The notes under the pieces were generated by a model that saw only the letters and a program-made list of their open reading frames with translations, made no database searches and was not told the origin of the DNA. Position numbers and translations under genes: made by a program. 64,000 nucleotides of DNA, taken from contig NZ_JAHKPJ010000002.1 of assembly GCF_018860345.1 (NCBI RefSeq), forward strand, positions 1 through 64,000, written 5' to 3'. Source of the stretch: Psychrosphaera sp. F3M07 (GTDB lineage Bacteria; Pseudomonadota; Gammaproteobacteria; Enterobacterales; Alteromonadaceae). This document shows positions 1 through 64,000 of the stretch, in pieces. The first letter of the stretch is position 1. Every line of letters starts with the position of its first letter.

Positions 1-894
1 GTTGCTCAAATTGGTCAAGAGCCATTAAGGCTTCTTCTTCTGTGATGGATTGGTATATTCGCTTTAAATCAGCCGTGATGGCTTTGTAATCTTTCCACGG
101 TACGAACTTCAATGAATTACGCACCATATGGACAATACACAGCTGTATCTGGGTTTCAGGATAAACGGTATTAATTGCATCAGGGAAGCCTTTAAGGCCA
201 TCCACACAGGCAATTAAGATATCTTTAACACCTCTATTTTAAGCTCGGTCAGCACATTAAGCCAGAACTTAGCGCCTTCATTTTCTGATATCCACATACC
301 GAGTAATTCTTTATGGCCTTCGACATTCACCCCTAACGCAAGATACACAGCTTTGTTAATGACTTGTTTATCCTGTCGTATTTTAACAACCAAACAATCT
401 AAATAGACAATGGGGTAAACCGCATCAAGTGGCCGAGCTTGCCACTCAACGACTTGTTCAATGACGGCATTCGTGACACGAGAAATAAGAGTTGGTGATA
501 CGTCCGCATCGTACATTTCTTTAAACGTTGCAACGATATCCCGTGTTGTCATGCCTTTGGAGTACAGGTATAAAATCTTGTCATCCATTGATGTAAAGCG
601 GGTTTGATTCTTTTTTACAAGCTGAGGTTCAAAACTAGCGTCTCTATCTCGAGGGGTATCTAAGTCGACTTCACCATCTTCTGTTCTAATAGTCTTAGGT
701 GAATAACCGTTACGGTAATTGTCTTTAGTGGATTGCTCATGGCGAGAATAACCAAGATGCTCATCCAGTTCAGCATTCAACGCTGCTTCAACGGTTACCT
801 TGGTTAACATTTTACGAAAATCAGTTAGGTCTGCTTCCGTTTTTATTGATTTAGCGGCTTGCTTAGCAAACGCTTCAAGTTCTTTCTTATTCAT
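1..894 (-). pseudogene. IS256-family transposase, frameshifted and cut by the window edge
   Basis: Residues 1-220 or so, read from 894 downwards, match IS256-type DDE transposases: an N-terminal helical region, the segment NYRNGYSPKTIRTEDGEVDL, and a first catalytic Asp in the context YLDCLVVKIR. The reading frame then stops after LTELKIEVLKIS. Shifting by one base at the run of four T at 237-240 restores the family sequence (NRGVKDILIACVDGLKGFPD, with the second catalytic Asp in VDGLKGF, then CIVHMVRNSLK) down to position 1. The simplest reading is a single-base deletion in what should be a run of five A on the coding strand. It could be a true inactivating mutation or an assembly error. The catalytic Glu and C-terminus lie outside the window. 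Confidence 0.85.
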
Positions 895-930
895 AATTGC
901 CTATCCTAAACCCTTTATGGGGATTAATAA

Positions 931-962
931 TAGGCAATTACACAGATTTAGTTACAGGGTCC
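931..962. repeat. Probable IS256-type terminal inverted repeat
   Basis: The stretch from taggcaatta to acagggtcc lies just upstream of the transposase start and ends where the unrelated repeat DNA begins. On the transposase strand it would start GGACCCTGTAACTAAATC, the style of end seen in this family. The matching left end is outside the window, so the boundary is inferred. Confidence 0.55.
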
Positions 963-964
963 TT

Positions 965-1021
965 TAGTTTCGAGCTACTAGCCGTGAGTTAAACTCGAAA
1001 CTCGTCACTCGCAGACTCATC
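965..1021. repeat. Interspersed intergenic repeat, copy A
   Basis: This 57-bp segment between the IS end and the rfbB stop codon starts tagtttcgagc and ends with a 23-bp stretch (999-1021) that is identical to 3331-3353. TTTCGAG at 968-974 and CTCGAAA at 993-999 form an inverted pair, so it can fold. Copy B on the other side of rfbB-rfbA has the same orientation. Confidence 0.75.
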
Positions 1022-1025
1022 ACTA

Positions 1026-2081
1026 TTATACTATTTCCGTCCACCAATCAGGATTATTCAAATACCATGAAATAGTCTTGTCCAATCCATCTTCAAAATT
1101 AATACTTGGCTTAAAGTTAAGCGACTTTTCGATCTTCGAAGCATCTATAGCATACCTTTTGTCGTGACCCAGTCGGTCTTTAACATAAGTGATCAATTGC
1201 TCTGCTTGGTTGTTATGAACACTAATAGCATTGGGATATTTGTCGATTAAAGCTTGGTTCTTACTAAATTGGAAATTCATGTTTTTACAAATTAAGTTAA
1301 CGATATCAATATTGGTCCATTCATTATTTCCACCAATATTATAAACTTCTCCATATGTTCCTTTATTCAAAATGCTTTCAATGCCTCGGCAATGATCTTC
1401 CACCCATAACCAATCACGGATCTGTTTACCATCGCCATAAATGGGTATTGCTTTGTTGTTTAATATATTAGTAATTGTTAACGGGATTAATTTTTCAGGA
1501 TAATGAAACGCACCATAGTTATTAGAGCAATTGGATATTGTTGAGTTTAAGCCATAAGTTTCAAAATATGAACGAACTAAATGATCAGATGATGCTTTAC
1601 TTGCCGCATATGGAGAATTGGGTTGGTACTGATTTGTTTCCTTAAATGGTAGTTCTGACGAGGTTAGTGACCCATACACCTCATCGGTTGATATATGATG
1701 AAAATGATGTTTCTTTACATTATTATCAAACCAATATTGCTTTGAAGTCATAAGTAAATTATGTGTACCAATAATATTTGTTTTAATAAAAGCATCAGGT
1801 TCTGTTATTGAACGATCAACATGAGACTCGGCAGCAAAATGGACTACCGTATCAATGTTGAACTTTGGGAAAATGTCATTCAACAAGCTTGAATCACAAA
1901 TATTTCCGTGAATAAATTCAACATTCTTTTGTGTTAATACTGTGGCAATGTTTGCTTTATTACCAGCATAAGTTAGCGCATCAAGAATGACTATTTTATC
2001 AGTGGGGTATCGGGCGGCCCAGTAGTTAACAAAGTTTGAACCAATAAAACCACAACCTCCTGTTATTAATAAATTTCTCAT
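1026..2081 (-). CDS. rfbB: dTDP-glucose 4,6-dehydratase
   Basis: This NAD-dependent extended SDR enzyme converts dTDP-glucose to dTDP-4-keto-6-deoxyglucose, the second step of dTDP-rhamnose and related sugar synthesis. The 351-residue protein has the N-terminal nucleotide-binding motif GGCGFIGSNF, the segment HFAAESHVDRSI, the catalytic STDEVYG segment and the YAASKASSD active-site Tyr/Lys. The length is normal for RmlB. Its start codon overlaps the stop of rfbA by one base, so the two are translationally coupled. The rmlC and rmlD partners are not in the window and may lie beyond the IS element on the left or elsewhere. The product probably feeds an O-antigen or capsule. Confidence 0.96.
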   Translation of the reverse strand: MRNLLITGGCGFIGSNFVNYWAARYPTDKIVILDALTYAGNKANIATVLTQKNVEFIHGNICDSSLLNDIFPKFNIDTVVHFAAESHVDRSITEPDAFIKTNIIGTHNLLMTSKQYWFDNNVKKHHFHHISTDEVYGSLTSSELPFKETNQYQPNSPYAASKASSDHLVRSYFETYGLNSTISNCSNNYGAFHYPEKLIPLTITNILNNKAIPIYGDGKQIRDWLWVEDHCRGIESILNKGTYGEVYNIGGNNEWTNIDIVNLICKNMNFQFSKNQALIDKYPNAISVHNNQAEQLITYVKDRLGHDKRYAIDASKIEKSLNFKPSINFEDGLDKTISWYLNNPDWWTEIV

Positions 2082-2956
2082 TAGAAGTTTTGTTCACTAA
2101 TTAATTTTAATAAATATTCACCATAACCGCTTTTTTGTAATGGTTTAGCAATTTCTGTTAGTTCTTTGGTTGATATCCATTTATTACGCCAAGCTATTTC
2201 TTCCGGACAATTAATTTTTAGTCCTTGTCTTTTATCAATAGTTGCTATGAATTGGGCGGCGGCTAATAGATCGTCATGGGTTCCAGTATCGAGCCAAGCA
2301 ACACCTCGGCCAAGGTTAATTACATTCAACTGTTCTATTTTTAAATATTGATTGATCACATCAGTGATCTCTAATTCACCTCTTGCGCTTGGCGTTACGT
2401 TTTCGGCTATACCTACTGCATTTTCATCGAAAAAGTATATGCCAGGAATAGCAAAATTTGACTTTGGTTTTTGTGGTTTTTCTTCAATGGAAATGGCTCT
2501 ACCAGCATTATCAAATTCAATAACGCCATAACGTTGAGGGTTTGAAACATGATAACCAAATACGGTACAACCTGAACTTTGGTTTTTAGCTTGTCTTAGC
2601 AATTGCGGCAGTGTTTGCCCATAAAAAACGTTATCACCAAGGATTAAAGTTACAGGTGAGCCAGACAAGAAAGATTTGGCGATAATTAATGCTTGTGCAA
2701 GTCCATCAGGTGTTGCTTGTACTTCATATGCAAAGCTCAACCCCCATTGATTACCGTTACCTAATAAAGCTTGAAAACGAGGAAGATCTGCAGGGGTCGA
2801 AATAATTAGAATCTCTCTTATACCAGCTTGCATTAGCGTTGCTATCGGGTAATAGATCATTGGCTTATCATAGATAGGCATTAGCTGTTTGCTAACCACT
2901 TGAGTGAGCGGATATAGACGCATCCCTGACCCACCTGCTAAGACAATACCTTTCAA
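2081..2956 (-). CDS. rfbA: Glucose-1-phosphate thymidylyltransferase
   Basis: The enzyme joins dTTP and glucose 1-phosphate to make dTDP-glucose, the first step of the dTDP-sugar pathway. The 291-residue protein opens with the nucleotidyltransferase signature LAGGSGMRLYPLT and carries SKQLMPIYDKPMIYYPI, the LGDNVFYG metal-site region and EEKPQKPKSNFAIPGIYFFD, all typical of RmlA. The start codon is TTG (2954-2956), preceded by a GAGGT ribosome-binding site about six bases upstream. It is the first gene of the rfbA-rfbB pair. The DNA upstream (2957-3367) is repeat-rich with no other gene. Confidence 0.96.
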   Translation of the reverse strand: MKGIVLAGGSGMRLYPLTQVVSKQLMPIYDKPMIYYPIATLMQAGIREILIISTPADLPRFQALLGNGNQWGLSFAYEVQATPDGLAQALIIAKSFLSGSPVTLILGDNVFYGQTLPQLLRQAKNQSSGCTVFGYHVSNPQRYGVIEFDNAGRAISIEEKPQKPKSNFAIPGIYFFDENAVGIAENVTPSARGELEITDVINQYLKIEQLNVINLGRGVAWLDTGTHDDLLAAAQFIATIDKRQGLKINCPEEIAWRNKWISTKELTEIAKPLQKSGYGEYLLKLISEQNF

Positions 2957-3052
2957 ATCAACCTCGGCTTTAAACTTTTTTGAAATTATAGTTATACAAT
3001 ATCACGGCCAACTTTTAAGATCTCTTTTGAAATTAAAAACGAGAATACTTCA

Positions 3053-3290
3053 GTGACGAGTGACGAGTGACGAGTGAATAGTGACGAGTGAATAGTGACG
3101 AGTGAATAGTGAATAGTGAATAGTGAATAGTGAATAGTGAATAGTGAATAGTGAATAGTGAATAGTGAATAGTGAATAGTGAATAGTGAATAGTGAATAG
3201 TGAATAGTGAATAGTGAATAGTGAATAGTGAATAGTGAATAGTGAATAGTGAATAGTGAATAGTGAAGAGTGAATAGTGAATAGTGAAGA
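3053..3290. repeat. Heptanucleotide tandem array, 34 copies
   Basis: The 7-bp unit gtgaata is repeated without interruption for 238 bp. Variant units gtgacga are found only at the left end, alternating with gtgaata, and gtgaaga units only at the right end; the middle is uniform. This edge-variant, uniform-centre pattern is what repeated slippage or unequal exchange produces. The unit length is not a multiple of three. Heptanucleotide intergenic repeats (STRR) are described in filamentous cyanobacteria; whether these are related in origin is unknown. Confidence 0.95.
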
Positions 3291-3303
3291 GTTTGAGCCC
3301 CTC

Positions 3304-3353
3304 TAGTTTCGAGCAGCGAGTTTAACTCGCAACTCGTCACTCGCAGACTCATC
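3304..3353. repeat. Interspersed intergenic repeat, copy B
   Basis: This copy shares tagtttcgagc and a 23-bp exact stretch (3331-3353) with copy A at 965-1021, in the same orientation. It includes a short palindrome, GCGAGTT-T-AACTCGC. It lies between the heptad array and the end of the YhhN-family gene, and related sequence (ctcgc/ctcgt-rich) continues into the 3' end of that gene. Confidence 0.75.
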
Positions 3354-3367
3354 GCCTTGCCGCCCTT

Positions 3368-4054
3368 TTATTCGTAGCTCGCCTCTCGTGTGCTCGCTGC
3401 CGTCATGCCATTGACTAAACAAAATTGGGCAAAGTAGTAAGTGATCATTATCCATATATGTGAGTAGGGGATCTCCATATAAAACTTATTAAGGCCAATT
3501 AAGGAGTCGGAGATCACAAAGCTTATGCCGCCGATAACAAGCCACTTATTAATTTTAGCACTTAACACTGTGGCAATTGCCATGCTCAAAAGCACTAACA
3601 TATAGACTAAAACTGGAATAAATAACTCGTTTAAATTACCGTCCATTAAGCTAAATAGGGCTAATCCAGGGATTAAATAGAGCGGGATAATTAACCAGTT
3701 TTGTTTTACCAAAGGCTTGAAGCTAAAGATAAAAAACAAGTGGCCAATCAAAAATGCGCCTAAACCAAAGATAAAGAAATGTTCATGGCCTAATGCCAGT
3801 AATATGTCACCACAGGTTGAGAACAAGAGCGCAATCAATAAATAGATAAAGCTTTTTCCGCTGTTATCTGCTGTTTGATTATTGGCGACAAATGGAATTG
3901 ACGATTTTACGATGACTTGCAGTGACACGATAAATATCAAGACCAACATAGGTAAAATTTTAATTAGCCATGCAAAAGGGTAAGGTTCTACAAAAGTGGT
4001 TAAGCAAAATATACTTGCCAGAATAATAAATAAAGCAGTTGTTTTATTAGACAT
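3368..4054 (-). CDS. YhhN/TMEM86-family membrane protein (lysoplasmalogenase-like)
   Basis: This is a 228-residue, highly hydrophobic protein with about seven to eight predicted membrane segments. The order KILPMLVLI near the N-terminus, ALLFSTCGDILLALGHEHFFIFGLGAFLIGHLFFIFSF in several pieces in the middle, and a late GGISFVISDSLIGLNKF segment match the YhhN family. Animal members (TMEM86) hydrolyse lysoplasmalogen vinyl ether bonds; the bacterial role is less clear. The last dozen codons (ending ASTREASYE) are written in the same ctcg-rich repeat DNA that fills the neighbouring gap, so the C-terminus seems to have been extended or replaced by repeat sequence. Inner membrane location is inferred. 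Confidence 0.85.
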   Translation of the reverse strand: MSNKTTALFIILASIFCLTTFVEPYPFAWLIKILPMLVLIFIVSLQVIVKSSIPFVANNQTADNSGKSFIYLLIALLFSTCGDILLALGHEHFFIFGLGAFLIGHLFFIFSFKPLVKQNWLIIPLYLIPGLALFSLMDGNLNELFIPVLVYMLVLLSMAIATVLSAKINKWLVIGGISFVISDSLIGLNKFYMEIPYSHIWIMITYYFAQFCLVNGMTAASTREASYE

Positions 4055-4088
4055 TAATTAATCCTAGAAAGCTTTAAATCTTTAGTAT

Positions 4089-4145
4089 CGAGCTACGAGC
4101 TACGAGCTACGAGCTACGAGTTTAATCTCGAAAACTCGTAGCTCG
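4089..4145. repeat. Heptad repeat (cgagcta x4) with a 14-bp inverted repeat
   Basis: The unit cgagcta is repeated four times from 4089, followed by cgag. The last part, 4110-4123 (CGAGCTACGAGTTT), is the exact reverse complement of 4132-4145, giving a 14-bp stem with an 8-base loop. It sits in the gap between the lipoprotein gene and the YhhN-family gene. No T-run follows the stem in either direction, so it is not a standard terminator. Confidence 0.85.
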
Positions 4146-4158
4146 AAACTTAAAACCT

Positions 4159-7100
4159 TCAATCAATTACTTCAAAGTAAATTTGTTTAGCTGTACTTTC
4201 ATAACCATCACTTACAACGACCGTTATAAAGGTAGGTTCTCCATCTGTGGTGGCAATACCATTAACAACAACTTTATTTAAAGTGTTGATACTATCTAAA
4301 TCATTGACGATTTCAATATTGGCACTGGTATTTACCACACTTAATATCTCAACCGTTTCGCCATCTGGATCGGATAAGCTCAAAGATACGCTTGTTTGGA
4401 TAGGACGTGTGCCTTTCATTACTATCTTATCATCTGAATCTATTACCGGTTTTTCGTTTTCAAAACGGAATTTAGTTGGAATCGTCACGTAGGATGCCGC
4501 TGGAAAATCAGCATCATCTTCTATTCTAATTTCCATATCAAACTCCGCACTTTCTGTTCCTGAAGAAACGGACTCATTGATGCCTCTCACATAGTCAAAC
4601 ACAGCGCGTTTGCTCAATCCGAACAATTGCAATTTTTGGTCTACGTAGTTAACGGAAAAGTCATACACATCTTCTCTAAAGTCTTGAATTCTTACTTCAA
4701 TTTCGTGGGTGCTGCTGTCTGCATCTTCAATAATATAATTAAGCTCACTCTCAAAATCATTGGTGATAACAAGTACAAATTCATCCTCTTCTGTATCCTC
4801 TAATTGCTCAATGATAGTTAGAACTGGCGGGTTATTAACTGGAACCACAGTAAACGAAATCTCTCCAGGTGAAGGTAAATCAGCATCATCGCGAGCAACC
4901 ACATTAAATGTGTAGGCTTGTTCCGTATTTACATTTTCAGGTGTAGTAACGGTAATAGTACCTTCATAAATAAATACATCCGCTGTCTCATTGGTATCTT
5001 CAAGTAATACCGGCGTGCTGATCTCAACGATTATATCTGGCGATACATTAGACATGGACATCACCATATCGCCACCATTTAAATCTGAAATTCGGTAATT
5101 GATGGTTAAAATTTCATTTTCATCCACTTCATCACTGTAAGGCAATATTTCTAAAATAGGGGCTTCAGGTGAACGTGGAACCACTAAAGTCACATTTTTT
5201 TCAGTTAAATTAATGCCATCAAAAGCGGTTAAGGTAATGGCATACTCTTGTTCAAAATCAGAGCTTATATCAACACAAAAACTAATGATCCCAGTATCCT
5301 GATCCCAATCGTAAGTCACTAAAGCATTGCTTGATGCAGAATTTAATACCAGTGGGTCGTTATCGTCATCGGTAATGGTGACAAGTGTGCTGTTACATTC
5401 CCCCGGTAATATAGAGAAGGACTCTTGTTCTAGTAAAATAACAGGTGGCGCATTATCTGGGCTGATATAACGTATATATACTGAAATTATATCACTGTCG
5501 GTTTCACCAAATTCATCTTGAACATATACTTGGATTTCACCTGCGTAATCTTCTTCTAAATCCACTGAAGAAACGGTAAGGATGCCATCCACATAATCTA
5601 GAATTAGCTTAGTTTCATCAAAGCTAAATGTTGGTTGCAATTCAGGTTGGTCAATATCATCAACCCCGACAGATAACGAAATATTTTGTTGTTCTATAAA
5701 TTGAATATCATTAGTTTCTACAATTAATGATGGGGCTGTATTTTTATAAATATTAACGTCAATAACATGTTCACGTCGGCTTTCGAATACATCTTCTAAC
5801 CAAACAGTAACCTGCGTTGTAAAAGAGGCTTCAGGGCTTGATGCTGTGATAGTTAATATTGTGTCCGTGATTGACGCAACACTTTCACCATCAATATAGG
5901 TCACTCCTATTTCAAATGGATGCCTTTCAAAGTCTTCGGTATTAAAAAACTGTTCAATGGTTTTTGTTTCTAACAAGTTGATGGTTGTCGGCAAATCAAT
6001 AAATGGCGCAATATTAGGATTACCACCTAAAAAATCTAAATAGTTATCTGGAATGTATAAATGATAAGTCAGTTTGGATTCAAACTGTCCGTCACTGGCG
6101 GTTATGGTGATCTGGTCGTGTTCCAATTCTGACATATCAGTGGCCATAACATACACATAAGGCTCTTCAATACGGAAAGTATAATTATCTCTTGATGAGG
6201 ATACCGATATCTCTATGTCGTCGTTATCATCGTCAGAATAAGCAAAGGCAAGCTCTGCCACAATGCCAGTTTCAGTACCGTCCATTTTTTTTATCAAACT
6301 TACCGCAACGTTTTCTTCGATATATATTTGTGGACGTGTATTTGGAGATTGTTTTACTTGTTGTGTCACTTTATGCGCGGCAGACGTTTGTGCTTGCACT
6401 AAGTTAAAAGTGTAAACATCTTTATTATGTGCATCACTAACTTCTAATACTAATTCATTGTCAGACGCGTCAATCTCGTCGATAGTGTAAATAGTTAAAT
6501 CAAACCCTGATTCCACTTTGTTAATATGTGTTGCCACATAACTAGGCGCTGACAGAATACGATAAGAAATACGGTCACTATCTCGGTCATAAACACCAAA
6601 TGCTTTGTGTATAGTTGAATATGGCGTTATGGTTATTTCTGTGTCCAAAAGTGCGATTACAGGCACTTCTTCAGTGGTTAAGTCTCTATTTTTATTAAAA
6701 TAGATAACGTACATTTTTGACTCATGGATCACACCATCCACATTGGTCACTGCAATGATTTCACCATAGGTATCTTCATTACCTTCTCCAGCCGTTAGTG
6801 TAATTTGGGTTTTGTCTTTAGAGATTTTGCCCTTTACGTTATGGGTATTAAAATGGAAGGTTTCTACAATATGGTCTGCTTGTTCGTAGTTACGTTTTAT
6901 ATCAAACGTTATGCTTTCATGCTCAAAAATAGTTTGGTAATCAGAAGGAAAACGAATGTCATATTCCTCTGTATTTTCTGTGGGTGTGGTTGGTGTATCT
7001 GGAGTAGGATCTGGGTCGGTATTTTTATCGGTACTCTCAATCACCGTATATTTAATTTCATGGGTGACAAACATGGTGTCACTTTCAAAACGTAAATAAA

Positions 7101-7401
7101 ACGTACCTTCACCTAATGTATCTGCAGCAGTGTATGTAGCTAGGGTTAACTCGTCAGTGACGGAGACCGCTCCGCTTTCTGGTTCTTTACTGAGTTCAAA
7201 ATTAACGTCAAATTCACCGGTTTTTGAAATTTGTAATGCGATATCAAAGGATTTGCCAGCTTCAACTTCAAAAGCTTCAGTACTGAAATCAACAGAAAAT
7301 GTGTGGTCAACGTTTGTTTCTTTGTCACTTGAACAAGAAGACAACAGGAGCAAACTGACGAGTAAACATAATTTGGCAGTATATAAATCAAATTTAAACA
7401 T
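4159..7401 (-). CDS. Large surface lipoprotein with repeated Ig/cadherin-like domains
   Basis: The 1080-residue protein begins with a short charged segment and a hydrophobic stretch ending LLLLSSCSSDKET, a good lipoprotein signal with the acylated Cys near residue 23. After it come a Thr/Pro-rich linker (DPDPTPDTPTTPTEN) and a long series of beta-rich segments of about 90-110 residues with recurring motifs such as DDDND, ITASDGQFES, NTAPSLIVE, NNPPVLTI and DPDGETVEI. These resemble cadherin-like or bacterial Ig-like modules, which often bind calcium. It is very acidic overall. No catalytic domain is visible. The likely location is the outer membrane; an adhesin, matrix or scaffold role is plausible but not shown. 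It stands alone, with gaps on both sides. Confidence 0.8.
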   Translation of the reverse strand: MFKFDLYTAKLCLLVSLLLLSSCSSDKETNVDHTFSVDFSTEAFEVEAGKSFDIALQISKTGEFDVNFELSKEPESGAVSVTDELTLATYTAADTLGEGTFYLRFESDTMFVTHEIKYTVIESTDKNTDPDPTPDTPTTPTENTEEYDIRFPSDYQTIFEHESITFDIKRNYEQADHIVETFHFNTHNVKGKISKDKTQITLTAGEGNEDTYGEIIAVTNVDGVIHESKMYVIYFNKNRDLTTEEVPVIALLDTEITITPYSTIHKAFGVYDRDSDRISYRILSAPSYVATHINKVESGFDLTIYTIDEIDASDNELVLEVSDAHNKDVYTFNLVQAQTSAAHKVTQQVKQSPNTRPQIYIEENVAVSLIKKMDGTETGIVAELAFAYSDDDNDDIEISVSSSRDNYTFRIEEPYVYVMATDMSELEHDQITITASDGQFESKLTYHLYIPDNYLDFLGGNPNIAPFIDLPTTINLLETKTIEQFFNTEDFERHPFEIGVTYIDGESVASITDTILTITASSPEASFTTQVTVWLEDVFESRREHVIDVNIYKNTAPSLIVETNDIQFIEQQNISLSVGVDDIDQPELQPTFSFDETKLILDYVDGILTVSSVDLEEDYAGEIQVYVQDEFGETDSDIISVYIRYISPDNAPPVILLEQESFSILPGECNSTLVTITDDDNDPLVLNSASSNALVTYDWDQDTGIISFCVDISSDFEQEYAITLTAFDGINLTEKNVTLVVPRSPEAPILEILPYSDEVDENEILTINYRISDLNGGDMVMSMSNVSPDIIVEISTPVLLEDTNETADVFIYEGTITVTTPENVNTEQAYTFNVVARDDADLPSPGEISFTVVPVNNPPVLTIIEQLEDTEEDEFVLVITNDFESELNYIIEDADSSTHEIEVRIQDFREDVYDFSVNYVDQKLQLFGLSKRAVFDYVRGINESVSSGTESAEFDMEIRIEDDADFPAASYVTIPTKFRFENEKPVIDSDDKIVMKGTRPIQTSVSLSLSDPDGETVEILSVVNTSANIEIVNDLDSINTLNKVVVNGIATTDGEPTFITVVVSDGYESTAKQIYFEVID

Positions 7402-7608
7402 ATGATAACAACAACTGTTTTTTGAGTTTTTGGGGTCTAATTACTGTTAAACGCTTCAACCATAAAGGAAAATTTATAAAAACTAGTTTGGTAACTATGT
7501 TACTCAAGGACTATTTATAAATTATAGAGCAATAATAAGACTTGGATAAAAGGTTATCGGCAAAAAGCCTATTTGCTTTAAGGATGTGACGACAAAATTT
7601 ACGGTGAG

Positions 7609-7643
7609 TCGCCTTGTAATTTTTGAGGATTATTACAAGGCGA
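7609..7643. repeat. 12-bp perfect inverted repeat downstream of the CPA2 antiporter gene
   Basis: TCGCCTTGTAAT at 7609-7620 is the reverse complement of 7632-7643, with an 11-base loop. It lies 17 bases beyond the stop of the minus-strand antiporter gene and could end its transcript, but no T-run follows on that strand. The rest of the 7402-7659 gap shows nothing else clear. Confidence 0.5.
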
Positions 7644-7659
7644 ATCTGATAATGAGAAG

Positions 7660-9339
7660 TTAATCTTTTTGTTGTTTGTAATAGTTTGATTTGTAATCAT
7701 TTAAAACAATATTGAGCTGCTCTAACGTTAATTCATCTTGGTCTAATTCATAATGCGTCAGAATTAAACGCGCAAGTTCAATACTTGCTTCAATATTTTC
7801 AGACACGGCGTTGGTCGCACCTAATTCACGCAATTGATGGCACGTACTGCGGTCATGTCCACGAGCGTATATCGTTAAGTCGGGTAATTGTTTATGAATC
7901 GTTTCTACTAATGTTTTTGCTGTCTCAGCTTCATTTACGGTCACGACCATATAAGCGGCGTGTTTGATACCAGCTGAATTCAACACCACAGGTTTTGTTA
8001 CATCGCCATAATAGATAGGCACACCGAGTTTACTGTAATGAGCCACGGTAGCGGCGTTATCATCAATCGCAATAAAAGGTTGGTTTGCTATGGTCAGTAT
8101 ATCGCCAATAGAGCGTCCAACACGACCATATCCAGCAATTACAACACAATTATTGTCCGGGATCTCAGAGGCGTTATTCACCACTTTACTGCTTTTATTA
8201 AAGCGATTCGCTAAATAACCAAGTACAGGCGTAATAAGCATACTTATTAACACCACTAACAATAAAATATCAAACGTGTGGGTATCAAATATTTTGGCTT
8301 TTTCAGCTAAAGCAAATAACACTAATGCAAATTCGCCACTTTGCGCCAATATAAAGGCAACCGCCAAACTGCGTTTTGAATCTAAATTAAACATTCTAGA
8401 TAACGGATATAACAGACCGATTTTTAGAGTTAACAAAGCCGTAACTAATGCTGCAATTAATAAAGGATATTCAATGAGTTTGTCTAAATTTAATAACATG
8501 CCCATAGACATAAAAAACAAACCTAATAATAACCCTCTAAATGGCTGAACCTCAGCTCTTATTTGATGTCGATATGCGGAATCAGAAATTAACATTCCAG
8601 CTAAAAAAGCGCCCATCGCCATAGATAAACCGGCCAGTTCGGCTAAATACGCAGTGCCTAGAACAATTAACACAGCTGATGCAGTAAATACTTCTGAATT
8701 AGCGGACGCTGCTACTTTATGTAAAATAGGATTAAGTAAGTACCTGCCAACTAATATCACGGCCACTAAAATAGAAATGGAGCGAACAAATGCTAAGCCC
8801 AGATGTGTGTCAGAACTGCCGTGTACTGATAACAATGGGATCAATGCCAATAAAGGAACCACAGCTAAATCTTGTAATAACAATATGGCCACACTGGTGC
8901 GGCCGTATTCTGTATTTAATGATTTTTGATCGGTTAACAATTGCAGCACAAAAGCAGTAGAAGATAATGCTAGGGCTGGACCTATTATAATAGATGCAGG
9001 TAAAGACAAAGCGAAACCGTAATAACAAAGCGCACTAATAAGCGCGCCAGACAACAATACTTGTAAACTGCCTAAGCCAAAAACCAGACGCTTGATTTGC
9101 CAAAGGAAAGAGGGTTTTAACTCCATACCTATAACAAACAAAAGTAAAACAACGCCAAATTCAGAAATATGAGTGATATGTTCGACGTTATGGATCAGTC
9201 CTAAGCCAAATGGACCTGCGACCACACCTGCTATTAGAAAACCTGGAACCGCCCCCAATTTTAATGCCTGACAAATAGGCACAGCTATAACGGCTGCGGT
9301 TAATAAAAATATAATCTCTAATATAAAGTCGGACTGCAA
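7660..9339 (-). CDS. CPA2-family cation:proton antiporter with RCK (TrkA-N) domain
   Basis: The first ~380 residues form about twelve membrane segments with the CPA2/KefB pattern, including LKLGAVPGFLIAGVVAGP, FGVVLLLFVIGMEL, SSTAFVLQLL and MAMGAFLAGMLISDS. A cytoplasmic Rossmann domain follows from about residue 395 (NNCVVIAGYGRVGRSIGDIL) and binds NAD(H) or a nucleotide. This is the layout of KefB/KefC and YbaL: potassium or sodium efflux coupled to proton entry in the inner membrane, gated by the RCK domain. The protein is 559 residues, close to YbaL and slightly shorter than KefC. No KefF/KefG ancillary gene is adjacent, so glutathione gating cannot be claimed. It is transcribed alone. 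Confidence 0.9.
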   Translation of the reverse strand: MQSDFILEIIFLLTAAVIAVPICQALKLGAVPGFLIAGVVAGPFGLGLIHNVEHITHISEFGVVLLLFVIGMELKPSFLWQIKRLVFGLGSLQVLLSGALISALCYYGFALSLPASIIIGPALALSSTAFVLQLLTDQKSLNTEYGRTSVAILLLQDLAVVPLLALIPLLSVHGSSDTHLGLAFVRSISILVAVILVGRYLLNPILHKVAASANSEVFTASAVLIVLGTAYLAELAGLSMAMGAFLAGMLISDSAYRHQIRAEVQPFRGLLLGLFFMSMGMLLNLDKLIEYPLLIAALVTALLTLKIGLLYPLSRMFNLDSKRSLAVAFILAQSGEFALVLFALAEKAKIFDTHTFDILLLVVLISMLITPVLGYLANRFNKSSKVVNNASEIPDNNCVVIAGYGRVGRSIGDILTIANQPFIAIDDNAATVAHYSKLGVPIYYGDVTKPVVLNSAGIKHAAYMVVTVNEAETAKTLVETIHKQLPDLTIYARGHDRSTCHQLRELGATNAVSENIEASIELARLILTHYELDQDELTLEQLNIVLNDYKSNYYKQQKD

Positions 9340-9575
9340 AATAGGTACCTATAGTTGTAATTTTAGAGTGACAGGATAGCTCAAATCATAATTGTTTTCT
9401 TTGATTCATAACAACTAGTGCGAACAAATTAACAATTATAAGTTAGCACTATCACTCGAGGTAATGTAATTGGGATTAGGTTTTTTAAAGTAAGAGGTCA
9501 GTTTATGTCAGTTAGTTACTGATAAGCTGAGAGGGGGTAATTGAATGAGGTATCCATCAAGAGTGTCACAAAAGT

Positions 9576-9605
9576 CACCCCTAACTTAATTGTAATTAGG
9601 GGGTG
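9576..9605 (-). terminator. Possible hairpin downstream of rhlE-type gene
   Basis: CACCCCTAA at 9576-9584 pairs with TTAGGGGGTG at 9596-9605 with one bulged base. It lies seven bases past the helicase stop codon. On the minus strand the stem is followed by ACTTTTG, a weak T-run, so terminator function is uncertain. Confidence 0.3.
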
Positions 9606-9611
9606 TATATT

Positions 9612-11036
9612 TTATTTAGCGGTTGAGCTTCTGCGATTACCTACAGCACTAGAACCAGATCCACGAGCGTTTGGGTTTTGTGAATTTGAGCTGCGTGAAC
9701 CAGGATTTTGTGAACCAGAGTTTCGTGAACCAGAGCTACGAGAATTAGAATTTCTAGAGTCTGAATTGCGTGCACCGCCACGGCTATTAGCGTTGCGGTT
9801 ATTAGAACGATTGTTGGAGTTCTCTGCACCTTCATTGTTCGGTTTATATTTTTTAGCCTTTTTGGCTTTTGGAGCTCTAATTTCTCTTGAAGGCGGTAAA
9901 GGTACACTTGGTGCAAATTCGTCATCAATCACACGTTCAATGTGTTGTTGAGTTAATTGTTCAATATCGTTGAGGTTTTTGCTTTCATCGGCACAAACCA
10001 ATGAAATAGCTTTACCTTCAGCACCTGCACGTCCTGTACGACCAATGCGATGAACGTAATCTTCAGCAACTTGTGGTAAGTCAAAGTTAACCACTTGAGG
10101 TAATTGATCTATATCGATACCACGAGCAGCGATATCGGTAGCAACAAGTACTCTAACCGTTTTATCTTTAAATCCAGCAAGGGCTTTAGTTCTGGCACCT
10201 TGGCTTTTATTACCATGAATAGCCGCAGCACTAATATTTTTACTCTCAAGGGTTTTTGTTAAGCGGTTGGCGCCATGTTTAGTTCGGGTGAATACCAACA
10301 CTTGTTGCCAATCGTTTTGTTTAATAAGTTTAACCAGTAATTTACTTTTTTTACTCTGATCAACTGGTGTTAACCATTGTTGAACCGTTTTAGCCGTTTC
10401 GTTTCTAGGCGTTACTGATATCTCTACAGGATCATTGATAAGACCTTTTGCTAAGTCACGAATATCGTCAGAAAAGGTCGCTGAGAACATTAAATTTTGA
10501 CGTTTTTGTGGAAGTACTTTTAAAATACGTTTGATGTCATGAATGAACCCCATATCTAACATACGGTCTGCTTCATCTAAAATTAGTACTTCCAAGTCGT
10601 TAAACTTAATTGCATTTTGGCTGAACAGGTCTAATAAACGACCCGGTGTTGCCACTAAAATATCCACGCCTTTTCTCAACGCCATCAATTGTGGATTGAT
10701 TTTAACGCCACCAAAAACAACATGAGAACGTAAAGGTAAGTCTTTACCATAAGTTTCAACACTTTCTGCAACTTGAGCTGCAAGCTCACGAGTTGGTGTT
10801 AACACTAAAGCACGTACATGATTTGATTTGGCTTTTTCGCCTTGAGATAACAAATGTAAGAGCGGTAATGTGAAACCTGCGGTTTTACCTGTACCCGTTT
10901 GCGCGGCGGCCATGACATCTTTGCCACTTAATACTGCCGGTATTGCTTGTTGCTGAATAGGTGTTGGTGTGTCGTAACCCTTTTCATTAACCGCTGTTAA
11001 GATTTTCGGGTTTAGACCTAATTCAGAAAAAAGCAT
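9612..11036 (-). CDS. rhlE: DEAD-box ATP-dependent RNA helicase, RhlE type
   Basis: The 474-residue protein has the full helicase set: Q motif [11 protein letters not shown] (residues 24-34), Walker A AQTGTGKT (45-52), PTRELAAQV (81-89), DEAD (154-157), SAT (185-187), then [11 protein letters not shown] and [10 protein letters not shown] in the second RecA domain. Order and spacing fit RhlE, which remodels RNA in ribosome assembly and cold-linked RNA decay. After a basic patch ([12 protein letters not shown]) the last ~75 residues are low-complexity and rich in Ser, Asn, Arg and Gly with repeating SRNSG-like pieces, probably a disordered RNA-binding tail. The start is the ATG at 11036. It is transcribed alone and divergent from the GIY-YIG gene. 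Confidence 0.93.
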
Positions 11037-11257
11037 ATATTCTCACTATTGTAATTAATTTTGACAGAGCGTCAAAAGGCGGTGAAAGGTACAGTAATAA
11101 AGCGATAATGGCAATGTTTCTCTGTATCTATAAGCGTAAAATTGAATAAAAATAGGGCAATCCCTAGAGGGGGATTATTTTTAAAAATGCAAAGACAAGA
11201 AGATAACGATCCATTACAGTGACGAAAATGGTTAAATCGTTGCAAAAGGGTAACTGA

Positions 11258-11512
11258 GTGAGCTGGTTTGTATATATATTACGATGTGCGGATGATTCTT
11301 TATATACCGGGATCACCACAGATAAATCTCGACGTTTAACCCAACATAATAAAGGGATTGCCGCAAAATATACACGGGTACGAACCCCAGTTGAAATGGT
11401 TTACAGTGAAGATTCACCGGACCGCAGTGCCGCCAGTAAAAGAGAAATCGCCATTAAAAAACTACCTAGGAACAAAAAGTTAGCGCTCATAAACTCAAAA
11501 AAAACGGATTAA
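11258..11512 (+). CDS. GIY-YIG domain protein, UPF0213/YhbQ family
   Basis: This 84-residue protein opens with SWFVYILRCADDSLYTGIT, the GIY-YIG core (YIL...LYTG), followed by RRLTQHN and the conserved RSAASKREIAIKKL helix. Length and motifs match the YhbQ family, a stand-alone GIY-YIG nuclease domain linked to DNA damage tolerance in E. coli. The start codon is GTG (11258-11260) with an AAGGG ribosome-binding site about seven bases before it; no ATG fits the domain start. It lies in a single-gene unit with about 220 bp upstream that it shares with the divergent helicase gene. Confidence 0.9.
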   Translation: MSWFVYILRCADDSLYTGITTDKSRRLTQHNKGIAAKYTRVRTPVEMVYSEDSPDRSAASKREIAIKKLPRNKKLALINSKKTD

Positions 11513-11658
11513 TCTCAATATAACTTGGACGTATTACTTTTGAAGTTAATGTCTGTCGCATTCAACTCAAGGCCTTAGTCACTAAAATAGCATAGTCAAC
11601 TAAAGTACCATTGCGTTATTAATTACTTATAGACCATGATGAACTCAATTATTTAAAC

Positions 11659-12651
11659 ATGAGTTGGTTTATGCAAAACATTAAAGTTAACACCTATTTG
11701 TTAATGACGTTGGTGATGGTCCTATCAGCGACATCTGTCGATGTTCAGTCAATTGAAGCCGAAACTAAAAACGTTAATACCGTCACGGATTTTACACCAT
11801 TAACTCATTTTGGTGATAACCCTGGTGAGCTGTTAGCGAGTGTCTTTTTACCCAAAGCAAAAATGGTTAATAATAAACAACAGAATAAATTAGTTGTGTT
11901 ATTGCATGGATGTGGGCAAAACGGTGAGACTTTATCTCGTCAAAGCGGTTTGTTGGATTTAGCCCAAAGTCATCAATTTTCATTATTAATCCCACAACAA
12001 GTGAGTACGAATAATGCCACGGCTTGTTTTAATTGGTTTTCCCAACAGGATCAACAAACAGAGCAAGGTGAAAGCCTGTCTATCATGAATATGATACGTA
12101 CAGTGCAATCCAAGTTTAATTTAGAGCAAGTGTATATTGTTGGTTTATCAGCTGGTGGTGCGATGGCCAGTAACCTTTTGAGTCAATATCCTGGTAGCTT
12201 TGAAGCTGGAGCCATTATAGCTGGAATACCATTTCCTTGTGCCGACAACCTGGTTAAAGCCATTTCTTGTATGAAATCTGGTTCTGACCTGAGTGCAAAA
12301 CTACAAGCTGACCGTATTATGAAATTAAACAAAGGCGTAAAACAATGGCCTGAGCTTACCATTATATCGGGCAGCGCTGATGGCATTGTTAATCCAAAAA
12401 ACTCACTTGATATGGCGCAACAATGGAGTCAACTACATCAAGTTTCAGAACAAGCCCAAACACAAAAAGGTACAAATATGACCACAACCTATTGGGGAGA
12501 CACCAAAAATGTCGAGCTAATTGAGTTAGATAATATTGGTCATGGTTTTCCGGTAAATCCAAATGTAAAAGGGGGCGGAACGGTGGCACCTTTTGTGGTT
12601 GCTTCAGACCTGAGCGCGGCTCAGTATTTAGTTGAAAAATGGATTAATTAA
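11659..12651 (+). CDS. Secreted PHB-depolymerase/feruloyl-esterase-family alpha/beta hydrolase
   Basis: The 330-residue protein starts with a hydrophobic signal peptide (cleavage likely near residue 31, after SVDVQS). The hydrolase fold then shows the oxyanion segment VVLLHGCGQNG (79-89), nucleophile Ser164 in GLSAGG, a probable acid Asp241 in SGSADGIVNP, and His295 in NIGHGFPVNP. HGCGQ and the paired Cys residues are typical of family 1 extracellular poly(3-hydroxybutyrate) depolymerases and related esterases (LpqC-like). No separate substrate-binding domain is present. It may act on polyesters or aromatic esters; substrate is not determined by the sequence. The TonB receptor gene follows 178 bp downstream on the same strand. 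An alternative start lies at codon 5. Confidence 0.8.
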   Translation: MSWFMQNIKVNTYLLMTLVMVLSATSVDVQSIEAETKNVNTVTDFTPLTHFGDNPGELLASVFLPKAKMVNNKQQNKLVVLLHGCGQNGETLSRQSGLLDLAQSHQFSLLIPQQVSTNNATACFNWFSQQDQQTEQGESLSIMNMIRTVQSKFNLEQVYIVGLSAGGAMASNLLSQYPGSFEAGAIIAGIPFPCADNLVKAISCMKSGSDLSAKLQADRIMKLNKGVKQWPELTIISGSADGIVNPKNSLDMAQQWSQLHQVSEQAQTQKGTNMTTTYWGDTKNVELIELDNIGHGFPVNPNVKGGGTVAPFVVASDLSAAQYLVEKWIN

Positions 12652-12829
12652 ATAAAAACATGTAGTTACGTTTATCCAATAGGTTAAACCATATACTACT
12701 ATCGTACAGATTTAATATGGTAAAAATTCAGATACAGTTAAAAGGTCAAAAATAATTACACACAATTTGAATAATCGAATTTAAAAAATTAACTAATTAG
12801 AAAAAAAATAAAATTAACAGGGTAGCAAC

Positions 12830-15115
12830 ATGACAAATAAAAATATCAAAATTACGAGTCTCGCTTTAGCTATTTCAACCGCGTTAGCAAGCAACGTTTT
12901 GGTTGCAGCTGAAAATGATAAAAAAGAAAAAGTACAAGGTTTAGAAGTTATTGAAGTGACCGCTCGTAAAACAGCAGAAAACATTCAAAAAGTACCAGTA
13001 GCTGTCACGTCATTAAGTGCGTCTGATTTAGCTGAAGCTGGTATCTCAACCATGACAGAAGTACAGCAGTTTTCGCCTAATACCACTTTGCAAACAAGCC
13101 GTGGTACTAACTCAACATTAACCGCATTTATTCGTGGTGTCGGCCAACAAGATCCGCTTTGGGGTTATGAACCTGGTGTTGGTATTTATATCGACGATGT
13201 TTACATGGCCCGTCCACAAGGTGCCGTATTAGATTTATTAGACGTAGAGCGTATTGAAGTACTTCGTGGTCCTCAAGGGACACTTTACGGTAAAAACACC
13301 ATAGGTGGTGCCGTTAAGTATGTGACCAAAGAAATGTCAGGTGACATGGAAGCGAATGCTGAACTAACGGTTGGTAGTTATGGCCAAGCGGATATGAAAT
13401 TAACAGGGCAAGTACCTGTTATTAGTGACAAACTTTATGTTGGGTTTGGTTATGCAAACTTATCACGTGATGGTTACGGTGAATTCTTAAAATCAGCCAT
13501 TGCTGGCCAAGATAAAGAAAACTACAACAAAGACTTAACTGCAGCTAGATTGACCCTTGAATATCATGCCAGCAATGACTTATTCATGCGTTTAGCGTGG
13601 GATAGCACGACGGATAACTCTAACGCGAAAGGCGGTTATCGTTTATTGCCAAGTATATTAACTGATGCACCAGTACCGGATAGTGTGTTTGATTCTTACA
13701 CCAGCATGCCAACAGAAAACTTAGTGGAGCTTGATGGTTTGAGCTTTATGGTGAACTGGGATGTAAATAAAGATTGGTCTTTAAAATACGTGGCTTCTTC
13801 ACGTGAAAGTTACTCAGATACTAACATTGACTTTGATAATACCGATTTAGATATTTTTGATGTGCCGGCTATTTACGACGACAACAATACCAGCCATGAA
13901 TTACAAGCAAATTATGTTGGCGATGGCTTTAAATTAGTTAGTGGTGTGTATTTGTATGACGGCGAATCATGTGGACATTTTGATGCCATTTTAGGTGTAT
14001 TAGGTCGTTCACTTGCTTTACCTGGTTTAACTCGTGAAGTGACAGGTTGTAACAACAGCACAAGTAGTGCGGTATATGCTCAAGGTAGTTTTAATCTAAC
14101 CGACGCATTATCACTAACGGTTGGTGCGCGTTACACCAATGAAGAAAAAGAAGCTTATGTAAATAATGGCTTAGCTTACACGGGTGTTTACCCGTCTTCT
14201 GGTTGGGTACCTGGTTATGTAAGAGACCCAAGCATTGTATTCCCACAAGTGCTAGGTACAGATACCAACGGTGATGATGTATTAGATGCACCTGCTAAAG
14301 CGGATTGGTCTCGATTCACCCCACGTTTGGGCGTTGAGTATCAAATGGATGCAGACACTATGTTGTTTGCAAGTTACTCTCAAGGCTTTAAATCAGGTAC
14401 GTTTAATCCTAGAGCCACAGTGAATGAAATGGCTGCGGATCCAGAAATTGTTGATTCATTAGAGTTTGGTATCAAGAAAGACTGGAATAATACTTTACGT
14501 ACTAACATCACTGTATTTTCAATTGACCATAAAGACCGTCAATATATTACAATCACACCATCGCCAGATGACCAAACCGTGCTCAACCAGAACTTAGGTA
14601 ACATCAAAGGTTCGAGTGTAAGTGGTTTGGAAGCGGAAGTGACATATTCGGCTTCTGCTGATTTAACCTTTAATTTTGCCTTAGGCTTGTTAGATGCAAA
14701 AATTGAAGATGATCCAACGTTAGTTGGCGAATTAGTTGGCTTGTCTAATACACCAGATATGACCATGAACTTGTCGGCAAACTACTTAATAGACAGTGAT
14801 TTAGGTTATTTTGTTGTAACAGGTGGTTATTACTATCGTGATGATTACATCTTGTTTGAGGACAGTGATTTATTGTCGCAAGAAGGTTACGGTATGGTAA
14901 ATGTCGGTGTGAATTGGGAAAGTAATGAAGGCAATTGGTATGGTGGTTTGTACGCTAAAAACTTAACGGACGAAGAATATCAAGTTGGTGGATATAACTT
15001 TGTTGCTGATAATGGTGATGGTACGTACACACCAGGTTTAGGCGGCGACCAGACCTTAGTAGCTTATTACGGCGACCCAATGACATTACATTTAACAGTT
15101 GGTTATCGTTTTTAA
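12830..15115 (+). CDS. TonB-dependent outer-membrane receptor
   Basis: The 761-residue protein has a signal peptide ending ALASNVLVAA, a TonB box region (LEVIEVTARKTAENIQKVPVAV in part), a plug domain with GTNSTLTAFIRGVGQQDP, VGIYIDDVYMARPQGA and VERIEVLRGPQGTLYGKNTIGGAV, and a 22-strand barrel that closes with the aromatic C-terminus LTVGYRF. Two Cys pairs (CGHFD and CNNS) may cross-link an extracellular loop. This subfamily without an N-terminal signalling extension imports a range of ligands, from siderophores to plant or algal compounds; the ligand cannot be told here. No transport partner genes are adjacent apart from the upstream esterase. A strong terminator follows. Confidence 0.92.
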   Translation: MTNKNIKITSLALAISTALASNVLVAAENDKKEKVQGLEVIEVTARKTAENIQKVPVAVTSLSASDLAEAGISTMTEVQQFSPNTTLQTSRGTNSTLTAFIRGVGQQDPLWGYEPGVGIYIDDVYMARPQGAVLDLLDVERIEVLRGPQGTLYGKNTIGGAVKYVTKEMSGDMEANAELTVGSYGQADMKLTGQVPVISDKLYVGFGYANLSRDGYGEFLKSAIAGQDKENYNKDLTAARLTLEYHASNDLFMRLAWDSTTDNSNAKGGYRLLPSILTDAPVPDSVFDSYTSMPTENLVELDGLSFMVNWDVNKDWSLKYVASSRESYSDTNIDFDNTDLDIFDVPAIYDDNNTSHELQANYVGDGFKLVSGVYLYDGESCGHFDAILGVLGRSLALPGLTREVTGCNNSTSSAVYAQGSFNLTDALSLTVGARYTNEEKEAYVNNGLAYTGVYPSSGWVPGYVRDPSIVFPQVLGTDTNGDDVLDAPAKADWSRFTPRLGVEYQMDADTMLFASYSQGFKSGTFNPRATVNEMAADPEIVDSLEFGIKKDWNNTLRTNITVFSIDHKDRQYITITPSPDDQTVLNQNLGNIKGSSVSGLEAEVTYSASADLTFNFALGLLDAKIEDDPTLVGELVGLSNTPDMTMNLSANYLIDSDLGYFVVTGGYYYRDDYILFEDSDLLSQEGYGMVNVGVNWESNEGNWYGGLYAKNLTDEEYQVGGYNFVADNGDGTYTPGLGGDQTLVAYYGDPMTLHLTVGYRF

Positions 15116-15161
15116 TTAAACGAGTAAAGGCTAACAGTAAAAGTAATAGGTAAGATTATGG

Positions 15162-15194
15162 AACACGTTAGTGCAAACTAACGTGTTTTTTCTT
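15162..15194 (+). terminator. Intrinsic terminator after the TonB receptor gene
   Basis: AACACGTTAGT (15162-15172) pairs perfectly with ACTAACGTGTT (15177-15187) around a GCAA tetraloop, and is followed by TTTTCTTTT. Confidence 0.92.
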
Positions 15195-15265
15195 TTAACA
15201 TGTTTAAATCAATGTTAGTACTTACCCAAGGTTATTGATTAACTAATACCAAACTAAGGAACATT

Positions 15266-15910
15266 ATGAGCAAAGCAACCGTTGCCATAGCAGATGACCA
15301 TCCACTGTTTAGAACGGCGTTAAAACAAGCGGTCATACAAAGTTTAGATACTGTCGATATTTTAGAAGCTGAAAATGTAGAGAGTTTATTTGAATTGATT
15401 GAACAAAATCCACAATTGGAATTGGTGTTTCTAGACTTGCATATGCCAGGTAATGACGGCTTCACTGGTTTAACAAGATTGCAAAACCATCATCCTGATA
15501 TATTAGTTATAATGGTGTCCTCTGATGACACGCCTGAGATCATGCAAAAAGCGATTAATTTTGGTGCCGCAGCATTTATCCCTAAGTCAGCAGATTTATC
15601 GGTTATTGCCAGTGCCGTGCAGCAAGTATTACAAGGTGAGATCTGGTTGCCTGAAGGCATTGATTTAACGGCCAATAACCAAGAATTAGAAGTTCATAAG
15701 CAGTTAGCAAAACAACTTGCACAATTAACACCGCAACAATATATCGTTTTATCACAAATAGCCGATGGCCAATTAAACAAACAAATAGCTTATGATCTTG
15801 ATATAAAAGAGACCACAGTGAAAAAACATGTTTCTGCGATTTTACTTAAACTAGAAGTCACAAATAGAACTATGGCCGGATTGGTGTTTCAGCAACTTAA
15901 GTTATCTTAA
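15266..15910 (+). CDS. LuxR-type response regulator, CrbR/ErdR-like
   Basis: The 214-residue protein has a receiver domain (acidic pair D10/D11, phosphoacceptor D57 in VFLDLHMPG, Lys107 in FIPKSADL) and a C-terminal NarL/LuxR helix-turn-helix (QYIVLSQIADGQLNKQIAYDLDIKETTVKKHVSAIL). The receiver segments GFTGLTRLQNHHPDILVIMVS and FGAAAFIPKS resemble CrbR and ErdR, which act with SLC5-domain hybrid kinases to switch on acetyl-CoA synthetase and acetate use. A kinase of just that architecture is encoded at 56211-59828, about 40 kb away, and could be its partner; this is inference. The next gene is a degenerate GGDEF protein on the same strand. Confidence 0.85.
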   Translation: MSKATVAIADDHPLFRTALKQAVIQSLDTVDILEAENVESLFELIEQNPQLELVFLDLHMPGNDGFTGLTRLQNHHPDILVIMVSSDDTPEIMQKAINFGAAAFIPKSADLSVIASAVQQVLQGEIWLPEGIDLTANNQELEVHKQLAKQLAQLTPQQYIVLSQIADGQLNKQIAYDLDIKETTVKKHVSAILLKLEVTNRTMAGLVFQQLKLS

Positions 15911-15979
15911 CCTGATAAAAGGCATTGAATTAAAGTCGTTAATTGGTATTACTCGCCGAATAATTCCTATGTTAGACTG

Positions 15980-17977
15980 ATGTCGTCTTTTGGTATTATT
16001 GGGCTTGGTTTTTACCTCGTTATTTATTTCATGGTTAATTTACGAACCTTCGTTATCGTTTTTACTATTGTTACTCTTAGCTTGTCTGGCCTAGTGCAGG
16101 CAAATAATAGTCAGACTGATGATAAGAAAAAAGTACAAGTTGCTTCGTTACAAGAACAAAAACAAGAACAATTATTAGTCCCAAATTTCTCTGATATTAA
16201 TGACCTACTTGATTACAAGACTCAGTGGTTAATAAACAAACCTGAAAATGTACTAACGGCATTTCAACAATTTGAATCAAACTCACTAAATACAAAACCT
16301 GAGCAACATAGTGTGCAATATACTCTGGCGCTGGTTGATGTTTATACCAGACTATCCGATTTTGATAACGCTATAACGACGCTTGAGTCGATTGGAGTGA
16401 TTGACAATTTAGATGTTACTGAGCAGATCAAGGTATTAGAAAAAAAAGCACAAGTATCTGTGCTTCAAGCAAATATATTTTACGCTAACCAGTTTTTATC
16501 GTTAGCAAACCAACTGGCCAAAGATAATCAATTAACTAGGCAAAGTATCTTTACCGCATTATCAATCTCTGATAATTACGTCAGATTAGCTGATGAAGTA
16601 AATGCCGTATTTTGGCAAGAGCAAGTGCAGTCTTTGTTATCGACGCAAGACGACATAGGTATGTTAATCGAAGCGTCGATTATATTAGCTAAGCAGCAAC
16701 AAACCTTAGGGATATATTTATCGGCGACTAAAACCTTAATTCATGTTATTGATTTAGTCTCAGCACAAAATTTCTATAATGTTGAAGCGAGTTTACGTAT
16801 CCAGCTTAGCCATAATTTTAAGACCGCAGAGCAATACGTAAATGCGGAACAAGAATTAGAAAAAGCTTATAAGTTAGCGGTTAAATCTAGAAATCAACAA
16901 CAGCAATTGATGGCGATTGTTAACTTGATTGATGTGTACATAATTCAATCTAAGTATGATGATGCGCTGCCGTTGTTAAAGGCGGCAGAAAGATTAGAAC
17001 GATTTTTTACATCGGCAAAAGATCAAAGGGCATTTGCTTTAGTCAAAGCACAAGTTTTAGCTGGGACTTCACAATATAGCCAAGCGTTAATTATTTTAGA
17101 TAAGGTCAATACCGATGACATATTGGCACCATCTGAAAAACAAAAATTAGCTATCGATATATTAACGTTAAAATCAAAATGGTTAATGTTAAGTGGTGCT
17201 AAACAACCCAGCATTCAAGCTTTTGAGCAGTTGTTAACTAAATCATTAACGTATCAGCAACACACATCAAATTTAAAGTTAGATTTTGTTATGGCTAATT
17301 ATCAACATGATCTCGAACAAGCAAAACAAGATGTAATGCAGCAAAAGTCTTTAGCTGAAGAGGTGAAACAACAAAACTTAGCATTAGCTGAGAGATTATC
17401 TAATTTAAAAATTTTGTTATTACTCAGCTTTGTGGCATTAATTGCTGGTAGTTATTTTATCTATAAAAGGCTACAGCCTAAACGGACAGAGTTTCAGTTT
17501 ATCGACCCTATTACCGGTGCTCATAATCACAGTTATTTTGTCAAACATGTAAATAGACTGATGCAAAACGACATGCCATTTAGTTTAGTTATGTTTGATG
17601 TAGATAATATGCGGATGATTAATCAAAAGTTAGGGCACGAATTGGGTGATAGGTTATTAACTCAAATTGTTGAGCGCTTGGGCGTACGTTTGGGGAGTAA
17701 TAAGTTGTTAGTTAGGTTGTCAGGTGATCGATTTATCGTCATTGCGAAAAATTTTAGCTTAAATCAGGCATTTGCACTGGCGGAAATCTTACGAAAAGAG
17801 TTAAATAGTAATAAGTTTTATGTGGACAATTTAGGCATTAATTTGTCTGCTTCATTTGGTGTTACTTGTCATTATGAAAATAAGACAATTGATTCCATGA
17901 AAGATGAAGTTCAAGACGCGCTAAATAAGGCAAAAACCAAAGGCGGTAACATTACCCAAGTAGTTGGTTTTTGTTAA
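15980..17977 (+). CDS. Membrane protein with TPR-like helices and a degenerate GGDEF domain
   Basis: The preferred start is the ATG at 16031, because from there the protein opens with a normal signal peptide (VNLRTFVIVFTIVTLSLSGLVQA); the longer frame begins at 15980. A helical periplasmic region of about 350 residues with TPR-like pairs follows, then a coiled coil (KQDVMQQKSLAEEVKQQN), a membrane segment (LKILLLLSFVALIAGSYFIY) and a C-terminal GGDEF fold (FDVDNMRMINQKLGHELGD). The signature GG[DE]EF reads SGDRF (17720-17734), so the catalytic acid is lost and cyclase activity is unlikely; a GTP-sensing or partner role is possible. It ends 29 bp before parC. Confidence 0.82.
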   Translation: MSSFGIIGLGFYLVIYFMVNLRTFVIVFTIVTLSLSGLVQANNSQTDDKKKVQVASLQEQKQEQLLVPNFSDINDLLDYKTQWLINKPENVLTAFQQFESNSLNTKPEQHSVQYTLALVDVYTRLSDFDNAITTLESIGVIDNLDVTEQIKVLEKKAQVSVLQANIFYANQFLSLANQLAKDNQLTRQSIFTALSISDNYVRLADEVNAVFWQEQVQSLLSTQDDIGMLIEASIILAKQQQTLGIYLSATKTLIHVIDLVSAQNFYNVEASLRIQLSHNFKTAEQYVNAEQELEKAYKLAVKSRNQQQQLMAIVNLIDVYIIQSKYDDALPLLKAAERLERFFTSAKDQRAFALVKAQVLAGTSQYSQALIILDKVNTDDILAPSEKQKLAIDILTLKSKWLMLSGAKQPSIQAFEQLLTKSLTYQQHTSNLKLDFVMANYQHDLEQAKQDVMQQKSLAEEVKQQNLALAERLSNLKILLLLSFVALIAGSYFIYKRLQPKRTEFQFIDPITGAHNHSYFVKHVNRLMQNDMPFSLVMFDVDNMRMINQKLGHELGDRLLTQIVERLGVRLGSNKLLVRLSGDRFIVIAKNFSLNQAFALAEILRKELNSNKFYVDNLGINLSASFGVTCHYENKTIDSMKDEVQDALNKAKTKGGNITQVVGFC

Positions 17978-18006
17978 TAATAATTAGAAATAAAAAGGTT
18001 TAGGCA

Positions 18007-20322
18007 ATGACAGAGGCAACTACGACCATAAGTAGTGACGGAATAGAACAGCTGCCATTAAGAAAATTCACGGAAGAGGCGTATTTAAATTACTCCATGT
18101 ACGTGATCATGGACAGAGCACTACCTCATATAGGTGATGGTTTAAAACCAGTTCAACGCCGGATCATTTATGCAATGTCTGAGCTGGGATTATCCTCAAA
18201 CGCTAAATATAAAAAATCAGCCCGTACCGTTGGTGACGTTTTAGGTAAATATCATCCACACGGTGATAGTGCCTGTTATGAAGCTATGGTGTTGATGGCA
18301 CAGCCGTTCTCGTATCGTTATCCTTTGGTAGATGGTCAAGGTAACTGGGGTGCTGCGGATGATCCTAAGTCATTTGCCGCGATGCGTTACACCGAAGCGC
18401 GTTTATCTAAATTTAGTGAATTGTTATTGTCTGAAATTGGACAAGGCACCAGTGACTGGATCCCTAACTTTGACGGTACAATGGACGAGCCTAAGATACT
18501 ACCGGCACGTTTACCTCATATTTTATTAAATGGGATCACCGGTATTGCGGTTGGGATGGCAACTGACGTGCCGCCACATAATACAAGAGAAGTTGCTGAA
18601 GCTTGTATTCACCTCTTAAAAGAACCTAACGCGACGTTAGAAGATTTAATGGGTTATGTAAAAGGCCCAGACTACCCAACTGAAGCCGAAATTATTACGC
18701 CATCGGCGGATATCGCTAAAATCTATGAGACAGGTAAGGGTAGCATTAAGATGCGTGCTACTTACGTGGAAGAGAATGGCGATATTATTATTACCGCATT
18801 ACCGCACCAGGTTTCAGGCGGTAAAGTATTAGAACAAATTGCTGCACAAATGACCTCGAAAAAGTTACCTATGGTAACGGATTTACGTGATGAGTCTGAT
18901 CATGAAAATCCAACTCGTATTGTTATAGTCCCGCGTTCTAATCGCGTTGATATTGCCCCAGTTATGCAGCATTTATTTGCATCGACTGATTTAGAGAAAA
19001 ACTACCGTGTTAATTTAAACATGCTTGGTCTAGATGGTTTGCCTAAAGTTAAAGGGCTTAAAACTATTTTAACTGAGTGGTTAGAGTTTCGTCGTGATGT
19101 CGTGACTCGTCGCTTAAACTTCCGATTGGAAAAAGTATTAGCACGACTACATATTTTAGAAGGTTTATTAGTTGCCTTCCTGAATATTGATGAAGTCATT
19201 GAAATTATTCGAGCTCACGACAAACCAAAACCCGTTTTAATGGAAAAGTTTGGTATTTCTGAAACTCAAGCAGAAGCGATTTTAGAGCTGAAATTACGTC
19301 AGTTAGCTAAGTTAGAAGAAATGAAAATTCGTGGTGAGCAAGACGAATTAGATAAAGAACGTGAACAGTTAGAATCGCTATTAGGTTCACGTGTCAAAAT
19401 GAATAACTTGTTGAAAAAAGAAATAGCAGCGGATTCTGAAAAATACGGTGATGATAGACGTTCACCATTAGTGGTAAGAAACGAAGCTAAAGCTATTTCT
19501 GTAAAAGACTTAGTACCAAGCGAATCAGTAACCGTTGTTATCTCTGATAACGGTTGGGCACGTTGTGCTAAAGGCCACGATGTTGATGTGGAAAAATTAA
19601 GTTATCGCTCAGGTGATGGATATAAATCTTCAGCCAAAGGTAAGAGTAATCAGCCAGTTGTGTTTATTGATAGTTCTGGACGTAGCTTTAGTACCGATGC
19701 ACATTTGTTACCGTCGGCGCGAAGTCAAGGTGAGCCATTAAGCGGCCGCTTTAGCATAGTTGCGGGGGAAACATTAGAACACGCCATCATGGCAAAAGAA
19801 GAACAGAAATACCTAATTGCATCAGATGCGGGTTATGGATTTATTTGTACCTTTGCCGATATGTTAACGCGTCAAAAAGCCGGTAAAGCCTTGGTGCGTT
19901 TGCCAACAGGGGCGAAGTTAGCTTTACCGCAAAAAGTATCAAACATAGATACGGATCAGTGTTTAGCCATAACCAATGAAGGGCGAATGTTGGTCTTCCC
20001 ATTAAAAGACTTACCTATGTTAGCCAAAGGCAAAGGCAATAAGATAATTAATGTGCCATCTGCTCGTGCGGCGAGTCGCGAAGAATATGTGACTCAAATT
20101 ACGGTAGTGCCGGAAGCTGGCATGGTGGTATTACATGCTGGTAAACGTAAGCTTACCTTAAGTCAAAAAGACTTAGAGCATTACCAAGGTGAACGTGGTC
20201 GTCGAGGTAGTAAGTTACCAAGAGGGTTACAACGTGTTGATTTAGTTGAGATTGAATTTAAAAATCCAGCGGATCAACCGGATGAACCAGAAGACGAACC
20301 AAATTCATTTTTGGGTGAATAA
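18007..20322 (+). CDS. parC: DNA topoisomerase IV subunit A
   Basis: ParC cuts and rejoins DNA to unlink daughter chromosomes, acting with ParE. The 771-residue protein carries [26 protein letters not shown] and the catalytic Tyr128 in RYTEARLS (Tyr120 in E. coli). The quinolone-region residues are the susceptible types: Ser88 and Glu92, equal to E. coli Ser80 and Glu84. The C-terminal half holds the coiled-coil arm and a beta-pinwheel domain with several degenerate repeats (for example [11 protein letters not shown]), ending in an acidic tail ([13 protein letters not shown]). parE is not in the window. A terminator follows directly. A ribosome-binding stretch AAAAAGGTTTAGGCA precedes the ATG. 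Confidence 0.97.
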
Positions 20323-20356
20323 TAAGAATAAATAAGGCATTTTATTCTTTAGATTT

Positions 20357-20386
20357 AAGCTCTTATCTTTATAAGAGCTTTTTTAT
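20357..20386 (+). terminator. Intrinsic terminator after parC
   Basis: AAGCTCTTAT (20357-20366) pairs with ATAAGAGCTT (20371-20380) around a four-base loop and is followed by TTTTATT. Confidence 0.92.
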
Positions 20387-20466
20387 TACTTGTATAAAAT
20401 TTAAATGTTACTGCTGTAGCATGAGTTTGTTACAATGCCGCCTTGAATTTTTAGGAGCTTTAGTTT

Positions 20467-21201
20467 GTGTTGGCAATAATTAGATTATTTTTAATGGCAA
20501 TTTTTTTCATCTTGTCATCTGTGTTTTTGTTAAGTTACTTAATTGTAAGGCCATTTCGTCGAAATAATGTAAAAGTTGTTGCTAATGTTTATGGTTGGTT
20601 TATTCGATTTTTGGGGATTAAAGTCGAAATAAGAGGTCTTGAAAATGTCAAAGATCATCCTGTTGTTTATATCGGTAATCATCAAAACACCTACGATATA
20701 TTTACAGTGGCCAATGCAGTACGAAAAAATACAGTAAGTGTTGGTAAAAAAAGCCTGAAATGGGCACCATTTTTTGGTCAGGTATATTGGTTATCGGGAA
20801 ATATATTAATCGATAGAGGTAACCGCACTAAAGCTCATGGCACCATTGGCCAAGCCGCTGCTAAAATTAAAGACAAAAAAATCTCCGTTTGGTTGTTTCC
20901 AGAAGGCACTCGTTCAAACGGTCGTGGTTTATTAAAGTTTAAGTCAGGCGCATTTTATACTGCTCAAATGGCGGGTGTGCCAATAGTTCCTGTTGTCATC
21001 AGTACTACACATAATCAAATTAAATTGAATCGCTGGAATAATGGTAAGTATATTATTGAGTATCTTCCAGAGATCATGATTGAAAATGACGATAAAGTGA
21101 CTATCAGAGATGCGGCCAATAATGCCCATGAACAAATGAAAGTTAAATTAGCAGAGTTAGACGCAGAATTAGTTGACGTTAACGCTTTTGATAAGAAATA
21201 G
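20467..21201 (+). CDS. plsC: 1-acyl-sn-glycerol-3-phosphate acyltransferase
   Basis: PlsC transfers an acyl chain to lysophosphatidic acid to make phosphatidic acid at the inner membrane. The 244-residue protein has an N-terminal membrane anchor (FLMAIFFILSSVFLLSYLIV), the acyltransferase motif NHQNTYD with catalytic His72 and Asp77, and FPEGTRS at 144-150. The start is GTG at 20467, with TAGGAG upstream; no ATG fits. The rraB gene follows after 24 bp and is probably co-transcribed. Confidence 0.94.
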   Translation: MLAIIRLFLMAIFFILSSVFLLSYLIVRPFRRNNVKVVANVYGWFIRFLGIKVEIRGLENVKDHPVVYIGNHQNTYDIFTVANAVRKNTVSVGKKSLKWAPFFGQVYWLSGNILIDRGNRTKAHGTIGQAAAKIKDKKISVWLFPEGTRSNGRGLLKFKSGAFYTAQMAGVPIVPVVISTTHNQIKLNRWNNGKYIIEYLPEIMIENDDKVTIRDAANNAHEQMKVKLAELDAELVDVNAFDKK

Positions 21202-21225
21202 TACGTAACACACGTAGGAAATAAA

Positions 21226-21573
21226 ATGGATAATAAATCAATAGATTGGCAAGAGTTTACCAGCGATATTGTTGAGCAGTTAATTGAAGATGGTTCAAAT
21301 GAAGAAGCCATGTACGGCATTGAGCATCACTTTGTAGCAATGACGGCTGAAGACGCAGATGTAGCCATGCAAAAAGGCTTTTTGAATGGTTGGGACATTT
21401 CAGAATTAGAGCAAATGGAAGAAGAAGACGGACAGATAGTATTTTGTTTTGATGTTGAAACAGAATGCCCATTAGATGAAGACATTATTGATGAAGAAGT
21501 TGCTATCATGCTTGAGTTTGCTAGTAGTCATAAACTGGAATATGAAGGGTGGGGAACACACTTCGAAGAATAA
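21226..21573 (+). CDS. rraB: Ribonuclease E inhibitor RraB
   Basis: This 115-residue acidic protein matches RraB (YjgD/DUF695-like): IEDGSNEEAMYGIEHHF near the N-terminus, a central EEDGQIVFCFDVE strand, and the C-terminal signature YEGWGTHFEE. In E. coli RraB binds the C-terminal half of RNase E and changes which transcripts are degraded. It sits behind plsC and is closed by a symmetric terminator shared with the convergent sensor gene. Confidence 0.92.
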   Translation: MDNKSIDWQEFTSDIVEQLIEDGSNEEAMYGIEHHFVAMTAEDADVAMQKGFLNGWDISELEQMEEEDGQIVFCFDVETECPLDEDIIDEEVAIMLEFASSHKLEYEGWGTHFEE

Positions 21574-21593
21574 TTATATTCTGTTTTAAATAA

Positions 21594-21624
21594 AAAATGG
21601 CGAGTCAGTTGACTCGCCATTTTT
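21594..21624. terminator. Bidirectional intrinsic terminator
   Basis: ATGGCGAGTC and GACTCGCCAT form a near-perfect stem with a small AGTT loop, flanked by an A-run on the left and a T-run on the right. It serves both rraB (+) and the sensor gene ending at 21695 (-). Confidence 0.92.
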
Positions 21625-21694
21625 GTATGTAAATATGATTAACCTTGCGCTTAATTATATCTTTAACGGTTTAGTTGTTAATATTCGGACAAGG

Positions 21695-24600
21695 TTATTG
21701 GCCAATTAAATCAAGCTGCCAGGTGGATTTATGTTGATCAAACCCATGTTTTACAAACTCGACAAAGTCATCATTAATTAACGGCTTACTAAAGTAATAT
21801 CCCTGAATTAATCCGCAATTAAAGGCATGTAATATCTTTAATTGCTCCAATGTCTCAATCCCTTCAGCAACTACATTTAAGCTCATAGATTCGGCGAGCA
21901 CCATAATTGCTTTTACGATGGCTTCGTCATTTTCATTATCTGCGATATCAATAATGAATGAACGGTCAATTTTTAACGTATTTATTGGGAATTTCTTTAA
22001 ATAACTCAATGAAGAATATCCCGTACCAAAATCATCAACTGCAATGGTTACGCCCATGTCTTTTAAGTTTTGCAAACGTATTATGTTGTCTTCAACATCA
22101 GACATGATGGCACTTTCAGTCAATTCCAATTCTAATAACTCAGGGGGTAAACCAGAATCGCTCAGAGCCAATTTAACTTTTTCAATTAAGGCTGATTGCT
22201 TAAATTGAACACTAGAAACATTGACTGAAATTCGACAAGGCATGCCATCGTCTAACCAACGTTTAGCCTGAAAACAAGATTCTCGTAATATCCATTCGCC
22301 TAGCTCAATAATCAAACCTGATTCTTCAGCTAAAGGGATAAACTCTATTGGTGAAACAACGCCCAATTCTGGATGTCGCCATCTCACCAAAGCTTCCGCT
22401 TTATTTACGCAATTGTTCACCAAGTCGACTTGTGGTTGGAAATGTAATTCAAACTCTCGATTCTCTATGCCGGTTCTCAGATATTCTTCTAGTTTTAAGT
22501 GCTCTAAACCTTTGTCATTTAAAGAATGGGCATAAAAAGAATAAGTCCGTCGGCCAATTTCTTTTGCTTTGTACATCGCAATGTCAGCGTGTTTCATTAA
22601 TTCGTTTACTGAATTACCGTCATCTGGATAAATCGCAATACCAATACTTGGTGTTACCATTACTTCATAATTTTCAATCTTAATTGGCTTAGAAATACTG
22701 TCGATAATTCGTTGAGTGATGATGGCAATTTCTTCAGATCCTTCAACTTGACTTAAGAATAGGGTGAATTCATCACCGCCAAGTCTTGCTATTTCACTAT
22801 CGGGTTTTGCTACATCAGAAGTTCTTGCGACCATATCGCTGGTACGTATACAGCCATTTAAACGTTCTGCAATCTCTTGTAACACCAAATCACCATACTC
22901 ATGACCTAAGGTGTCGTTTATCCGTTTAAACCTGTCTAAATCAATAAACATAACCGCAGCTTGGTAATGGCCTCGTTTTGCTAATGATAAAAACTTCTCT
23001 AAGCTTTCGTAGAAACTCTGGCGGTTTGGTAAACCGGTTAATGAATCATAATAAGCAAGTCTGTGCAGTCGTTGTTCGTGAGCAAGTTGACGCCTAACTT
23101 TCTCTTTTTGTTGCTGAACCAATAAATAGACAGAAGTAACCAGCACTAATATATAAGTTAAATATGAATACCATGTGCGCCAAAGTGGTGGTAACACTTC
23201 AATTGGAATAACAAGCTCATCACTCCAAACATTATCATTATTACTTCCTTTAACTCGTAGGGTGTAATCCCCATCATCTAAATAAGAGAAAGATATTTTG
23301 TTATTGGTCCCTAAGTTAATCCAAGTATCGCCCAATCCTTCCATTTTATATTGGTATTTATTATTTTCAGGTTTAGTGAAATCTAAAGCAGCAAACTCAA
23401 AATCAACAATGGTTTTATTATAGTTAAGCGCTAATACGCCGTCTTCCCTTAGTTCTTGATGGATAGGACGTACCACATTGGACTGACTGTACTTGGTAAG
23501 ACGTAAATCAGGTTTGTGATTATTAATAGGCACGTTTTCCGGTTTGAAGGTATTAAACCCGTTTGAGCCACCAAAATACATACGGCCAGTATTATCTTTA
23601 TAAAATGCACTGCTGTTAAAGTCGGTACCCTGCAATCCGTGAGTGGTATTAAAGTTGATCACTGCAAAGGTTTTGCTATCTATTCTGGACAGCCCCTTGG
23701 CATGACTAACCCAAATAAAGCCATTTTCATCCTCTAACATGCCATAAGTGAAATTACTAGCTAACCCATGTTGTGTCCCAATATGCTCAAAAACAATTAT
23801 GTTTTTGTCTAATTTAGCTTTATTGAGTCGGGCGATACCCGCATCTTTGGTAGCAACCCAAATGTAATCTTTCGTATTAAGTACACCAAATATATCATCA
23901 CTTAATAATTGATTTGCTTTATTAGGATTAGACAAAAATTGTGTGATCTGTTTACTTGTAAAGTTGTATTTTATTAATCCACCATCTCGAGTAGCAATCC
24001 AAATGTTACCTTTTTCATCTTCAGTTAAATCAACGATATATATACTAAGAGGGGATTTTTTGACTGAAGATGGTAATTCAATGAGTGTGAATTTGTTATT
24101 ATTTATATCAAATAAATTTAATCCACCACCATAAGTTGCAACAGCTATTTTACCGTTCGATAACTCAAGAATCTTACTTATAGCGTTATCACTTATAGAC
24201 GAAGGGTTGCTTTTATCATGACTAAAAACTGATAGTTTGGAAGAATCTTTCTTTTTTTTATGTAAACCACTTCGTAACGTTCCTATCCATAAGTTATCAG
24301 AAGTATCGACTAATAAGCTCATAACATTGTCTTCTTGTAAAGTATCCAGACGTTGGCCATTCGCTCTTATACTATTAATTGTATTATCCTTATTGGAAAG
24401 AACACTAACACCACCATTCCAAGTTCCAATATATAAATTTTTCGATTTGTCCGTAGCAAAAGCCATAATCGAGTTACTCGTTAATGCATCGTACTTTCCA
24501 TGTTTACTTATATGAGGAAAATAATTTAAAGATGCATTCCAGCGGCTAATTCCTGATTGAGTTCCAACCCAAATAACGCCGCCTGAGTCTTGCATTAATG

Positions 24601-25612
24601 CCGATGTCCTATTACTAACTAAACTGGAGTTTCGTGAAGCTTGGTGCAAGGTTCGGGTGAAAGTTTTGCCATCGTCATTTAATTTACATAGGCCATTTTC
24701 AGTGGCAAACCACATAGTGTTGTTGTTGTCTTGCATTATGCTATTTACATAATTGGCACAAAGACTATTTTCGATTTGAGCGTTAAATATAAAGTGTTTA
24801 GTCACTTCTAATTTCTGATTTAGAACAAAGACACCTGCATCTTCCGATCCCACCCAAACATGATTATTATTATCAACAAATAACGTTCTTAATTTATCGC
24901 TTGGAATTGACTTTCTTGACTTTAAAGTAAATTGTTCATAGTGAGTTTCATTTTCACGTTTTAGCTTTAACCCATTTTTTGGTGATGCAATCCATAAGTT
25001 ACCATTATTATCAAAAATTAAATCAGAGACTGGATTAGATTTAATAATAGAGTTTGGTTTCTCATTTAACTGCGTTGTGAATTTTGTAGTTTGAATATCA
25101 AATTCTGTATAACCAGAAAATTGGCTGGCAAATAATATATTGCCATTAGGGGCTTCGGTTATAGATACATAACTTGCTCCATCTATACCATTAATGCCTT
25201 TATCAGAATTATAATTTTTAAAACCATCAATCTCCGGAATATATAGATGAAAACCACCACTACTAGCAGCCCACAACCGACCTTCTGAATCTATATATAG
25301 ATCCCAAATCCAGTTATTGCCTAAACTCGTTTCAACACCAGGAGAGTGATTATACGTTTTGAATTGTTTGCCATCATAACGGGTTAATCCGTCTTGTGTC
25401 GCAATCCAGATAAAACCCATTGGGTCTTGCACTAAGGCATTAACAGCAGGATGAGGTAAACCATGTTCCGCAGTAATGTGATTGAAGAAAATATTATTAT
25501 TAGCTTCGTTTAACCATGTATTTGAAATGGCAGTTGAAGAAAAAATAAGTAATAAAAGAGGTATAAATCGTTTTTTTATTATTAACTTGAAAGATGAGAT
25601 AGAGAACAACAT
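21695..25612 (-). CDS. Two-component-propeller sensor with GGDEF and EAL domains
   Basis: The 1305-residue protein begins with a signal anchor and then about 700 residues of periplasmic propeller repeats (recurring GFIWIATQDGLTRYD, NLWIASPKNGL, HVWVGSEDAGV and similar). A Y_Y_Y domain (near 720-810, ending DYTLRVKGSNNDNVWS) and one membrane helix (about 815-835) lead into a cytoplasmic GGDEF domain with an intact RLGGDEF motif near residue 945, and an EAL domain with EALVRWRHP near 1070, DDFGTGYSSL, KIDRSFI and VVAEGIET. Both c-di-GMP synthesis and breakdown look possible. Propeller/Y_Y_Y sensors usually read extracellular ligands, often glycans. It is a single-gene unit. Confidence 0.93.
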   Translation of the reverse strand: MLFSISSFKLIIKKRFIPLLLLIFSSTAISNTWLNEANNNIFFNHITAEHGLPHPAVNALVQDPMGFIWIATQDGLTRYDGKQFKTYNHSPGVETSLGNNWIWDLYIDSEGRLWAASSGGFHLYIPEIDGFKNYNSDKGINGIDGASYVSITEAPNGNILFASQFSGYTEFDIQTTKFTTQLNEKPNSIIKSNPVSDLIFDNNGNLWIASPKNGLKLKRENETHYEQFTLKSRKSIPSDKLRTLFVDNNNHVWVGSEDAGVFVLNQKLEVTKHFIFNAQIENSLCANYVNSIMQDNNNTMWFATENGLCKLNDDGKTFTRTLHQASRNSSLVSNRTSALMQDSGGVIWVGTQSGISRWNASLNYFPHISKHGKYDALTSNSIMAFATDKSKNLYIGTWNGGVSVLSNKDNTINSIRANGQRLDTLQEDNVMSLLVDTSDNLWIGTLRSGLHKKKKDSSKLSVFSHDKSNPSSISDNAISKILELSNGKIAVATYGGGLNLFDINNNKFTLIELPSSVKKSPLSIYIVDLTEDEKGNIWIATRDGGLIKYNFTSKQITQFLSNPNKANQLLSDDIFGVLNTKDYIWVATKDAGIARLNKAKLDKNIIVFEHIGTQHGLASNFTYGMLEDENGFIWVSHAKGLSRIDSKTFAVINFNTTHGLQGTDFNSSAFYKDNTGRMYFGGSNGFNTFKPENVPINNHKPDLRLTKYSQSNVVRPIHQELREDGVLALNYNKTIVDFEFAALDFTKPENNKYQYKMEGLGDTWINLGTNNKISFSYLDDGDYTLRVKGSNNDNVWSDELVIPIEVLPPLWRTWYSYLTYILVLVTSVYLLVQQQKEKVRRQLAHEQRLHRLAYYDSLTGLPNRQSFYESLEKFLSLAKRGHYQAAVMFIDLDRFKRINDTLGHEYGDLVLQEIAERLNGCIRTSDMVARTSDVAKPDSEIARLGGDEFTLFLSQVEGSEEIAIITQRIIDSISKPIKIENYEVMVTPSIGIAIYPDDGNSVNELMKHADIAMYKAKEIGRRTYSFYAHSLNDKGLEHLKLEEYLRTGIENREFELHFQPQVDLVNNCVNKAEALVRWRHPELGVVSPIEFIPLAEESGLIIELGEWILRESCFQAKRWLDDGMPCRISVNVSSVQFKQSALIEKVKLALSDSGLPPELLELELTESAIMSDVEDNIIRLQNLKDMGVTIAVDDFGTGYSSLSYLKKFPINTLKIDRSFIIDIADNENDEAIVKAIMVLAESMSLNVVAEGIETLEQLKILHAFNCGLIQGYYFSKPLINDDFVEFVKHGFDQHKSTWQLDLIGQ

Positions 25613-25725
25613 TAAATAACCACTTTATTATTTTTATTTGGGGGTTAAACGCTGTTTTAGTTTATAACATAACGCCTATTCAGTGTCACTGAATCTAAAC
25701 TTGTAAAATGTAAGTATTTATAACG

Positions 25726-25748
25726 AAAAAAGCCCCTTAAAAGGGGCA
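25726..25748 (-). terminator. Intrinsic terminator for the I9/repeat-peptide gene
   Basis: On the minus strand GCCCCTTTTAAGGGGC (25732-25747) forms a GC-rich hairpin followed directly by a run of six T. It lies 23 bases beyond the stop codon at 25771. Confidence 0.9.
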
Positions 25749-25770
25749 TTAAATTTAATTAGATAAAGTT

Positions 25771-26235
25771 CTAAGCGAACTCAGCGCCGCCTTGTTTTGT
25801 ACGTATAGGCCATACAAAAGCAGCAACTTCAGCTCCACCTTGCTTTGTACGTATAGGCCAAACAAAAGCAGCAACTTCAGCTCCACCTTGCTTAGTACGA
25901 ATTGGCCATACAAATGCCGCAGTTTCTAATGCTTTGTCATTTGAAGATAAACGCACTAAAGGATTGATAGTATTAAGTTGAGTTGTTTGTTCTTCTGTTA
26001 ATGAAGCTGATATAGCGTTAATAACAGAAAAGTCATGAATAATTTCGCCACCAACTTGCTGAACAAGTTCAACCATTGTTGCTTTACTCGCACCTTGTAA
26101 CATATAGGCAATTTCGTTTGAATTTGACTGATAAACATTAGATGCGGCTAACAATGTAAATACACTGGCAGTCGATAACAAGATTGCTTTTTTTGCTTTA
26201 TTAAAAACTTTGTTAAACATGACGATAATTTCCAT
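25771..26235 (-). CDS. Small exported protein: propeptide (I9)-like domain plus three identical 16-residue repeats
   Basis: I do not recognise a named family for the whole protein. The best start is the ATG at 26218-26220 (MFNKVFNK), with GGAAA upstream; the longer frame starts at 26235. From there it has a basic N-terminus and hydrophobic stretch (AILLSTASVFTLLAAS), likely a signal peptide. Residues about 35-98 (EIAYMLQGASKATMVELV, then QQVGGEIIHDFSVINAISASLTEEQ cut in two here) resemble the inhibitor I9/subtilisin propeptide fold. In place of a protease domain come three copies of AAFVWPIRTKQGGAEV, the last ending EFA. No Cys is present. It stands alone with its own terminator; no protease, modifying enzyme or transporter is adjacent. 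It could be a peptide precursor, a protease inhibitor or a remnant; the codon pattern argues against a remnant. Confidence 0.75.
   Translation of the reverse strand: MEIIVMFNKVFNKAKKAILLSTASVFTLLAASNVYQSNSNEIAYMLQGASKATMVELVQQVGGEIIHDFSVINAISASLTEEQTTQLNTINPLVRLSSNDKALETAAFVWPIRTKQGGAEVAAFVWPIRTKQGGAEVAAFVWPIRTKQGGAEFA
25777..25920 (-). repeat. Three 48-bp in-frame direct repeats
   Basis: The units are 25873-25920 (first in the protein), 25825-25872 and 25777-25824. Units one and two differ at six bases, all synonymous. Units two and three differ in six codons, five synonymous; only the last codon (Val to Phe) changes the residue. Confidence 0.95.
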
Positions 26236-26430
26236 TTTTTATTATTAGTGACTCTTTGCTAGCAAATTCAGTACCAAATAAGAAAGATGGATTTTTGACG
26301 TTATTAATTAGTTACTTAAATGGCTTGAGGACCTTTATTTATAGGGTAATTGATAATGGGCTTGTTTTTGATGTGGCTGTTCTAATAATGTGTTTTGAAT
26401 ATAAAAATAGAGTTTGTACGGTAAATGTTT

Positions 26431-26463
26431 GCCGTTGGTTGGCCGTTGGTTGGCCGTTGGTGA
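26431..26463. repeat. Three 11-bp tandem direct repeats
   Basis: The unit gccgttggttg is present twice exactly (26431-26441, 26442-26452) and once as gccgttggtga (26453-26463). It is more GC-rich than the surrounding DNA. It lies about 210 bases upstream of the I9/repeat gene start. Confidence 0.85.
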
Positions 26464-26592
26464 GGTGTGTTTTTGCCGTGTAATTTTTACGTTAATGGCA
26501 TCTAAATTACCGTTATATAGTTATATAACTAATATACAAAAAAAGGTGTTATACAGAGAAGTGGTAAACAGATAAATGTTAAACAGAGAATG

Positions 26593-26623
26593 AATAAAAA
26601 GGAGGTGTTAATTAAACGCCTCC
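26593..26623 (-). terminator. Intrinsic terminator after nhaB-dsbB
   Basis: On the minus strand GGAGGCGTT (26623-26615) pairs with AACACCTCC (26609-26601) with one mismatch and is followed by TTTTTATT. It begins ten bases past the dsbB stop codon. Confidence 0.85.
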
Positions 26624-26632
26624 CTAATTTAA

Positions 26633-27163
26633 TTAAATGGTTTTAAGTTTTAGCAAACGAGTAGCAACAACAGCAGTAATACAAGCTGTATAACAACTAA
26701 ATATAAATACCATCCACTGTGGCATAGAATACCCAAACAATGACCAGTCGATATCGCCGCAAGTGCCTCTAGGTTCAAATAATGAAGGCATTAGAGTGTG
26801 CAATTGCAACCAATCTGGGAAGTTAGGGTAGACATCACAACTAAGGGCTAATAAGAAGTTATCAGGATTTTGCATTGCTACATGTTCTAATGCGATCAAC
26901 AGCCCCCAAATACAAGCCACCAATAATCCTGTAATACTGATCATTCGAGCGATATTACTTTGAGGAACCGATAACGCTGGTAGGCTACTTAATAAAATGC
27001 CAAATACAGCGACACGCTGGTAAATGCACATAATACAAGGCTCTAACCCCATACCGTATTGAAAGTACAAAGCAACGGATTCTAATATAAGCGCACTGGT
27101 AGCTACGATAAACCAAGGCCAGCGTGTAGCTGGCCAAGTCGATATTGCAGTTAAATTAAACAC
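26633..27163 (-). CDS. dsbB: Disulfide bond formation protein B
   Basis: DsbB is the inner-membrane quinone reductase that reoxidises DsbA. The 176-residue protein has four membrane helices, the first periplasmic Cys pair C43/C46 in EPCIMCIYQR, and the second pair C109 and C135 in a loop containing CDVYPNFPDWLQLH and GTCGDIDW. All four redox cysteines are present. It starts five bases after the nhaB stop, so both are read as one unit; E. coli has the same nhaB-dsbB neighbourhood. The CcmG and CcmH thiol proteins encoded further right depend on this kind of redox control. Confidence 0.95.
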   Translation of the reverse strand: MFNLTAISTWPATRWPWFIVATSALILESVALYFQYGMGLEPCIMCIYQRVAVFGILLSSLPALSVPQSNIARMISITGLLVACIWGLLIALEHVAMQNPDNFLLALSCDVYPNFPDWLQLHTLMPSLFEPRGTCGDIDWSLFGYSMPQWMVFIFSCYTACITAVVATRLLKLKTI

Positions 27164-27168
27164 TATGT

Positions 27169-28752
27169 TTAGTGACCAGTTATATTAGATTGGCCAATCG
27201 TAGTATGGTGTTCAATTAAGTTATGGTCATACATATATTGTGTTAAGTCAGCTAAACCATAATAAGTCGCTAACAAGCCAACAATAGAAAGAACAATAGT
27301 ATATGGCAATGCCATGTAAACCATTTTTCCATATGACAATCTAATTAACGGTGCTAATGCAGATGTTAATAAGAATAAAAATGCAGCCTGACCATTTGGT
27401 GTCGCAACACTTGGTAAGTTAGTACCTGTGTTAATAGCTACCGCTAATAAGTCAAACTCATCACGAGTAATAATGCCACGTTGTAAAGCAGCAGCAACTT
27501 CATTGATGTACACAGTACCAACGAATACATTATCACTGACCATAGAGAGTAGGCCATTGGCGATAAAGAACATCACTAATTGCATCTTACCTTCAAAGGT
27601 TAATACCCATTGAATTACAGGAGCAAATAATCCTTGGTCAATTATTACAGCAACAACGGCAAAGAATACACAAAGTAATGCGGTAAATGGCAATGCTTCT
27701 TCAAATGCTTTACCAATTGAATGTTCATCGGTAATACCGGCAACTGAGGTTGCTAAGATGATCACTGAAAGACCAATTAAACCTACAGCGGCTAAATGCA
27801 GAGCTAATCCAACGACTAACCAAACTGCGATTGCACCTTGCGCCCATAATTTAACTTTATCGCGTTTAGTCAAACTCTTATCTTTTTCAATATCATAATC
27901 GACTAATATCTTGCGAACTGACTCTGGCAATTGTGCGCCATAATCAAATATTTTAAATTTCTCTAATAGCATCGTGGTTAATAAACCAAAAATTAAAACA
28001 GGAATGGTAACCGGTGACATACGTAGTGCGAACTCAATAAAACTCCAGCCAGCTCGTTCTGCTATTACTAAGTTTTGAGGCTCACCAACTAAAGTACAAA
28101 CGCCACCTAATGCAGTACCCACACCAGCATGCATCATAATGTTACGCATGAAGGCTCTAAATTCTTCTAATTCTGAACGGGTTGGAACGTCTAAGTGGTT
28201 ATCATCGGTATGGTCGTGATCGGTTACATGATTTTGTTTACCTGACGCGACTTTATGATAAATCATATAAAAGCCGGTACTGACGGTAATAATTACAGCA
28301 ACAACGGTTAAGGCGTCTAAAAACGCAGATAAAAATGCAGATGATGCTGCAAATGAGACCGACAGGGCGATTTTAGATTTCACTTTTATAAGGAGTTTAG
28401 TGAAAGAATACATAAGTAAGTCTTTCATAAAATAGATACCGGCGACCATAAACACTAACAATAAAATTACGCTTAAGTTTTGCGAAATTTCATGTTCAAC
28501 GTGCCCTGGGGTTGTCATTCCAATAATGATTGCTTCTAAAGCTAATAATCCACCAGGTTGTAATGGGTAACATTTTAACGCCATGGCAAGAGTAAATATA
28601 AACTCTAAAACCAGTGCCCATCCTGCTATGTATGGATCTAAACTAAATAAGATTGGGTTGATAACCAAACACGCAATAATAGTGAGCTTGTACCATTCGG
28701 GAGATTTTCCCAAGAAATTTTGATAAAAAGCGCTCATAGAATTTTGCTGCAT
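27169..28752 (-). CDS. nhaB: Na+/H+ antiporter NhaB
   Basis: NhaB exchanges intracellular sodium for protons and supports salt and pH balance. The 527-residue length matches the family, with about twelve membrane segments, [11 protein letters not shown] near the N-terminus, [16 protein letters not shown] in the middle, [15 protein letters not shown] and [19 protein letters not shown] near the C-terminus. A His/Asp-rich cytoplasmic loop ([10 protein letters not shown]) is present. It is divergent from fadR across 202 bp, the conserved gammaproteobacterial arrangement, and is followed by dsbB. Confidence 0.96.
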
Positions 28753-28911
28753 ACGTTTAAAACCTTCCTTTAATTGTTTTGTAGGCGTTAGCCCGTTTGA
28801 TGCTGAACTAATGTACTAAAGTTATTAGTTTAATCCTACATAAAATAGTAGTTTTCTTAGAGTTTTGAAATGATTGCGGAAAAAAAAACCATTTGTTGTA
28901 CTCGTGTCACC

Positions 28912-28928
28912 TTCTGGTACAATCAGTC
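28912..28928 (+). promoter_or_regulatory. Candidate FadR operator upstream of fadR
   Basis: The 17-mer TTCTGGTACAATCAGTC agrees at 12 positions with the fadB-type FadR operator ATCTGGTACGACCAGAT, as I recall it. It lies 27 bp before the fadR start, in the gap shared with nhaB, so autoregulation is possible. The match is imperfect. Confidence 0.4.
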
Positions 28929-28954
28929 CAGACGAAATAAGGTAAACAGTATTA

Positions 28955-29668
28955 ATGAAAATAATAAAGGCGCAAAGCCCAGCAGGATTTGCTGAAGAAT
29001 ATATTGTAGATTCTATTTGGAACAATCGTTTTCCACCCGGCTCAATACTTCCAGCCGAACGTGAATTGTCAGAATTAATCGGCGTAACTCGTACGACTTT
29101 AAGAGAAGTATTACAAAGATTAGCTCGTGATGGTTGGTTAACTATACAACATGGTAAACCTACCAAAGTAAACAATTACTGGGATACATGTGGGTTAAAT
29201 ATTTTACCGACTTTAGCCAAATTAGATGCTGAAGGCGTTGGTGAATTAATTGACCAACTATTATCAGCTCGCACCAACTTTAGTGCTATTTATGTTAGAG
29301 CGGCAATTAAAAACTCACCAGAGCAAGTGATAGCTTTAACACAAGAAGCGCTTGCGGTTTCAAATGATCCGCAAGAGTTTGCTGACTTTGATTACCACTT
29401 AAATCATGAGTTAGCTCACGCTGCAGGCAATATAGTATTTGTATTAGTACTAAACGGCTTTAAAGGTTTGTGGTCAAAGATTGCTAAGTATTATTTCTCA
29501 CACGAAGAAGCACGCGCTTTGTCTAGGAAGTATTACGAAGAGCTAGAAGTCTTTACTAAAGCAGGTAAACATGACGAATCAATTGCGTTAATTCGTAAAT
29601 TTGGTTTAGAGTCAGCTAAAATCTGGCAAAAGGTAAAAGAAGATTTACCGTTAGATTTAGTAGAATAA
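28955..29668 (+). CDS. fadR: Fatty acid metabolism regulator FadR
   Basis: FadR is a GntR-type regulator that represses fatty acid degradation and activates unsaturated fatty acid synthesis, releasing DNA when it binds long-chain acyl-CoA. The 237-residue protein (239 in E. coli) has the winged-helix domain (FPPGSILPAERELSELIGVTRTTLREVLQRLARDG in order) and an all-helical acyl-CoA domain with NYWDTCGLNILPTL and FDYHLNHELAHAAGN. Position next to divergent nhaB supports orthology. A terminator follows. Confidence 0.96.
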   Translation: MKIIKAQSPAGFAEEYIVDSIWNNRFPPGSILPAERELSELIGVTRTTLREVLQRLARDGWLTIQHGKPTKVNNYWDTCGLNILPTLAKLDAEGVGELIDQLLSARTNFSAIYVRAAIKNSPEQVIALTQEALAVSNDPQEFADFDYHLNHELAHAAGNIVFVLVLNGFKGLWSKIAKYYFSHEEARALSRKYYEELEVFTKAGKHDESIALIRKFGLESAKIWQKVKEDLPLDLVE

Positions 29669-29690
29669 AGTAAAACTTGTCTATTTATTA

Positions 29691-29716
29691 AAACCTGCAA
29701 TTTGCAGGTTTTTTTA
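29691..29716 (+). terminator. Intrinsic terminator after fadR
   Basis: AAACCTGC (29691-29698) pairs with GCAGGTTT (29704-29711) and is followed by TTTTT. Confidence 0.9.
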
Positions 29717-29785
29717 TATATACTATTAATTCGACTTTGATATCACTGAATCGCAATCTTTAAGGGACTAATTTAAACTTACGTT

Positions 29786-30046
29786 ATGCCACAATTAGAA
29801 CTATTTCATATTCCAAGCCCATGTAAGGGCATTTGCTTAAACGGAACCAATGGCTTTTGCCAAGGGTGTTTTCGCAGTCGTGATGAAAGATTTCAGTGGA
29901 TGCAGTTTAATGACGAAGAAAAACGTCATGTGATCAAACTATGTAAATCGAGAAAGCATAGGTGGATTAAAAAACAAATTGATATAAAAGTGTCACAAAC
30001 GCCAAAAGAAGAAGATCCTACAAACGACTTATTTGGTGACCTATAA
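29786..30046 (+). CDS. DUF1289 family protein
   Basis: This 86-residue protein has the family's N-terminal Cys signature SPCKGICLNGTNGFCQGCFRS, split as CxxxC...CxxC, followed by RDERFQWMQFNDEEKRHVI. The four Cys residues suggest metal or Fe-S binding, but no function is established that I can name. The C-terminal tail (KVSQTPKEEDPTNDLFGDL) is acidic and likely disordered. It is a single gene between two terminators. Confidence 0.85.
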   Translation: MPQLELFHIPSPCKGICLNGTNGFCQGCFRSRDERFQWMQFNDEEKRHVIKLCKSRKHRWIKKQIDIKVSQTPKEEDPTNDLFGDL

Positions 30047-30063
30047 CGAACCTAATCTTTGCG

Positions 30064-30097
30064 TAAAAAAAATGAGCACTTAAGCTCATTTTTTAGT
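30064..30097. terminator. Bidirectional intrinsic terminator
   Basis: AATGAGC (30071-30077) pairs with GCTCATT (30084-30090), with an A-run on the left and a T-run on the right. It separates the DUF1289 gene (+) from the end of argA (-). Confidence 0.88.
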
Positions 30098-30133
30098 TTT
30101 TACTGTTTAAATAATTACATCAATAACAGGCGA

Positions 30134-31450
30134 TTATTTTATTGATTTCACTAATATCTTTGAGTTTCGTTGATAGTTATAAAGTTGCTTTTTACCTTCT
30201 GGTAGTGCATCGATAGTACTTTCAATAAACCCTTGTTCTTGAAACCACATACCGCTAACCGTGGTTAATACAAAAACATTTTCTATACTTTGTTCTTTTG
30301 CTAATTGAAAAACAGCGTTGATTAATCTCTGTCCTCGATTCCCTTTACGGTAATCTGGATGGATAACAACACAGGCTAACTCAGCTGATTTTTCTTGGGG
30401 ATAAAGATACAAAGCAGCGCAGGCGATGATCATCTCTTCCTTTTTAAGCACGATAAAGCGATTAATTTCCAGCTCTAATAATTCTCTAGAGCGTTTAACT
30501 AAAATACCTTCTTTCTCTAAAGGTTGGATTAACTCAAGAATGCCCACAACGTCATCAATGGTTGCGGTTGTGATCTGTTCTCTGTGATCTTTGGCGATAA
30601 GTGTACCGGCACCATCTGGAGTGAATAACTCCTGCAGTAATGCAGTATCGCTTTGATAGTTAACACAATGGCAACGTTCAACGCCATTTTCACCCGCTTT
30701 GATAATCGCTCTTAATAACAATTGACGGATATGATCATCCTGATCATCCAGTAATGTTTTAATCGTGCGCACACTGCAACTACGGATTAGTTCACCCTGT
30801 AAATCAATAATGCCATCGTCTTTGCTAAAGGTGATCAGTTTATCGGCATTTAGTGCGATTGCGGTTTGGGTAGCAACATCTTCTAACGCCAAATTGAATA
30901 CTTCACCTGTGGTTGAATAGCCGATAGGAGATAACAAAACAATCGAACCGAAATCTAATTGTGTGTTAATACCATGAGTATCAACTCTTCGAACACTGCC
31001 AGTGTATTTAAAGTCAATGCCATCTTTTACGCCCACAGGTTTAGCAATAATAAAGTTACCTGTGCTAACTCGGATCTGTGAGCCGTGCATAGGTGAGTTT
31101 ACTAATCCCATGGTTAATAATGCTTCGATATGCAGACGTAACGAACCGATTGCATCTTTAACCGCAACTAAGGTTTCAGCATCAGTAATTCTAACTGAGT
31201 TTGCAATTTTACGTTCTATACCACGTTGAACGATACGCTCTTCAATTTGAGGTCTGGCACCGTGAACCACAACTAACTTCATACCTAAGCTATGCATTAG
31301 GGCAATATCGTGAATGATATTGGCGAAGTTGGGGTGACGAACGGCGTCGCCACAAAACATTAATACGACCGTTTTACCTCGGTGCGCATTAATATAAGGG
31401 GCGGCATTTCTAAACCATTTAACGTAATTAGGGTTGCTATTATCCATCAT
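30134..31450 (-). CDS. argA: N-acetylglutamate synthase (amino-acid N-acetyltransferase)
   Basis: ArgA makes N-acetylglutamate, the first step of arginine synthesis, and is the usual target of arginine feedback. The 438-residue protein has an N-terminal amino acid kinase-like domain (VVLMFCGDAVRHPNF, KLVVVHGARPQIEERI) that senses arginine, and a C-terminal GNAT domain from about residue 295 with VVIHPDYRKGNRGQRLI for acetyl-CoA binding. Length and layout match classical ArgA. It lies 16 bp after argH and is the last gene of the arg run. A second GNAT domain is fused to ArgH just upstream, so two candidate synthases are encoded side by side. Confidence 0.93.
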   Translation of the reverse strand: MMDNSNPNYVKWFRNAAPYINAHRGKTVVLMFCGDAVRHPNFANIIHDIALMHSLGMKLVVVHGARPQIEERIVQRGIERKIANSVRITDAETLVAVKDAIGSLRLHIEALLTMGLVNSPMHGSQIRVSTGNFIIAKPVGVKDGIDFKYTGSVRRVDTHGINTQLDFGSIVLLSPIGYSTTGEVFNLALEDVATQTAIALNADKLITFSKDDGIIDLQGELIRSCSVRTIKTLLDDQDDHIRQLLLRAIIKAGENGVERCHCVNYQSDTALLQELFTPDGAGTLIAKDHREQITTATIDDVVGILELIQPLEKEGILVKRSRELLELEINRFIVLKKEEMIIACAALYLYPQEKSAELACVVIHPDYRKGNRGQRLINAVFQLAKEQSIENVFVLTTVSGMWFQEQGFIESTIDALPEGKKQLYNYQRNSKILVKSIK

Positions 31451-31466
31451 CTCTATCTATTAAAAA

Positions 31467-33401
31467 CTAAACTTGGCCTAAGGTGTATTTCATTGCAACT
31501 TCGCTGTTTGGTTCTTTCAGCGGAGATGGCTCACTGTCTTCAATAATATTGTCAGCTAAAATGCTTTTATCAATCGTATCAAAACCCAGTTTGTCGAAAT
31601 ACGTTGGAATGTAAGTTAAAACAATAATGTCTTTAAGTTCCATTTGATGCGCAAACTCTAACAAGTATTGAACTAAAGCAATGCCTTGTCCTTGACGCTG
31701 AAACTCTTCTTCTACAACGATAGAGCGGATTTCAGCTAAGCTTTTCTCATATATATATAACGAGGCACAACCTACTACTTTGCCGCCAATTTCAGCAACA
31801 ACAAAATTTTGAATATCATGAATAATATTATCTTGGCTTCTCGGCAGTATTTCACCTTTAGCCGCCCATTCATTGACCAATTCAAAAATAACCGCGGAGT
31901 CTGACATACGGGCACGGCGAACCGAGGTAACCGCTGCTTTGGTGGCATTTAAACGTTGCTGAACTTGTTTAAGAGCGCTGCTTATACGCGCTTTACCCGG
32001 AGCTCCCACAACTTGAGAGTTTAATAACGTTTTTTGGCCGGTTTGCACATCCGCTAATGCTTTTTCAACTTGTTGGCGAGACGTTCCACCTAAAGACTCA
32101 CGTTTGTCTAACGTTGATTCGATAGACAAGTGTTGGTATACGTCTTTGTCTATCTTAGGGCTGAATTGTTGCAATTGTGTTAATGTTAGGTCTTCAAGTG
32201 GAACACCTTTATCAATCGCATCAAGTACCACTTCTCCCACAATATGATGTGCTTCTCTAAATGGAATGTCTTTACTCACTAAATAATCAGCTAACTCTGT
32301 CGCATTAGCATAACCTTGTTGAGCCGCAGCTAATGTACGCTTACGATTCACCGTTAAACCTTCAGCGACTAAAGTGGCCATTTCCATACATTCTTGCCAA
32401 GTATCTAACCCGTCAAACAATCCTTCTTTGTCTTCTTGCATGTCTTTGTTATAAGCAAGAGGAAGGGCTTTCATGGTCATTAACATCGCGGTTAATGAGC
32501 CAGTGACACGGCCTGATTTACCACGGATTAATTCGCACGCATCTGGGTTTTTCTTTTGCGGCATTAATGATGAACCTGAACTGACAAGGTCACTCATTTC
32601 GACAAAACCTGCTTCACCAGAGTTATAGAAAATAAGGTCTTCAGCAAAACGTGACAAATGAATCATCGAAATACTTGCTGTTGATAACAATTCAATCACG
32701 TGATCACGGTCAGAAACGGCATCTAAGCTGTTTAACGTTGCGGTTCTAAAGCCTAAATGGTGGGCAAGGTCTTCACGATCAATTGGATAAGCAGTACCGG
32801 CTAATGCCCCTGAACCTAAAGGCGAAGTGTCAGCACGATAAAGTGCGTCTTTTAAACGGCCAATATCACGGTTGAACATTTCTACGTAGGCTAAACACCA
32901 GTGGCCAAATGTCACAGGTTGGGCACGTTGTAAATGAGTGTAACCAGGCAATACTGTGTTACGTTCACGTTCAGCTAAATCTAACATGGCTTGTTGTAAG
33001 TTGACCAAAGCTACGTAAATCTCATTGCCTTTTTCTTTACACCAAAGTTTTAAATCGGTGGCGACTTGGTCATTACGAGAGCGGCCTGTATGTAACTTTT
33101 TACCAAGGTCGCCGGTTTTTTGAATAAGCTGAATTTCAACCCAACTATGGATATCTTCTGAATCCGCTTCAAGAATTTGTTCAGGATTGTTCTCGACCGA
33201 TAACTTTAGCTCTTCTAATGCTTGAGTCAGTTTCGCAACTTCTTGATCGGTTAATACATTCACGCTATTTAGCGCACGAGCCCAAGAAATTGAACCAACA
33301 ATATCTTGCACTGCCATGCGGTAATCCACTGGCAGTGAATCATTAAACTTCTTAAACTGTAAGCTCGCTTTTTCTTTAAAACGACCGCCCCATAAACTCA
33401 T
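31467..33401 (-). CDS. argH: Argininosuccinate lyase fused to a GNAT acetyltransferase, ArgH(A)
   Basis: Residues 1 to about 460 form argininosuccinate lyase, which splits argininosuccinate to arginine and fumarate; the signature [28 protein letters not shown] and TAYPIDRE are intact. From about residue 490 a GNAT domain follows ([19 protein letters not shown], then [19 protein letters not shown]). This ArgH(A) fusion is known from Moritella, Vibrio and relatives, where the extra domain can supply N-acetylglutamate. It is 644 residues against about 460 for plain ArgH. It follows argG after 74 bp containing a hairpin. Confidence 0.95.
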
Positions 33402-33425
33402 AAATTACTCCGCCACAAAAATGGG

Positions 33426-33449
33426 AAAACTCAGGCGAACCTGAGTTTT
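33426..33449 (-). terminator. Hairpin in the argG-argH gap, terminator-like
   Basis: AAAACTCAGG (33426-33435) pairs perfectly with CCTGAGTTTT (33440-33449) around a CGAA (minus strand TTCG) tetraloop. On the minus strand the stem ends in TTTT and is followed by CCCATTTTT. It could reduce read-through from argG to argH or protect the RNA end. Confidence 0.6.
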
Positions 33450-33475
33450 AAAATATTAAAACGTTAGTGCTTAAC

Positions 33476-34699
33476 TTATTTTTTAGTTAAGGCTTTGATT
33501 CTGCTAGATAAGCTGTATAAACGAATGAAACCTTCTGCATGTTTTTGGTCGTAAACATCATCCGCACCAAAGGTTGCAAAATCTTCTGAGTATAAGCTAT
33601 TTGGTGACTGTCTCTTAACAACAGAAGCGGTGCCTTTGTAAAGTTTAAGTACAACGTCACCCGTAACATCTTGAGCTAACGCATTTGCGCCCGCTAAAAT
33701 CGCGCCACATAAAGGTGTGAACCAACGACCATCATATAATAAGTGTGAAAACTCATGACCCAATTGTTCACGGTATTTAAGCGTCATCTTGTCTAAGATT
33801 AATGTTTCTAAACCTTTATACGCTTTGAATAAAATGGTGCCACCTGGGGTTTCATAACAACCACGAGACTTCATGCCAACTAAACGGTTTTCAACAATAT
33901 CGATACGGCCAATACCATGTTCAGCACCGATGTTATTTAACGTAGTGATAGCTTCAACACCAGATAATTTTTTACCGTTAACTGTGGTTAATTCACCGTT
34001 TAAGAAACTAAGTTCAACATATTCCGCTTTATCTGGTGCTTGTTCAGGCGATTTAGTCCAAGTCCAAACTTTATCAGTCGGCTCTTGCCATGGATCTTCT
34101 AACTCGCCACCTTCGTGAGAGATGTGCCAAAGATTAGCATCACGGCTATAAATCTTAGTTGCGCTTGCAGTAGTCGGAACGTTCTTTTCAGCCAAGTAAG
34201 CTAATAAATCTTCACGGCTTTCCATGTCCCATACACGCCAAGGCGCGATAACCGTTAAATGCGGTGCTAGTGCTGCAAAGGTACTTTCAAAACGTACTTG
34301 GTCATTACCTTTACCAGTACAACCGTGACAAACCGCGTCAGCGCCAAGTTTTAATGCTAACTCAACTTGCGCTTTAGCAATAACTGGACGTGCTAGAGAT
34401 GTACCTAATAGGTATTCACTTTCGTAGATAGCACCCGTTTTTAGGGTTGGGAAGATGATGTCGTTTACAAATTCTTCTTGTAAATCTAATACGTGACATT
34501 CACTAGCGCCCGATGCGATTGCTTTTGCTTCAATGCCTTCAAGTTCGTCATCGCCTTGACCAACATTTGCAGCAAATGCAATTACTTCAACGCTTTCGCC
34601 ATATTGCTCTTTTAACCAAGGAATAATAGCTGAAGTATCTAAACCACCTGAGTACGCTAATACGATTTTTTTAATTTCTTTGTTTTGTGCAATTGCCAT
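33476..34699 (-). CDS. argG: Argininosuccinate synthase
   Basis: ArgG joins citrulline and aspartate using ATP. The 407-residue protein opens with the N-type ATP pyrophosphatase loop [17 protein letters not shown] and carries [24 protein letters not shown] and [11 protein letters not shown] (as [11 protein letters not shown]), all conserved. Its length is normal for the type 1 enzyme. The gene lies 35 bp after argF and is the fourth gene of argCBFGH(A). Confidence 0.97.
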
Positions 34700-34734
34700 T
34701 TGTTTATCTCTTAATCTTTAAATTCTAAATTGTT

Positions 34735-35655
34735 TTATTTTACTAATATGCTGTGAAGTAGGGCGTTTTGAGCCCACATTCTGTTCTCTGCTTGTCTTAG
34801 AATGACAGATTGCTCTGAGTCTAAAACATCCGCAGTGACTTCCTCATCTCTATGTGCAGGTTGGCAATGCATAAAATACTTTGCATTGGCCGACTGCATT
34901 AATTCTTTGGTGATCTGGTAAGGTTTAAACGTACCTAATATTTGCTCTAAGCTTTTGTCATCGCCCATCGAAATCCAAGTGTCTGCGTAAATAGCATCTA
35001 CGTTACCTAATGCATTTACATCGTTTGTTACTGTGACAGTACATTGGTTCTCGTCTGCAATCTTAGTCGCTTGTTGCACTATTTGCTCATCAACGCCATA
35101 ACCTTCAGGTGTTAATACAACTAAATTCACACCTAATTGCGCGCCAGCTAACATTAATGAATGGGTCACATTATTGCCGTCACCAATATAAGCTAACGTT
35201 AATCCTTTTACCTCGCCAAATAACTCTTGTAAAGTCATATAGTCAGCCAAGGCTTGGCAAGGGTGGTAAAGGTCACATAATGAATTTACAATGGGTACAG
35301 ACGCTGCTGACTTTAAGGTTGTTAATGTTGCATGTGTCATCACTCGTGCGACAATCGCGTCACACCAACATGAAAGGTTGGCACCAAAATCTGCCACATC
35401 CTCACGTTTACCCATAGCCCCATTTTGTTGGTCCAAATAAACGGCATGGCCGCCTAATTTATTAATACCTACATCAAAACTGACACGTGTTCTTAACGAT
35501 GGCTTTTCATACAATGTAGCAATCGATTTACCTTTTAAAGCATCACCATACTTTTCTGGTGTTGCCTTCATGTCGATGGCCAATAATAAAATATCTTTTA
35601 ATTGTTGCGGTGAGATGTCTAAATCACCCAAAACTGACTGGTTATATAAAGTCAT
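34735..35655 (-). CDS. argF: Ornithine carbamoyltransferase
   Basis: ArgF makes citrulline from ornithine and carbamoyl phosphate. The 306-residue protein has the carbamoyl phosphate site SLRTRVSFD, the HPCQALADYMT motif, and the ornithine loop region. The usual C-terminal HCLPA motif reads HCQPAHRDEEV here; the Cys is kept and I believe this variant is found in related marine genera. Neither the proline-bearing loop of acetylornithine carbamoyltransferase nor aspartate carbamoyltransferase features are evident. It lies 30 bp after argB. Confidence 0.95.
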   Translation of the reverse strand: MTLYNQSVLGDLDISPQQLKDILLLAIDMKATPEKYGDALKGKSIATLYEKPSLRTRVSFDVGINKLGGHAVYLDQQNGAMGKREDVADFGANLSCWCDAIVARVMTHATLTTLKSAASVPIVNSLCDLYHPCQALADYMTLQELFGEVKGLTLAYIGDGNNVTHSLMLAGAQLGVNLVVLTPEGYGVDEQIVQQATKIADENQCTVTVTNDVNALGNVDAIYADTWISMGDDKSLEQILGTFKPYQITKELMQSANAKYFMHCQPAHRDEEVTADVLDSEQSVILRQAENRMWAQNALLHSILVK

Positions 35656-35685
35656 TGTGTACCTGTACTTATTTAATTTGTTTGC

Positions 35686-36477
35686 TTAAGCGTTAATTTG
35701 AGTGCCAAGTTGTATTTGTTCAGACAAATGTAACTTGTTTAACGCGTTAGAATCTTGCCAACTACCGATATGCACAGGTCGTCGTAAAAGTCGGGCGGCG
35801 TCATAAGCAGCGTTTACTTTCACTACCATGCCATCCCGTATCACTCCTGTGTGAATAAGGTTTGAAATTGATTCTTTATCGAGGGATTGAATTAATTGTT
35901 TTTCAGCATCTAATACACCAGCAACGTTACTTAACAAACATAAGTCAGCTTGTAATAATTTTGCCGTTGCCACCGCGGCATCATCTGCATTGATATTAAG
36001 TGTTTGACCGTTGGCATCACAACCAATTGAGTTAATTAACACGACAAAGCCATTGTCTAATAATGCATTGATCGCGCTTGGATTATTTGGTTGTACTTCA
36101 CCCACAGCGCCTAATTTTTCTGATTTAATATGTGCATCAAATAAATCAGCATCTGCAAGACTTAATGCGACGGCATTTACCTGTAAAGATTTACATGCTG
36201 CTAATAATTGCTGACTGGCCACACCAGCAAGAGCACCAACAACAAATGGTAAGTGGGTGAGTGGTGTTGCTCTAACACCATCAACTTTGGTGGTGTCTAA
36301 TTGAGTTGCTAACATCATTTCTTCAACTTGAGGCCCGCCACCATGAACTATAACAACGGGACGAGTTTGTTTGATTTTAGCAATTTGTTGTAAAAACTCA
36401 GTTAACGCCACTTTATCTGTAAGGGCTTCGCCGCCTAATTTAAAAACGATAGGGCTAGCTAGATTGGTCGAGCTCAT
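35686..36477 (-). CDS. argB: Acetylglutamate kinase
   Basis: ArgB phosphorylates N-acetylglutamate. The 263-residue protein has the kinase core (FKLGGEAL, VVIVHGGGPQVEEMM), the substrate segment VDGVRATPLT and LLQADLCLLSNVAGVLD, and it ends near the short, arginine-insensitive E. coli type, lacking the N-terminal helix of the feedback-regulated form. Control would then act on ArgA and transcription. It starts two bases after argC stops. Confidence 0.95.
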   Translation of the reverse strand: MSSTNLASPIVFKLGGEALTDKVALTEFLQQIAKIKQTRPVVIVHGGGPQVEEMMLATQLDTTKVDGVRATPLTHLPFVVGALAGVASQQLLAACKSLQVNAVALSLADADLFDAHIKSEKLGAVGEVQPNNPSAINALLDNGFVVLINSIGCDANGQTLNINADDAAVATAKLLQADLCLLSNVAGVLDAEKQLIQSLDKESISNLIHTGVIRDGMVVKVNAAYDAARLLRRPVHIGSWQDSNALNKLHLSEQIQLGTQINA

Positions 36478-36479
36478 TG

Positions 36480-37544
36480 TTAAATAGCCCCTTGAGTTTG
36501 TGAAGTAGGCAATAAACCAAGCCCTTCATGTAAACCACAAACAATATTAGCGCATTGAATAGCCTGCGAAGATGCACCTTTTAGTACATTATCTATTGCA
36601 CTTATCACGATTAAATCTGTGCCATTTAATTGCCAATACAAATCACAATAAGGAGTATGAGCTACATCGTTTATATGAGGCGCTTCAGAACGTAAACGTA
36701 CAAAGGGTTTGTCCGAATATTGTAATTCAAAAGCCATATTGATCTGTTCTAATGTCGTGCCTTCTTTTACTTGCATAACTATAGTGGCAAGAATGCCTCT
36801 GTCAAAATTAGCCACATGTGGCGTAAAGATAACTTTTCTACCTACTTCTTGGCAAATTTCAGGCAGGTGACGATGAACAAACAAGTTATAAGGTTTTAAA
36901 CTTAATTCACAAAAGCTAGTTGCTAATGCGGCTTTTCTGCCAGCACCACTTACGCCACTAATTGCATTAATAACAGGTGTACACTGATCAGTTAATAACT
37001 CACTTTTAACTAATGGTTTAATCGCCATTTGAGAAGCGGTTGGGTAACAACCAGGTAAAGAAATTAACGCTTTGTCTTTTAAATTATGTGCGTTCCACTC
37101 AGGTAAACCATAAGGAATGTCACTTAATTGCTCGGCATACTGATGAGCAAAGCCATAATATTCTGGATATAAGTCCGGATCTTGTAAACGGAAGCCGCCT
37201 GACAAGTCTAGAACCGTAATGTTATTTGCGGTTAATGAATTGGCTATATCGTGACTAAATTCATGGGGCGTCGCTAAAAAAATAAGCCCTTGGTCAACAC
37301 CACTTAAAGTTGACTTCAGGGCTTCAATATTCGCTTTTCCACCAGGAACAAGAGTGAAATCGAGTAGACCTTTATATTTAGGATAAAGATCTGACAATAA
37401 TTTATTGGCGTCACTGCTTTGCTCAGAAACAAATAAAGCTTCCAATGAGAAAGTAGGGTGGTTGACAATCATTTTCGCCAACTCTACACCAGCATAACCA
37501 CTTGCCCCAAATACGACACAAGGAATGTTTTTGTTGTTTGCCAT
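36480..37544 (-). CDS. argC: N-acetyl-gamma-glutamyl-phosphate reductase
   Basis: ArgC reduces the acyl phosphate made by ArgB, using NADPH. The 354-residue protein has the Rossmann start VVFGASGYAGVELAKMI, the catalytic Cys in LPGCYPTASQ and the conserved HRHLPEI segment. It is the first gene of the arg cluster and has an ARG box about 90 bp upstream. argE, often divergent from argC in this group, is not next to it: the neighbour is a lipoprotein gene on the same strand. Confidence 0.96.
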   Translation of the reverse strand: MANNKNIPCVVFGASGYAGVELAKMIVNHPTFSLEALFVSEQSSDANKLLSDLYPKYKGLLDFTLVPGGKANIEALKSTLSGVDQGLIFLATPHEFSHDIANSLTANNITVLDLSGGFRLQDPDLYPEYYGFAHQYAEQLSDIPYGLPEWNAHNLKDKALISLPGCYPTASQMAIKPLVKSELLTDQCTPVINAISGVSGAGRKAALATSFCELSLKPYNLFVHRHLPEICQEVGRKVIFTPHVANFDRGILATIVMQVKEGTTLEQINMAFELQYSDKPFVRLRSEAPHINDVAHTPYCDLYWQLNGTDLIVISAIDNVLKGASSQAIQCANIVCGLHEGLGLLPTSQTQGAI

Positions 37545-37634
37545 TTAAATTACTGCTGAAAATATTTTACTAATTACGTTGATCAGGATAATCACAGATT
37601 ATTATTGCGATGTAAACAATAAAAATGCAATTAA

Positions 37635-37652
37635 AGTGAATTTATATTCAAT
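37635..37652 (-). promoter_or_regulatory. ARG box (ArgR operator) upstream of argC
   Basis: TGAATTTATATTCA at 37637-37650 is a perfect match to the symmetric ARG box core (TGAAT-4-ATTCA). It lies about 90 bp upstream of argC, where arginine-loaded ArgR would repress the operon. ArgR usually binds paired boxes three bases apart; the neighbouring ATAAAAATGCAATTA is only a weak second copy. Confidence 0.75.
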
Positions 37653-37681
37653 TGTTGGTTTTTTATCGTGTCCATGCTTTT

Positions 37682-38317
37682 TTATAAGGCTAACGCATCT
37701 TCCAAACTGGGTAATTTATTATCAAAGGTTTTAGGTTGGAATTGTGGCAAAGGTTCATTAATCGCCCATTGAGTAACTTTTCCATCAACAAATTCTATGT
37801 TGATCCATTGTAATAAAGTTAAAACTGGGTTGCCTGATGATGTTGTTTGGATGTCATGCCTTGATATGCTCGATGCAAGGGTAACGTTTAATGCTGCAAT
37901 GATGGCTTCGTTACACTCATTTTTACTTAATATACAGGTGAGTCCCAATAGAGAGACTAATGAAGTGGTCAGTAAATTTAAGTCACCGGCTCTTTTATCA
38001 ACTTGGATGTAAGTTTCATCAAAAACGGTAAAATTGCATATTCCAGATTCAAAACATTCTTTTTCCATATTTGGAAATAAAGCGGTCACTTGCGCTTTGC
38101 TCATGCCTATTTTTAGTTGATTTAGTTGTGTGTCATATTTCTGATTGATATCTGGGATGTCTTCAGTAGAACCAACTTTTAAGATGACAAGATCAGCTTG
38201 ACTGACACAAGCTGTTAGAAAAGTTAACGTTAGACTTAACATTAACCATTGCAAACCAGATCTTAGCTTTATTAAGTCCTTGTTAAATTTAAAGCCAGTG
38301 GGGAATATTTTTAACAT
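37682..38317 (-). CDS. Hypothetical lipoprotein with a BamE-like motif
   Basis: The 211-residue protein has a basic N-terminus and a hydrophobic stretch ending LTLTFLTAC, a lipobox near residue 37, which is rather late; a shorter start is possible but not obvious. The segment LNQLKIGMSKAQVTALFP resembles the 'IGM-x-x-xQV' motif of BamE/OmlA-type lipoproteins. After a Cys pair (KECFESGIC) it has a second hydrophobic stretch (LLTTSLVSLLGLTCIL) with another Cys pair. The function is unknown. It lies between the ccm cluster and argC and is not clearly in either operon. Confidence 0.65.
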   Translation of the reverse strand: MLKIFPTGFKFNKDLIKLRSGLQWLMLSLTLTFLTACVSQADLVILKVGSTEDIPDINQKYDTQLNQLKIGMSKAQVTALFPNMEKECFESGICNFTVFDETYIQVDKRAGDLNLLTTSLVSLLGLTCILSKNECNEAIIAALNVTLASSISRHDIQTTSSGNPVLTLLQWINIEFVDGKVTQWAINEPLPQFQPKTFDNKLPSLEDALAL

Positions 38318-38467
38318 TTGTATGTTCCTTTACATAGAGTAATGACCTCCATTAAACAATGAATTGACAATATTTTGAATTGTTAAATTAACTTATTTAA
38401 GATCTATAAAGCGAGTAAGAGCCTGTGATACAATTCGGCAATTTAAAATACTTAGTAAGTTGTTGTT

Positions 38468-39097
38468 TTGCTTGAAGTTCAAGGTTTAACCTGTTTTCGT
38501 CAGAATCGCTGTTTGTTTGCTGGTCTCAATTTTGTCTTATCTGAACACCAGATCTGTCAAATTGAAGGGCCAAATGGTGCTGGCAAATCAACTTTGTTAA
38601 GAGCAATTTTAGGTCTGTTTAGAGCTGACGAAGGTCAGATAATATGGTCTGGTAAGAGTACAACGCAACAAGCAGAGCTATTTTTACAGCAAGTGTTTTT
38701 CTTAGGCCATAAGTTTGCAATTAATTCGGATTTAACGCCATGGCAAAACCTTGAGTTTTGGTCTGCACTTAATCCGACACAAAATGACGACTTTGCTTCT
38801 GCGTTAACAAAAGTAGGGCTTACCGGTCTTGAACATATCCCATGCCATTCATTATCGGCCGGTCAACACCGTCGTGTTGCTTTAGCTAGATTATGGCTCA
38901 CTAATACTAAGTTGTGGGTATTGGATGAACCTTTTACTGCGATAGATAAAAGTGGTGTGCAATTATTACAACAACGCTTTAATTCGCACTTAACATCTGG
39001 TGGCATGATTTTATTAACGAGTCACCAAGATTTATCGCAAGAATTTGCTCAGTTACATACGATTAAACTCACTGATAATACTGGTGAGATAATATGA
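38468..39097 (+). CDS. ccmA: Heme exporter ATP-binding subunit CcmA
   Basis: CcmA is the ATPase of the CcmABCD complex that releases heme-bound CcmE during cytochrome c maturation. The 209-residue protein has Walker A GPNGAGKS, the signature LSAGQHRRVALARL and Walker B LWVLDEPFTAID. The start appears to be TTG at 38468, giving MLEVQGLTCFRQNR, which aligns with the family N-terminus; no ATG fits and the ribosome-binding site is weak. Its last four bases overlap ccmB (ATGA). It opens the ccmABCDEFGHI-mlaA operon. Confidence 0.94.
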   Translation: MLEVQGLTCFRQNRCLFAGLNFVLSEHQICQIEGPNGAGKSTLLRAILGLFRADEGQIIWSGKSTTQQAELFLQQVFFLGHKFAINSDLTPWQNLEFWSALNPTQNDDFASALTKVGLTGLEHIPCHSLSAGQHRRVALARLWLTNTKLWVLDEPFTAIDKSGVQLLQQRFNSHLTSGGMILLTSHQDLSQEFAQLHTIKLTDNTGEII

Positions 39098-39795
39098 ACA
39101 ATCTCAGCACATCTAAACCACTTTCTTATTGGTCCGCGTTTAAATCTATTTTTATCCGTGAGATTAAATTAGCTTGGCAAAAGCCTACACAATTGGTTCA
39201 ACCTGTGGTGTTTTTTCTAATTGTTGTTACTTTATTCCCGTTAGGTATCTCACCAGCTCCAAAAACATTACAAATGATAGGGCCTGGGGTTATTTGGATT
39301 GCGGCCATTTTAGCCATTATGTTGGTGGTTGAACGTTTATTTAGACAAGATTATCAAGAGGGAACTATTGAAGCATGGTTATTGTCTACTGTGCCGATGT
39401 CACTCTTGGTCGGGGCTAAATTACTTGCTGCATGGTTTATCTCATGCTCAGTATTAGTATTAATAACCCCAGTGTTAGCTTTGTTAATGAATATTGAAAC
39501 GCATGTGATACCGGCTTTGATGTTGAGCTTATTGGTAGGGACTCCAATATTATTGTTTGTTGGCGCTATCGGTAATGCGTTAACGGTAGGCTTGAATCAG
39601 GGTGGGGTACTTTTAAGTTTATTAGTATTACCTCTTTACATACCAGTGTTAATATTTGCTACGTCGTTAATTGAAGCCGCGACGTTAAATATGAGTTACA
39701 CAGGTCAAATGTCTATTTTGATCAGTATGTTATTAGTGAGTTGTTTTTTCGCTCCGGTTGCTATCGCAGCCGCTTTAAAAAATACGGTGAATTAA
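39094..39795 (+). CDS. ccmB: Heme exporter membrane subunit CcmB
   Basis: The 233-residue protein has six membrane helices, the conserved N-terminal cytoplasmic helix FIREIKLAWQKPTQLVQPVVFFLIVVTLFPLG (in order) and the RLFRQDYQEGTIEAWLL segment typical of CcmB. It is the permease partner of CcmA and overlaps it by four bases. The gap to ccmC is three bases. Confidence 0.95.
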   Translation: MNNLSTSKPLSYWSAFKSIFIREIKLAWQKPTQLVQPVVFFLIVVTLFPLGISPAPKTLQMIGPGVIWIAAILAIMLVVERLFRQDYQEGTIEAWLLSTVPMSLLVGAKLLAAWFISCSVLVLITPVLALLMNIETHVIPALMLSLLVGTPILLFVGAIGNALTVGLNQGGVLLSLLVLPLYIPVLIFATSLIEAATLNMSYTGQMSILISMLLVSCFFAPVAIAAALKNTVN

Positions 39796-39798
39796 GTT

Positions 39799-40587
39799 AT
39801 GTGGAAATGGTTACATCCCTACGCAAAAGCAGAAACTACCTATAAGTTGTGTTATCGCTTATTGCCATACTTTTCTTGGTTAGCGGTGATCACATTAGTG
39901 TCAGGTTCTATTTGGGGACTTTTTTATGCGCCTTCAGACTATCAACAAGGCGATAGCTTTCGAATTATTTATTTCCATGTACCAACGGCAATTTGGTCAA
40001 TGGGCGCTTATACCTCAATGGCCATTTGTGGGTTGATTGGCATAGTTTGGCAAATTAGAAATGCTGAACTCGCGGTTTATGCCATTGCGCCCGTTGGCGC
40101 GGCCTTTACTTTTTTAGCGCTGATTAGTGGTGCCATTTGGGGGAAACCTATGTGGGGCGCTTGGTGGGTTTGGGACGCCAGATTAACGTCAGAATTAATC
40201 CTATTGTTTTTATACCTAGGGGTTATTGCTTTATATAATTCTTTTGAAGATAAACGGACAGCGGCAAGAGCATCATCTATTTTGGCCATCGTTGGGGTAA
40301 TCAATGTGCCTATCATCCATTACTCGGTTGAGTGGTGGAATACATTACATCAAGGGGCTTCTATAACTAAGTTAGATAAACCATCCATATCACCAGATAT
40401 GTTGTGGCCATTATTATTGAACATTTCTGGCTTTCTGTTCGTATTAGCAGCATTAGTCTGTTTAAGACTAGCAAATCAAATTTTGATAAATGATGCACGT
40501 CGTCCTTGGGTAAAGGCAATGGTTAGTGAAAAAACTAACAAAGCAGAGCAATCTAAAAATAAAGCCACCTTAGCGGATAAGGAATAA
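39799..40587 (+). CDS. ccmC: Heme handling protein CcmC
   Basis: CcmC loads heme onto CcmE in the periplasm. The 262-residue protein has six membrane helices, the tryptophan-rich WGAWWVWDARLTSELIL motif and flanking His ligands in YFHVPTAIWSMGAY and PIIHYSVEWWNTLHQG. All expected heme-contact residues are visible. The extra C-terminal tail is charged. ccmD starts four bases later. Confidence 0.96.
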   Translation: MWKWLHPYAKAETTYKLCYRLLPYFSWLAVITLVSGSIWGLFYAPSDYQQGDSFRIIYFHVPTAIWSMGAYTSMAICGLIGIVWQIRNAELAVYAIAPVGAAFTFLALISGAIWGKPMWGAWWVWDARLTSELILLFLYLGVIALYNSFEDKRTAARASSILAIVGVINVPIIHYSVEWWNTLHQGASITKLDKPSISPDMLWPLLLNISGFLFVLAALVCLRLANQILINDARRPWVKAMVSEKTNKAEQSKNKATLADKE

Positions 40588-40591
40588 AAAT

Positions 40592-40819
40592 ATGCACTTT
40601 AATTCTATTTCTGAAGCTTTAGCGATGGGTGGATACGGCCCTTATGTATGGTCAACCGTTGGGATTGTGATAGCCGTTCTATTATTTTTGATTATTCACT
40701 CAATGACCGCCAAAAAACGTACATTAACCATGTTAAGACTTGAGCAAGAGCGTGCGGATAAAATTGCATTGGCTAAGCAGTCTAATGACGATTATCAATC
40801 AAAACCAAATCATAATTAA
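40592..40819 (+). CDS. ccmD: Heme exporter small subunit CcmD
   Basis: CcmD is a short single-helix protein needed to release heme-loaded CcmE from CcmABC. The 75-residue product has the family N-terminus [17 protein letters not shown], one membrane helix ([16 protein letters not shown]) and a basic, charged C-terminus. The assignment is supported by its place between ccmC and ccmE. Confidence 0.93.
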
Positions 40820-40839
40820 TCGAAAGTAAGATCAAAACC

Positions 40840-41313
40840 ATGAACCCACGTAGAAAAAAGAGACTGTTTATTATTGCTGCTTCTATTAGTTTTTTAGGGG
40901 CCGCAACTGGTTTAATGTTGTATGGCTTAAGCCAAAATATTGATTTGTTCTATACCCCTAGTGAAATTTTACAAGGTAAAGATTTAGGCAACGGTAAAAT
41001 TGGTGCTAAACCACAAATTGGTCAACGTCTAAGAATTGGCGGTATGGTTGTAGAGGGCAGTGTGGTTCGCAGTGAGCACAACTTAGATGTGTCATTTAGG
41101 CTGACAGACACGGGGCCTGAAGTAACCGTGAAATACACTGGGATCTTGCCAGACTTATTCCGTGAAGGGCAAGGTATTGTGGCGCAAGGCATTTTAATCA
41201 GTGCTGATACGATTGAAGCAACGGAAGTATTAGCAAAACATGATGAAGAATATATGCCGCCAGAATTAGCTGAAAAGATGAAAGGCATAAAACACGTTAA
41301 GCCAGAATACTAA
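40840..41313 (+). CDS. ccmE: Heme chaperone CcmE
   Basis: CcmE carries heme covalently in the periplasm to the CcmFH ligase. The 157-residue protein has a basic N-terminus (NPRRKKRLF), one membrane anchor, an OB-fold beta domain ([24 protein letters not shown]) and the heme-binding His134 in [12 protein letters not shown], with Tyr138 nearby. This is the classical His type, not the Cys variant. A 78-bp gap separates it from ccmF. Confidence 0.97.
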
Positions 41314-41391
41314 GTTCAGACTGCAACCAGATGAACTTGACCTTTTCTCGTTTTAAACCCTATAGATTTATTTAAATAACAAGAAACTACT

Positions 41392-43332
41392 ATGATCCCA
41401 GAACTCGGTAATTTTGCTTTATATATCGCATTTGCATTAAGTATCTTATTGTCGATATTCCCAGCAATTGGTGTAAGACAAAACAATGCAAGACTCATGG
41501 CAATGGCGCCAAATCTTTCCATAGGGTTATTTGTATTTACCTTATTCTCATTCTCTTGTTTGGTTTACGCATTTTTAACTGATGATTTCACGGTTGTGAA
41601 TGTGGCACAAAACTCAAATTCTGCATTGCCAAACCAATATAAATTTGCGGCCAGCTTTGGAAGTCACGAAGGCTCATTTTTGCTTTGGTTGTTAATGCAA
41701 TCAGGTTGGTTATTCGCGGTGGCTATTATGTCTAAAGGCTTACCAGTTGATATGCGAACTCGAATATTAACGGTATTAGGCTGGGTATGTGTTGGTTTTT
41801 ACGCGTATATCATTATCTCGTCTAATCCTTTTGAACGTACATTGCCTTACTTCCCTGTTGATGGGCGGGATTTAAATCCGTTATTACAAGATATTGGCAT
41901 GATCATTCACCCACCTTTGTTATACATGGGATATGTTGGTTTATCCGTTAGTTTTGCATTTGCTATTGCTGCTTTATTAAGTGGCAACTTAGATTCAACG
42001 TGGGCTAAATGGTCACGTCCTTGGACTGCAGCTGCCTGGGCATTTTTAACTTTAGGTATCACAGTTGGCTCTTGGTGGGCTTATTCTGAGCTTGGCTGGG
42101 GCGGCTGGTGGTTTTGGGATCCGGTTGAAAACGCATCCTTCATGCCATGGTTAGTGGCTACCGCTTTATTACATTCATTAGCGGTATCCGAAAAACGGAA
42201 TGCCTTTAAAAGCTGGACCGTGTTTTTAGCGATAGCGGCATTCTCCTTAAGTTTGTTAGGCACGTTTTTAGTTCGTTCAGGCGTTATCGTTTCAGTTCAT
42301 GCTTTTGCTAGCGATCCGGAACGAGGGATCTTTATTTTAATACTATTAGCCTTAGTGATTGGCGGTAGTTTATTACTTTACAGTTTAAGAGCTGGCAATA
42401 TTAAAAGCTTTGGTAAGTTCTCAATTTTCTCAAGAGAGTCCATGTTGTGGGGTAACAACGTATTGTTAATTGCCGCGACTATGGTGGTATTGATGGGTAC
42501 ATTATTACCTTTGGTACATAAAGAAATTGGTTTAGGTACTATTTCCATTGGCGAACCATTTTTTAATCAAATGTTTACCTACTTAATCGTCCCTTTTGCC
42601 TTATTGCTTGGTATCGCGCCTTTGGTGCGTTGGAAACAAGATAAACTGAATAACTTTGTTACTAAGCCTGTAGTAGTCATTATCAGCAGTGTCGTGCTGA
42701 CATTATTGTGGTTAAAAGTTGAATTTAATGACATTAATTTGCTGGCTGCGCTGGGGACATGTTTAGCGGTTTGGGTTGTATTGTTTACCTTGTTAGAATT
42801 AAAACAAACGTCAAAGAAAGTATCTTTATTTAAACTGCCATTAAGTCATTACTCTATGAGTTTAGGCCATATAGGTTTAGCGTTTGTTATTGCCGGCGTC
42901 GCTTTAACCTCGCAGTATTCTGTAGAGCGTGATGTAAAAATGAATACAGGCGATTCAGCTGAACTTCGTGGGTATCAATTTACCTTTGATAAAATTAAAA
43001 ATATTGAAGGTCCTAATTACGATGGTTGGGCAGCCGTAATCTCAGTAACCAAACAAGATAAGCCAGTTGCTACCATGTTGGCAGAAAAACGTTTTTATCC
43101 AGTTCAACGTAATACCATGACAGAAGCCGCCATTGATGATGGTTTCTTCCGTGATATTTATATTTCTTTAGGGGAACGACTACCTGATGGTGCTTGGGCA
43201 TTACGATTATACGTAAAACCATATGTTCGCTGGATTTGGTTAGGTGGCATCATAGTCGCATTTGCCGGTGGTCTAACGTTATTTGATCGCCGTTATAGAA
43301 ATAAAAACGTTGCAAAAGTAACTGCACAATAA
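41392..43332 (+). CDS. ccmF: Cytochrome c heme lyase subunit CcmF
   Basis: CcmF attaches heme to apocytochrome c with CcmH/CcmI. The 646-residue protein (647 in E. coli) has about fifteen membrane helices, the WWD motif WGGWWFWDPVENASFMPWL and conserved His residues in ASFGSHEGSFLLW, MIIHPPLLYMGYVG and VHAFASDPERG. A large periplasmic region lies before the last helix. No truncation is seen. Confidence 0.97.
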   Translation: MIPELGNFALYIAFALSILLSIFPAIGVRQNNARLMAMAPNLSIGLFVFTLFSFSCLVYAFLTDDFTVVNVAQNSNSALPNQYKFAASFGSHEGSFLLWLLMQSGWLFAVAIMSKGLPVDMRTRILTVLGWVCVGFYAYIIISSNPFERTLPYFPVDGRDLNPLLQDIGMIIHPPLLYMGYVGLSVSFAFAIAALLSGNLDSTWAKWSRPWTAAAWAFLTLGITVGSWWAYSELGWGGWWFWDPVENASFMPWLVATALLHSLAVSEKRNAFKSWTVFLAIAAFSLSLLGTFLVRSGVIVSVHAFASDPERGIFILILLALVIGGSLLLYSLRAGNIKSFGKFSIFSRESMLWGNNVLLIAATMVVLMGTLLPLVHKEIGLGTISIGEPFFNQMFTYLIVPFALLLGIAPLVRWKQDKLNNFVTKPVVVIISSVVLTLLWLKVEFNDINLLAALGTCLAVWVVLFTLLELKQTSKKVSLFKLPLSHYSMSLGHIGLAFVIAGVALTSQYSVERDVKMNTGDSAELRGYQFTFDKIKNIEGPNYDGWAAVISVTKQDKPVATMLAEKRFYPVQRNTMTEAAIDDGFFRDIYISLGERLPDGAWALRLYVKPYVRWIWLGGIIVAFAGGLTLFDRRYRNKNVAKVTAQ

Positions 43333-43346
43333 GAGTAAATAAGATT

Positions 43347-43925
43347 ATGACTAAAAAGATAAATTTTAGATTTTTACCCTTAGTAGTATTTGTACTTTTA
43401 CTTGGGTTTTTATTAAAAGGTTTGTTTAGTGATCCAAGCGAACGTGACTCGGCACTAATTGGTAAATCATTCCCACAGTTTGAGTTACCGGATTTAAATT
43501 CCAATAACAAAATGCATACCCCAGAAACATTATTAACTGAGCCTGTATTAGTGAATGTGTGGGGAACCTGGTGCACAACCTGTAAATACGAGTTACCGTT
43601 TTTGACTAAGTTAGCCAATGAGTATGATGTTAAAATAGTAGGCCTGTATTACGACCAAAATCACGCTCCAGAGTTTGGTGAGTATGCGGATATTCCAACC
43701 ATTAGAGTTGAAGTGAAAGAAATGTTGGCCCGTTTGGGTAACCCTTATCAATATAATATTTTGGATTTAGATCGCAGCTTGTCTTTAGATTTAGGTGTTA
43801 CTGGTGCGCCTGAGTCATTTTTGATTGATGCCAATGGCATCGTTAGGATGCATCACATGGGTGATGTTAATGAACGAATTTGGCGTGAAAAGTTAGCCCC
43901 TGTTTGGAATGAGATCAGCCAATGA
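43347..43925 (+). CDS. ccmG: Thiol:disulfide interchange protein CcmG/DsbE
   Basis: CcmG is a membrane-tethered thioredoxin-like protein that reduces the apocytochrome or CcmH cysteines. The 192-residue protein has an N-terminal anchor, the active site WGTWCTTCKYE (C76, C79) and the cis-Pro region LGVTGAPESFLID. The CTTC pair is one residue off the common CPTC. Its end overlaps ccmH by four bases. Confidence 0.94.
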   Translation: MTKKINFRFLPLVVFVLLLGFLLKGLFSDPSERDSALIGKSFPQFELPDLNSNNKMHTPETLLTEPVLVNVWGTWCTTCKYELPFLTKLANEYDVKIVGLYYDQNHAPEFGEYADIPTIRVEVKEMLARLGNPYQYNILDLDRSLSLDLGVTGAPESFLIDANGIVRMHHMGDVNERIWREKLAPVWNEISQ

Positions 43926-44446
43926 ATAAATTTGTTATTACCATAGGGTTATTGCTGCTAAGCAATATTGCTCAAGCGACGACAGAAGATCAAATAAGCT
44001 TTAAGTCGGAACAACAAAAACAGTTATATTTAGAATTAACTGCAGAATTACGTTGTCCTAAATGTCAGAATCAAAATATCGCGGACTCAAATGCAGTCGT
44101 AGCCAAAGATATGCGCGTTAAAACAAAACAGCTGTTAGATGAAGGACAAAACAAACAACAGGTTATTGATTATATGATTAATCGTTATGGTCAGTTTGCT
44201 CATTATCAGCCGCCATTTAACGTAGCCACAAGTATGTTATGGCTTCTACCTATCGGGTTTATTTTATTTGCGGGCTTTGTCCAAGTTAAGCGCAGTAAGT
44301 CAAAACAACAGGTTGATGAGCCAACTAATTTGTCTGATTTAGACGATGAATTAGCTCAATTATTAGTCAGTGATTCAAACAACAAAATTGATACTTCTGC
44401 ATCTAACAATGCGAAGACAGAAGCTAATGTAAAGGACATTAAATAA
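43922..44446 (+). CDS. ccmH: Cytochrome c maturation protein CcmH
   Basis: CcmH is the thiol protein that handles the apocytochrome CxxCH motif. The 174-residue protein has a signal peptide (LLLLSNIAQA), the LRCPKCQNQNIADSNA motif with C45 and C48, and a membrane helix near residue 105. The C-terminal cytoplasmic tail is long and acidic. The split CcmH/CcmI arrangement differs from the fused E. coli CcmH. The ccmI start overlaps its stop by one base. Confidence 0.95.
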   Translation: MNKFVITIGLLLLSNIAQATTEDQISFKSEQQKQLYLELTAELRCPKCQNQNIADSNAVVAKDMRVKTKQLLDEGQNKQQVIDYMINRYGQFAHYQPPFNVATSMLWLLPIGFILFAGFVQVKRSKSKQQVDEPTNLSDLDDELAQLLVSDSNNKIDTSASNNAKTEANVKDIK

Positions 44447-45681
44447 TGATGACTTCATTTTGGTTAGCAGCCATATTTATGCTGTTAGTTGCCTGTATTT
44501 TTGTATTAGTTCCTATGTTTACTTACCAAAATAAAGTGTCTAAATCAGGGCAAACGTCAGATTGGTTTCATGCTCGTGAACAAGAGTTAGCAAAAGAATA
44601 TGGCCTAGGTAAATACACAGAACAAGAATACAAAGATGCATTAACAGAATTAAAGTTAACAGCAAAAGATGAATTAACAACTCAAGCGAATGCAATAACA
44701 GACGTGCGTGAGAATAAAGTAATTAAACCTTATTTATACACAGCGGCCATTGGTTTAGTTGTCGTGGTTATTGGGTTTTATGCTTATAAAGGACTTTATC
44801 AGCAAGTTGATGATTGGCAGAAGACATTGTTAAAAATGCCTGAGTTAAGTAAAAAGGTTATTGAGAACTTAGACTCAGAAGTATCACAAACACAATTGCA
44901 GGAGTTTGCTTTAGGATTACGCACCAAACTCTCAGCAACCACCAGTGAAGATTATATTGGTTGGATGATACTAGGTAGAGTCTTAATGTCGTTACAAGAT
45001 GTTGATGGTGCTTTATCCTCGTTTGAAAAGTCATATAACTTACAACGTAGTAATGTATCCAATACCGTCAGTTTTGCTCAAGCTTTACAAATGAAAGGGG
45101 AAGAGTTTGAGATCAAACGATCGTTAACATTATTACAAGAAGCCATGGTGTTTCAGCCTGATAATGAATTAGCGGTGATTTTATTTGGTGAAGGTAACTT
45201 TATGTTAGAACGTTTTGACATTGCCAAACAAGGTTTTGAATTTGCGTTACAAATTTTAGATAAACAAGATCCACGTATCGAGCTTATAAAAGATAGATTG
45301 GAATTTATTGAACAACAACTCACACCTAAAAATATACGTTCGATACAAGTCTCAGTCTCTGTTATACCTGAGCTGAACAGTCAACTAGAACAATTTAGCC
45401 ATGTATTTATATTTGCTAAAACGGATCAAATGCCGATGCCAATAGCAGTGAAAAAACTGCCACTCACTACGATGCCAATAAACGTGAGTCTTTCAGACAC
45501 TGACATGATGATAGAGGGCCAGAAGTTATCGGATTATGCGCAAGTAAATGTATTTGCTCGTTTATCGGTTGATGAAAATGCACCTTTTGAACAAGGTGAC
45601 TGGCAGGGCAGTTTATTAAACATCAGTACCTCAGAATCTGAAACCATCAATACCGTTATCATTAATAAGGAATATAAATAA
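44446..45681 (+). CDS. ccmI: Cytochrome c maturation TPR protein CcmI
   Basis: CcmI presents apocytochrome to the ligase through a periplasmic TPR domain. The 411-residue protein has two membrane helices (about residues 5-25 and 95-115) around a cytoplasmic region, TPR units from about 170 to 280 (including WMILGRVLMSLQDVDGALSSFEKSY), and a C-terminal beta domain (IRSIQVSVSVIPELN onward) seen in many gammaproteobacterial CcmI proteins. It overlaps ccmH and mlaA by single bases, so the end of the operon is translationally coupled. Confidence 0.92.
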   Translation: MMTSFWLAAIFMLLVACIFVLVPMFTYQNKVSKSGQTSDWFHAREQELAKEYGLGKYTEQEYKDALTELKLTAKDELTTQANAITDVRENKVIKPYLYTAAIGLVVVVIGFYAYKGLYQQVDDWQKTLLKMPELSKKVIENLDSEVSQTQLQEFALGLRTKLSATTSEDYIGWMILGRVLMSLQDVDGALSSFEKSYNLQRSNVSNTVSFAQALQMKGEEFEIKRSLTLLQEAMVFQPDNELAVILFGEGNFMLERFDIAKQGFEFALQILDKQDPRIELIKDRLEFIEQQLTPKNIRSIQVSVSVIPELNSQLEQFSHVFIFAKTDQMPMPIAVKKLPLTTMPINVSLSDTDMMIEGQKLSDYAQVNVFARLSVDENAPFEQGDWQGSLLNISTSESETINTVIINKEYK

Positions 45682-46466
45682 TGCAGTTTTTTAATCGGGC
45701 TACTTTGTTAGTGTTATTAATATTAGTGACGAGTGGCTGTACAACTAACTCGGAACAGCAAAAACAACAAGCCGCCACCAATGATACGGCGATGGTGCAA
45801 GACTTCTCGGACCCTAGAGACCCATTCGAAACGGTGAACAGAGAATTATGGGACTTTAACTGGAATATATTAGATAAATACTTATTAAGACCATTAGCAG
45901 TAGGTTATTCAGAATACTTACCACAACCAGCGCAAACAGGGGTAAGAAACTTTGTCACTAACTTAGAAGAACCTGGTTATGCGTTAAACAGCCTATTACA
46001 AGGTAAAGTGAAAAAATCAGGTACGGCAGCAGGACGTTTTGTTATTAACTCCACCATTGGCATACTTGGTATATTTGACGTTGCAAAATATATAGGTTTA
46101 GAACAGCACAAAGAAGACTTTGGGCAAACGATGGCGGTTGCTGGGGTTGGTAACGGTCCTTACGCAATGATCCCTGTGTACGGTCCTACAACGGCTCGTG
46201 ACTTTTCTGGTGACTTCGTTGATGGCATGATCTTTCCTTTGTATTTATTAACTTGGCCAGAGTCGATACTTAAACTAGGGGTGAAAGCGATTTATACTCG
46301 TGCCGATTTGTTACAACAAGAAAGAATGATAAACAGCTCAACCGACAGTTATATCTTTGTTAAAGAAGTGTATTACCAAAGTCAGAACTTTAAGATCCAT
46401 GACGGTAATCCCCCGCTGAAAAAAGAAGAAGAGTTTGATGAAGCGTTTTTAGATGAAATAGATTAA
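45681..46466 (+). CDS. mlaA: Phospholipid-transport lipoprotein MlaA (VacJ)
   Basis: MlaA removes stray phospholipids from the outer leaflet of the outer membrane as part of the Mla pathway. The 261-residue protein has a lipoprotein signal ending LVTSGC, then DPFETVNRELWDFNWNILDKYLLRPLA, the GRFVINSTIGILGIFDVA hydrophobic segment and GPYAMIPVYGPTTARDFSG, all family hallmarks. Its start overlaps the ccmI stop by one base, so it is read as the last gene of the ccm operon although its job is unrelated. No mlaBCDEF genes are in the window. A strong terminator follows. Confidence 0.96.
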   Translation: MQFFNRATLLVLLILVTSGCTTNSEQQKQQAATNDTAMVQDFSDPRDPFETVNRELWDFNWNILDKYLLRPLAVGYSEYLPQPAQTGVRNFVTNLEEPGYALNSLLQGKVKKSGTAAGRFVINSTIGILGIFDVAKYIGLEQHKEDFGQTMAVAGVGNGPYAMIPVYGPTTARDFSGDFVDGMIFPLYLLTWPESILKLGVKAIYTRADLLQQERMINSSTDSYIFVKEVYYQSQNFKIHDGNPPLKKEEEFDEAFLDEID

Positions 46467-46498
46467 TTTCGTTTAATGTAAAACTGCTTAGGAAAAAC

Positions 46499-46538
46499 AA
46501 AAAAGCCATTTAATAAATATAAATTAAATGGCTTTTTT
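46499..46538. terminator. Intrinsic terminator after the ccm-mlaA operon
   Basis: AAAAGCCATTTAAT (46501-46514) pairs with ATTAAATGGCTTTT (46523-46536), followed by TTT. The flanking A-run means it can also stop transcription coming from ilvH on the minus strand. Confidence 0.92.
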
Positions 46539-46553
46539 TGTTTAAGGCTTTAG

Positions 46554-46588
46554 GGCTATAAGCCATAAGCCATAAGCCATAAGCTATA
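46554..46588. repeat. Short heptanucleotide tandem array (agccata)
   Basis: Five 7-bp units run from 46554: ggctata, agccata three times, then agctata, with a degenerate continuation (aggttata). It lies in the gap between the mlaA terminator and the end of ilvH. The unit differs in sequence from the arrays at 3053 and 4089 but has the same length. Confidence 0.85.
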
Positions 46589-46609
46589 AGGTTATAAGGC
46601 TTTCCAGTT

Positions 46610-47107
46610 TTAAGGCTTTAACGCCTTATCACCACGCCCGATACCAACCACACCAGAACGAACGGTTTCAATGATATTGCCATTTTCACGCATCACATCG
46701 ATAAAGGCTTCAACCTTTTCTGAGGTTCCCAGTAACTGTACTGTGTAAATCTTGGCCGTTACGTCGATAATCTGACCGCGGAAAATGTCAGAACAACGTT
46801 TTATCTCTTCACGTTGTTCATTATTTTCAGCTAACATTTTTACCAGAACAATTTCTCGTTCTACATTAGGGCGTTCAGTCAATTCACGTACTTTTAATAC
46901 GTCCACAAGTTTATTTACTTGTTTGGTAATTTGCTCAAGTACGCGTTCATCACCACGGGTGCTAATGGTGATACGAGATAAGGTTTCATCATCAGTTTTA
47001 GCAACCGTTAAACTTTCAATGTTATAACCACGTTGCGAAAACAAGCCTACAATTCTCGATAAGGCACCAGGTTCATTTTCTAATAGGATAGATAAAATAC
47101 GACGCAT
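46610..47107 (-). CDS. ilvH: Acetolactate synthase small (regulatory) subunit
   Basis: The 165-residue protein carries an N-terminal ACT domain (ILSILLENEPGALSRIVGLFSQRGYNIESLTVA) that binds valine and controls the large subunit, and a C-terminal domain with the segment GTSEKVEAFIDVMRENGNIIE. Length and motifs match IlvH. Its start overlaps the ilvI stop by one base. The 3' end borders a repeat-rich gap. Confidence 0.96.
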   Translation of the reverse strand: MRRILSILLENEPGALSRIVGLFSQRGYNIESLTVAKTDDETLSRITISTRGDERVLEQITKQVNKLVDVLKVRELTERPNVEREIVLVKMLAENNEQREEIKRCSDIFRGQIIDVTAKIYTVQLLGTSEKVEAFIDVMRENGNIIETVRSGVVGIGRGDKALKP

Positions 47108-48846
47108 TATTTGTTCTCCCCATCTTTAGTTGCCAATACCATATCGTCAATTTTACCGCCTTTAATTTGCATAGGATATACATGGGCAGTAGGGTCAACA
47201 TTGATGTCTAAGAATACTAATTTGTCTTTCATCGCGAATGCTTTTTCCATTACATCTTTTAGCTCAGCTGGATCAGATACGCGCATGCCTACATGCCCAT
47301 AAGCTTCTGCAAGTTTCACAAAATCAGGTAATGAGTCCATATAAGAATGAGAGTGACGTCCGTCGTAGAACATAGACTGCCATTGTTTTACCATACCTAA
47401 CGAACTGTTGTTGATATTAATGATCTTAACCGGAATGCCATATTGCAAACAGGTTGCTAATTCTTGAATATTCATTTGAATGGAGCCATCACCCGTTACA
47501 CAAGCAACATAACTGTCAGGGAAAGCTAATTTAACCCCCATAGCCGCTGGTAAACCAAAGCCCATTGTTCCTAGACCGCCGGAATTAATCCACTGTCTTG
47601 GTTTTTTAAATGGATAATACATGGCCGCGAACATCTGGTGCTGACCAACGTCTGAGGTCACATATGCATCACCATTAGTTACTTCGTATAAACACTCAAT
47701 AACTTGTTGCGGCATGATTTGTTCAGGCGATTTTTTATAACCTAAGCTATCAACTTCACGCCATTGATCAATCTGACTCCACCATTTGGCCATTTCATCT
47801 TTGTCGTTATCTATATCCGCACGTTCTATTAAGTCTAAAACTTGTTGTAGAACACGTTTGGCGCCACCAACAACAGGTACATGTGCTTGAATGGTTTTGG
47901 AGATAGAAGTTGGATCAACGTCAACATGAACGATAGTGGCGTTTGGACAGAATTTTTTGACGTTGTTTGTAACACGGTCATCAAAACGGGCACCAACAGC
48001 AAAAATAAGATCGGCGTTGTGCATCACTTTATTCGCTTCGTAAGTACCGTGCATACCTAACATTCCTACAAACTGAGGATGTACTCCAGATATGCCGCCA
48101 AGTCCCATCAGAGTATTGGTCACTGGGATATTTAATTTTTCTGCTAATGACGTTAGTTCAGTTGATGCGTCCGCAGAAATAATGCCACCACCAGTATAAA
48201 GAACAGGGCGTTTAGCATTACATAATAATTCAACCGCTTTTTTAATTTGGCGTGGATGACCTTTAGAAGACGGTTTATACGAGCGGATGTTAATATCTTT
48301 AGGTAAGTTATATGGCGCTTTAATTAAAGGATTAACTATGTCTTTTGGTAAATCCACCACAACAGGACCTGGACGACCTGTGCGCGCAATATAATAAGCT
48401 TTAGCAATAGCTTCTGGAATGTCTTCTGCTCGTTTAACCAAAAAACTATGTTTAACGATAGGACGTGAACAACCTACCATATCAGTTTCTTGGAAAGCAT
48501 CTTCACCAATAACGGTAGTAGGTACTTGACCTGATAAAACAACAAGAGGGATTGAATCCATGTATGCAGTAGCAATACCTGTAATGGTATTGGTTGCACC
48601 CGGACCAGAAGTAACGAGTACAGAGCCGACATCACCGGTTGCTCTTGCATAACCATCCGCAGCATGCACGGCAGCTTGTTCGTGACGAACAAGAATGTGC
48701 TCTATAGCTTGGTGTTCAAACAAGGCATCATAAATATCTAAAACGGCACCACCGGGATAGCCAAATAAATACTTAACGCCAAGTTCTTCCAATGACTTAA
48801 CCACCATTTGGGCGCCAGATAACATTGGCGTTTCTTCTTTCTCCAT
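47107..48846 (-). CDS. ilvI: Acetolactate synthase large subunit (biosynthetic)
   Basis: IlvI condenses pyruvate with pyruvate or 2-ketobutyrate using thiamine diphosphate, the first common step to valine, leucine and isoleucine. The 579-residue protein has [18 protein letters not shown] with [15 protein letters not shown] (catalytic Glu), the FAD region and the thiamine motif [29 protein letters not shown] in order. A second ATG seven codons in (MLSGAQM) aligns with the E. coli IlvI start and may be the real one. It is biosynthetic because it is coupled to ilvH. No clear leader-peptide attenuator is seen upstream. Confidence 0.96.
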
Positions 48847-48994
48847 ACTTCAATACTCTCTTATTATTCTGTTGATCGTAGCTAGTTACGTTTTTACTCT
48901 AATTCAATTGGAAAATACACCCCTAATTAAGCATTTCTTTAAATAAATTTAGGTCTAAAGTAATAAAATATGATTTACTAAACATTCACTCAAA

Positions 48995-49483
48995 TTGCAT
49001 AAATACCTAAAGCTAACCTTAATGATTGAAATTAAACATTTAAGCCCATTAAAATTATCGGAGCTAATGAATCGGTTAGACTTTTTTCGTGCCTTGGATC
49101 CTATCGACAAAAAACACTTAGTTGAAAAACATTTGATTAAAGTTCGAAGTTATCGACAAGGTGAATATTTAATAGAGTACGGTGAACACGGCGATGAGTT
49201 TTTTATGTTAATGGCAGGTATTTTAGATGTAAAAACTGCCAACGGTAATAAAGTCGCAGAAATAGAACCAGGACAAGTTTTTGGTGAAGTGGCATTTATA
49301 TTAAATGAGAAAAGAACCGCATCCATCGTAGCAAGCGAAGATGTGGTCGTGATGTTGTTAGATCACAAAACGTTAAAAATGATGCCTGTAAATGTACGAG
49401 ATAAAATAAAAGATAAATTGATTGCGGGTTTAGTCAATCGGGTATCAGAACTTAATTCTAAATTAGAGCGATTCATTTTATAA
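48995..49483 (+). CDS. Cyclic-nucleotide-binding-domain protein without an effector domain
   Basis: The 162-residue protein is almost entirely one cNMP fold: RQGEYLIEYGEHGDEFFMLMAGILDV, then EIEPGQVFGEVAFILNEKRTASIVASED, which contains the phosphate-binding cassette with Glu and Arg in their usual places. No DNA-binding helix-turn-helix or enzyme domain follows, only a short helix. It could be a cAMP-responsive adaptor. A second ATG at 49022 (MIEIKHLSP) may be the start; neither has a strong ribosome-binding site. It is divergent from ilvI, and a terminator does not separate it from the next gene. Confidence 0.8.
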   Translation: MHKYLKLTLMIEIKHLSPLKLSELMNRLDFFRALDPIDKKHLVEKHLIKVRSYRQGEYLIEYGEHGDEFFMLMAGILDVKTANGNKVAEIEPGQVFGEVAFILNEKRTASIVASEDVVVMLLDHKTLKMMPVNVRDKIKDKLIAGLVNRVSELNSKLERFIL

Positions 49484-49603
49484 CATATAAAATACATGGA
49501 CTTTACGTCGGTTATTAACCCGGGATATATACTAGCCCAAAACTAGGAATGGAGACAGAAACGCTGTATAGTTCGGCCGTTTTTTGTCGAGAATGAAGTT
49601 GTA

Positions 49604-50002
49604 ATGAAAGAAAAGATTTTATATTTAATAGTTGTATGTGTCATTTTTGTCGCGCTTGTCGTTGGATTACAAAATATAGAGTCAGGTTCTTTATTTGGCT
49701 CTAGCGGTGGAGGTGGCTCTCGAGCTATGTCTATAGAAATGACTATGGCACCGGCAGAAGTCACTACGACTATTTCAGAATTAAAAGCCTATCGACCTCA
49801 TTTAAGTGAAACTTGCTTATATGGCGCTGCTATGATGTTAAATGATTTAGGGGCGGAAGCAAAACAAGCGATTGATAGGGAAGGCAAGTGTATTCATACG
49901 TTAGTGTTATTCATTGCCAGAGAAAAGCATTTGGAGCACCAACTTAAAATTGATTCGGCTAAATTGTCTGAGCTAGAGTCTTTAGCTAATCAATCTGAAT
50001 AA
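49604..50002 (+). CDS. Hypothetical single-pass membrane protein
   Basis: I do not recognise this 132-residue protein. It has one N-terminal membrane helix (ILYLIVVCVIFVALVVGL), a flexible Gly/Ser linker (GSLFGSSGGGGSRAMS), and a soluble part with two Cys residues (ETCLYGAAMML and EGKCIHTLVLF) that could form a disulfide if it is periplasmic, followed by a charged helix. An ATG with an adjacent GAAG-type ribosome-binding site fits. A terminator lies just beyond. It is next to, but probably not part of, the convergent yraR-like gene's operon. Confidence 0.65.
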   Translation: MKEKILYLIVVCVIFVALVVGLQNIESGSLFGSSGGGGSRAMSIEMTMAPAEVTTTISELKAYRPHLSETCLYGAAMMLNDLGAEAKQAIDREGKCIHTLVLFIAREKHLEHQLKIDSAKLSELESLANQSE

Positions 50003-50010
50003 CCCTTTCT

Positions 50011-50038
50011 GCCTCTATAGTAATAGAGGCTTCTTATT
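50011..50038 (+). terminator. Intrinsic terminator after the hypothetical membrane protein gene
   Basis: GCCTCTAT (50011-50018) pairs with ATAGAGGC (50023-50030) and is followed by TTCTTATT. It lies in the 34-bp gap between convergent genes. Confidence 0.75.
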
Positions 50039-50699
50039 AAAATAACTGCTCCAGCTCTTTTATTGTCACTTTATCTGGCAAATCAGAATTAGCTAAAAAA
50101 CGCATTTTTTTAGCCAGTTGTTTACCTGTGATAGGGCGATATCTTCTAATGAAAGGAAGATACTTCAAACCAATAAATAACCAAATTGCAATTTTTTCAC
50201 CGACCCTAAGTTGCTCTCTTTTTCCGGCTAAAAACGAAGGTCTCACAATGATCACTTTATGCCAATTCATGGAAATTAAATTTTGCTCTAATTGTCCTTT
50301 GAGCTGCAGATAAAATGAAGGTGAATCTTGTTTTGCACCTGTCGAGGATACAAGTATTACTTTATTTACACCGTTATTCAGGGCATAGGTGGCTATTTCA
50401 CTTGGTAAATCTAAGTCGACTTTTATTTGATTTAATTTACTGCCAGCTTGTTTTAACGTGGTACCAATACAGCAAAATAATTCATCACCAGCTAACTTCT
50501 CATGCCAATTAACCACATTGCTGAAATTAACCACATGTTGAATGAGTTTGTTGTTTGGGTCAGCGTCAATAGGAAGTGACATTAAGCGGCGAACAAAAAT
50601 ATGTACAACTTGGTAATTATCATCAAGTAATAACTGTCTGGTTAATTGTTTTCCTACCAGCCCAGTTGCGCCGATTATTAATGCTGTTTTATTTTCCAT
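50037..50699 (-). CDS. NAD(P)H-binding atypical SDR protein, YraR/TIP30-like
   Basis: The 220-residue protein has a Rossmann start ALIIGATGLVGKQLTRQLL, then CCIGTTLKQAGS, KVILVSSTGAKQDSPSFYLQLKGQLEQ and VIIVRPSFLAGKREQLRVGEK, the pattern of small atypical SDR proteins such as YraR and human TIP30. The Tyr and Lys of the active site are present (FYLQLKG), but a substrate is not known. It lies 41 bp after ruvX and is probably the last gene of the rsmE-gshB-yqgE-ruvX run. Confidence 0.85.
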   Translation of the reverse strand: MENKTALIIGATGLVGKQLTRQLLLDDNYQVVHIFVRRLMSLPIDADPNNKLIQHVVNFSNVVNWHEKLAGDELFCCIGTTLKQAGSKLNQIKVDLDLPSEIATYALNNGVNKVILVSSTGAKQDSPSFYLQLKGQLEQNLISMNWHKVIIVRPSFLAGKREQLRVGEKIAIWLFIGLKYLPFIRRYRPITGKQLAKKMRFLANSDLPDKVTIKELEQLF

Positions 50700-50740
50700 A
50701 ATAAAATTAATTCCCTAGTCGTTAAGCTTTTGACTAAACC

Positions 50741-51160
50741 TTAATACTGGCTTTCAAACCAGCTTTCTAATATAACCGCAGCAGATTGTGCGTCAATATT
50801 CCCTTTCTTTAAATTTTTGAAACCACCTCGTTCAAACAAGGTGGCTTTTGCATCTACAGTCGTTAAACGTTCATCATGAGTTGTCACTTGCACGCCAAAG
50901 CGGCCATGTAAACGGTTGGCAAATTTTCTGGCTCGGACGGTAATATCTTGATCGGTTCCATCCATATTCAATGGTAAACCCACGACAACTAAATCCGGTT
51001 GCCATTCCGTTAACAACTTTCCGACCTCATCCCAATTGGGAACACCATCTTTTGCTTTGAAGGCTTTTAGTGGAGATGCAGTGCCCGTTAACATTTGGCC
51101 AATTGCAAAGCCGATTGAACCTGTACCAAAATCCACACCGATGACGGTTTTAACATCCAT
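50741..51160 (-). CDS. ruvX: RuvX/YqgF family RNase H-like nuclease
   Basis: YqgF/RuvX is an RNase H-fold nuclease linked to 16S rRNA 5'-end processing and, in some bacteria, Holliday-junction cutting. The 139-residue protein has the first acidic motif [15 protein letters not shown], the central [13 protein letters not shown] and the late DERLTTVDA segments. Length is normal. It follows yqgE by 35 bp, the usual gammaproteobacterial order. Confidence 0.95.
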
Positions 51161-51195
51161 TACGTTGTATCCATTTAATATATAAGCATGTTCAA

Positions 51196-51783
51196 TTATG
51201 CGTGACCTGAAAAGGCCGTTAACTGTTCTACATTAATACCAAGCTTTTGCACGGCTTTTTCCCAGCGTTCTTCCACTGGAACATCAAAAATTAAGTTTGG
51301 ATCAGCATCAATGGTTAACCAAGTATTGTCAGCTAATTCTTGCTCTAACTGCCCCGCAGTCCAGCCAGCATAACCTAAAGTCATGATGTACTTTTCTGGG
51401 CCTGCATCAGTTGCTAAGTTAGGCAGAATATCTTTGGATGTCGTTACATTAATTTGGTCTTGTAACTGCAAACTAGAAGACCATTTTTTATCACCGTTAT
51501 GCAAAATAAAACCACGATCAGTTTGCACTGGGCCTCCAGACATCACATGGTTACTGTTTAATTCAATGTTGGCTTCTGAATCATCATCTTCAATATGCAT
51601 CTCTAATAACACTTTGTTGATGGCAATATCAGTGCTTTTATTAATCACTAACCCCATAGCACCTTCATCATCATGCTCGCAAACATAAATAACAGTGCGT
51701 CCAAAATATGAGTCATCCAGGGCAGGCATCGCAATTAAAAATTGATTGGCTAAACTGGTCATGGATGAATGTTGATTCGGCAT
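51196..51783 (-). CDS. yqgE: UPF0301/AlgH family protein YqgE
   Basis: The 195-residue protein shows the family features [52 protein letters not shown] and [19 protein letters not shown] (each in order). In Pseudomonas it is called AlgH, linked to alginate regulation, but the molecular role is unclear. It lies between gshB and ruvX. Confidence 0.95.
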
Positions 51784-51806
51784 ATTCGCTCCTTAGTTAG
51801 CAGACT

Positions 51807-52763
51807 CTATTTTTTTAGCTCTAAACGACGTTCAATGGCATCAAATAAGTGGCCAGTAATGCTAATGTCATAAGCTGCTTCAATTTCTTTAATACATGTA
51901 GGGCTTGTTACATTGATTTCAGTGACACCTTCGCCAATGACATCTAATCCAACAAAGATAAGACCTTTCTCTTTAAGTTTTGGTCCAATAGCTCGAGCAA
52001 TGCGCCAATCTGACTCGCTCAGAGGTCTAGCTTCTCCACGACCACCAGCGGCTAAATTACCGCGAGTTTCACCTTTGGCTGGAATACGAGCTAGGCAATA
52101 TGGCATAGGCTCACCATCAACGATTAAAATACGTTTATCACCATTTGAAATATCCGGAATAAAAGCTTGGATCATGGCGTAACAAGTGCCGTGATTAGTT
52201 AAGGTTTCAATTATAACGCCTAAATTAGGATCCTGTGGTTTAACACGGAATATGGATGAACCACCCATGCCATCAAGCGGTTTTAAAATAATGTCTTTAT
52301 GCTCAGCGTAAAACTCTCTAATTTGTTTATCAGAGCGAGTAACCAATGTTGGCGGAATATGTTCTGAGAACCAGCTCGTAAATAGCTTTTCGTTAGCATC
52401 ACGTAAGCTTTGTGGTTTATTAACGATTAAGCTGCCTTCATCTTCTGCACGTTCTAACATGTAAGTTGAATAAACAAACTCAGTATCAAATGGTGGATCT
52501 TTACGCATTAATATGACGTTTAAGTCTGACAATGGCATGGTTTGCACATCACCTAGATTGTAATAATCATCGGCATCATTTTTAACGCTCAACGGTTTAG
52601 CATTACCAAATGCACGGCCATTTAATAAAAATAAGTCTGCCATTTCTAGGTAATACAGTTCGTAACCACGCCCTTGGGCTTCAAGTAACATAGCAAAACT
52701 GGAGTCTTTTTTAATATTAATGTCCGCAATCGGATCCATTACAATACCAAGTTTAATAGTCAT
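51807..52763 (-). CDS. gshB: Glutathione synthetase
   Basis: GshB adds glycine to gamma-glutamylcysteine to make glutathione, using ATP. The 318-residue protein has the N-terminal GIVMDPIADINIKKDSSFAMLLEA, ATP-grasp features (ILKPLDGMGGSSIFR), GDKRILIVDGEP and EINVTSPTCIKEIE, matching E. coli GshB in order and length. It sits 21 bp after rsmE. gshA is not in the window. Confidence 0.97.
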   Translation of the reverse strand: MTIKLGIVMDPIADINIKKDSSFAMLLEAQGRGYELYYLEMADLFLLNGRAFGNAKPLSVKNDADDYYNLGDVQTMPLSDLNVILMRKDPPFDTEFVYSTYMLERAEDEGSLIVNKPQSLRDANEKLFTSWFSEHIPPTLVTRSDKQIREFYAEHKDIILKPLDGMGGSSIFRVKPQDPNLGVIIETLTNHGTCYAMIQAFIPDISNGDKRILIVDGEPMPYCLARIPAKGETRGNLAAGGRGEARPLSESDWRIARAIGPKLKEKGLIFVGLDVIGEGVTEINVTSPTCIKEIEAAYDISITGHLFDAIERRLELKK

Positions 52764-52784
52764 TATTTTTCCTAATAATTAGAG

Positions 52785-53516
52785 TTATGCTAAGTCGCCA
52801 AATTGTAATTGCAACGCAGATAATAGCGTTAATGCGGCGGTTTCTGTTCGTAAAATTCGTGGGCCTAATAATATCTCTTGATAACCCGCTGACACAGCCT
52901 GTTCTATTTCGTGGTCATTTAATCCACCTTCTGGGCCAATAATAAATCGAACGCCAGAATCAGGAATAACCAGACCTTTTACAGTAGTGGAGGCTCTTGG
53001 GTGTAAATTCAACTTTAACTGATCAGATTGTTGCGTTAAAAACTCAGTTATCTGTATTGGTTTGTGAATGGTTGGAATAGTGGCTCGGCCACTTTGTTCA
53101 CAAGCTGCAATCGCAATTTTTTGCCACTGACCATGTTTTTTATCTAAACGCTCGCCGGATAGCTTTACCCCACAACGTTCAGTGAATATAGGTGTGATAT
53201 CCGTAATCCCTAATTCAACCGACTTTTGTATAGTAAAATCCATTTTATCGCCACGGGAAATACCTTGGGCTAAATGTACTTTTAGTGGGGATTCATTAGT
53301 GACCGGATGTTGTGATACAACATTTACCACCACATTTTTTTTGGTCACTTCTGTAATTTCAGCATCATAATCATTGCCATCACCATTAAACAATACGATC
53401 GATTGGCCCATTTGCATGCGTAATACACGACCAACATGATTAGCCGCTTCGGGTTCTAAATTAACTCTGGTGTTAACAGAGAGGGCGCTTGAGTGATAAA
53501 TTCGAGAAGTTCGCAT
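52785..53516 (-). CDS. rsmE: 16S rRNA (uracil1498-N3)-methyltransferase
   Basis: RsmE methylates U1498 of 16S rRNA. The 243-residue protein has an N-terminal PUA-like domain and a SPOUT methyltransferase domain whose knot carries FIIGPEGGLNDHEIEQA and LGPRILRTETAAL, the S-adenosylmethionine site. It starts the rsmE-gshB-yqgE-ruvX run. Confidence 0.96.
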   Translation of the reverse strand: MRTSRIYHSSALSVNTRVNLEPEAANHVGRVLRMQMGQSIVLFNGDGNDYDAEITEVTKKNVVVNVVSQHPVTNESPLKVHLAQGISRGDKMDFTIQKSVELGITDITPIFTERCGVKLSGERLDKKHGQWQKIAIAACEQSGRATIPTIHKPIQITEFLTQQSDQLKLNLHPRASTTVKGLVIPDSGVRFIIGPEGGLNDHEIEQAVSAGYQEILLGPRILRTETAALTLLSALQLQFGDLA

Positions 53517-53722
53517 ACAAAATTTTCAAGTGTTTAGACGTTAACCTGATCATATCAAGCTATTGAAAATCTTTATATCACAACTTTAACTAAGCTAATG
53601 TTTTTTGAATTATTGTTTGATCAGAGTCATTCTTTAGGTATTAGTTGAGTTCAATTAATCTTGGCGTTATTGTCTTTGTTAATAAATAGAGTTTAACCAA
53701 CAGGTTATAAGTCGGAGCTGAG

Positions 53723-54625
53723 ATGTCAGTTGTTATAAACGTAGAAAAATTAACAAAACAATACAAAGAATTAACGGCTGTAGATGGTATTTCGTTTTCA
53801 GTAAAACAAGGTACTTGTTTTGGCTTATTAGGGCCAAACGGAGCAGGCAAAACCACGACCATAGAAATGATGGAAGGGTTAGTTAAAGCGAGTTCTGGTG
53901 AGATTCACTTTTTTGGTGAGTTAATTAATAAAAAAACGTTACGAGAAATAGGCATTCAATTTCAGCACACGGCTTTACAAGATTATTTAACGGTGGAAGA
54001 AACCATCGACATGTTTTCTGCCTTTTATCCGAGAGTGACTGAAAAACAAACCTTGATGGACCTTTGTGATTTGCATGAAATAGCCGACCGAGATCACAAA
54101 AAGCTCTCTGGTGGTCAAAAACAAAGATTATTACTGGCTTTAGCTCTTATTAATGATCCTAAAATTCTATTCCTTGATGAACCCACAACCGGACTTGACC
54201 CACATGCCAGACGTAACTTTTGGGATTTGATCAATAAAGTAAAACAGCAAGGTAAAACGGTCGTGTTAACCACGCATTATATGGATGAAGCCGAATATTT
54301 GTGTGATGACATCGTCATCATGGATAAAGGCAAAATTATTGCGCACGACTCACCTCAAGGTCTGTTGTCTAGCCACTTTTCCGGTGCCATTATTCGACTG
54401 CCAATTGAGAACTTAAAAGATGACAATCCAGAACAATACGGTCGTTTATTTGGTGAGAATCATGTTGATATCGATGCGGAAGACGTAGAGAAAGTGATTT
54501 CAGATTTATTAGCTAAAAAGATCTCGTTAGAGGGATTACAAGTGAAATCGGCTAATTTGGACGATTTGTTTATTAAGTTAACAGGGCATCAGTTGTCTGA
54601 AAGCGAACAAAAGGAACAAGCATAA
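53723..54625 (+). CDS. ABC transporter ATP-binding protein (ABC-2 exporter type)
   Basis: The 300-residue protein has Walker A GPNGAGKTT, the Q-loop FQHTAL, the signature LSGGQKQRLLLALAL, Walker B ILFLDEPTTGLD and the switch His in LTTHYMDEAE. A C-terminal extension of about 80 residues is typical of drug-resistance or natA-like exporters. It overlaps the permease gene by one base. The substrate is unknown; NodI-, NatA- and antibiotic-exporter families share this form. Confidence 0.9.
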   Translation: MSVVINVEKLTKQYKELTAVDGISFSVKQGTCFGLLGPNGAGKTTTIEMMEGLVKASSGEIHFFGELINKKTLREIGIQFQHTALQDYLTVEETIDMFSAFYPRVTEKQTLMDLCDLHEIADRDHKKLSGGQKQRLLLALALINDPKILFLDEPTTGLDPHARRNFWDLINKVKQQGKTVVLTTHYMDEAEYLCDDIVIMDKGKIIAHDSPQGLLSSHFSGAIIRLPIENLKDDNPEQYGRLFGENHVDIDAEDVEKVISDLLAKKISLEGLQVKSANLDDLFIKLTGHQLSESEQKEQA

Positions 54626-55650
54626 TGTTATTTTTTAAACGTTTTTATGCCATCTTAAAAGCCAGAAATTTAGAGTTTTTTCGTGACCGTGCATCGTTAG
54701 GTTGGAGCATCGTTTTCCCCGTTTTATTATTAGTTGGTTTTGCCATCGTATTTAGTGGCGATGGCAAAGACATGTATAAAGTTGGGGTGTTAAATACACC
54801 TGATAAAGAGGCAACATTTTTACAAACTAAATACATCGAATTTGTTGATTATCAAGATACAGAGCTGGCGTTAGGTAAGATAAGACAACATAAGTTGGAC
54901 TTGTTAGTGGATTATCGTTTGGGTCTTTATTGGATCAACGATACGTCACCTAATGGTTATATGGCCGAACGTTTATTATTGTCAGAACAAAATGACATTG
55001 CTAAAAAAGAATGGGTAAAACAAACCGTTACCGGTAAACAAATACGTTATATAGATTGGGTATTACCGGGTATTTTGGGCATGAATATGATGTTCAGTTG
55101 TTTATTTGGTGTGGGTTACGTTATTGTTCGATACCGTAAATCAATGGTATTAAAACGCTTAAATGCCACGCCAGTAAGCGCGTTTGAATTTTTAACGGCG
55201 CAAATCGTTTCCCGCTTATTCATCGTTATGTGTTTGTCGTCGGTGATCTTTATTGGTTGTGATCTGATCTTCGATTTTTACATGTTAGGCAGTTATTTTG
55301 ATTTATTTATTATTGCCATATTGGGGGCGATGTCACTTATATCGTTAGGTTTGATTATCGCTGCCAGAAGTCAAAGTGAAGAGTTAACAGGTGGCTTATT
55401 AAATATGGCGTCTTGGCCTATGATGATATTTTCTGGAGTATGGTTCTCGTTAGAGGGCAGCCCAGAATTTATTCAACAAATGGCCTACTGGTTACCGCTC
55501 ACGCATTTAGTCGAAGGGGCACGTTCTATTATGACGGAAGGAGCAAACCTGTACGACTTACGTGAACATATCTTAGTTATGTTGGTCATGACGGGCGTAT
55601 TTTTAGGTTTAGGTACTTTAATGTTCCGCTGGGATGGTGATGGCCGTTAA
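54625..55650 (+). CDS. ABC-2 type permease
   Basis: The 341-residue protein has an N-terminal membrane helix (SLGWSIVFPVLLLVGFAIVF), a long external domain of about 100 residues, and five more helices. The segment WLPLTHLVEGARSIMTEGANL before the last helix is characteristic of ABC-2 exporters. It is coupled to the ATPase gene by a one-base overlap. The pair would form a homodimeric exporter; its substrate is unknown. Confidence 0.9.
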   Translation: MLFFKRFYAILKARNLEFFRDRASLGWSIVFPVLLLVGFAIVFSGDGKDMYKVGVLNTPDKEATFLQTKYIEFVDYQDTELALGKIRQHKLDLLVDYRLGLYWINDTSPNGYMAERLLLSEQNDIAKKEWVKQTVTGKQIRYIDWVLPGILGMNMMFSCLFGVGYVIVRYRKSMVLKRLNATPVSAFEFLTAQIVSRLFIVMCLSSVIFIGCDLIFDFYMLGSYFDLFIIAILGAMSLISLGLIIAARSQSEELTGGLLNMASWPMMIFSGVWFSLEGSPEFIQQMAYWLPLTHLVEGARSIMTEGANLYDLREHILVMLVMTGVFLGLGTLMFRWDGDGR

Positions 55651-55727
55651 TAAAGCCTCACCTTTAAATTAAGTATTTGGCTATAAAAGTTAAAATTAAT
55701 TGTGAAAATCAAGTACCATATGCCGTC

Positions 55728-55758
55728 TTTATCAGCCCCAGTTATTTGGGCTGATAAA
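55728..55758. other. Perfect 11-bp hairpin before the VF530 gene
   Basis: TTTATCAGCCC (55728-55738) is the reverse complement of 55748-55758 with a 9-base loop. It sits about 80 bp past the ABC permease gene and 22 bp before the start of the next gene. No T-run follows, so it may be a 5' leader structure or a weak terminator. Confidence 0.55.
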
Positions 55759-55780
55759 CCAACGGTTATCGGAGCTAGCA

Positions 55781-56122
55781 TTGAGTAAACAAATTAATAA
55801 CCCATTACATGGCATCACGCTACAAAACTTGTTAACAGAACTCGTTGACGTGTATGGCTGGGAATATTTAGCTGAACAAGTGGAAGTACGTTGTTTTATG
55901 TTCGACCCTAGTATTAAGTCGAGTTTAAAGTTTTTACGAAAAACTCAGTGGGCTAGAGATAAAGTTGAAGCGATTTACCTGTCCATGTTAGCAGAACAAA
56001 CAGACAGCCAGACCGAGAACGATTCTCAAAGCCATTCTGAAGACGGATCTCAGAGCCAACCTGAAAGCATAAACCCGTGGGCCCAAAGCTTAAACGCATT
56101 ATCAAATGACAATAAAAGCTAA
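55781..56122 (+). CDS. VF530 family (DUF2132) DNA-binding protein
   Basis: Residues 5-70 ([29 protein letters not shown], then [23 protein letters not shown]) match the VF530/DUF2132 domain, a small helical protein proposed to bind DNA. The start is TTG at 55781, with GGAG six bases upstream. After the domain is a Gln/Ser/Asp/Glu-rich tail ([19 protein letters not shown]) that looks disordered and is not part of the family core. The function is not established. Confidence 0.88.
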
Positions 56123-56146
56123 GTTGAGTACACAACTTAGCTTTTA
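56114..56146. terminator. Bidirectional intrinsic terminator
   Basis: AAAAGCTAAGTTG (56114-56126) pairs perfectly with CAACTTAGCTTTT (56133-56145). It separates the VF530 gene (+) from the end of the hybrid kinase gene (-). Confidence 0.92.
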
Positions 56147-56210
56147 TGTCGCTTTCAAAAAAATGTTATAACCACTTCTCAAACAATCGCTTATCAATAG
56201 ACTCAAAGCA

Positions 56211-59200
56211 TTAAGACAATACTTGTTTGATCAAGTGTTTTAACGCCAATGCTTTCACTGGTTTTCTAATAAAACTAAACTGAGCATCACTGCAATGTTG
56301 TCTTAACTGCTCTGATGGATCCGCAGAACAAACAATACATGGGGCTGACCATAGGTTGTCCTTAAACAATTCAAGTACTAAGTCCACACCATTGTCGCCA
56401 TTATCCAAATGATAATCGGCAATCACTAATTGAGGTGTAAAGGGGGCCGTGTTGTTATGCGCCACTTGATGCTGTTGCCAACCTTGCTGTCCAGAAACCG
56501 CCGTGACCTCACACCCCCAGCCTTGTAGCTGTTTGGTGAGAGCCGTTAACATTAATTCATCATTATCAATTAATAGTACCGATAACCCACTTAAATCTGA
56601 GTTTTGGTTGTTTTGTGCAGCGAGTTTTAAGTCATGCTCGTGGTTTTGTTTTTTAACTACTCTTGGAATATCCACATAAAACACCGAGCCTTTGTTGAGA
56701 GTAGATTTAATGCCCATAGATAAATTAAGTAACTTCACTATACGATCAGAAATTGCTAACCCTAACCCTAATCCAGGTTTATCTCGGTTGCTTTCTAATC
56801 GTTCAAACTCTTGGAATATCAAGGTTTGTTTTTCAAGTGGGATACCAGGACCGTTATCCCAAACTTCTATTCTTATGGCGTTATTGTGGTGACGAACCCC
56901 TAAAAGTACTTTGGCTTTTGTTTCGTCACTTGTCGAGCCGGTTTGTTCATTACCTAGGGGACTGTAATGAATAGCGTTGGCTAATAAGTTTTGAATAACC
57001 CGTCGAATTAAACGTTTATCCGTATTCACCCAACAAGACGAATGAACATAACTAAAGGTTATCTGTTGCTGATTGGCTAATATAGCTATTTCATGGCTGA
57101 GCGGTTCTAATACATCGTTAATATTAAACGGGCTTAATTCAGGTTGTTGACCGCTACTGTCTAATTTTGATATTTCTACCAAGTCTGACAATAATACTTC
57201 AACCACGTTTAATGAGTTTTGGATATGATCGGCAAGTTGCTCACTCGGCGTGTCTTTGACTTGTTGTTTTAACATATCTGTAAATAAGGCTAGGGCGTTA
57301 AACGGTTGCATTAAGTCGTGACTGGCCGCGGCTAAAAATCGAGTTTTACTTTTATTGGCCGCTTCCGCTTCTGCCATTGCATGATCAAGTTCTTTTGTGC
57401 GTTCAATTACGCGCATCTCAAGGGTTTCATTGGCCTGTTGTAGCGCTTTTTCTGCGGCTATATGTTTGGTGATGTCGGTAAAGGTACTAACAAAACCACC
57501 GCCGGGCATAGCTTGGCCTCTTATCTCCAATACGACGCCGTTAGGTAATATACGTTGATAATAATGACTGTTGCCAGAACGCATATGTTCAATGCGTTTA
57601 TTAATAAGTTCATCGGCGTCATTGCCATTAATAATCCCGCGTTGCACATTATATTTTAGTAACTCTGATATATGTTTCCCGGCTTGTAAAAAGTTTGCAG
57701 GGTAACCCAACAACTCTATATAACGTTTGTTCCAAGCCACTAGACGCATGTCTGCGTCAATAATACTCATGCCTTGTTCAATGTTCTCCACACCAGCTTG
57801 CAATAGCTCACGGTTAAATTGAAATAGCTCACTGGCCTCATCAACTATGTTGGCCACTTGTTCTAAAGACATTGGATTAACATCATCATCCGAGCTTGTG
57901 GCTGCTTTCATTACTAAGCGAGTTGATGCACTTCCTAAAACACTGGATAACTGCTTTTGGCTGTAATCAATTAAATACTGCGGTGCTAATTGGTTTCGGT
58001 TCCTGTGAACTCCACTGCGTTCAATCAGTTCGGTGGCAGCATCGTGATTAACAAAACGATGCAATAAATTGAATAAGTCTTGGATGGTTAATTGATAACT
58101 AAACTGGCCTTGATGTTTTTTCATAAACAATTCGGCCTGCAGTTTTTCACCAATACTGCGAGATGAATACAAAGACACCACAATAAAAACCAATGTATTG
58201 ACCAACAAACTCACTATCACGCCATGGGTAACATCATCCAAATAGCTAAAACCAAATAAACTAGTGGGCTTTAACCAAGCTAAATTAAACATGCCATGAT
58301 TAACCAATGCTGAGTCAGGAAACACCATAGGAATAAATAAGGTATAGACCCATAATAAACCACCCACAATTAACCCTGACAATGCCGCGATAGAGCTGGC
58401 TTTACGCCAATATAAGGCACCGATTACAGCAGGGGAAACTTGCGCTAATAAGACAAAAGCCAATAACCCTAAAGTGGCTAAATGACTCTGTTGAGACACA
58501 AAACGTTCAAACAAAAACGACAGTAATAACACCAAAGCAATCGCTGCGCGCCTAAAGGTAAGTAATAAACGCGACAGTTGAGTTTTTTGCGCCAAGTTAA
58601 ATATTTTAAATTTAACCAAACTGGGGGTGATGATGTCGGTGGTTAACATGGTACTGAGTACAATTGCGGCCACAATTACCATACTGGTGGCTGCTGCTAA
58701 GCCGCCTATATACACTAAAATACTTAGCCATTCTTGTTGGTGATATAAAGGTAATGTCAGTATATAAGTATCGGCATTAACACTGCCGCCTGGAAATGTG
58801 ACTTGTCCGGCAATGGCGATAGGCAGTACAAATAAGTTAATTAATAACAAATACACAGGGTATAACCATCGTGCTTTTTTCAGCTCTGATTCGTTGTTAT
58901 TTTCAATAAACATCATGTGATAAAGCTGTGGGGTGATGAATATGGTCACCATACCCAATAATATTTGGGATACGGTAAAGTAAGCGGTTTGGGTAGCGTC
59001 TAGTTGCGACTGAAGCGCTTCTTGTTGCGGTATTTGTTGGTTAAGTAAGTCAGTAAAACCGTCAAATAAATAATAAGTGGTAAACAATCCCACCAAGGTG
59101 ATGGCAAATAATTTAACAATAGAACTAAAGGCAATAGCAAAAACTAACCCTTGGTTTTGATTATTAATGGCCACGTTACGAGCACCAAACAAGATACTGA

Positions 59201-59828
59201 ATACCACTAATACGATTGTCACTACAAAGGTGGTGCTGATACCTGACTGGTAACTGCCAGTAACGAGATCAAAGCTCTGACTGATTGCCCGTAACTGCAA
59301 AGATATATAAGGAATCGTTCCCAGTAACGCAATTAATGACACCACACCGGCAATCATGGGTGCACGTTCATAGCGGCTGGCAATAAAGTCAGCAATGGAG
59401 GTTAAGTTTTGTTGTTTGGTGACACGTAACATTTTTAACAGCAGCGGCCATGCCAATACAAAACAAGCTATAGTGCCAACATAGATAGGTGCTAACCACA
59501 AACCAGAGCTGCTCGCTTGACCAATGATCCCGTAAAACGCCCAAGAGGTACAACTAACCCCTAACGACAAACTATACACCCAAGGGTTGCTTGCCCACTT
59601 TTTATTGCTAGCCTTTTGACCCCAATACGCTACTAAAAATAGTAAAACCAAATAACCAATAGATAAAAATGTAATAAGCCAAGTGTCTAAAGAAAGCCAA
59701 ATTAACAAAACAAAGACCTTAAAAATGATTGGACTAAAAAAAACGTAAAATAATACTAACGTAGACAGGAGGTTAACACACCGATAATTACGCCATAGTG
59801 AACTAAGGTAGTAGTTATTTTTTATCAA
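56211..59828 (-). CDS. SLC5-domain hybrid sensor histidine kinase, CrbS-like
   Basis: The 1205-residue protein has three parts. About residues 30-570 are some thirteen membrane helices of a sodium:solute symporter (SSS/SLC5), with SLGVSCTSWAFYGIIGQASSSG and QVSPAVIGALYWRKASS. Residues near 690-800 are a PAS domain, followed by a short coiled coil. The kinase has His near residue 837 in ASHDLMQPFNALALF, an ATPase domain (NLLANAIHYSPLG, DNGPGIP, GLGLGLAISDRI) and a C-terminal receiver with the phosphoacceptor Asp near 1137 in LVIADYHL. This layout matches CrbS/MxtR, which with CrbR/ErdR controls acetate use. The likely partner regulator is the gene at 15266. It is divergent from an MFS gene with a gap of only 52 bp. 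Confidence 0.93.
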   Translation of the reverse strand: MIKNNYYLSSLWRNYRCVNLLSTLVLFYVFFSPIIFKVFVLLIWLSLDTWLITFLSIGYLVLLFLVAYWGQKASNKKWASNPWVYSLSLGVSCTSWAFYGIIGQASSSGLWLAPIYVGTIACFVLAWPLLLKMLRVTKQQNLTSIADFIASRYERAPMIAGVVSLIALLGTIPYISLQLRAISQSFDLVTGSYQSGISTTFVVTIVLVVFSILFGARNVAINNQNQGLVFAIAFSSIVKLFAITLVGLFTTYYLFDGFTDLLNQQIPQQEALQSQLDATQTAYFTVSQILLGMVTIFITPQLYHMMFIENNNESELKKARWLYPVYLLLINLFVLPIAIAGQVTFPGGSVNADTYILTLPLYHQQEWLSILVYIGGLAAATSMVIVAAIVLSTMLTTDIITPSLVKFKIFNLAQKTQLSRLLLTFRRAAIALVLLLSFLFERFVSQQSHLATLGLLAFVLLAQVSPAVIGALYWRKASSIAALSGLIVGGLLWVYTLFIPMVFPDSALVNHGMFNLAWLKPTSLFGFSYLDDVTHGVIVSLLVNTLVFIVVSLYSSRSIGEKLQAELFMKKHQGQFSYQLTIQDLFNLLHRFVNHDAATELIERSGVHRNRNQLAPQYLIDYSQKQLSSVLGSASTRLVMKAATSSDDDVNPMSLEQVANIVDEASELFQFNRELLQAGVENIEQGMSIIDADMRLVAWNKRYIELLGYPANFLQAGKHISELLKYNVQRGIINGNDADELINKRIEHMRSGNSHYYQRILPNGVVLEIRGQAMPGGGFVSTFTDITKHIAAEKALQQANETLEMRVIERTKELDHAMAEAEAANKSKTRFLAAASHDLMQPFNALALFTDMLKQQVKDTPSEQLADHIQNSLNVVEVLLSDLVEISKLDSSGQQPELSPFNINDVLEPLSHEIAILANQQQITFSYVHSSCWVNTDKRLIRRVIQNLLANAIHYSPLGNEQTGSTSDETKAKVLLGVRHHNNAIRIEVWDNGPGIPLEKQTLIFQEFERLESNRDKPGLGLGLAISDRIVKLLNLSMGIKSTLNKGSVFYVDIPRVVKKQNHEHDLKLAAQNNQNSDLSGLSVLLIDNDELMLTALTKQLQGWGCEVTAVSGQQGWQQHQVAHNNTAPFTPQLVIADYHLDNGDNGVDLVLELFKDNLWSAPCIVCSADPSEQLRQHCSDAQFSFIRKPVKALALKHLIKQVLS

Positions 59829-59880
59829 GGCTAAGTTAGTCTGCCTAATCGGTGATTAACCCTATTGGAAGTTAGCATAT

Positions 59881-61086
59881 ATGAAAATCAGTAATAAATA
59901 CTTAGTCGAGGGCATTGTTTTCTTTAGCTATGTTTTATTCGCCATGGCTTGGGTTGGTGGAACCGCAAGCATGGATCAAATCATGGCAGAGTTGCATGTC
60001 AGTAGTCTAGCATCGGCAAGTTTTATCAGTGGTGCGGTTACCATAGCTAAGATCATAGGCACGTTCTTAGCTGCATGGATAGCCATAAAAATGGGAATAA
60101 AAAACGCATTTTTAATGTCCTGTATTTTAGTGTGTGTTGGTGTACTTACGCCCATTGCAGGCAGTTATGATGTATTACTTGTGAGTCGCTTTTTGATGGG
60201 ATTAGGCGGTGCATTAATGATTGTATATTTTAATCCTATAGTAATGCAGTGGTTTCCAACGGAAGAGCGTTCAACCATAAATGGTTTAAATGCCGTAGCA
60301 TTTAATATAGGCACCGCTGTCATTTTATGGTCAATGACAGGCATTAATATTGTTACGGGCGGTTGGCAAAATTCATTATTAGTGTTTTCAGGCATCAGTT
60401 TATTATTAGCGTTAGCATGGTTGTTTGTTAAGTGGGATAACAATGAAACAACGAGCAGTGCTGCAACTGCCACATCGCCAGATCCTCAAAATACTGTGCC
60501 AGAAGCAGATTACAGCTATGCAGATGGTTTAAAAGACCGCTTTAATTGGGTGTATGCATTAACGTATTCAGGTTTGTTGGCTTTTTATATTTGTTTATTT
60601 ACCTTTTATCCAAAAGCCGGAATTGTTGCCAGTAAGTGGGTTATCGGTTTTGGTATTGTTGGTACTATTGCAGGCATGATTTACAGTAAAAAAATTAAAC
60701 AACGGATACCTATTATTAGATGGTCTGGTTTAGTGCAGCTTATTACTGTTTTAGGATTATCATTTAGTGTCAATCCAATGATCCAAACGTTATGTGCCAT
60801 TGTGCTAGGTTTCTTCATCTTCTTTCCAATCACGGCATTGGTTACCATTCCACACGAAATGCCAAAAATGACCAGTCAAAAAATCACTGTAGTTTTTAGT
60901 TTGTTTTGGTCTATTAGTTACTTATTTGCAACTGTGGTGTTGTGGGTGTTTGGTAAGTTAGTTGATTTATCAAATGGCGATTTTACCTATGCATTTATCT
61001 TGATCAGTATCATCAGTAGCACATTCTTTATTGGTAGTTTTTTCTTGGCAGAAACCAATAAAAAGTCGCAATCGGTAGAGGAATAA
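59881..61086 (+). CDS. MFS transporter
   Basis: The 401-residue protein has twelve predicted membrane helices, an MFS loop 2-3 (AAWIAIKMGIKNAFLM), SRFLMGLGGALMIVYFNP in helix 4 and a central cytoplasmic loop rich in Thr/Ser/Ala (NNETTSSAATATSPDPQN). No substrate family can be fixed; it resembles CynX/NimT-type or other anion/metabolite carriers only loosely. The esterase gene starts four bases after it, so the two probably serve one catabolic pathway, and the divergent hybrid kinase may regulate them. Confidence 0.85.
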   Translation: MKISNKYLVEGIVFFSYVLFAMAWVGGTASMDQIMAELHVSSLASASFISGAVTIAKIIGTFLAAWIAIKMGIKNAFLMSCILVCVGVLTPIAGSYDVLLVSRFLMGLGGALMIVYFNPIVMQWFPTEERSTINGLNAVAFNIGTAVILWSMTGINIVTGGWQNSLLVFSGISLLLALAWLFVKWDNNETTSSAATATSPDPQNTVPEADYSYADGLKDRFNWVYALTYSGLLAFYICLFTFYPKAGIVASKWVIGFGIVGTIAGMIYSKKIKQRIPIIRWSGLVQLITVLGLSFSVNPMIQTLCAIVLGFFIFFPITALVTIPHEMPKMTSQKITVVFSLFWSISYLFATVVLWVFGKLVDLSNGDFTYAFILISIISSTFFIGSFFLAETNKKSQSVEE

Positions 61087-61089
61087 TTT

Positions 61090-62019
61090 ATGCGCGGAAC
61101 CTTAGCCCCTCATTTAGAAGAATTTATTGGTCAGCTTAATCAAGCGGCGGAACAAGCCATTAAAGATGGTGTCGTATCTACACCTGAATTGGCACGGACT
61201 AACTTAGCCAAATTATCCGCATTTGTAACAAAATCGCCAGATATTGCGTTTATGCAAAATTCTGAGTTAATCATTAAATCACATAATATTCCTGTGCGGA
61301 TTTATAGTCCTGCACCGGATGAACGTTTACCTGTATTGCTTTATTTTCATGGTGGCGGTCATATGTGTGGTGATACACAAATGTATGATCCTATGTGTCG
61401 TAAAATTGCGCTAGCGGCTAATTGTGTAGTCATTAGTGTTGAGTATCGTTTGGCACCAGAACATCCTTATCCGGCCGGACTAGATGATGCGGAACTGGTT
61501 CTGCGTCATTATCAAACGTTATTAACCGACGTCGCCTTTAACAATCAAATCATGGTAGGCGGTGATAGTGCTGGTGGAGCGATATGTACCAGTCTTGTCA
61601 TGCGTAAAGCTCAAGGCGCGGACTTAACTATTGATAAACAAGTTTTGATATACCCAAGTGTGGATTACTCATTTAGCTTTCCGTCCTTCATTGAAAACGG
61701 TGATGGTTATTTGTTAACTAAGGCACGTGTACAGTGGTATTTTGAAAACTACTTTCACCAAGGTGAAAGCAGAAAAACAGTATCACCAGTATTTGGCCCA
61801 TTAGATAATAATGCACCTAAAACGTTAGTGCTCACCACTAGCTGTGATCCTCTGCGAGATGAGGGGATTGCCTACCATAACCGATTGATTGAGCTTGGTG
61901 TGTCGTCACAACATTATGAGTTTGAAGGCATGGTGCATGCGTTTATGAATTTAGAGGATTTAGTGCCTGATGAATGTGCGTTATTGTTTGAAAAAATTGG
62001 TGCGTTTATTAATAGCTAA
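61090..62019 (+). CDS. HSL-family alpha/beta hydrolase (esterase)
   Basis: The 309-residue protein has the hormone-sensitive-lipase family oxyanion motif HGGGH (87-91), nucleophile Ser160 in GGDSAGGAI, acid Asp253 in TTSCDPLRDEG and His283 in EGMVHAFMNL. No signal peptide is seen, so it is cytoplasmic. It probably hydrolyses a short-chain or terpenoid/carboxylic ester taken up by the MFS carrier encoded directly before it, which is inference. The start ATG at 61090 follows the upstream stop by three bases. Confidence 0.9.
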   Translation: MRGTLAPHLEEFIGQLNQAAEQAIKDGVVSTPELARTNLAKLSAFVTKSPDIAFMQNSELIIKSHNIPVRIYSPAPDERLPVLLYFHGGGHMCGDTQMYDPMCRKIALAANCVVISVEYRLAPEHPYPAGLDDAELVLRHYQTLLTDVAFNNQIMVGGDSAGGAICTSLVMRKAQGADLTIDKQVLIYPSVDYSFSFPSFIENGDGYLLTKARVQWYFENYFHQGESRKTVSPVFGPLDNNAPKTLVLTTSCDPLRDEGIAYHNRLIELGVSSQHYEFEGMVHAFMNLEDLVPDECALLFEKIGAFINS

Positions 62020-62036
62020 AATTTAAAATTTTAGCT
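62014..62036. terminator. AT-rich hairpin at the end of the MFS-esterase unit
   Basis: AGCTAAAATTTAAAATTTTAGCT is self-complementary apart from its centre and includes the esterase stop codon. No T-run follows, and it lies between convergent genes. Terminator function is possible but unproven. Confidence 0.4.
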
Positions 62037-62057
62037 CAACGTGTCGAAAACAACTTT

Positions 62058-63095
62058 TTATTTGTGTTCGTTATCGTTTAATATTTTAGCAATACGGTTG
62101 AAGATAATTTCCGATAAATTCCAATAGTAGAGTTCGGAGTCTGTTGTATTGTTAAATTGAATGACAACTGTATCAGTCTCTTTATAATATTTGGCATGGC
62201 TTTGATAGCCAGGAATCCAACCGCCATGTTCATACTTATAAATTGAACTATATATTTCCTGCCCACCGTCTTTAAACAATGAACCATCATTTAAGGCACG
62301 CAAAAATATACCTACATCTTCTGCTGTTGCGATCATACCTCCATAATTAGATGACTTTATATCGTCCTCAACACCTACATGATATCCCCCCATTACCGTT
62401 TCAATATTCACATCATTAAGTGAACCATAAGTGTTGACTAGATTAAGAGGCGTTAATATTTCATCTTTAATGTATTGAAACCTTTCTTTGCCAGTTGTTT
62501 TTTCAATCAGCTTGGCAATGAGTAAATAGTTGGTATTTGAGTATTCGTAGTCGCTATTAGGTTTAAAACTAGCTGGTTTGTCTAATATCAGATCAAGAGT
62601 TTCTTGGTAACTTCCTGTGGGGTAAGTCCAATAGTTTGGCGTGTCAGTGTAATTAGGAATACCACTTCTGTGTTGCACCATCATTTTTAAAGTAATTTTG
62701 TCTGCATTTTCAATGCGAGTTGCAAGCTCAGGAAAGTAATCGGCAAGGGTTTTATCTAAAGATAGTTGATTATTATTGACTAACTTGGCAATGGCCGCGG
62801 CAGAATATAATTTATTAATACTGCCTATCTTAAATAAAGCATGAGGGTCTGCGGATATTTTGTCAGCTCTGTCAAACCATCCGGCTGAATAAAACTCAGG
62901 CGGCTTGCCTTTTGTTTCCACGTAAACAATTATGCCATCCAAACCTAAATCAACAGCCTCAGTAACTTGCGCTTGAATTGTATTTGGCAATGGTAATAAC
63001 CAAGCTTTTACCAAGAGCCAAGGTACAAATGCCAGAGAAATTATGGTGCCAAAAAGTAATGCCATCCTAATGTAACCTCGGAATTTATTATTCAA
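62058..63095 (-). CDS. Serine hydrolase of the beta-lactamase class C/PBP4* family
   Basis: The 345-residue protein begins with a membrane anchor or signal (MALLFGTIISLAFVPWLLVKAWLL) followed by the penicillin-binding fold: SxxK in GSINKLYS (Ser92, Lys95), the YSN triad (185-187), and a late HGGWIPGYQSHAKYY segment where the KTG-like HxG lies. These enzymes include esterases, D-Ala-D-Ala peptidases and beta-lactamases; nothing here marks a true beta-lactamase. It is a single gene, convergent with the esterase gene. Confidence 0.87.
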   Translation of the reverse strand: MNNKFRGYIRMALLFGTIISLAFVPWLLVKAWLLPLPNTIQAQVTEAVDLGLDGIIVYVETKGKPPEFYSAGWFDRADKISADPHALFKIGSINKLYSAAAIAKLVNNNQLSLDKTLADYFPELATRIENADKITLKMMVQHRSGIPNYTDTPNYWTYPTGSYQETLDLILDKPASFKPNSDYEYSNTNYLLIAKLIEKTTGKERFQYIKDEILTPLNLVNTYGSLNDVNIETVMGGYHVGVEDDIKSSNYGGMIATAEDVGIFLRALNDGSLFKDGGQEIYSSIYKYEHGGWIPGYQSHAKYYKETDTVVIQFNNTTDSELYYWNLSEIIFNRIAKILNDNEHK

Positions 63096-63286
63096 TTTAT
63101 GATTCTCTTTTATGGTTTATTTTTATGATAACAAACCATTTTAATAATTCATGTTTTACCTTGTATGATTTATAAGTGACCAAGGAATGAGGAAAGGTGA
63201 CAAAAAATTTTAACTATTGATGTGTCCTGCTCTAAAAGGGGAGGAAGTTTAGAGCAGGTAAAGAGTAAGATAATGATAAATAATTG

Positions 63287-64000
63287 TTATTGTGCCGTCC
63301 AAGCGCCGTCGATTGGTAAGGCAGAGCCGGTAATTGATGACGCTGCATCACTACATAAAAACAATATTAATTCACCAATATGATTGGTTTGTGCCATTTG
63401 CGCTTTAGGCTGTTTAGCTGTGATTAATTCATGTTTCGCTTGTGCCATATCTATGTTTTTGGCCTGAGCTATATCTTCTATTTGTTTATTGATTAAAGGG
63501 GTTTCTACCCAACCAGGACAAATAGAGTTGGCGGTAATGCCGTTATTAGCATTCTCAAGAGCAACTACTTTGGTTAATCCTACAATGCCATGTTTAGCGG
63601 CCACATAAGCGGATTTATTCACCGAGCCGACTAATCCATGCACAGAGGCGATATTGATGATCCTTCCCCAGTTATTTTGCTGCATATGAGGAAGTGTTTG
63701 TTGAATGGTGTGAAATGCGGATGACAAGTTAATGGCTATGATGGCATTCCATTTATCCACCGGAAACTTATCCACCGATTCAGTATGTTGAATACCGGCA
63801 TTATTGACTAAAATATCGATGCCGCCCATTTGATTACTGACTCTTTCAATCATGGTGGTGATCTCTTCTGGATCACTTAAGTTAGCACCATCAAATAAAG
63901 TGTTGATCCCGTAATCATCGGCAAATTGTTTGGCTAACGTTTCGCCTTCTGATTCAGACATTAAACCATGTAAAACTAAATTTATGCCTTGTTTAGCCAA
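63287..64000 (-). CDS. 3-hydroxybutyrate dehydrogenase, C-terminal part (cut by window edge)
   Basis: This SDR enzyme oxidises (R)-3-hydroxybutyrate to acetoacetate with NAD. The visible 237 residues include NNAGIQHTESVDKFPVDKWNAIIAINLS, the catalytic Ser in IASVHGLVGS and YVAAK (Tyr, Lys), and NSICPGWVETPLINKQI, close to bacterial BdhA. The initial 20 or so residues with the glycine-rich nucleotide motif (TGxxxGIG) are beyond position 64000. The in-frame TTG at the window edge is only an internal codon, and the gene continues to the right. A role in polyhydroxybutyrate or ketone use is consistent with the esterase and the acetate-type regulators elsewhere in the window. Confidence 0.9.
   Translation of the reverse strand: MAKQGINLVLHGLMSESEGETLAKQFADDYGINTLFDGANLSDPEEITTMIERVSNQMGGIDILVNNAGIQHTESVDKFPVDKWNAIIAINLSSAFHTIQQTLPHMQQNNWGRIINIASVHGLVGSVNKSAYVAAKHGIVGLTKVVALENANNGITANSICPGWVETPLINKQIEDIAQAKNIDMAQAKHELITAKQPKAQMAQTNHIGELILFLCSDAASSITGSALPIDGAWTAQ

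Follow-up and report, generated by a model that had tools for sequence, protein, structure and literature searches.

To our knowledge, the ligands of Reg_prop beta-propeller sensors are known for few systems, and these are mostly glycans. The sensor described here shares its double Reg_prop propeller and Y_Y_Y periplasmic part with HTCS sensors of the BT4663 type (4a2m, 3v9f), but its output is GGDEF-EAL and not kinase/AraC, and it is adjoined by a gene for a peptide array that is its predicted ligand. The N-terminal domain of the neighbouring protein resembles subtilisin propeptides and I9 inhibitors (1spb, 1scj, 8c4x) in profile and fold, but in the present gene it is followed by the array, without a protease domain. 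The arrangement is reminiscent of multi-copy precursors of the yeast alpha-factor type, which are likewise secreted and combine repeated cores with variable spacers and varying copy number; the present case differs in that it is bacterial, uses an I9 or I9-S8 carrier, shows no dedicated processing enzyme and has a release of units that is only predicted. The agr and ComQXPA loci resemble the proposed pair in that an adjacent variable ligand and receptor ectodomain change together while the output is conserved, but here the system is Gram-negative, the receptor is a propeller, the array is multi-copy, and the association is found in only part of the family. Beta-propellers that read short linear motifs are described for Bub3-MELT, where the motif is multi-copy, and for the clathrin N-terminal domain (PMC3779320, PMC5182127); both are eukaryotic and intracellular and provide an analogy only. 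The single parts of the locus (I9, S8, Reg_prop, GGDEF and EAL) are thus known; what we regard as new, as a system and not as a single gene, is the family of arrays and the pairing of these with the sensor, because they match no system that we tested or know of. We found no description of the array-sensor pairing in the open-access literature.

The window analysed is a stretch of 64,000 nucleotides from Psychrosphaera sp. F3M07, and its features are collected in Table 1. The window's list of open reading frames places the frame 25771-26235 on the minus strand; within it, the ATG at 26220 is the likelier start, giving a protein of 149 aa and matching the ortholog of a congener (G003), and a GGA read by eye lies at -13 to -11 relative to this ATG. 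The genome carries a single copy of this precursor gene. In the AF2 model the signal-like helix spans aa 3-29, and confidence is low in the C-terminal array (pLDDT 55-59), which is probably disordered. Pfam matches of the protein to Hok/gef, APS-reductase_C, FixS and CDC48_N were all below their cut-offs and were rejected, and a promoter scan of the region found two sites, with 3.9 expected. Short tandem repeats occur in the intergenic stretch upstream of the gene (26427-26461, GTTGGCCGTTG; 26547-26590, TGTTAAACAGAGAAA). Elsewhere in the window there is a 7-bp tandem array of AGTGAAT (3073-3292, 31.4 copies, 94% matches), and shorter arrays of 7-bp units lie at 4089-4120 (CGAGCTA) and 46558-46590 (ATAAGCC).

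Table 1 Features of the precursor-sensor locus in window coordinates.
Feature	Position	Strand	Description	Evidence
Upstream flanking gene	26633..27163	-	Positional anchor	176-aa homologue in 7/7 congeneric loci compared
Precursor gene	25774..26220	-	149 aa; putative signal helix, I9-like domain and three-unit array	ORF table, repeats, syntenic orthologs, dN/dS
Signal-peptide-like helix	26122..26220	-	aa 1-33, end approximate; KK, then hydrophobic stretch	AF2 helix 3-29
I9/propeptide-like domain	25942..26112	-	aa 37-93	PDB profile search, AF2, Foldseek
Array unit 1	25873..25920	-	AAFVWPIRTKQGGAEV	TRF and codon comparison
Array unit 2	25825..25872	-	AAFVWPIRTKQGGAEV	TRF and codon comparison
Array unit 3	25777..25824	-	AAFVWPIRTKQGGAEF	TRF and codon comparison
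Precursor stop codon	25771-25773	-		
Intrinsic-terminator-like hairpin	25732..25747	-	Between precursor and sensor genes	6 pairs, then T6
Sensor gene	21695..25612	-	1305 aa; Reg_prop double propeller, Y_Y_Y, TM-like helix, GGDEF and EAL	Pfam, AF2, Foldseek

A preliminary description of this DNA had proposed an I9/propeptide-like domain that is not followed by an S8 protease domain, and both statements hold. A profile of 32 N-terminal domains retrieved subtilisin prosegments from the PDB (8c4x_B, E 1.2e-4; 1spb_P, E 5.8e-4), and AF2 predicts a beta-alpha-beta-beta-alpha-beta fold with pLDDT 94-97 over most of the domain. Prosegments also head the Foldseek list obtained with this model, the best being 1spb_P (E 2.2e-3, probability 1.00), with no match at E <= 0.001. 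The Pfam I9 family (PF05922) gave no match for the window protein and matched 4 of the 32 members of the domain alignment at E <= 0.1; the I9 assignment rests on the PDB profile search and the predicted fold, Pfam not contributing. According to Pfam, the catalytic S8 domain is absent from the window protein; it is present in relatives.

The array is detected by TRF as a 48-bp period at 25920-25777 (2.9 copies, score 219). Counted from the codons, neighbouring 16-residue units differ at 12 codons, 11 of them synonymous and one being the final Val-to-Phe, a recount that agrees with the earlier one and supports its proposal that selection acts on the peptide itself. By the Nei-Gojobori method, the differences amount to 12 at 23.7 synonymous sites and 1 at 72.3 nonsynonymous sites. 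Since in the window and its congeners the units of an array are alike over their whole length, spacers included (pS 0.51, pN 0.014 in the window array), a contrast between core and spacer is visible here only between species. There, copy number varies as the preliminary description had suggested checking, with three units in the window, three in G003 and eight in G001, and the unit is largely conserved: FVWPIRTK is common to all three and the remainder of the unit differs. The GG of the unit had been named as a possible cleavage site, but it is absent from the units of G001 (AGFVWPIRTKRIQSEV); as both the GG and the basic residues vary between congeners, we rejected them as cleavage sites. The suggested design of a putatively exported carrier with repeated short peptides is supported.

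The sensor gene is the next gene downstream of the precursor on the same strand and starts 158 bases past the precursor's stop codon. AF2 modelled aa 30-835 of the sensor with a mean pLDDT of 86.1, and the top Foldseek match of the periplasmic part is BT4663 (4a2m, E 4.1e-53), a heparin-sensing HTCS; a hybrid histidine kinase with AraC output was not found in the window sensor by Pfam. The terminator scan of the region returned five rows, four of which are the one hairpin between the two genes on two strands, with 0.6 expected from shuffles; the fold z of this hairpin is -2.81. The 176-aa upstream flanking gene is a putative dsbB. A second Reg_prop gene of the same genome (G000:C25), with a neighbour that is presumably groEL-like, has no array gene that we could see beside it. 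The preliminary description overlooked the adjacent sensor, as well as the wider array-subtilase family and the array-propeller association treated below.

The precursor query found matches in 19 of the 98 genomes searched, its own included. Within the genus it matched seven of eight genomes at E <= 0.01, and gave no match at this threshold in the 290-contig draft of the remaining congener (G006). At all seven loci the precursor has the 176-aa gene on one side and the sensor gene on the other, and all seven sensors match the propeller model and hold the GGDEF motif. Four loci (the window, G001, G002 and G003) carry the short form, with a masked stretch in G002, and three (G004, G005 and G007) encode a full subtilase that is preceded by an I9-like domain and followed by an array, whose units are built on Trp in two of them and on Phe-Tyr in G007. 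These three are S8 proteases with the kind of tail that the preliminary description had proposed to look for. Relatives do show a full protease domain, which the preliminary description had listed among its refuting results, but the short form, present at four of the seven loci, does not look like a protease in decay. Among three of the four short-form congeners, the dN/dS of the I9 part is 0.07-0.13, on which we reject a decaying protease and regard the short-form precursor as maintained. Since I9-S8-array is the widespread architecture, loss of the protease domain is the simplest origin of the short form. At E <= 1e-15 the window's own genome has a single S8 match, a 1321-aa frame at another place (L177); this frame does not match the subfamily profile at E <= 1e-20 and has no array by the repeat criterion, and indeed none of the four short-form genomes matches that profile at E <= 1e-20. 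In Psychrosphaera haliotis (L034, about 6990-7727), the sensor ORF starts inside the propeller after a 741-base gap, which could reflect a frameshift, an assembly error or a truncation.

The wider family was searched with the C-terminal half of the S8 domain, without the tail, as query. Of at least 588 matching stretches, 519 were confirmed, and the 79 named loci are the nearest relatives (best 80 of 519) and not a census; 77 were usable, L077 and L085 being without a plus-strand ORF. By the taxa in their records, the named loci belong to Gammaproteobacteria, Acidobacteriota, Chloroflexota and one Acidimicrobiia bin, and many are metagenome bins. A W- or F-containing 4-mer occurs at least three times in the tail of all 77 of these nearest relatives, as compared with 2 of 37 control S8 regions, both with DAFP (three of 40 controls were dropped as having no ORF with the S8 motif). 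Cores are mostly spaced by 6 or 11 residues, also by 7, 12, 13, 14 or 16, and vary between species (GFVWSD, TIIWRM, GMLWKT, AHLWPN, AFMWEE, GYIWNL and others), and a C-terminal NxWVEQE-like end fits 67 of the 77 tails under a loose pattern. The window protein has the I9-like domain and the repeated aromatic array of this subfamily, without the S8 part and the NxWVEQE-like end. One 6-residue array comes near Pfam Hexapep (E 5.6e-6, 26.3 bits vs. a cut-off of 27), and some arrays may consequently be folded coils, although this match is below the cut-off. The subfamily profile matches 104 of 395 genomes of the window's family at E <= 1e-20.

By the propeller model, a Reg_prop gene is the next gene on the same strand at 42 of the 77 named loci and lies within three genes at 54, all counts referring to the best 80 of 519; by the taxa in the records, the latter comprise 53 of 60 proteobacterial loci and 1 of 17 others. 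Among 37 control subtilases of relatives, none has a Reg_prop gene within three genes. In a further set of 55 array-subtilase ORFs, mostly from one family, the gene is next in 48 and within three genes in 50; two of the 55 repeat named loci, and of the seven without a next-gene sensor L225 and L236 run to the contig end. These counts establish both the protease family and its adjacency to sensor genes. Pfam identified Reg_prop and Y_Y_Y in nine of nine sensors, and their outputs are GGDEF, GGDEF-EAL, hybrid kinases (two with Hpt), a HisKA_2 kinase and a sigma-54 activator; a constant ectodomain with changing outputs is expected if the ectodomain is the part relevant to the array. Among the loci of other phyla, several on short contigs, 16 of 17 have no Reg_prop gene within three genes. 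At two Chloroflexota loci a histidine kinase with no Reg_prop match comes next, and a radical-SAM gene lies two genes on at one Acidobacteria locus. One direct neighbour was examined at each of ten array-S8 loci with no Reg_prop gene in the three-gene range: two, both at proteobacterial loci, encode EAL or GGDEF-EAL (L121, L092), S8, MFS, transposase, ABC and sortase neighbours occur once each, and three have no Pfam match. The mixture indicates no single partner outside the Reg_prop loci.

Selection on the repeats was assessed in 25 Colwellia-like loci of period 11, in which cores have a pS of 0.695 and a pN of 0.025 and spacers a pS of 0.714 and a pN of 0.376. The core figure is filtered for units in which at least four of six core residues, W included, equal the commonest hexamer of the locus; without the filter, when the degenerate W unit of many arrays is counted, pN is 0.229 in cores and 0.423 in spacers. 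Thus, in these 25 loci the core is conserved by selection and the spacers are free, as in a multi-copy precursor, and the conservation of the repeats by selection is a matter of observation. Recent DNA duplication was rejected as the cause of the repeats in the 25 arrays, in which synonymous divergence is near saturation and the core unchanged. Between close species, all true units change their core together and unit-specific spacers are largely kept (TIIWRM in L051, TLLWRM in L059). This disfavours homogenisation of whole units, since spacers and silent sites would have moved along, and very short conversion tracts may be a source of core identity. Judged by pS, the window array (0.51) is younger than the Colwellia-like arrays, and those of G001 and L048 (0.26) are younger still.

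We then compared distances between cores with distances between the domains encoded at the same loci. In a discovery set of 30 GGDEF-type loci, core distance was correlated with propeller distance given S8, I9 and output (partial r 0.544, p 0.0005; mean 0.49 with equal-size column samples), and I9, protease and output domain kept no residual with core distance; the p values of these partial Mantel tests are approximate and can be too small with related sequences. When each core type was represented by a single locus (n = 19), the propeller value was 0.372 (p 0.0005), and in the 24-locus Colwellia-like subset the output domain kept 0.144 (p 0.026). A replication with 27 loci outside the discovery set, after omission of 19 loci as identical to discovery loci and two as sensor-less or too short, yielded 0.325 for the propeller (p 0.0005), five of these loci (L043-L047) having been inspected before the test was planned; here the protease also kept 0.196 (p 0.02). 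For all 57 loci the partial r is 0.414 (p 0.0005). For these loci, simple mismatch counts gave 0.277, and 0.309 with near-duplicates removed. Propeller distance is itself related to output-domain distance within the sensor (0.331, 0.222 and 0.651 in three sets). Among pairs with an S8 identity of 0.85-0.95, propeller identity was 0.780, 0.715 and 0.631 at 0, 1-2 and 3 or more core differences (39, 67 and 82 pairs), and identity of the output part in the same pairs was 0.775, 0.777 and 0.757.

Along the sensor, the discovery association is about zero in columns 0-150, which lie nearest the array, and in the Y_Y_Y part, and amounts to 0.32-0.58 in propeller columns 150-700 except for 0.12 at 450; the best S8 window reaches 0.20 and the best output window 0.21. 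As the nearest propeller columns are near zero and farther ones high, there is no plain linkage gradient in this set. In the replication set the columns nearest the array have 0.13-0.31 and the Y_Y_Y part zero or below, and in both sets the maximum falls in columns 600-650. Mapping of single co-varying sites was weak (r > 0.4 in 1.5% of propeller, 0.5% of S8 and 0% of output sites) and was abandoned. The test by sensor group used 47 loci, one of the 48 with a next-gene sensor having fallen out. The propeller residual was 0.084 (p 0.13) in 27 hybrid-kinase-type loci, where the protease keeps 0.178 (p 0.018) and cores follow phylogeny (raw r of 0.79-0.86 for each of the domains), and -0.147 (p 0.73) in 12 other loci, where the value for the protease is 0.388 (p 0.027). 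The association of core with propeller is hence established in one group of loci: it is firm in the Colwellia-like group and suggestive in Psychrosphaera, in which G007 and G004 have identities of 0.82 in I9, 0.83 in the output and 0.41 in the propeller, with dissimilar array units. Psychrosphaera has too few species for a core-propeller test of its own. A mosaic locus of Colwellia hornerae (L053) follows L061 in I9 (0.83) and output (0.95) and L051 in core and propeller (0.81), and looks as if array and propeller had been exchanged as a cassette; being physical neighbours, the two can be moved together by recombination.

With moderate confidence we favour the reading that the array is the predicted species-specific ligand of the neighbouring sensor, and that the lineage of the window lost the protease and kept ligand and receptor. 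The precursor would be exported via its signal helix, the I9-like domain may act as a folding or carrier domain, as its fold suggests, and the Trp-centred array, either after release as peptides or within an intact multivalent tail, would be bound by the propeller and alter c-di-GMP through the GGDEF-EAL output. In most relatives examined, the array forms the tail of a subtilase whose I9-like domain belongs to the same family, and the protease there may release its own units or display them; in part of Psychrosphaera the protease domain was probably lost with array and sensor retained. Because four Psychrosphaera genomes keep array and sensor without a protease, it would be the array, and not proteolysis, that the sensor needs. 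It is unlikely, though deserving of attention, that the array instead serves the protease as a structural, sorting or substrate tail, that the sensor senses a glycan (as does BT4663) or protein debris and controls the protease, and that the window gene is a leftover prodomain-tail protein. The heparin-sensing HTCS as best match of the sensor fold agrees with this explanation, as do the arrays of Chloroflexota and Acidobacteriota, which among the best 80 of 519 are mostly without Reg_prop neighbours. In addition, the NxWVEQE-like end common to many tails (67 of 77 by the loose pattern, best 80 of 519) could be a sorting end, and the array near Hexapep hints that some arrays are perhaps folded coils. 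However, the short form has lost both the protease and the C-terminal end, and yet purifying selection acts on its I9 part in three congeners, and the gene keeps its place before the sensor at four congeneric loci; moreover, a sorting tail predicts no association with the propeller of the next gene.

That association could also arise by linkage, array and propeller being fast-evolving neighbours that are co-exchanged by recombination without any contact, an explanation that we consider improbable. Their adjacency in the DNA, mosaics such as L053, the absence of the propeller signal in the two other sensor groups and the non-zero values of the nearest propeller windows in the replication set all fit it, but the discovery association is near zero next to the array and strong farther away, with columns 600-650 at the top in both sets, and linkage leaves the same core across units at near-saturated synonymous divergence unexplained. 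Free-standing I9 inhibitors are known, and the I9 fold of the window protein would suit a stand-alone inhibitor of a subtilase with the repeats as an unimportant tail; this is very improbable, as the units are held at the amino-acid level and the only S8 match of the genome (E <= 1e-15) has no subfamily-profile match at E <= 1e-20 and no array by the repeat criterion. A decaying pseudogene with recently duplicated DNA, which the full protease of relatives might bring to mind, is hardly credible and is contradicted by the sequence, given the dN/dS of 0.07-0.13 in the I9 part and the 11 synonymous changes among the 12 codon differences between units.

Should the array prove to be the ligand, a genetically encoded, synthesizable candidate ligand would be at hand for many c-di-GMP, phosphorelay and sigma-54 sensors, and a class of peptide signalling in marine Gram-negative bacteria would come into view; the association of core with propeller opens direct swap tests. 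More tentatively, and with some doubt on our part, the loci may constitute a Gram-negative peptide language, in which subtilase-borne arrays would release or display species-specific Trp peptides, beta-propeller sensors would read them and control c-di-GMP, phosphorelays or sigma-54 promoters, and array and receptor would diversify together like pherotypes. The lineage of the window would then have dropped the processing protease, so that only precursor and receptor remain.

The array-subtilases themselves show further variation. Phe replaces the central Trp in L105, L116, L119 and the tail of G007 (L032), with NPFVDG, YFFNDS and GLIFYDKE. Five array-subtilases from Pseudomonadales and other gammaproteobacterial or proteobacterial bins (L120, L123, L126, L104 and L094) carry N-terminal YLWDDE-like repeats or single copies, and this N-terminal core is unlike the C-terminal core of the same proteins. 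Four large genomes of one genus (G020, G106, G139 and G167) hold 7-10 array-type S8 matches each, several of which are clustered in tandem, for instance at G139:C19:48830-60176.
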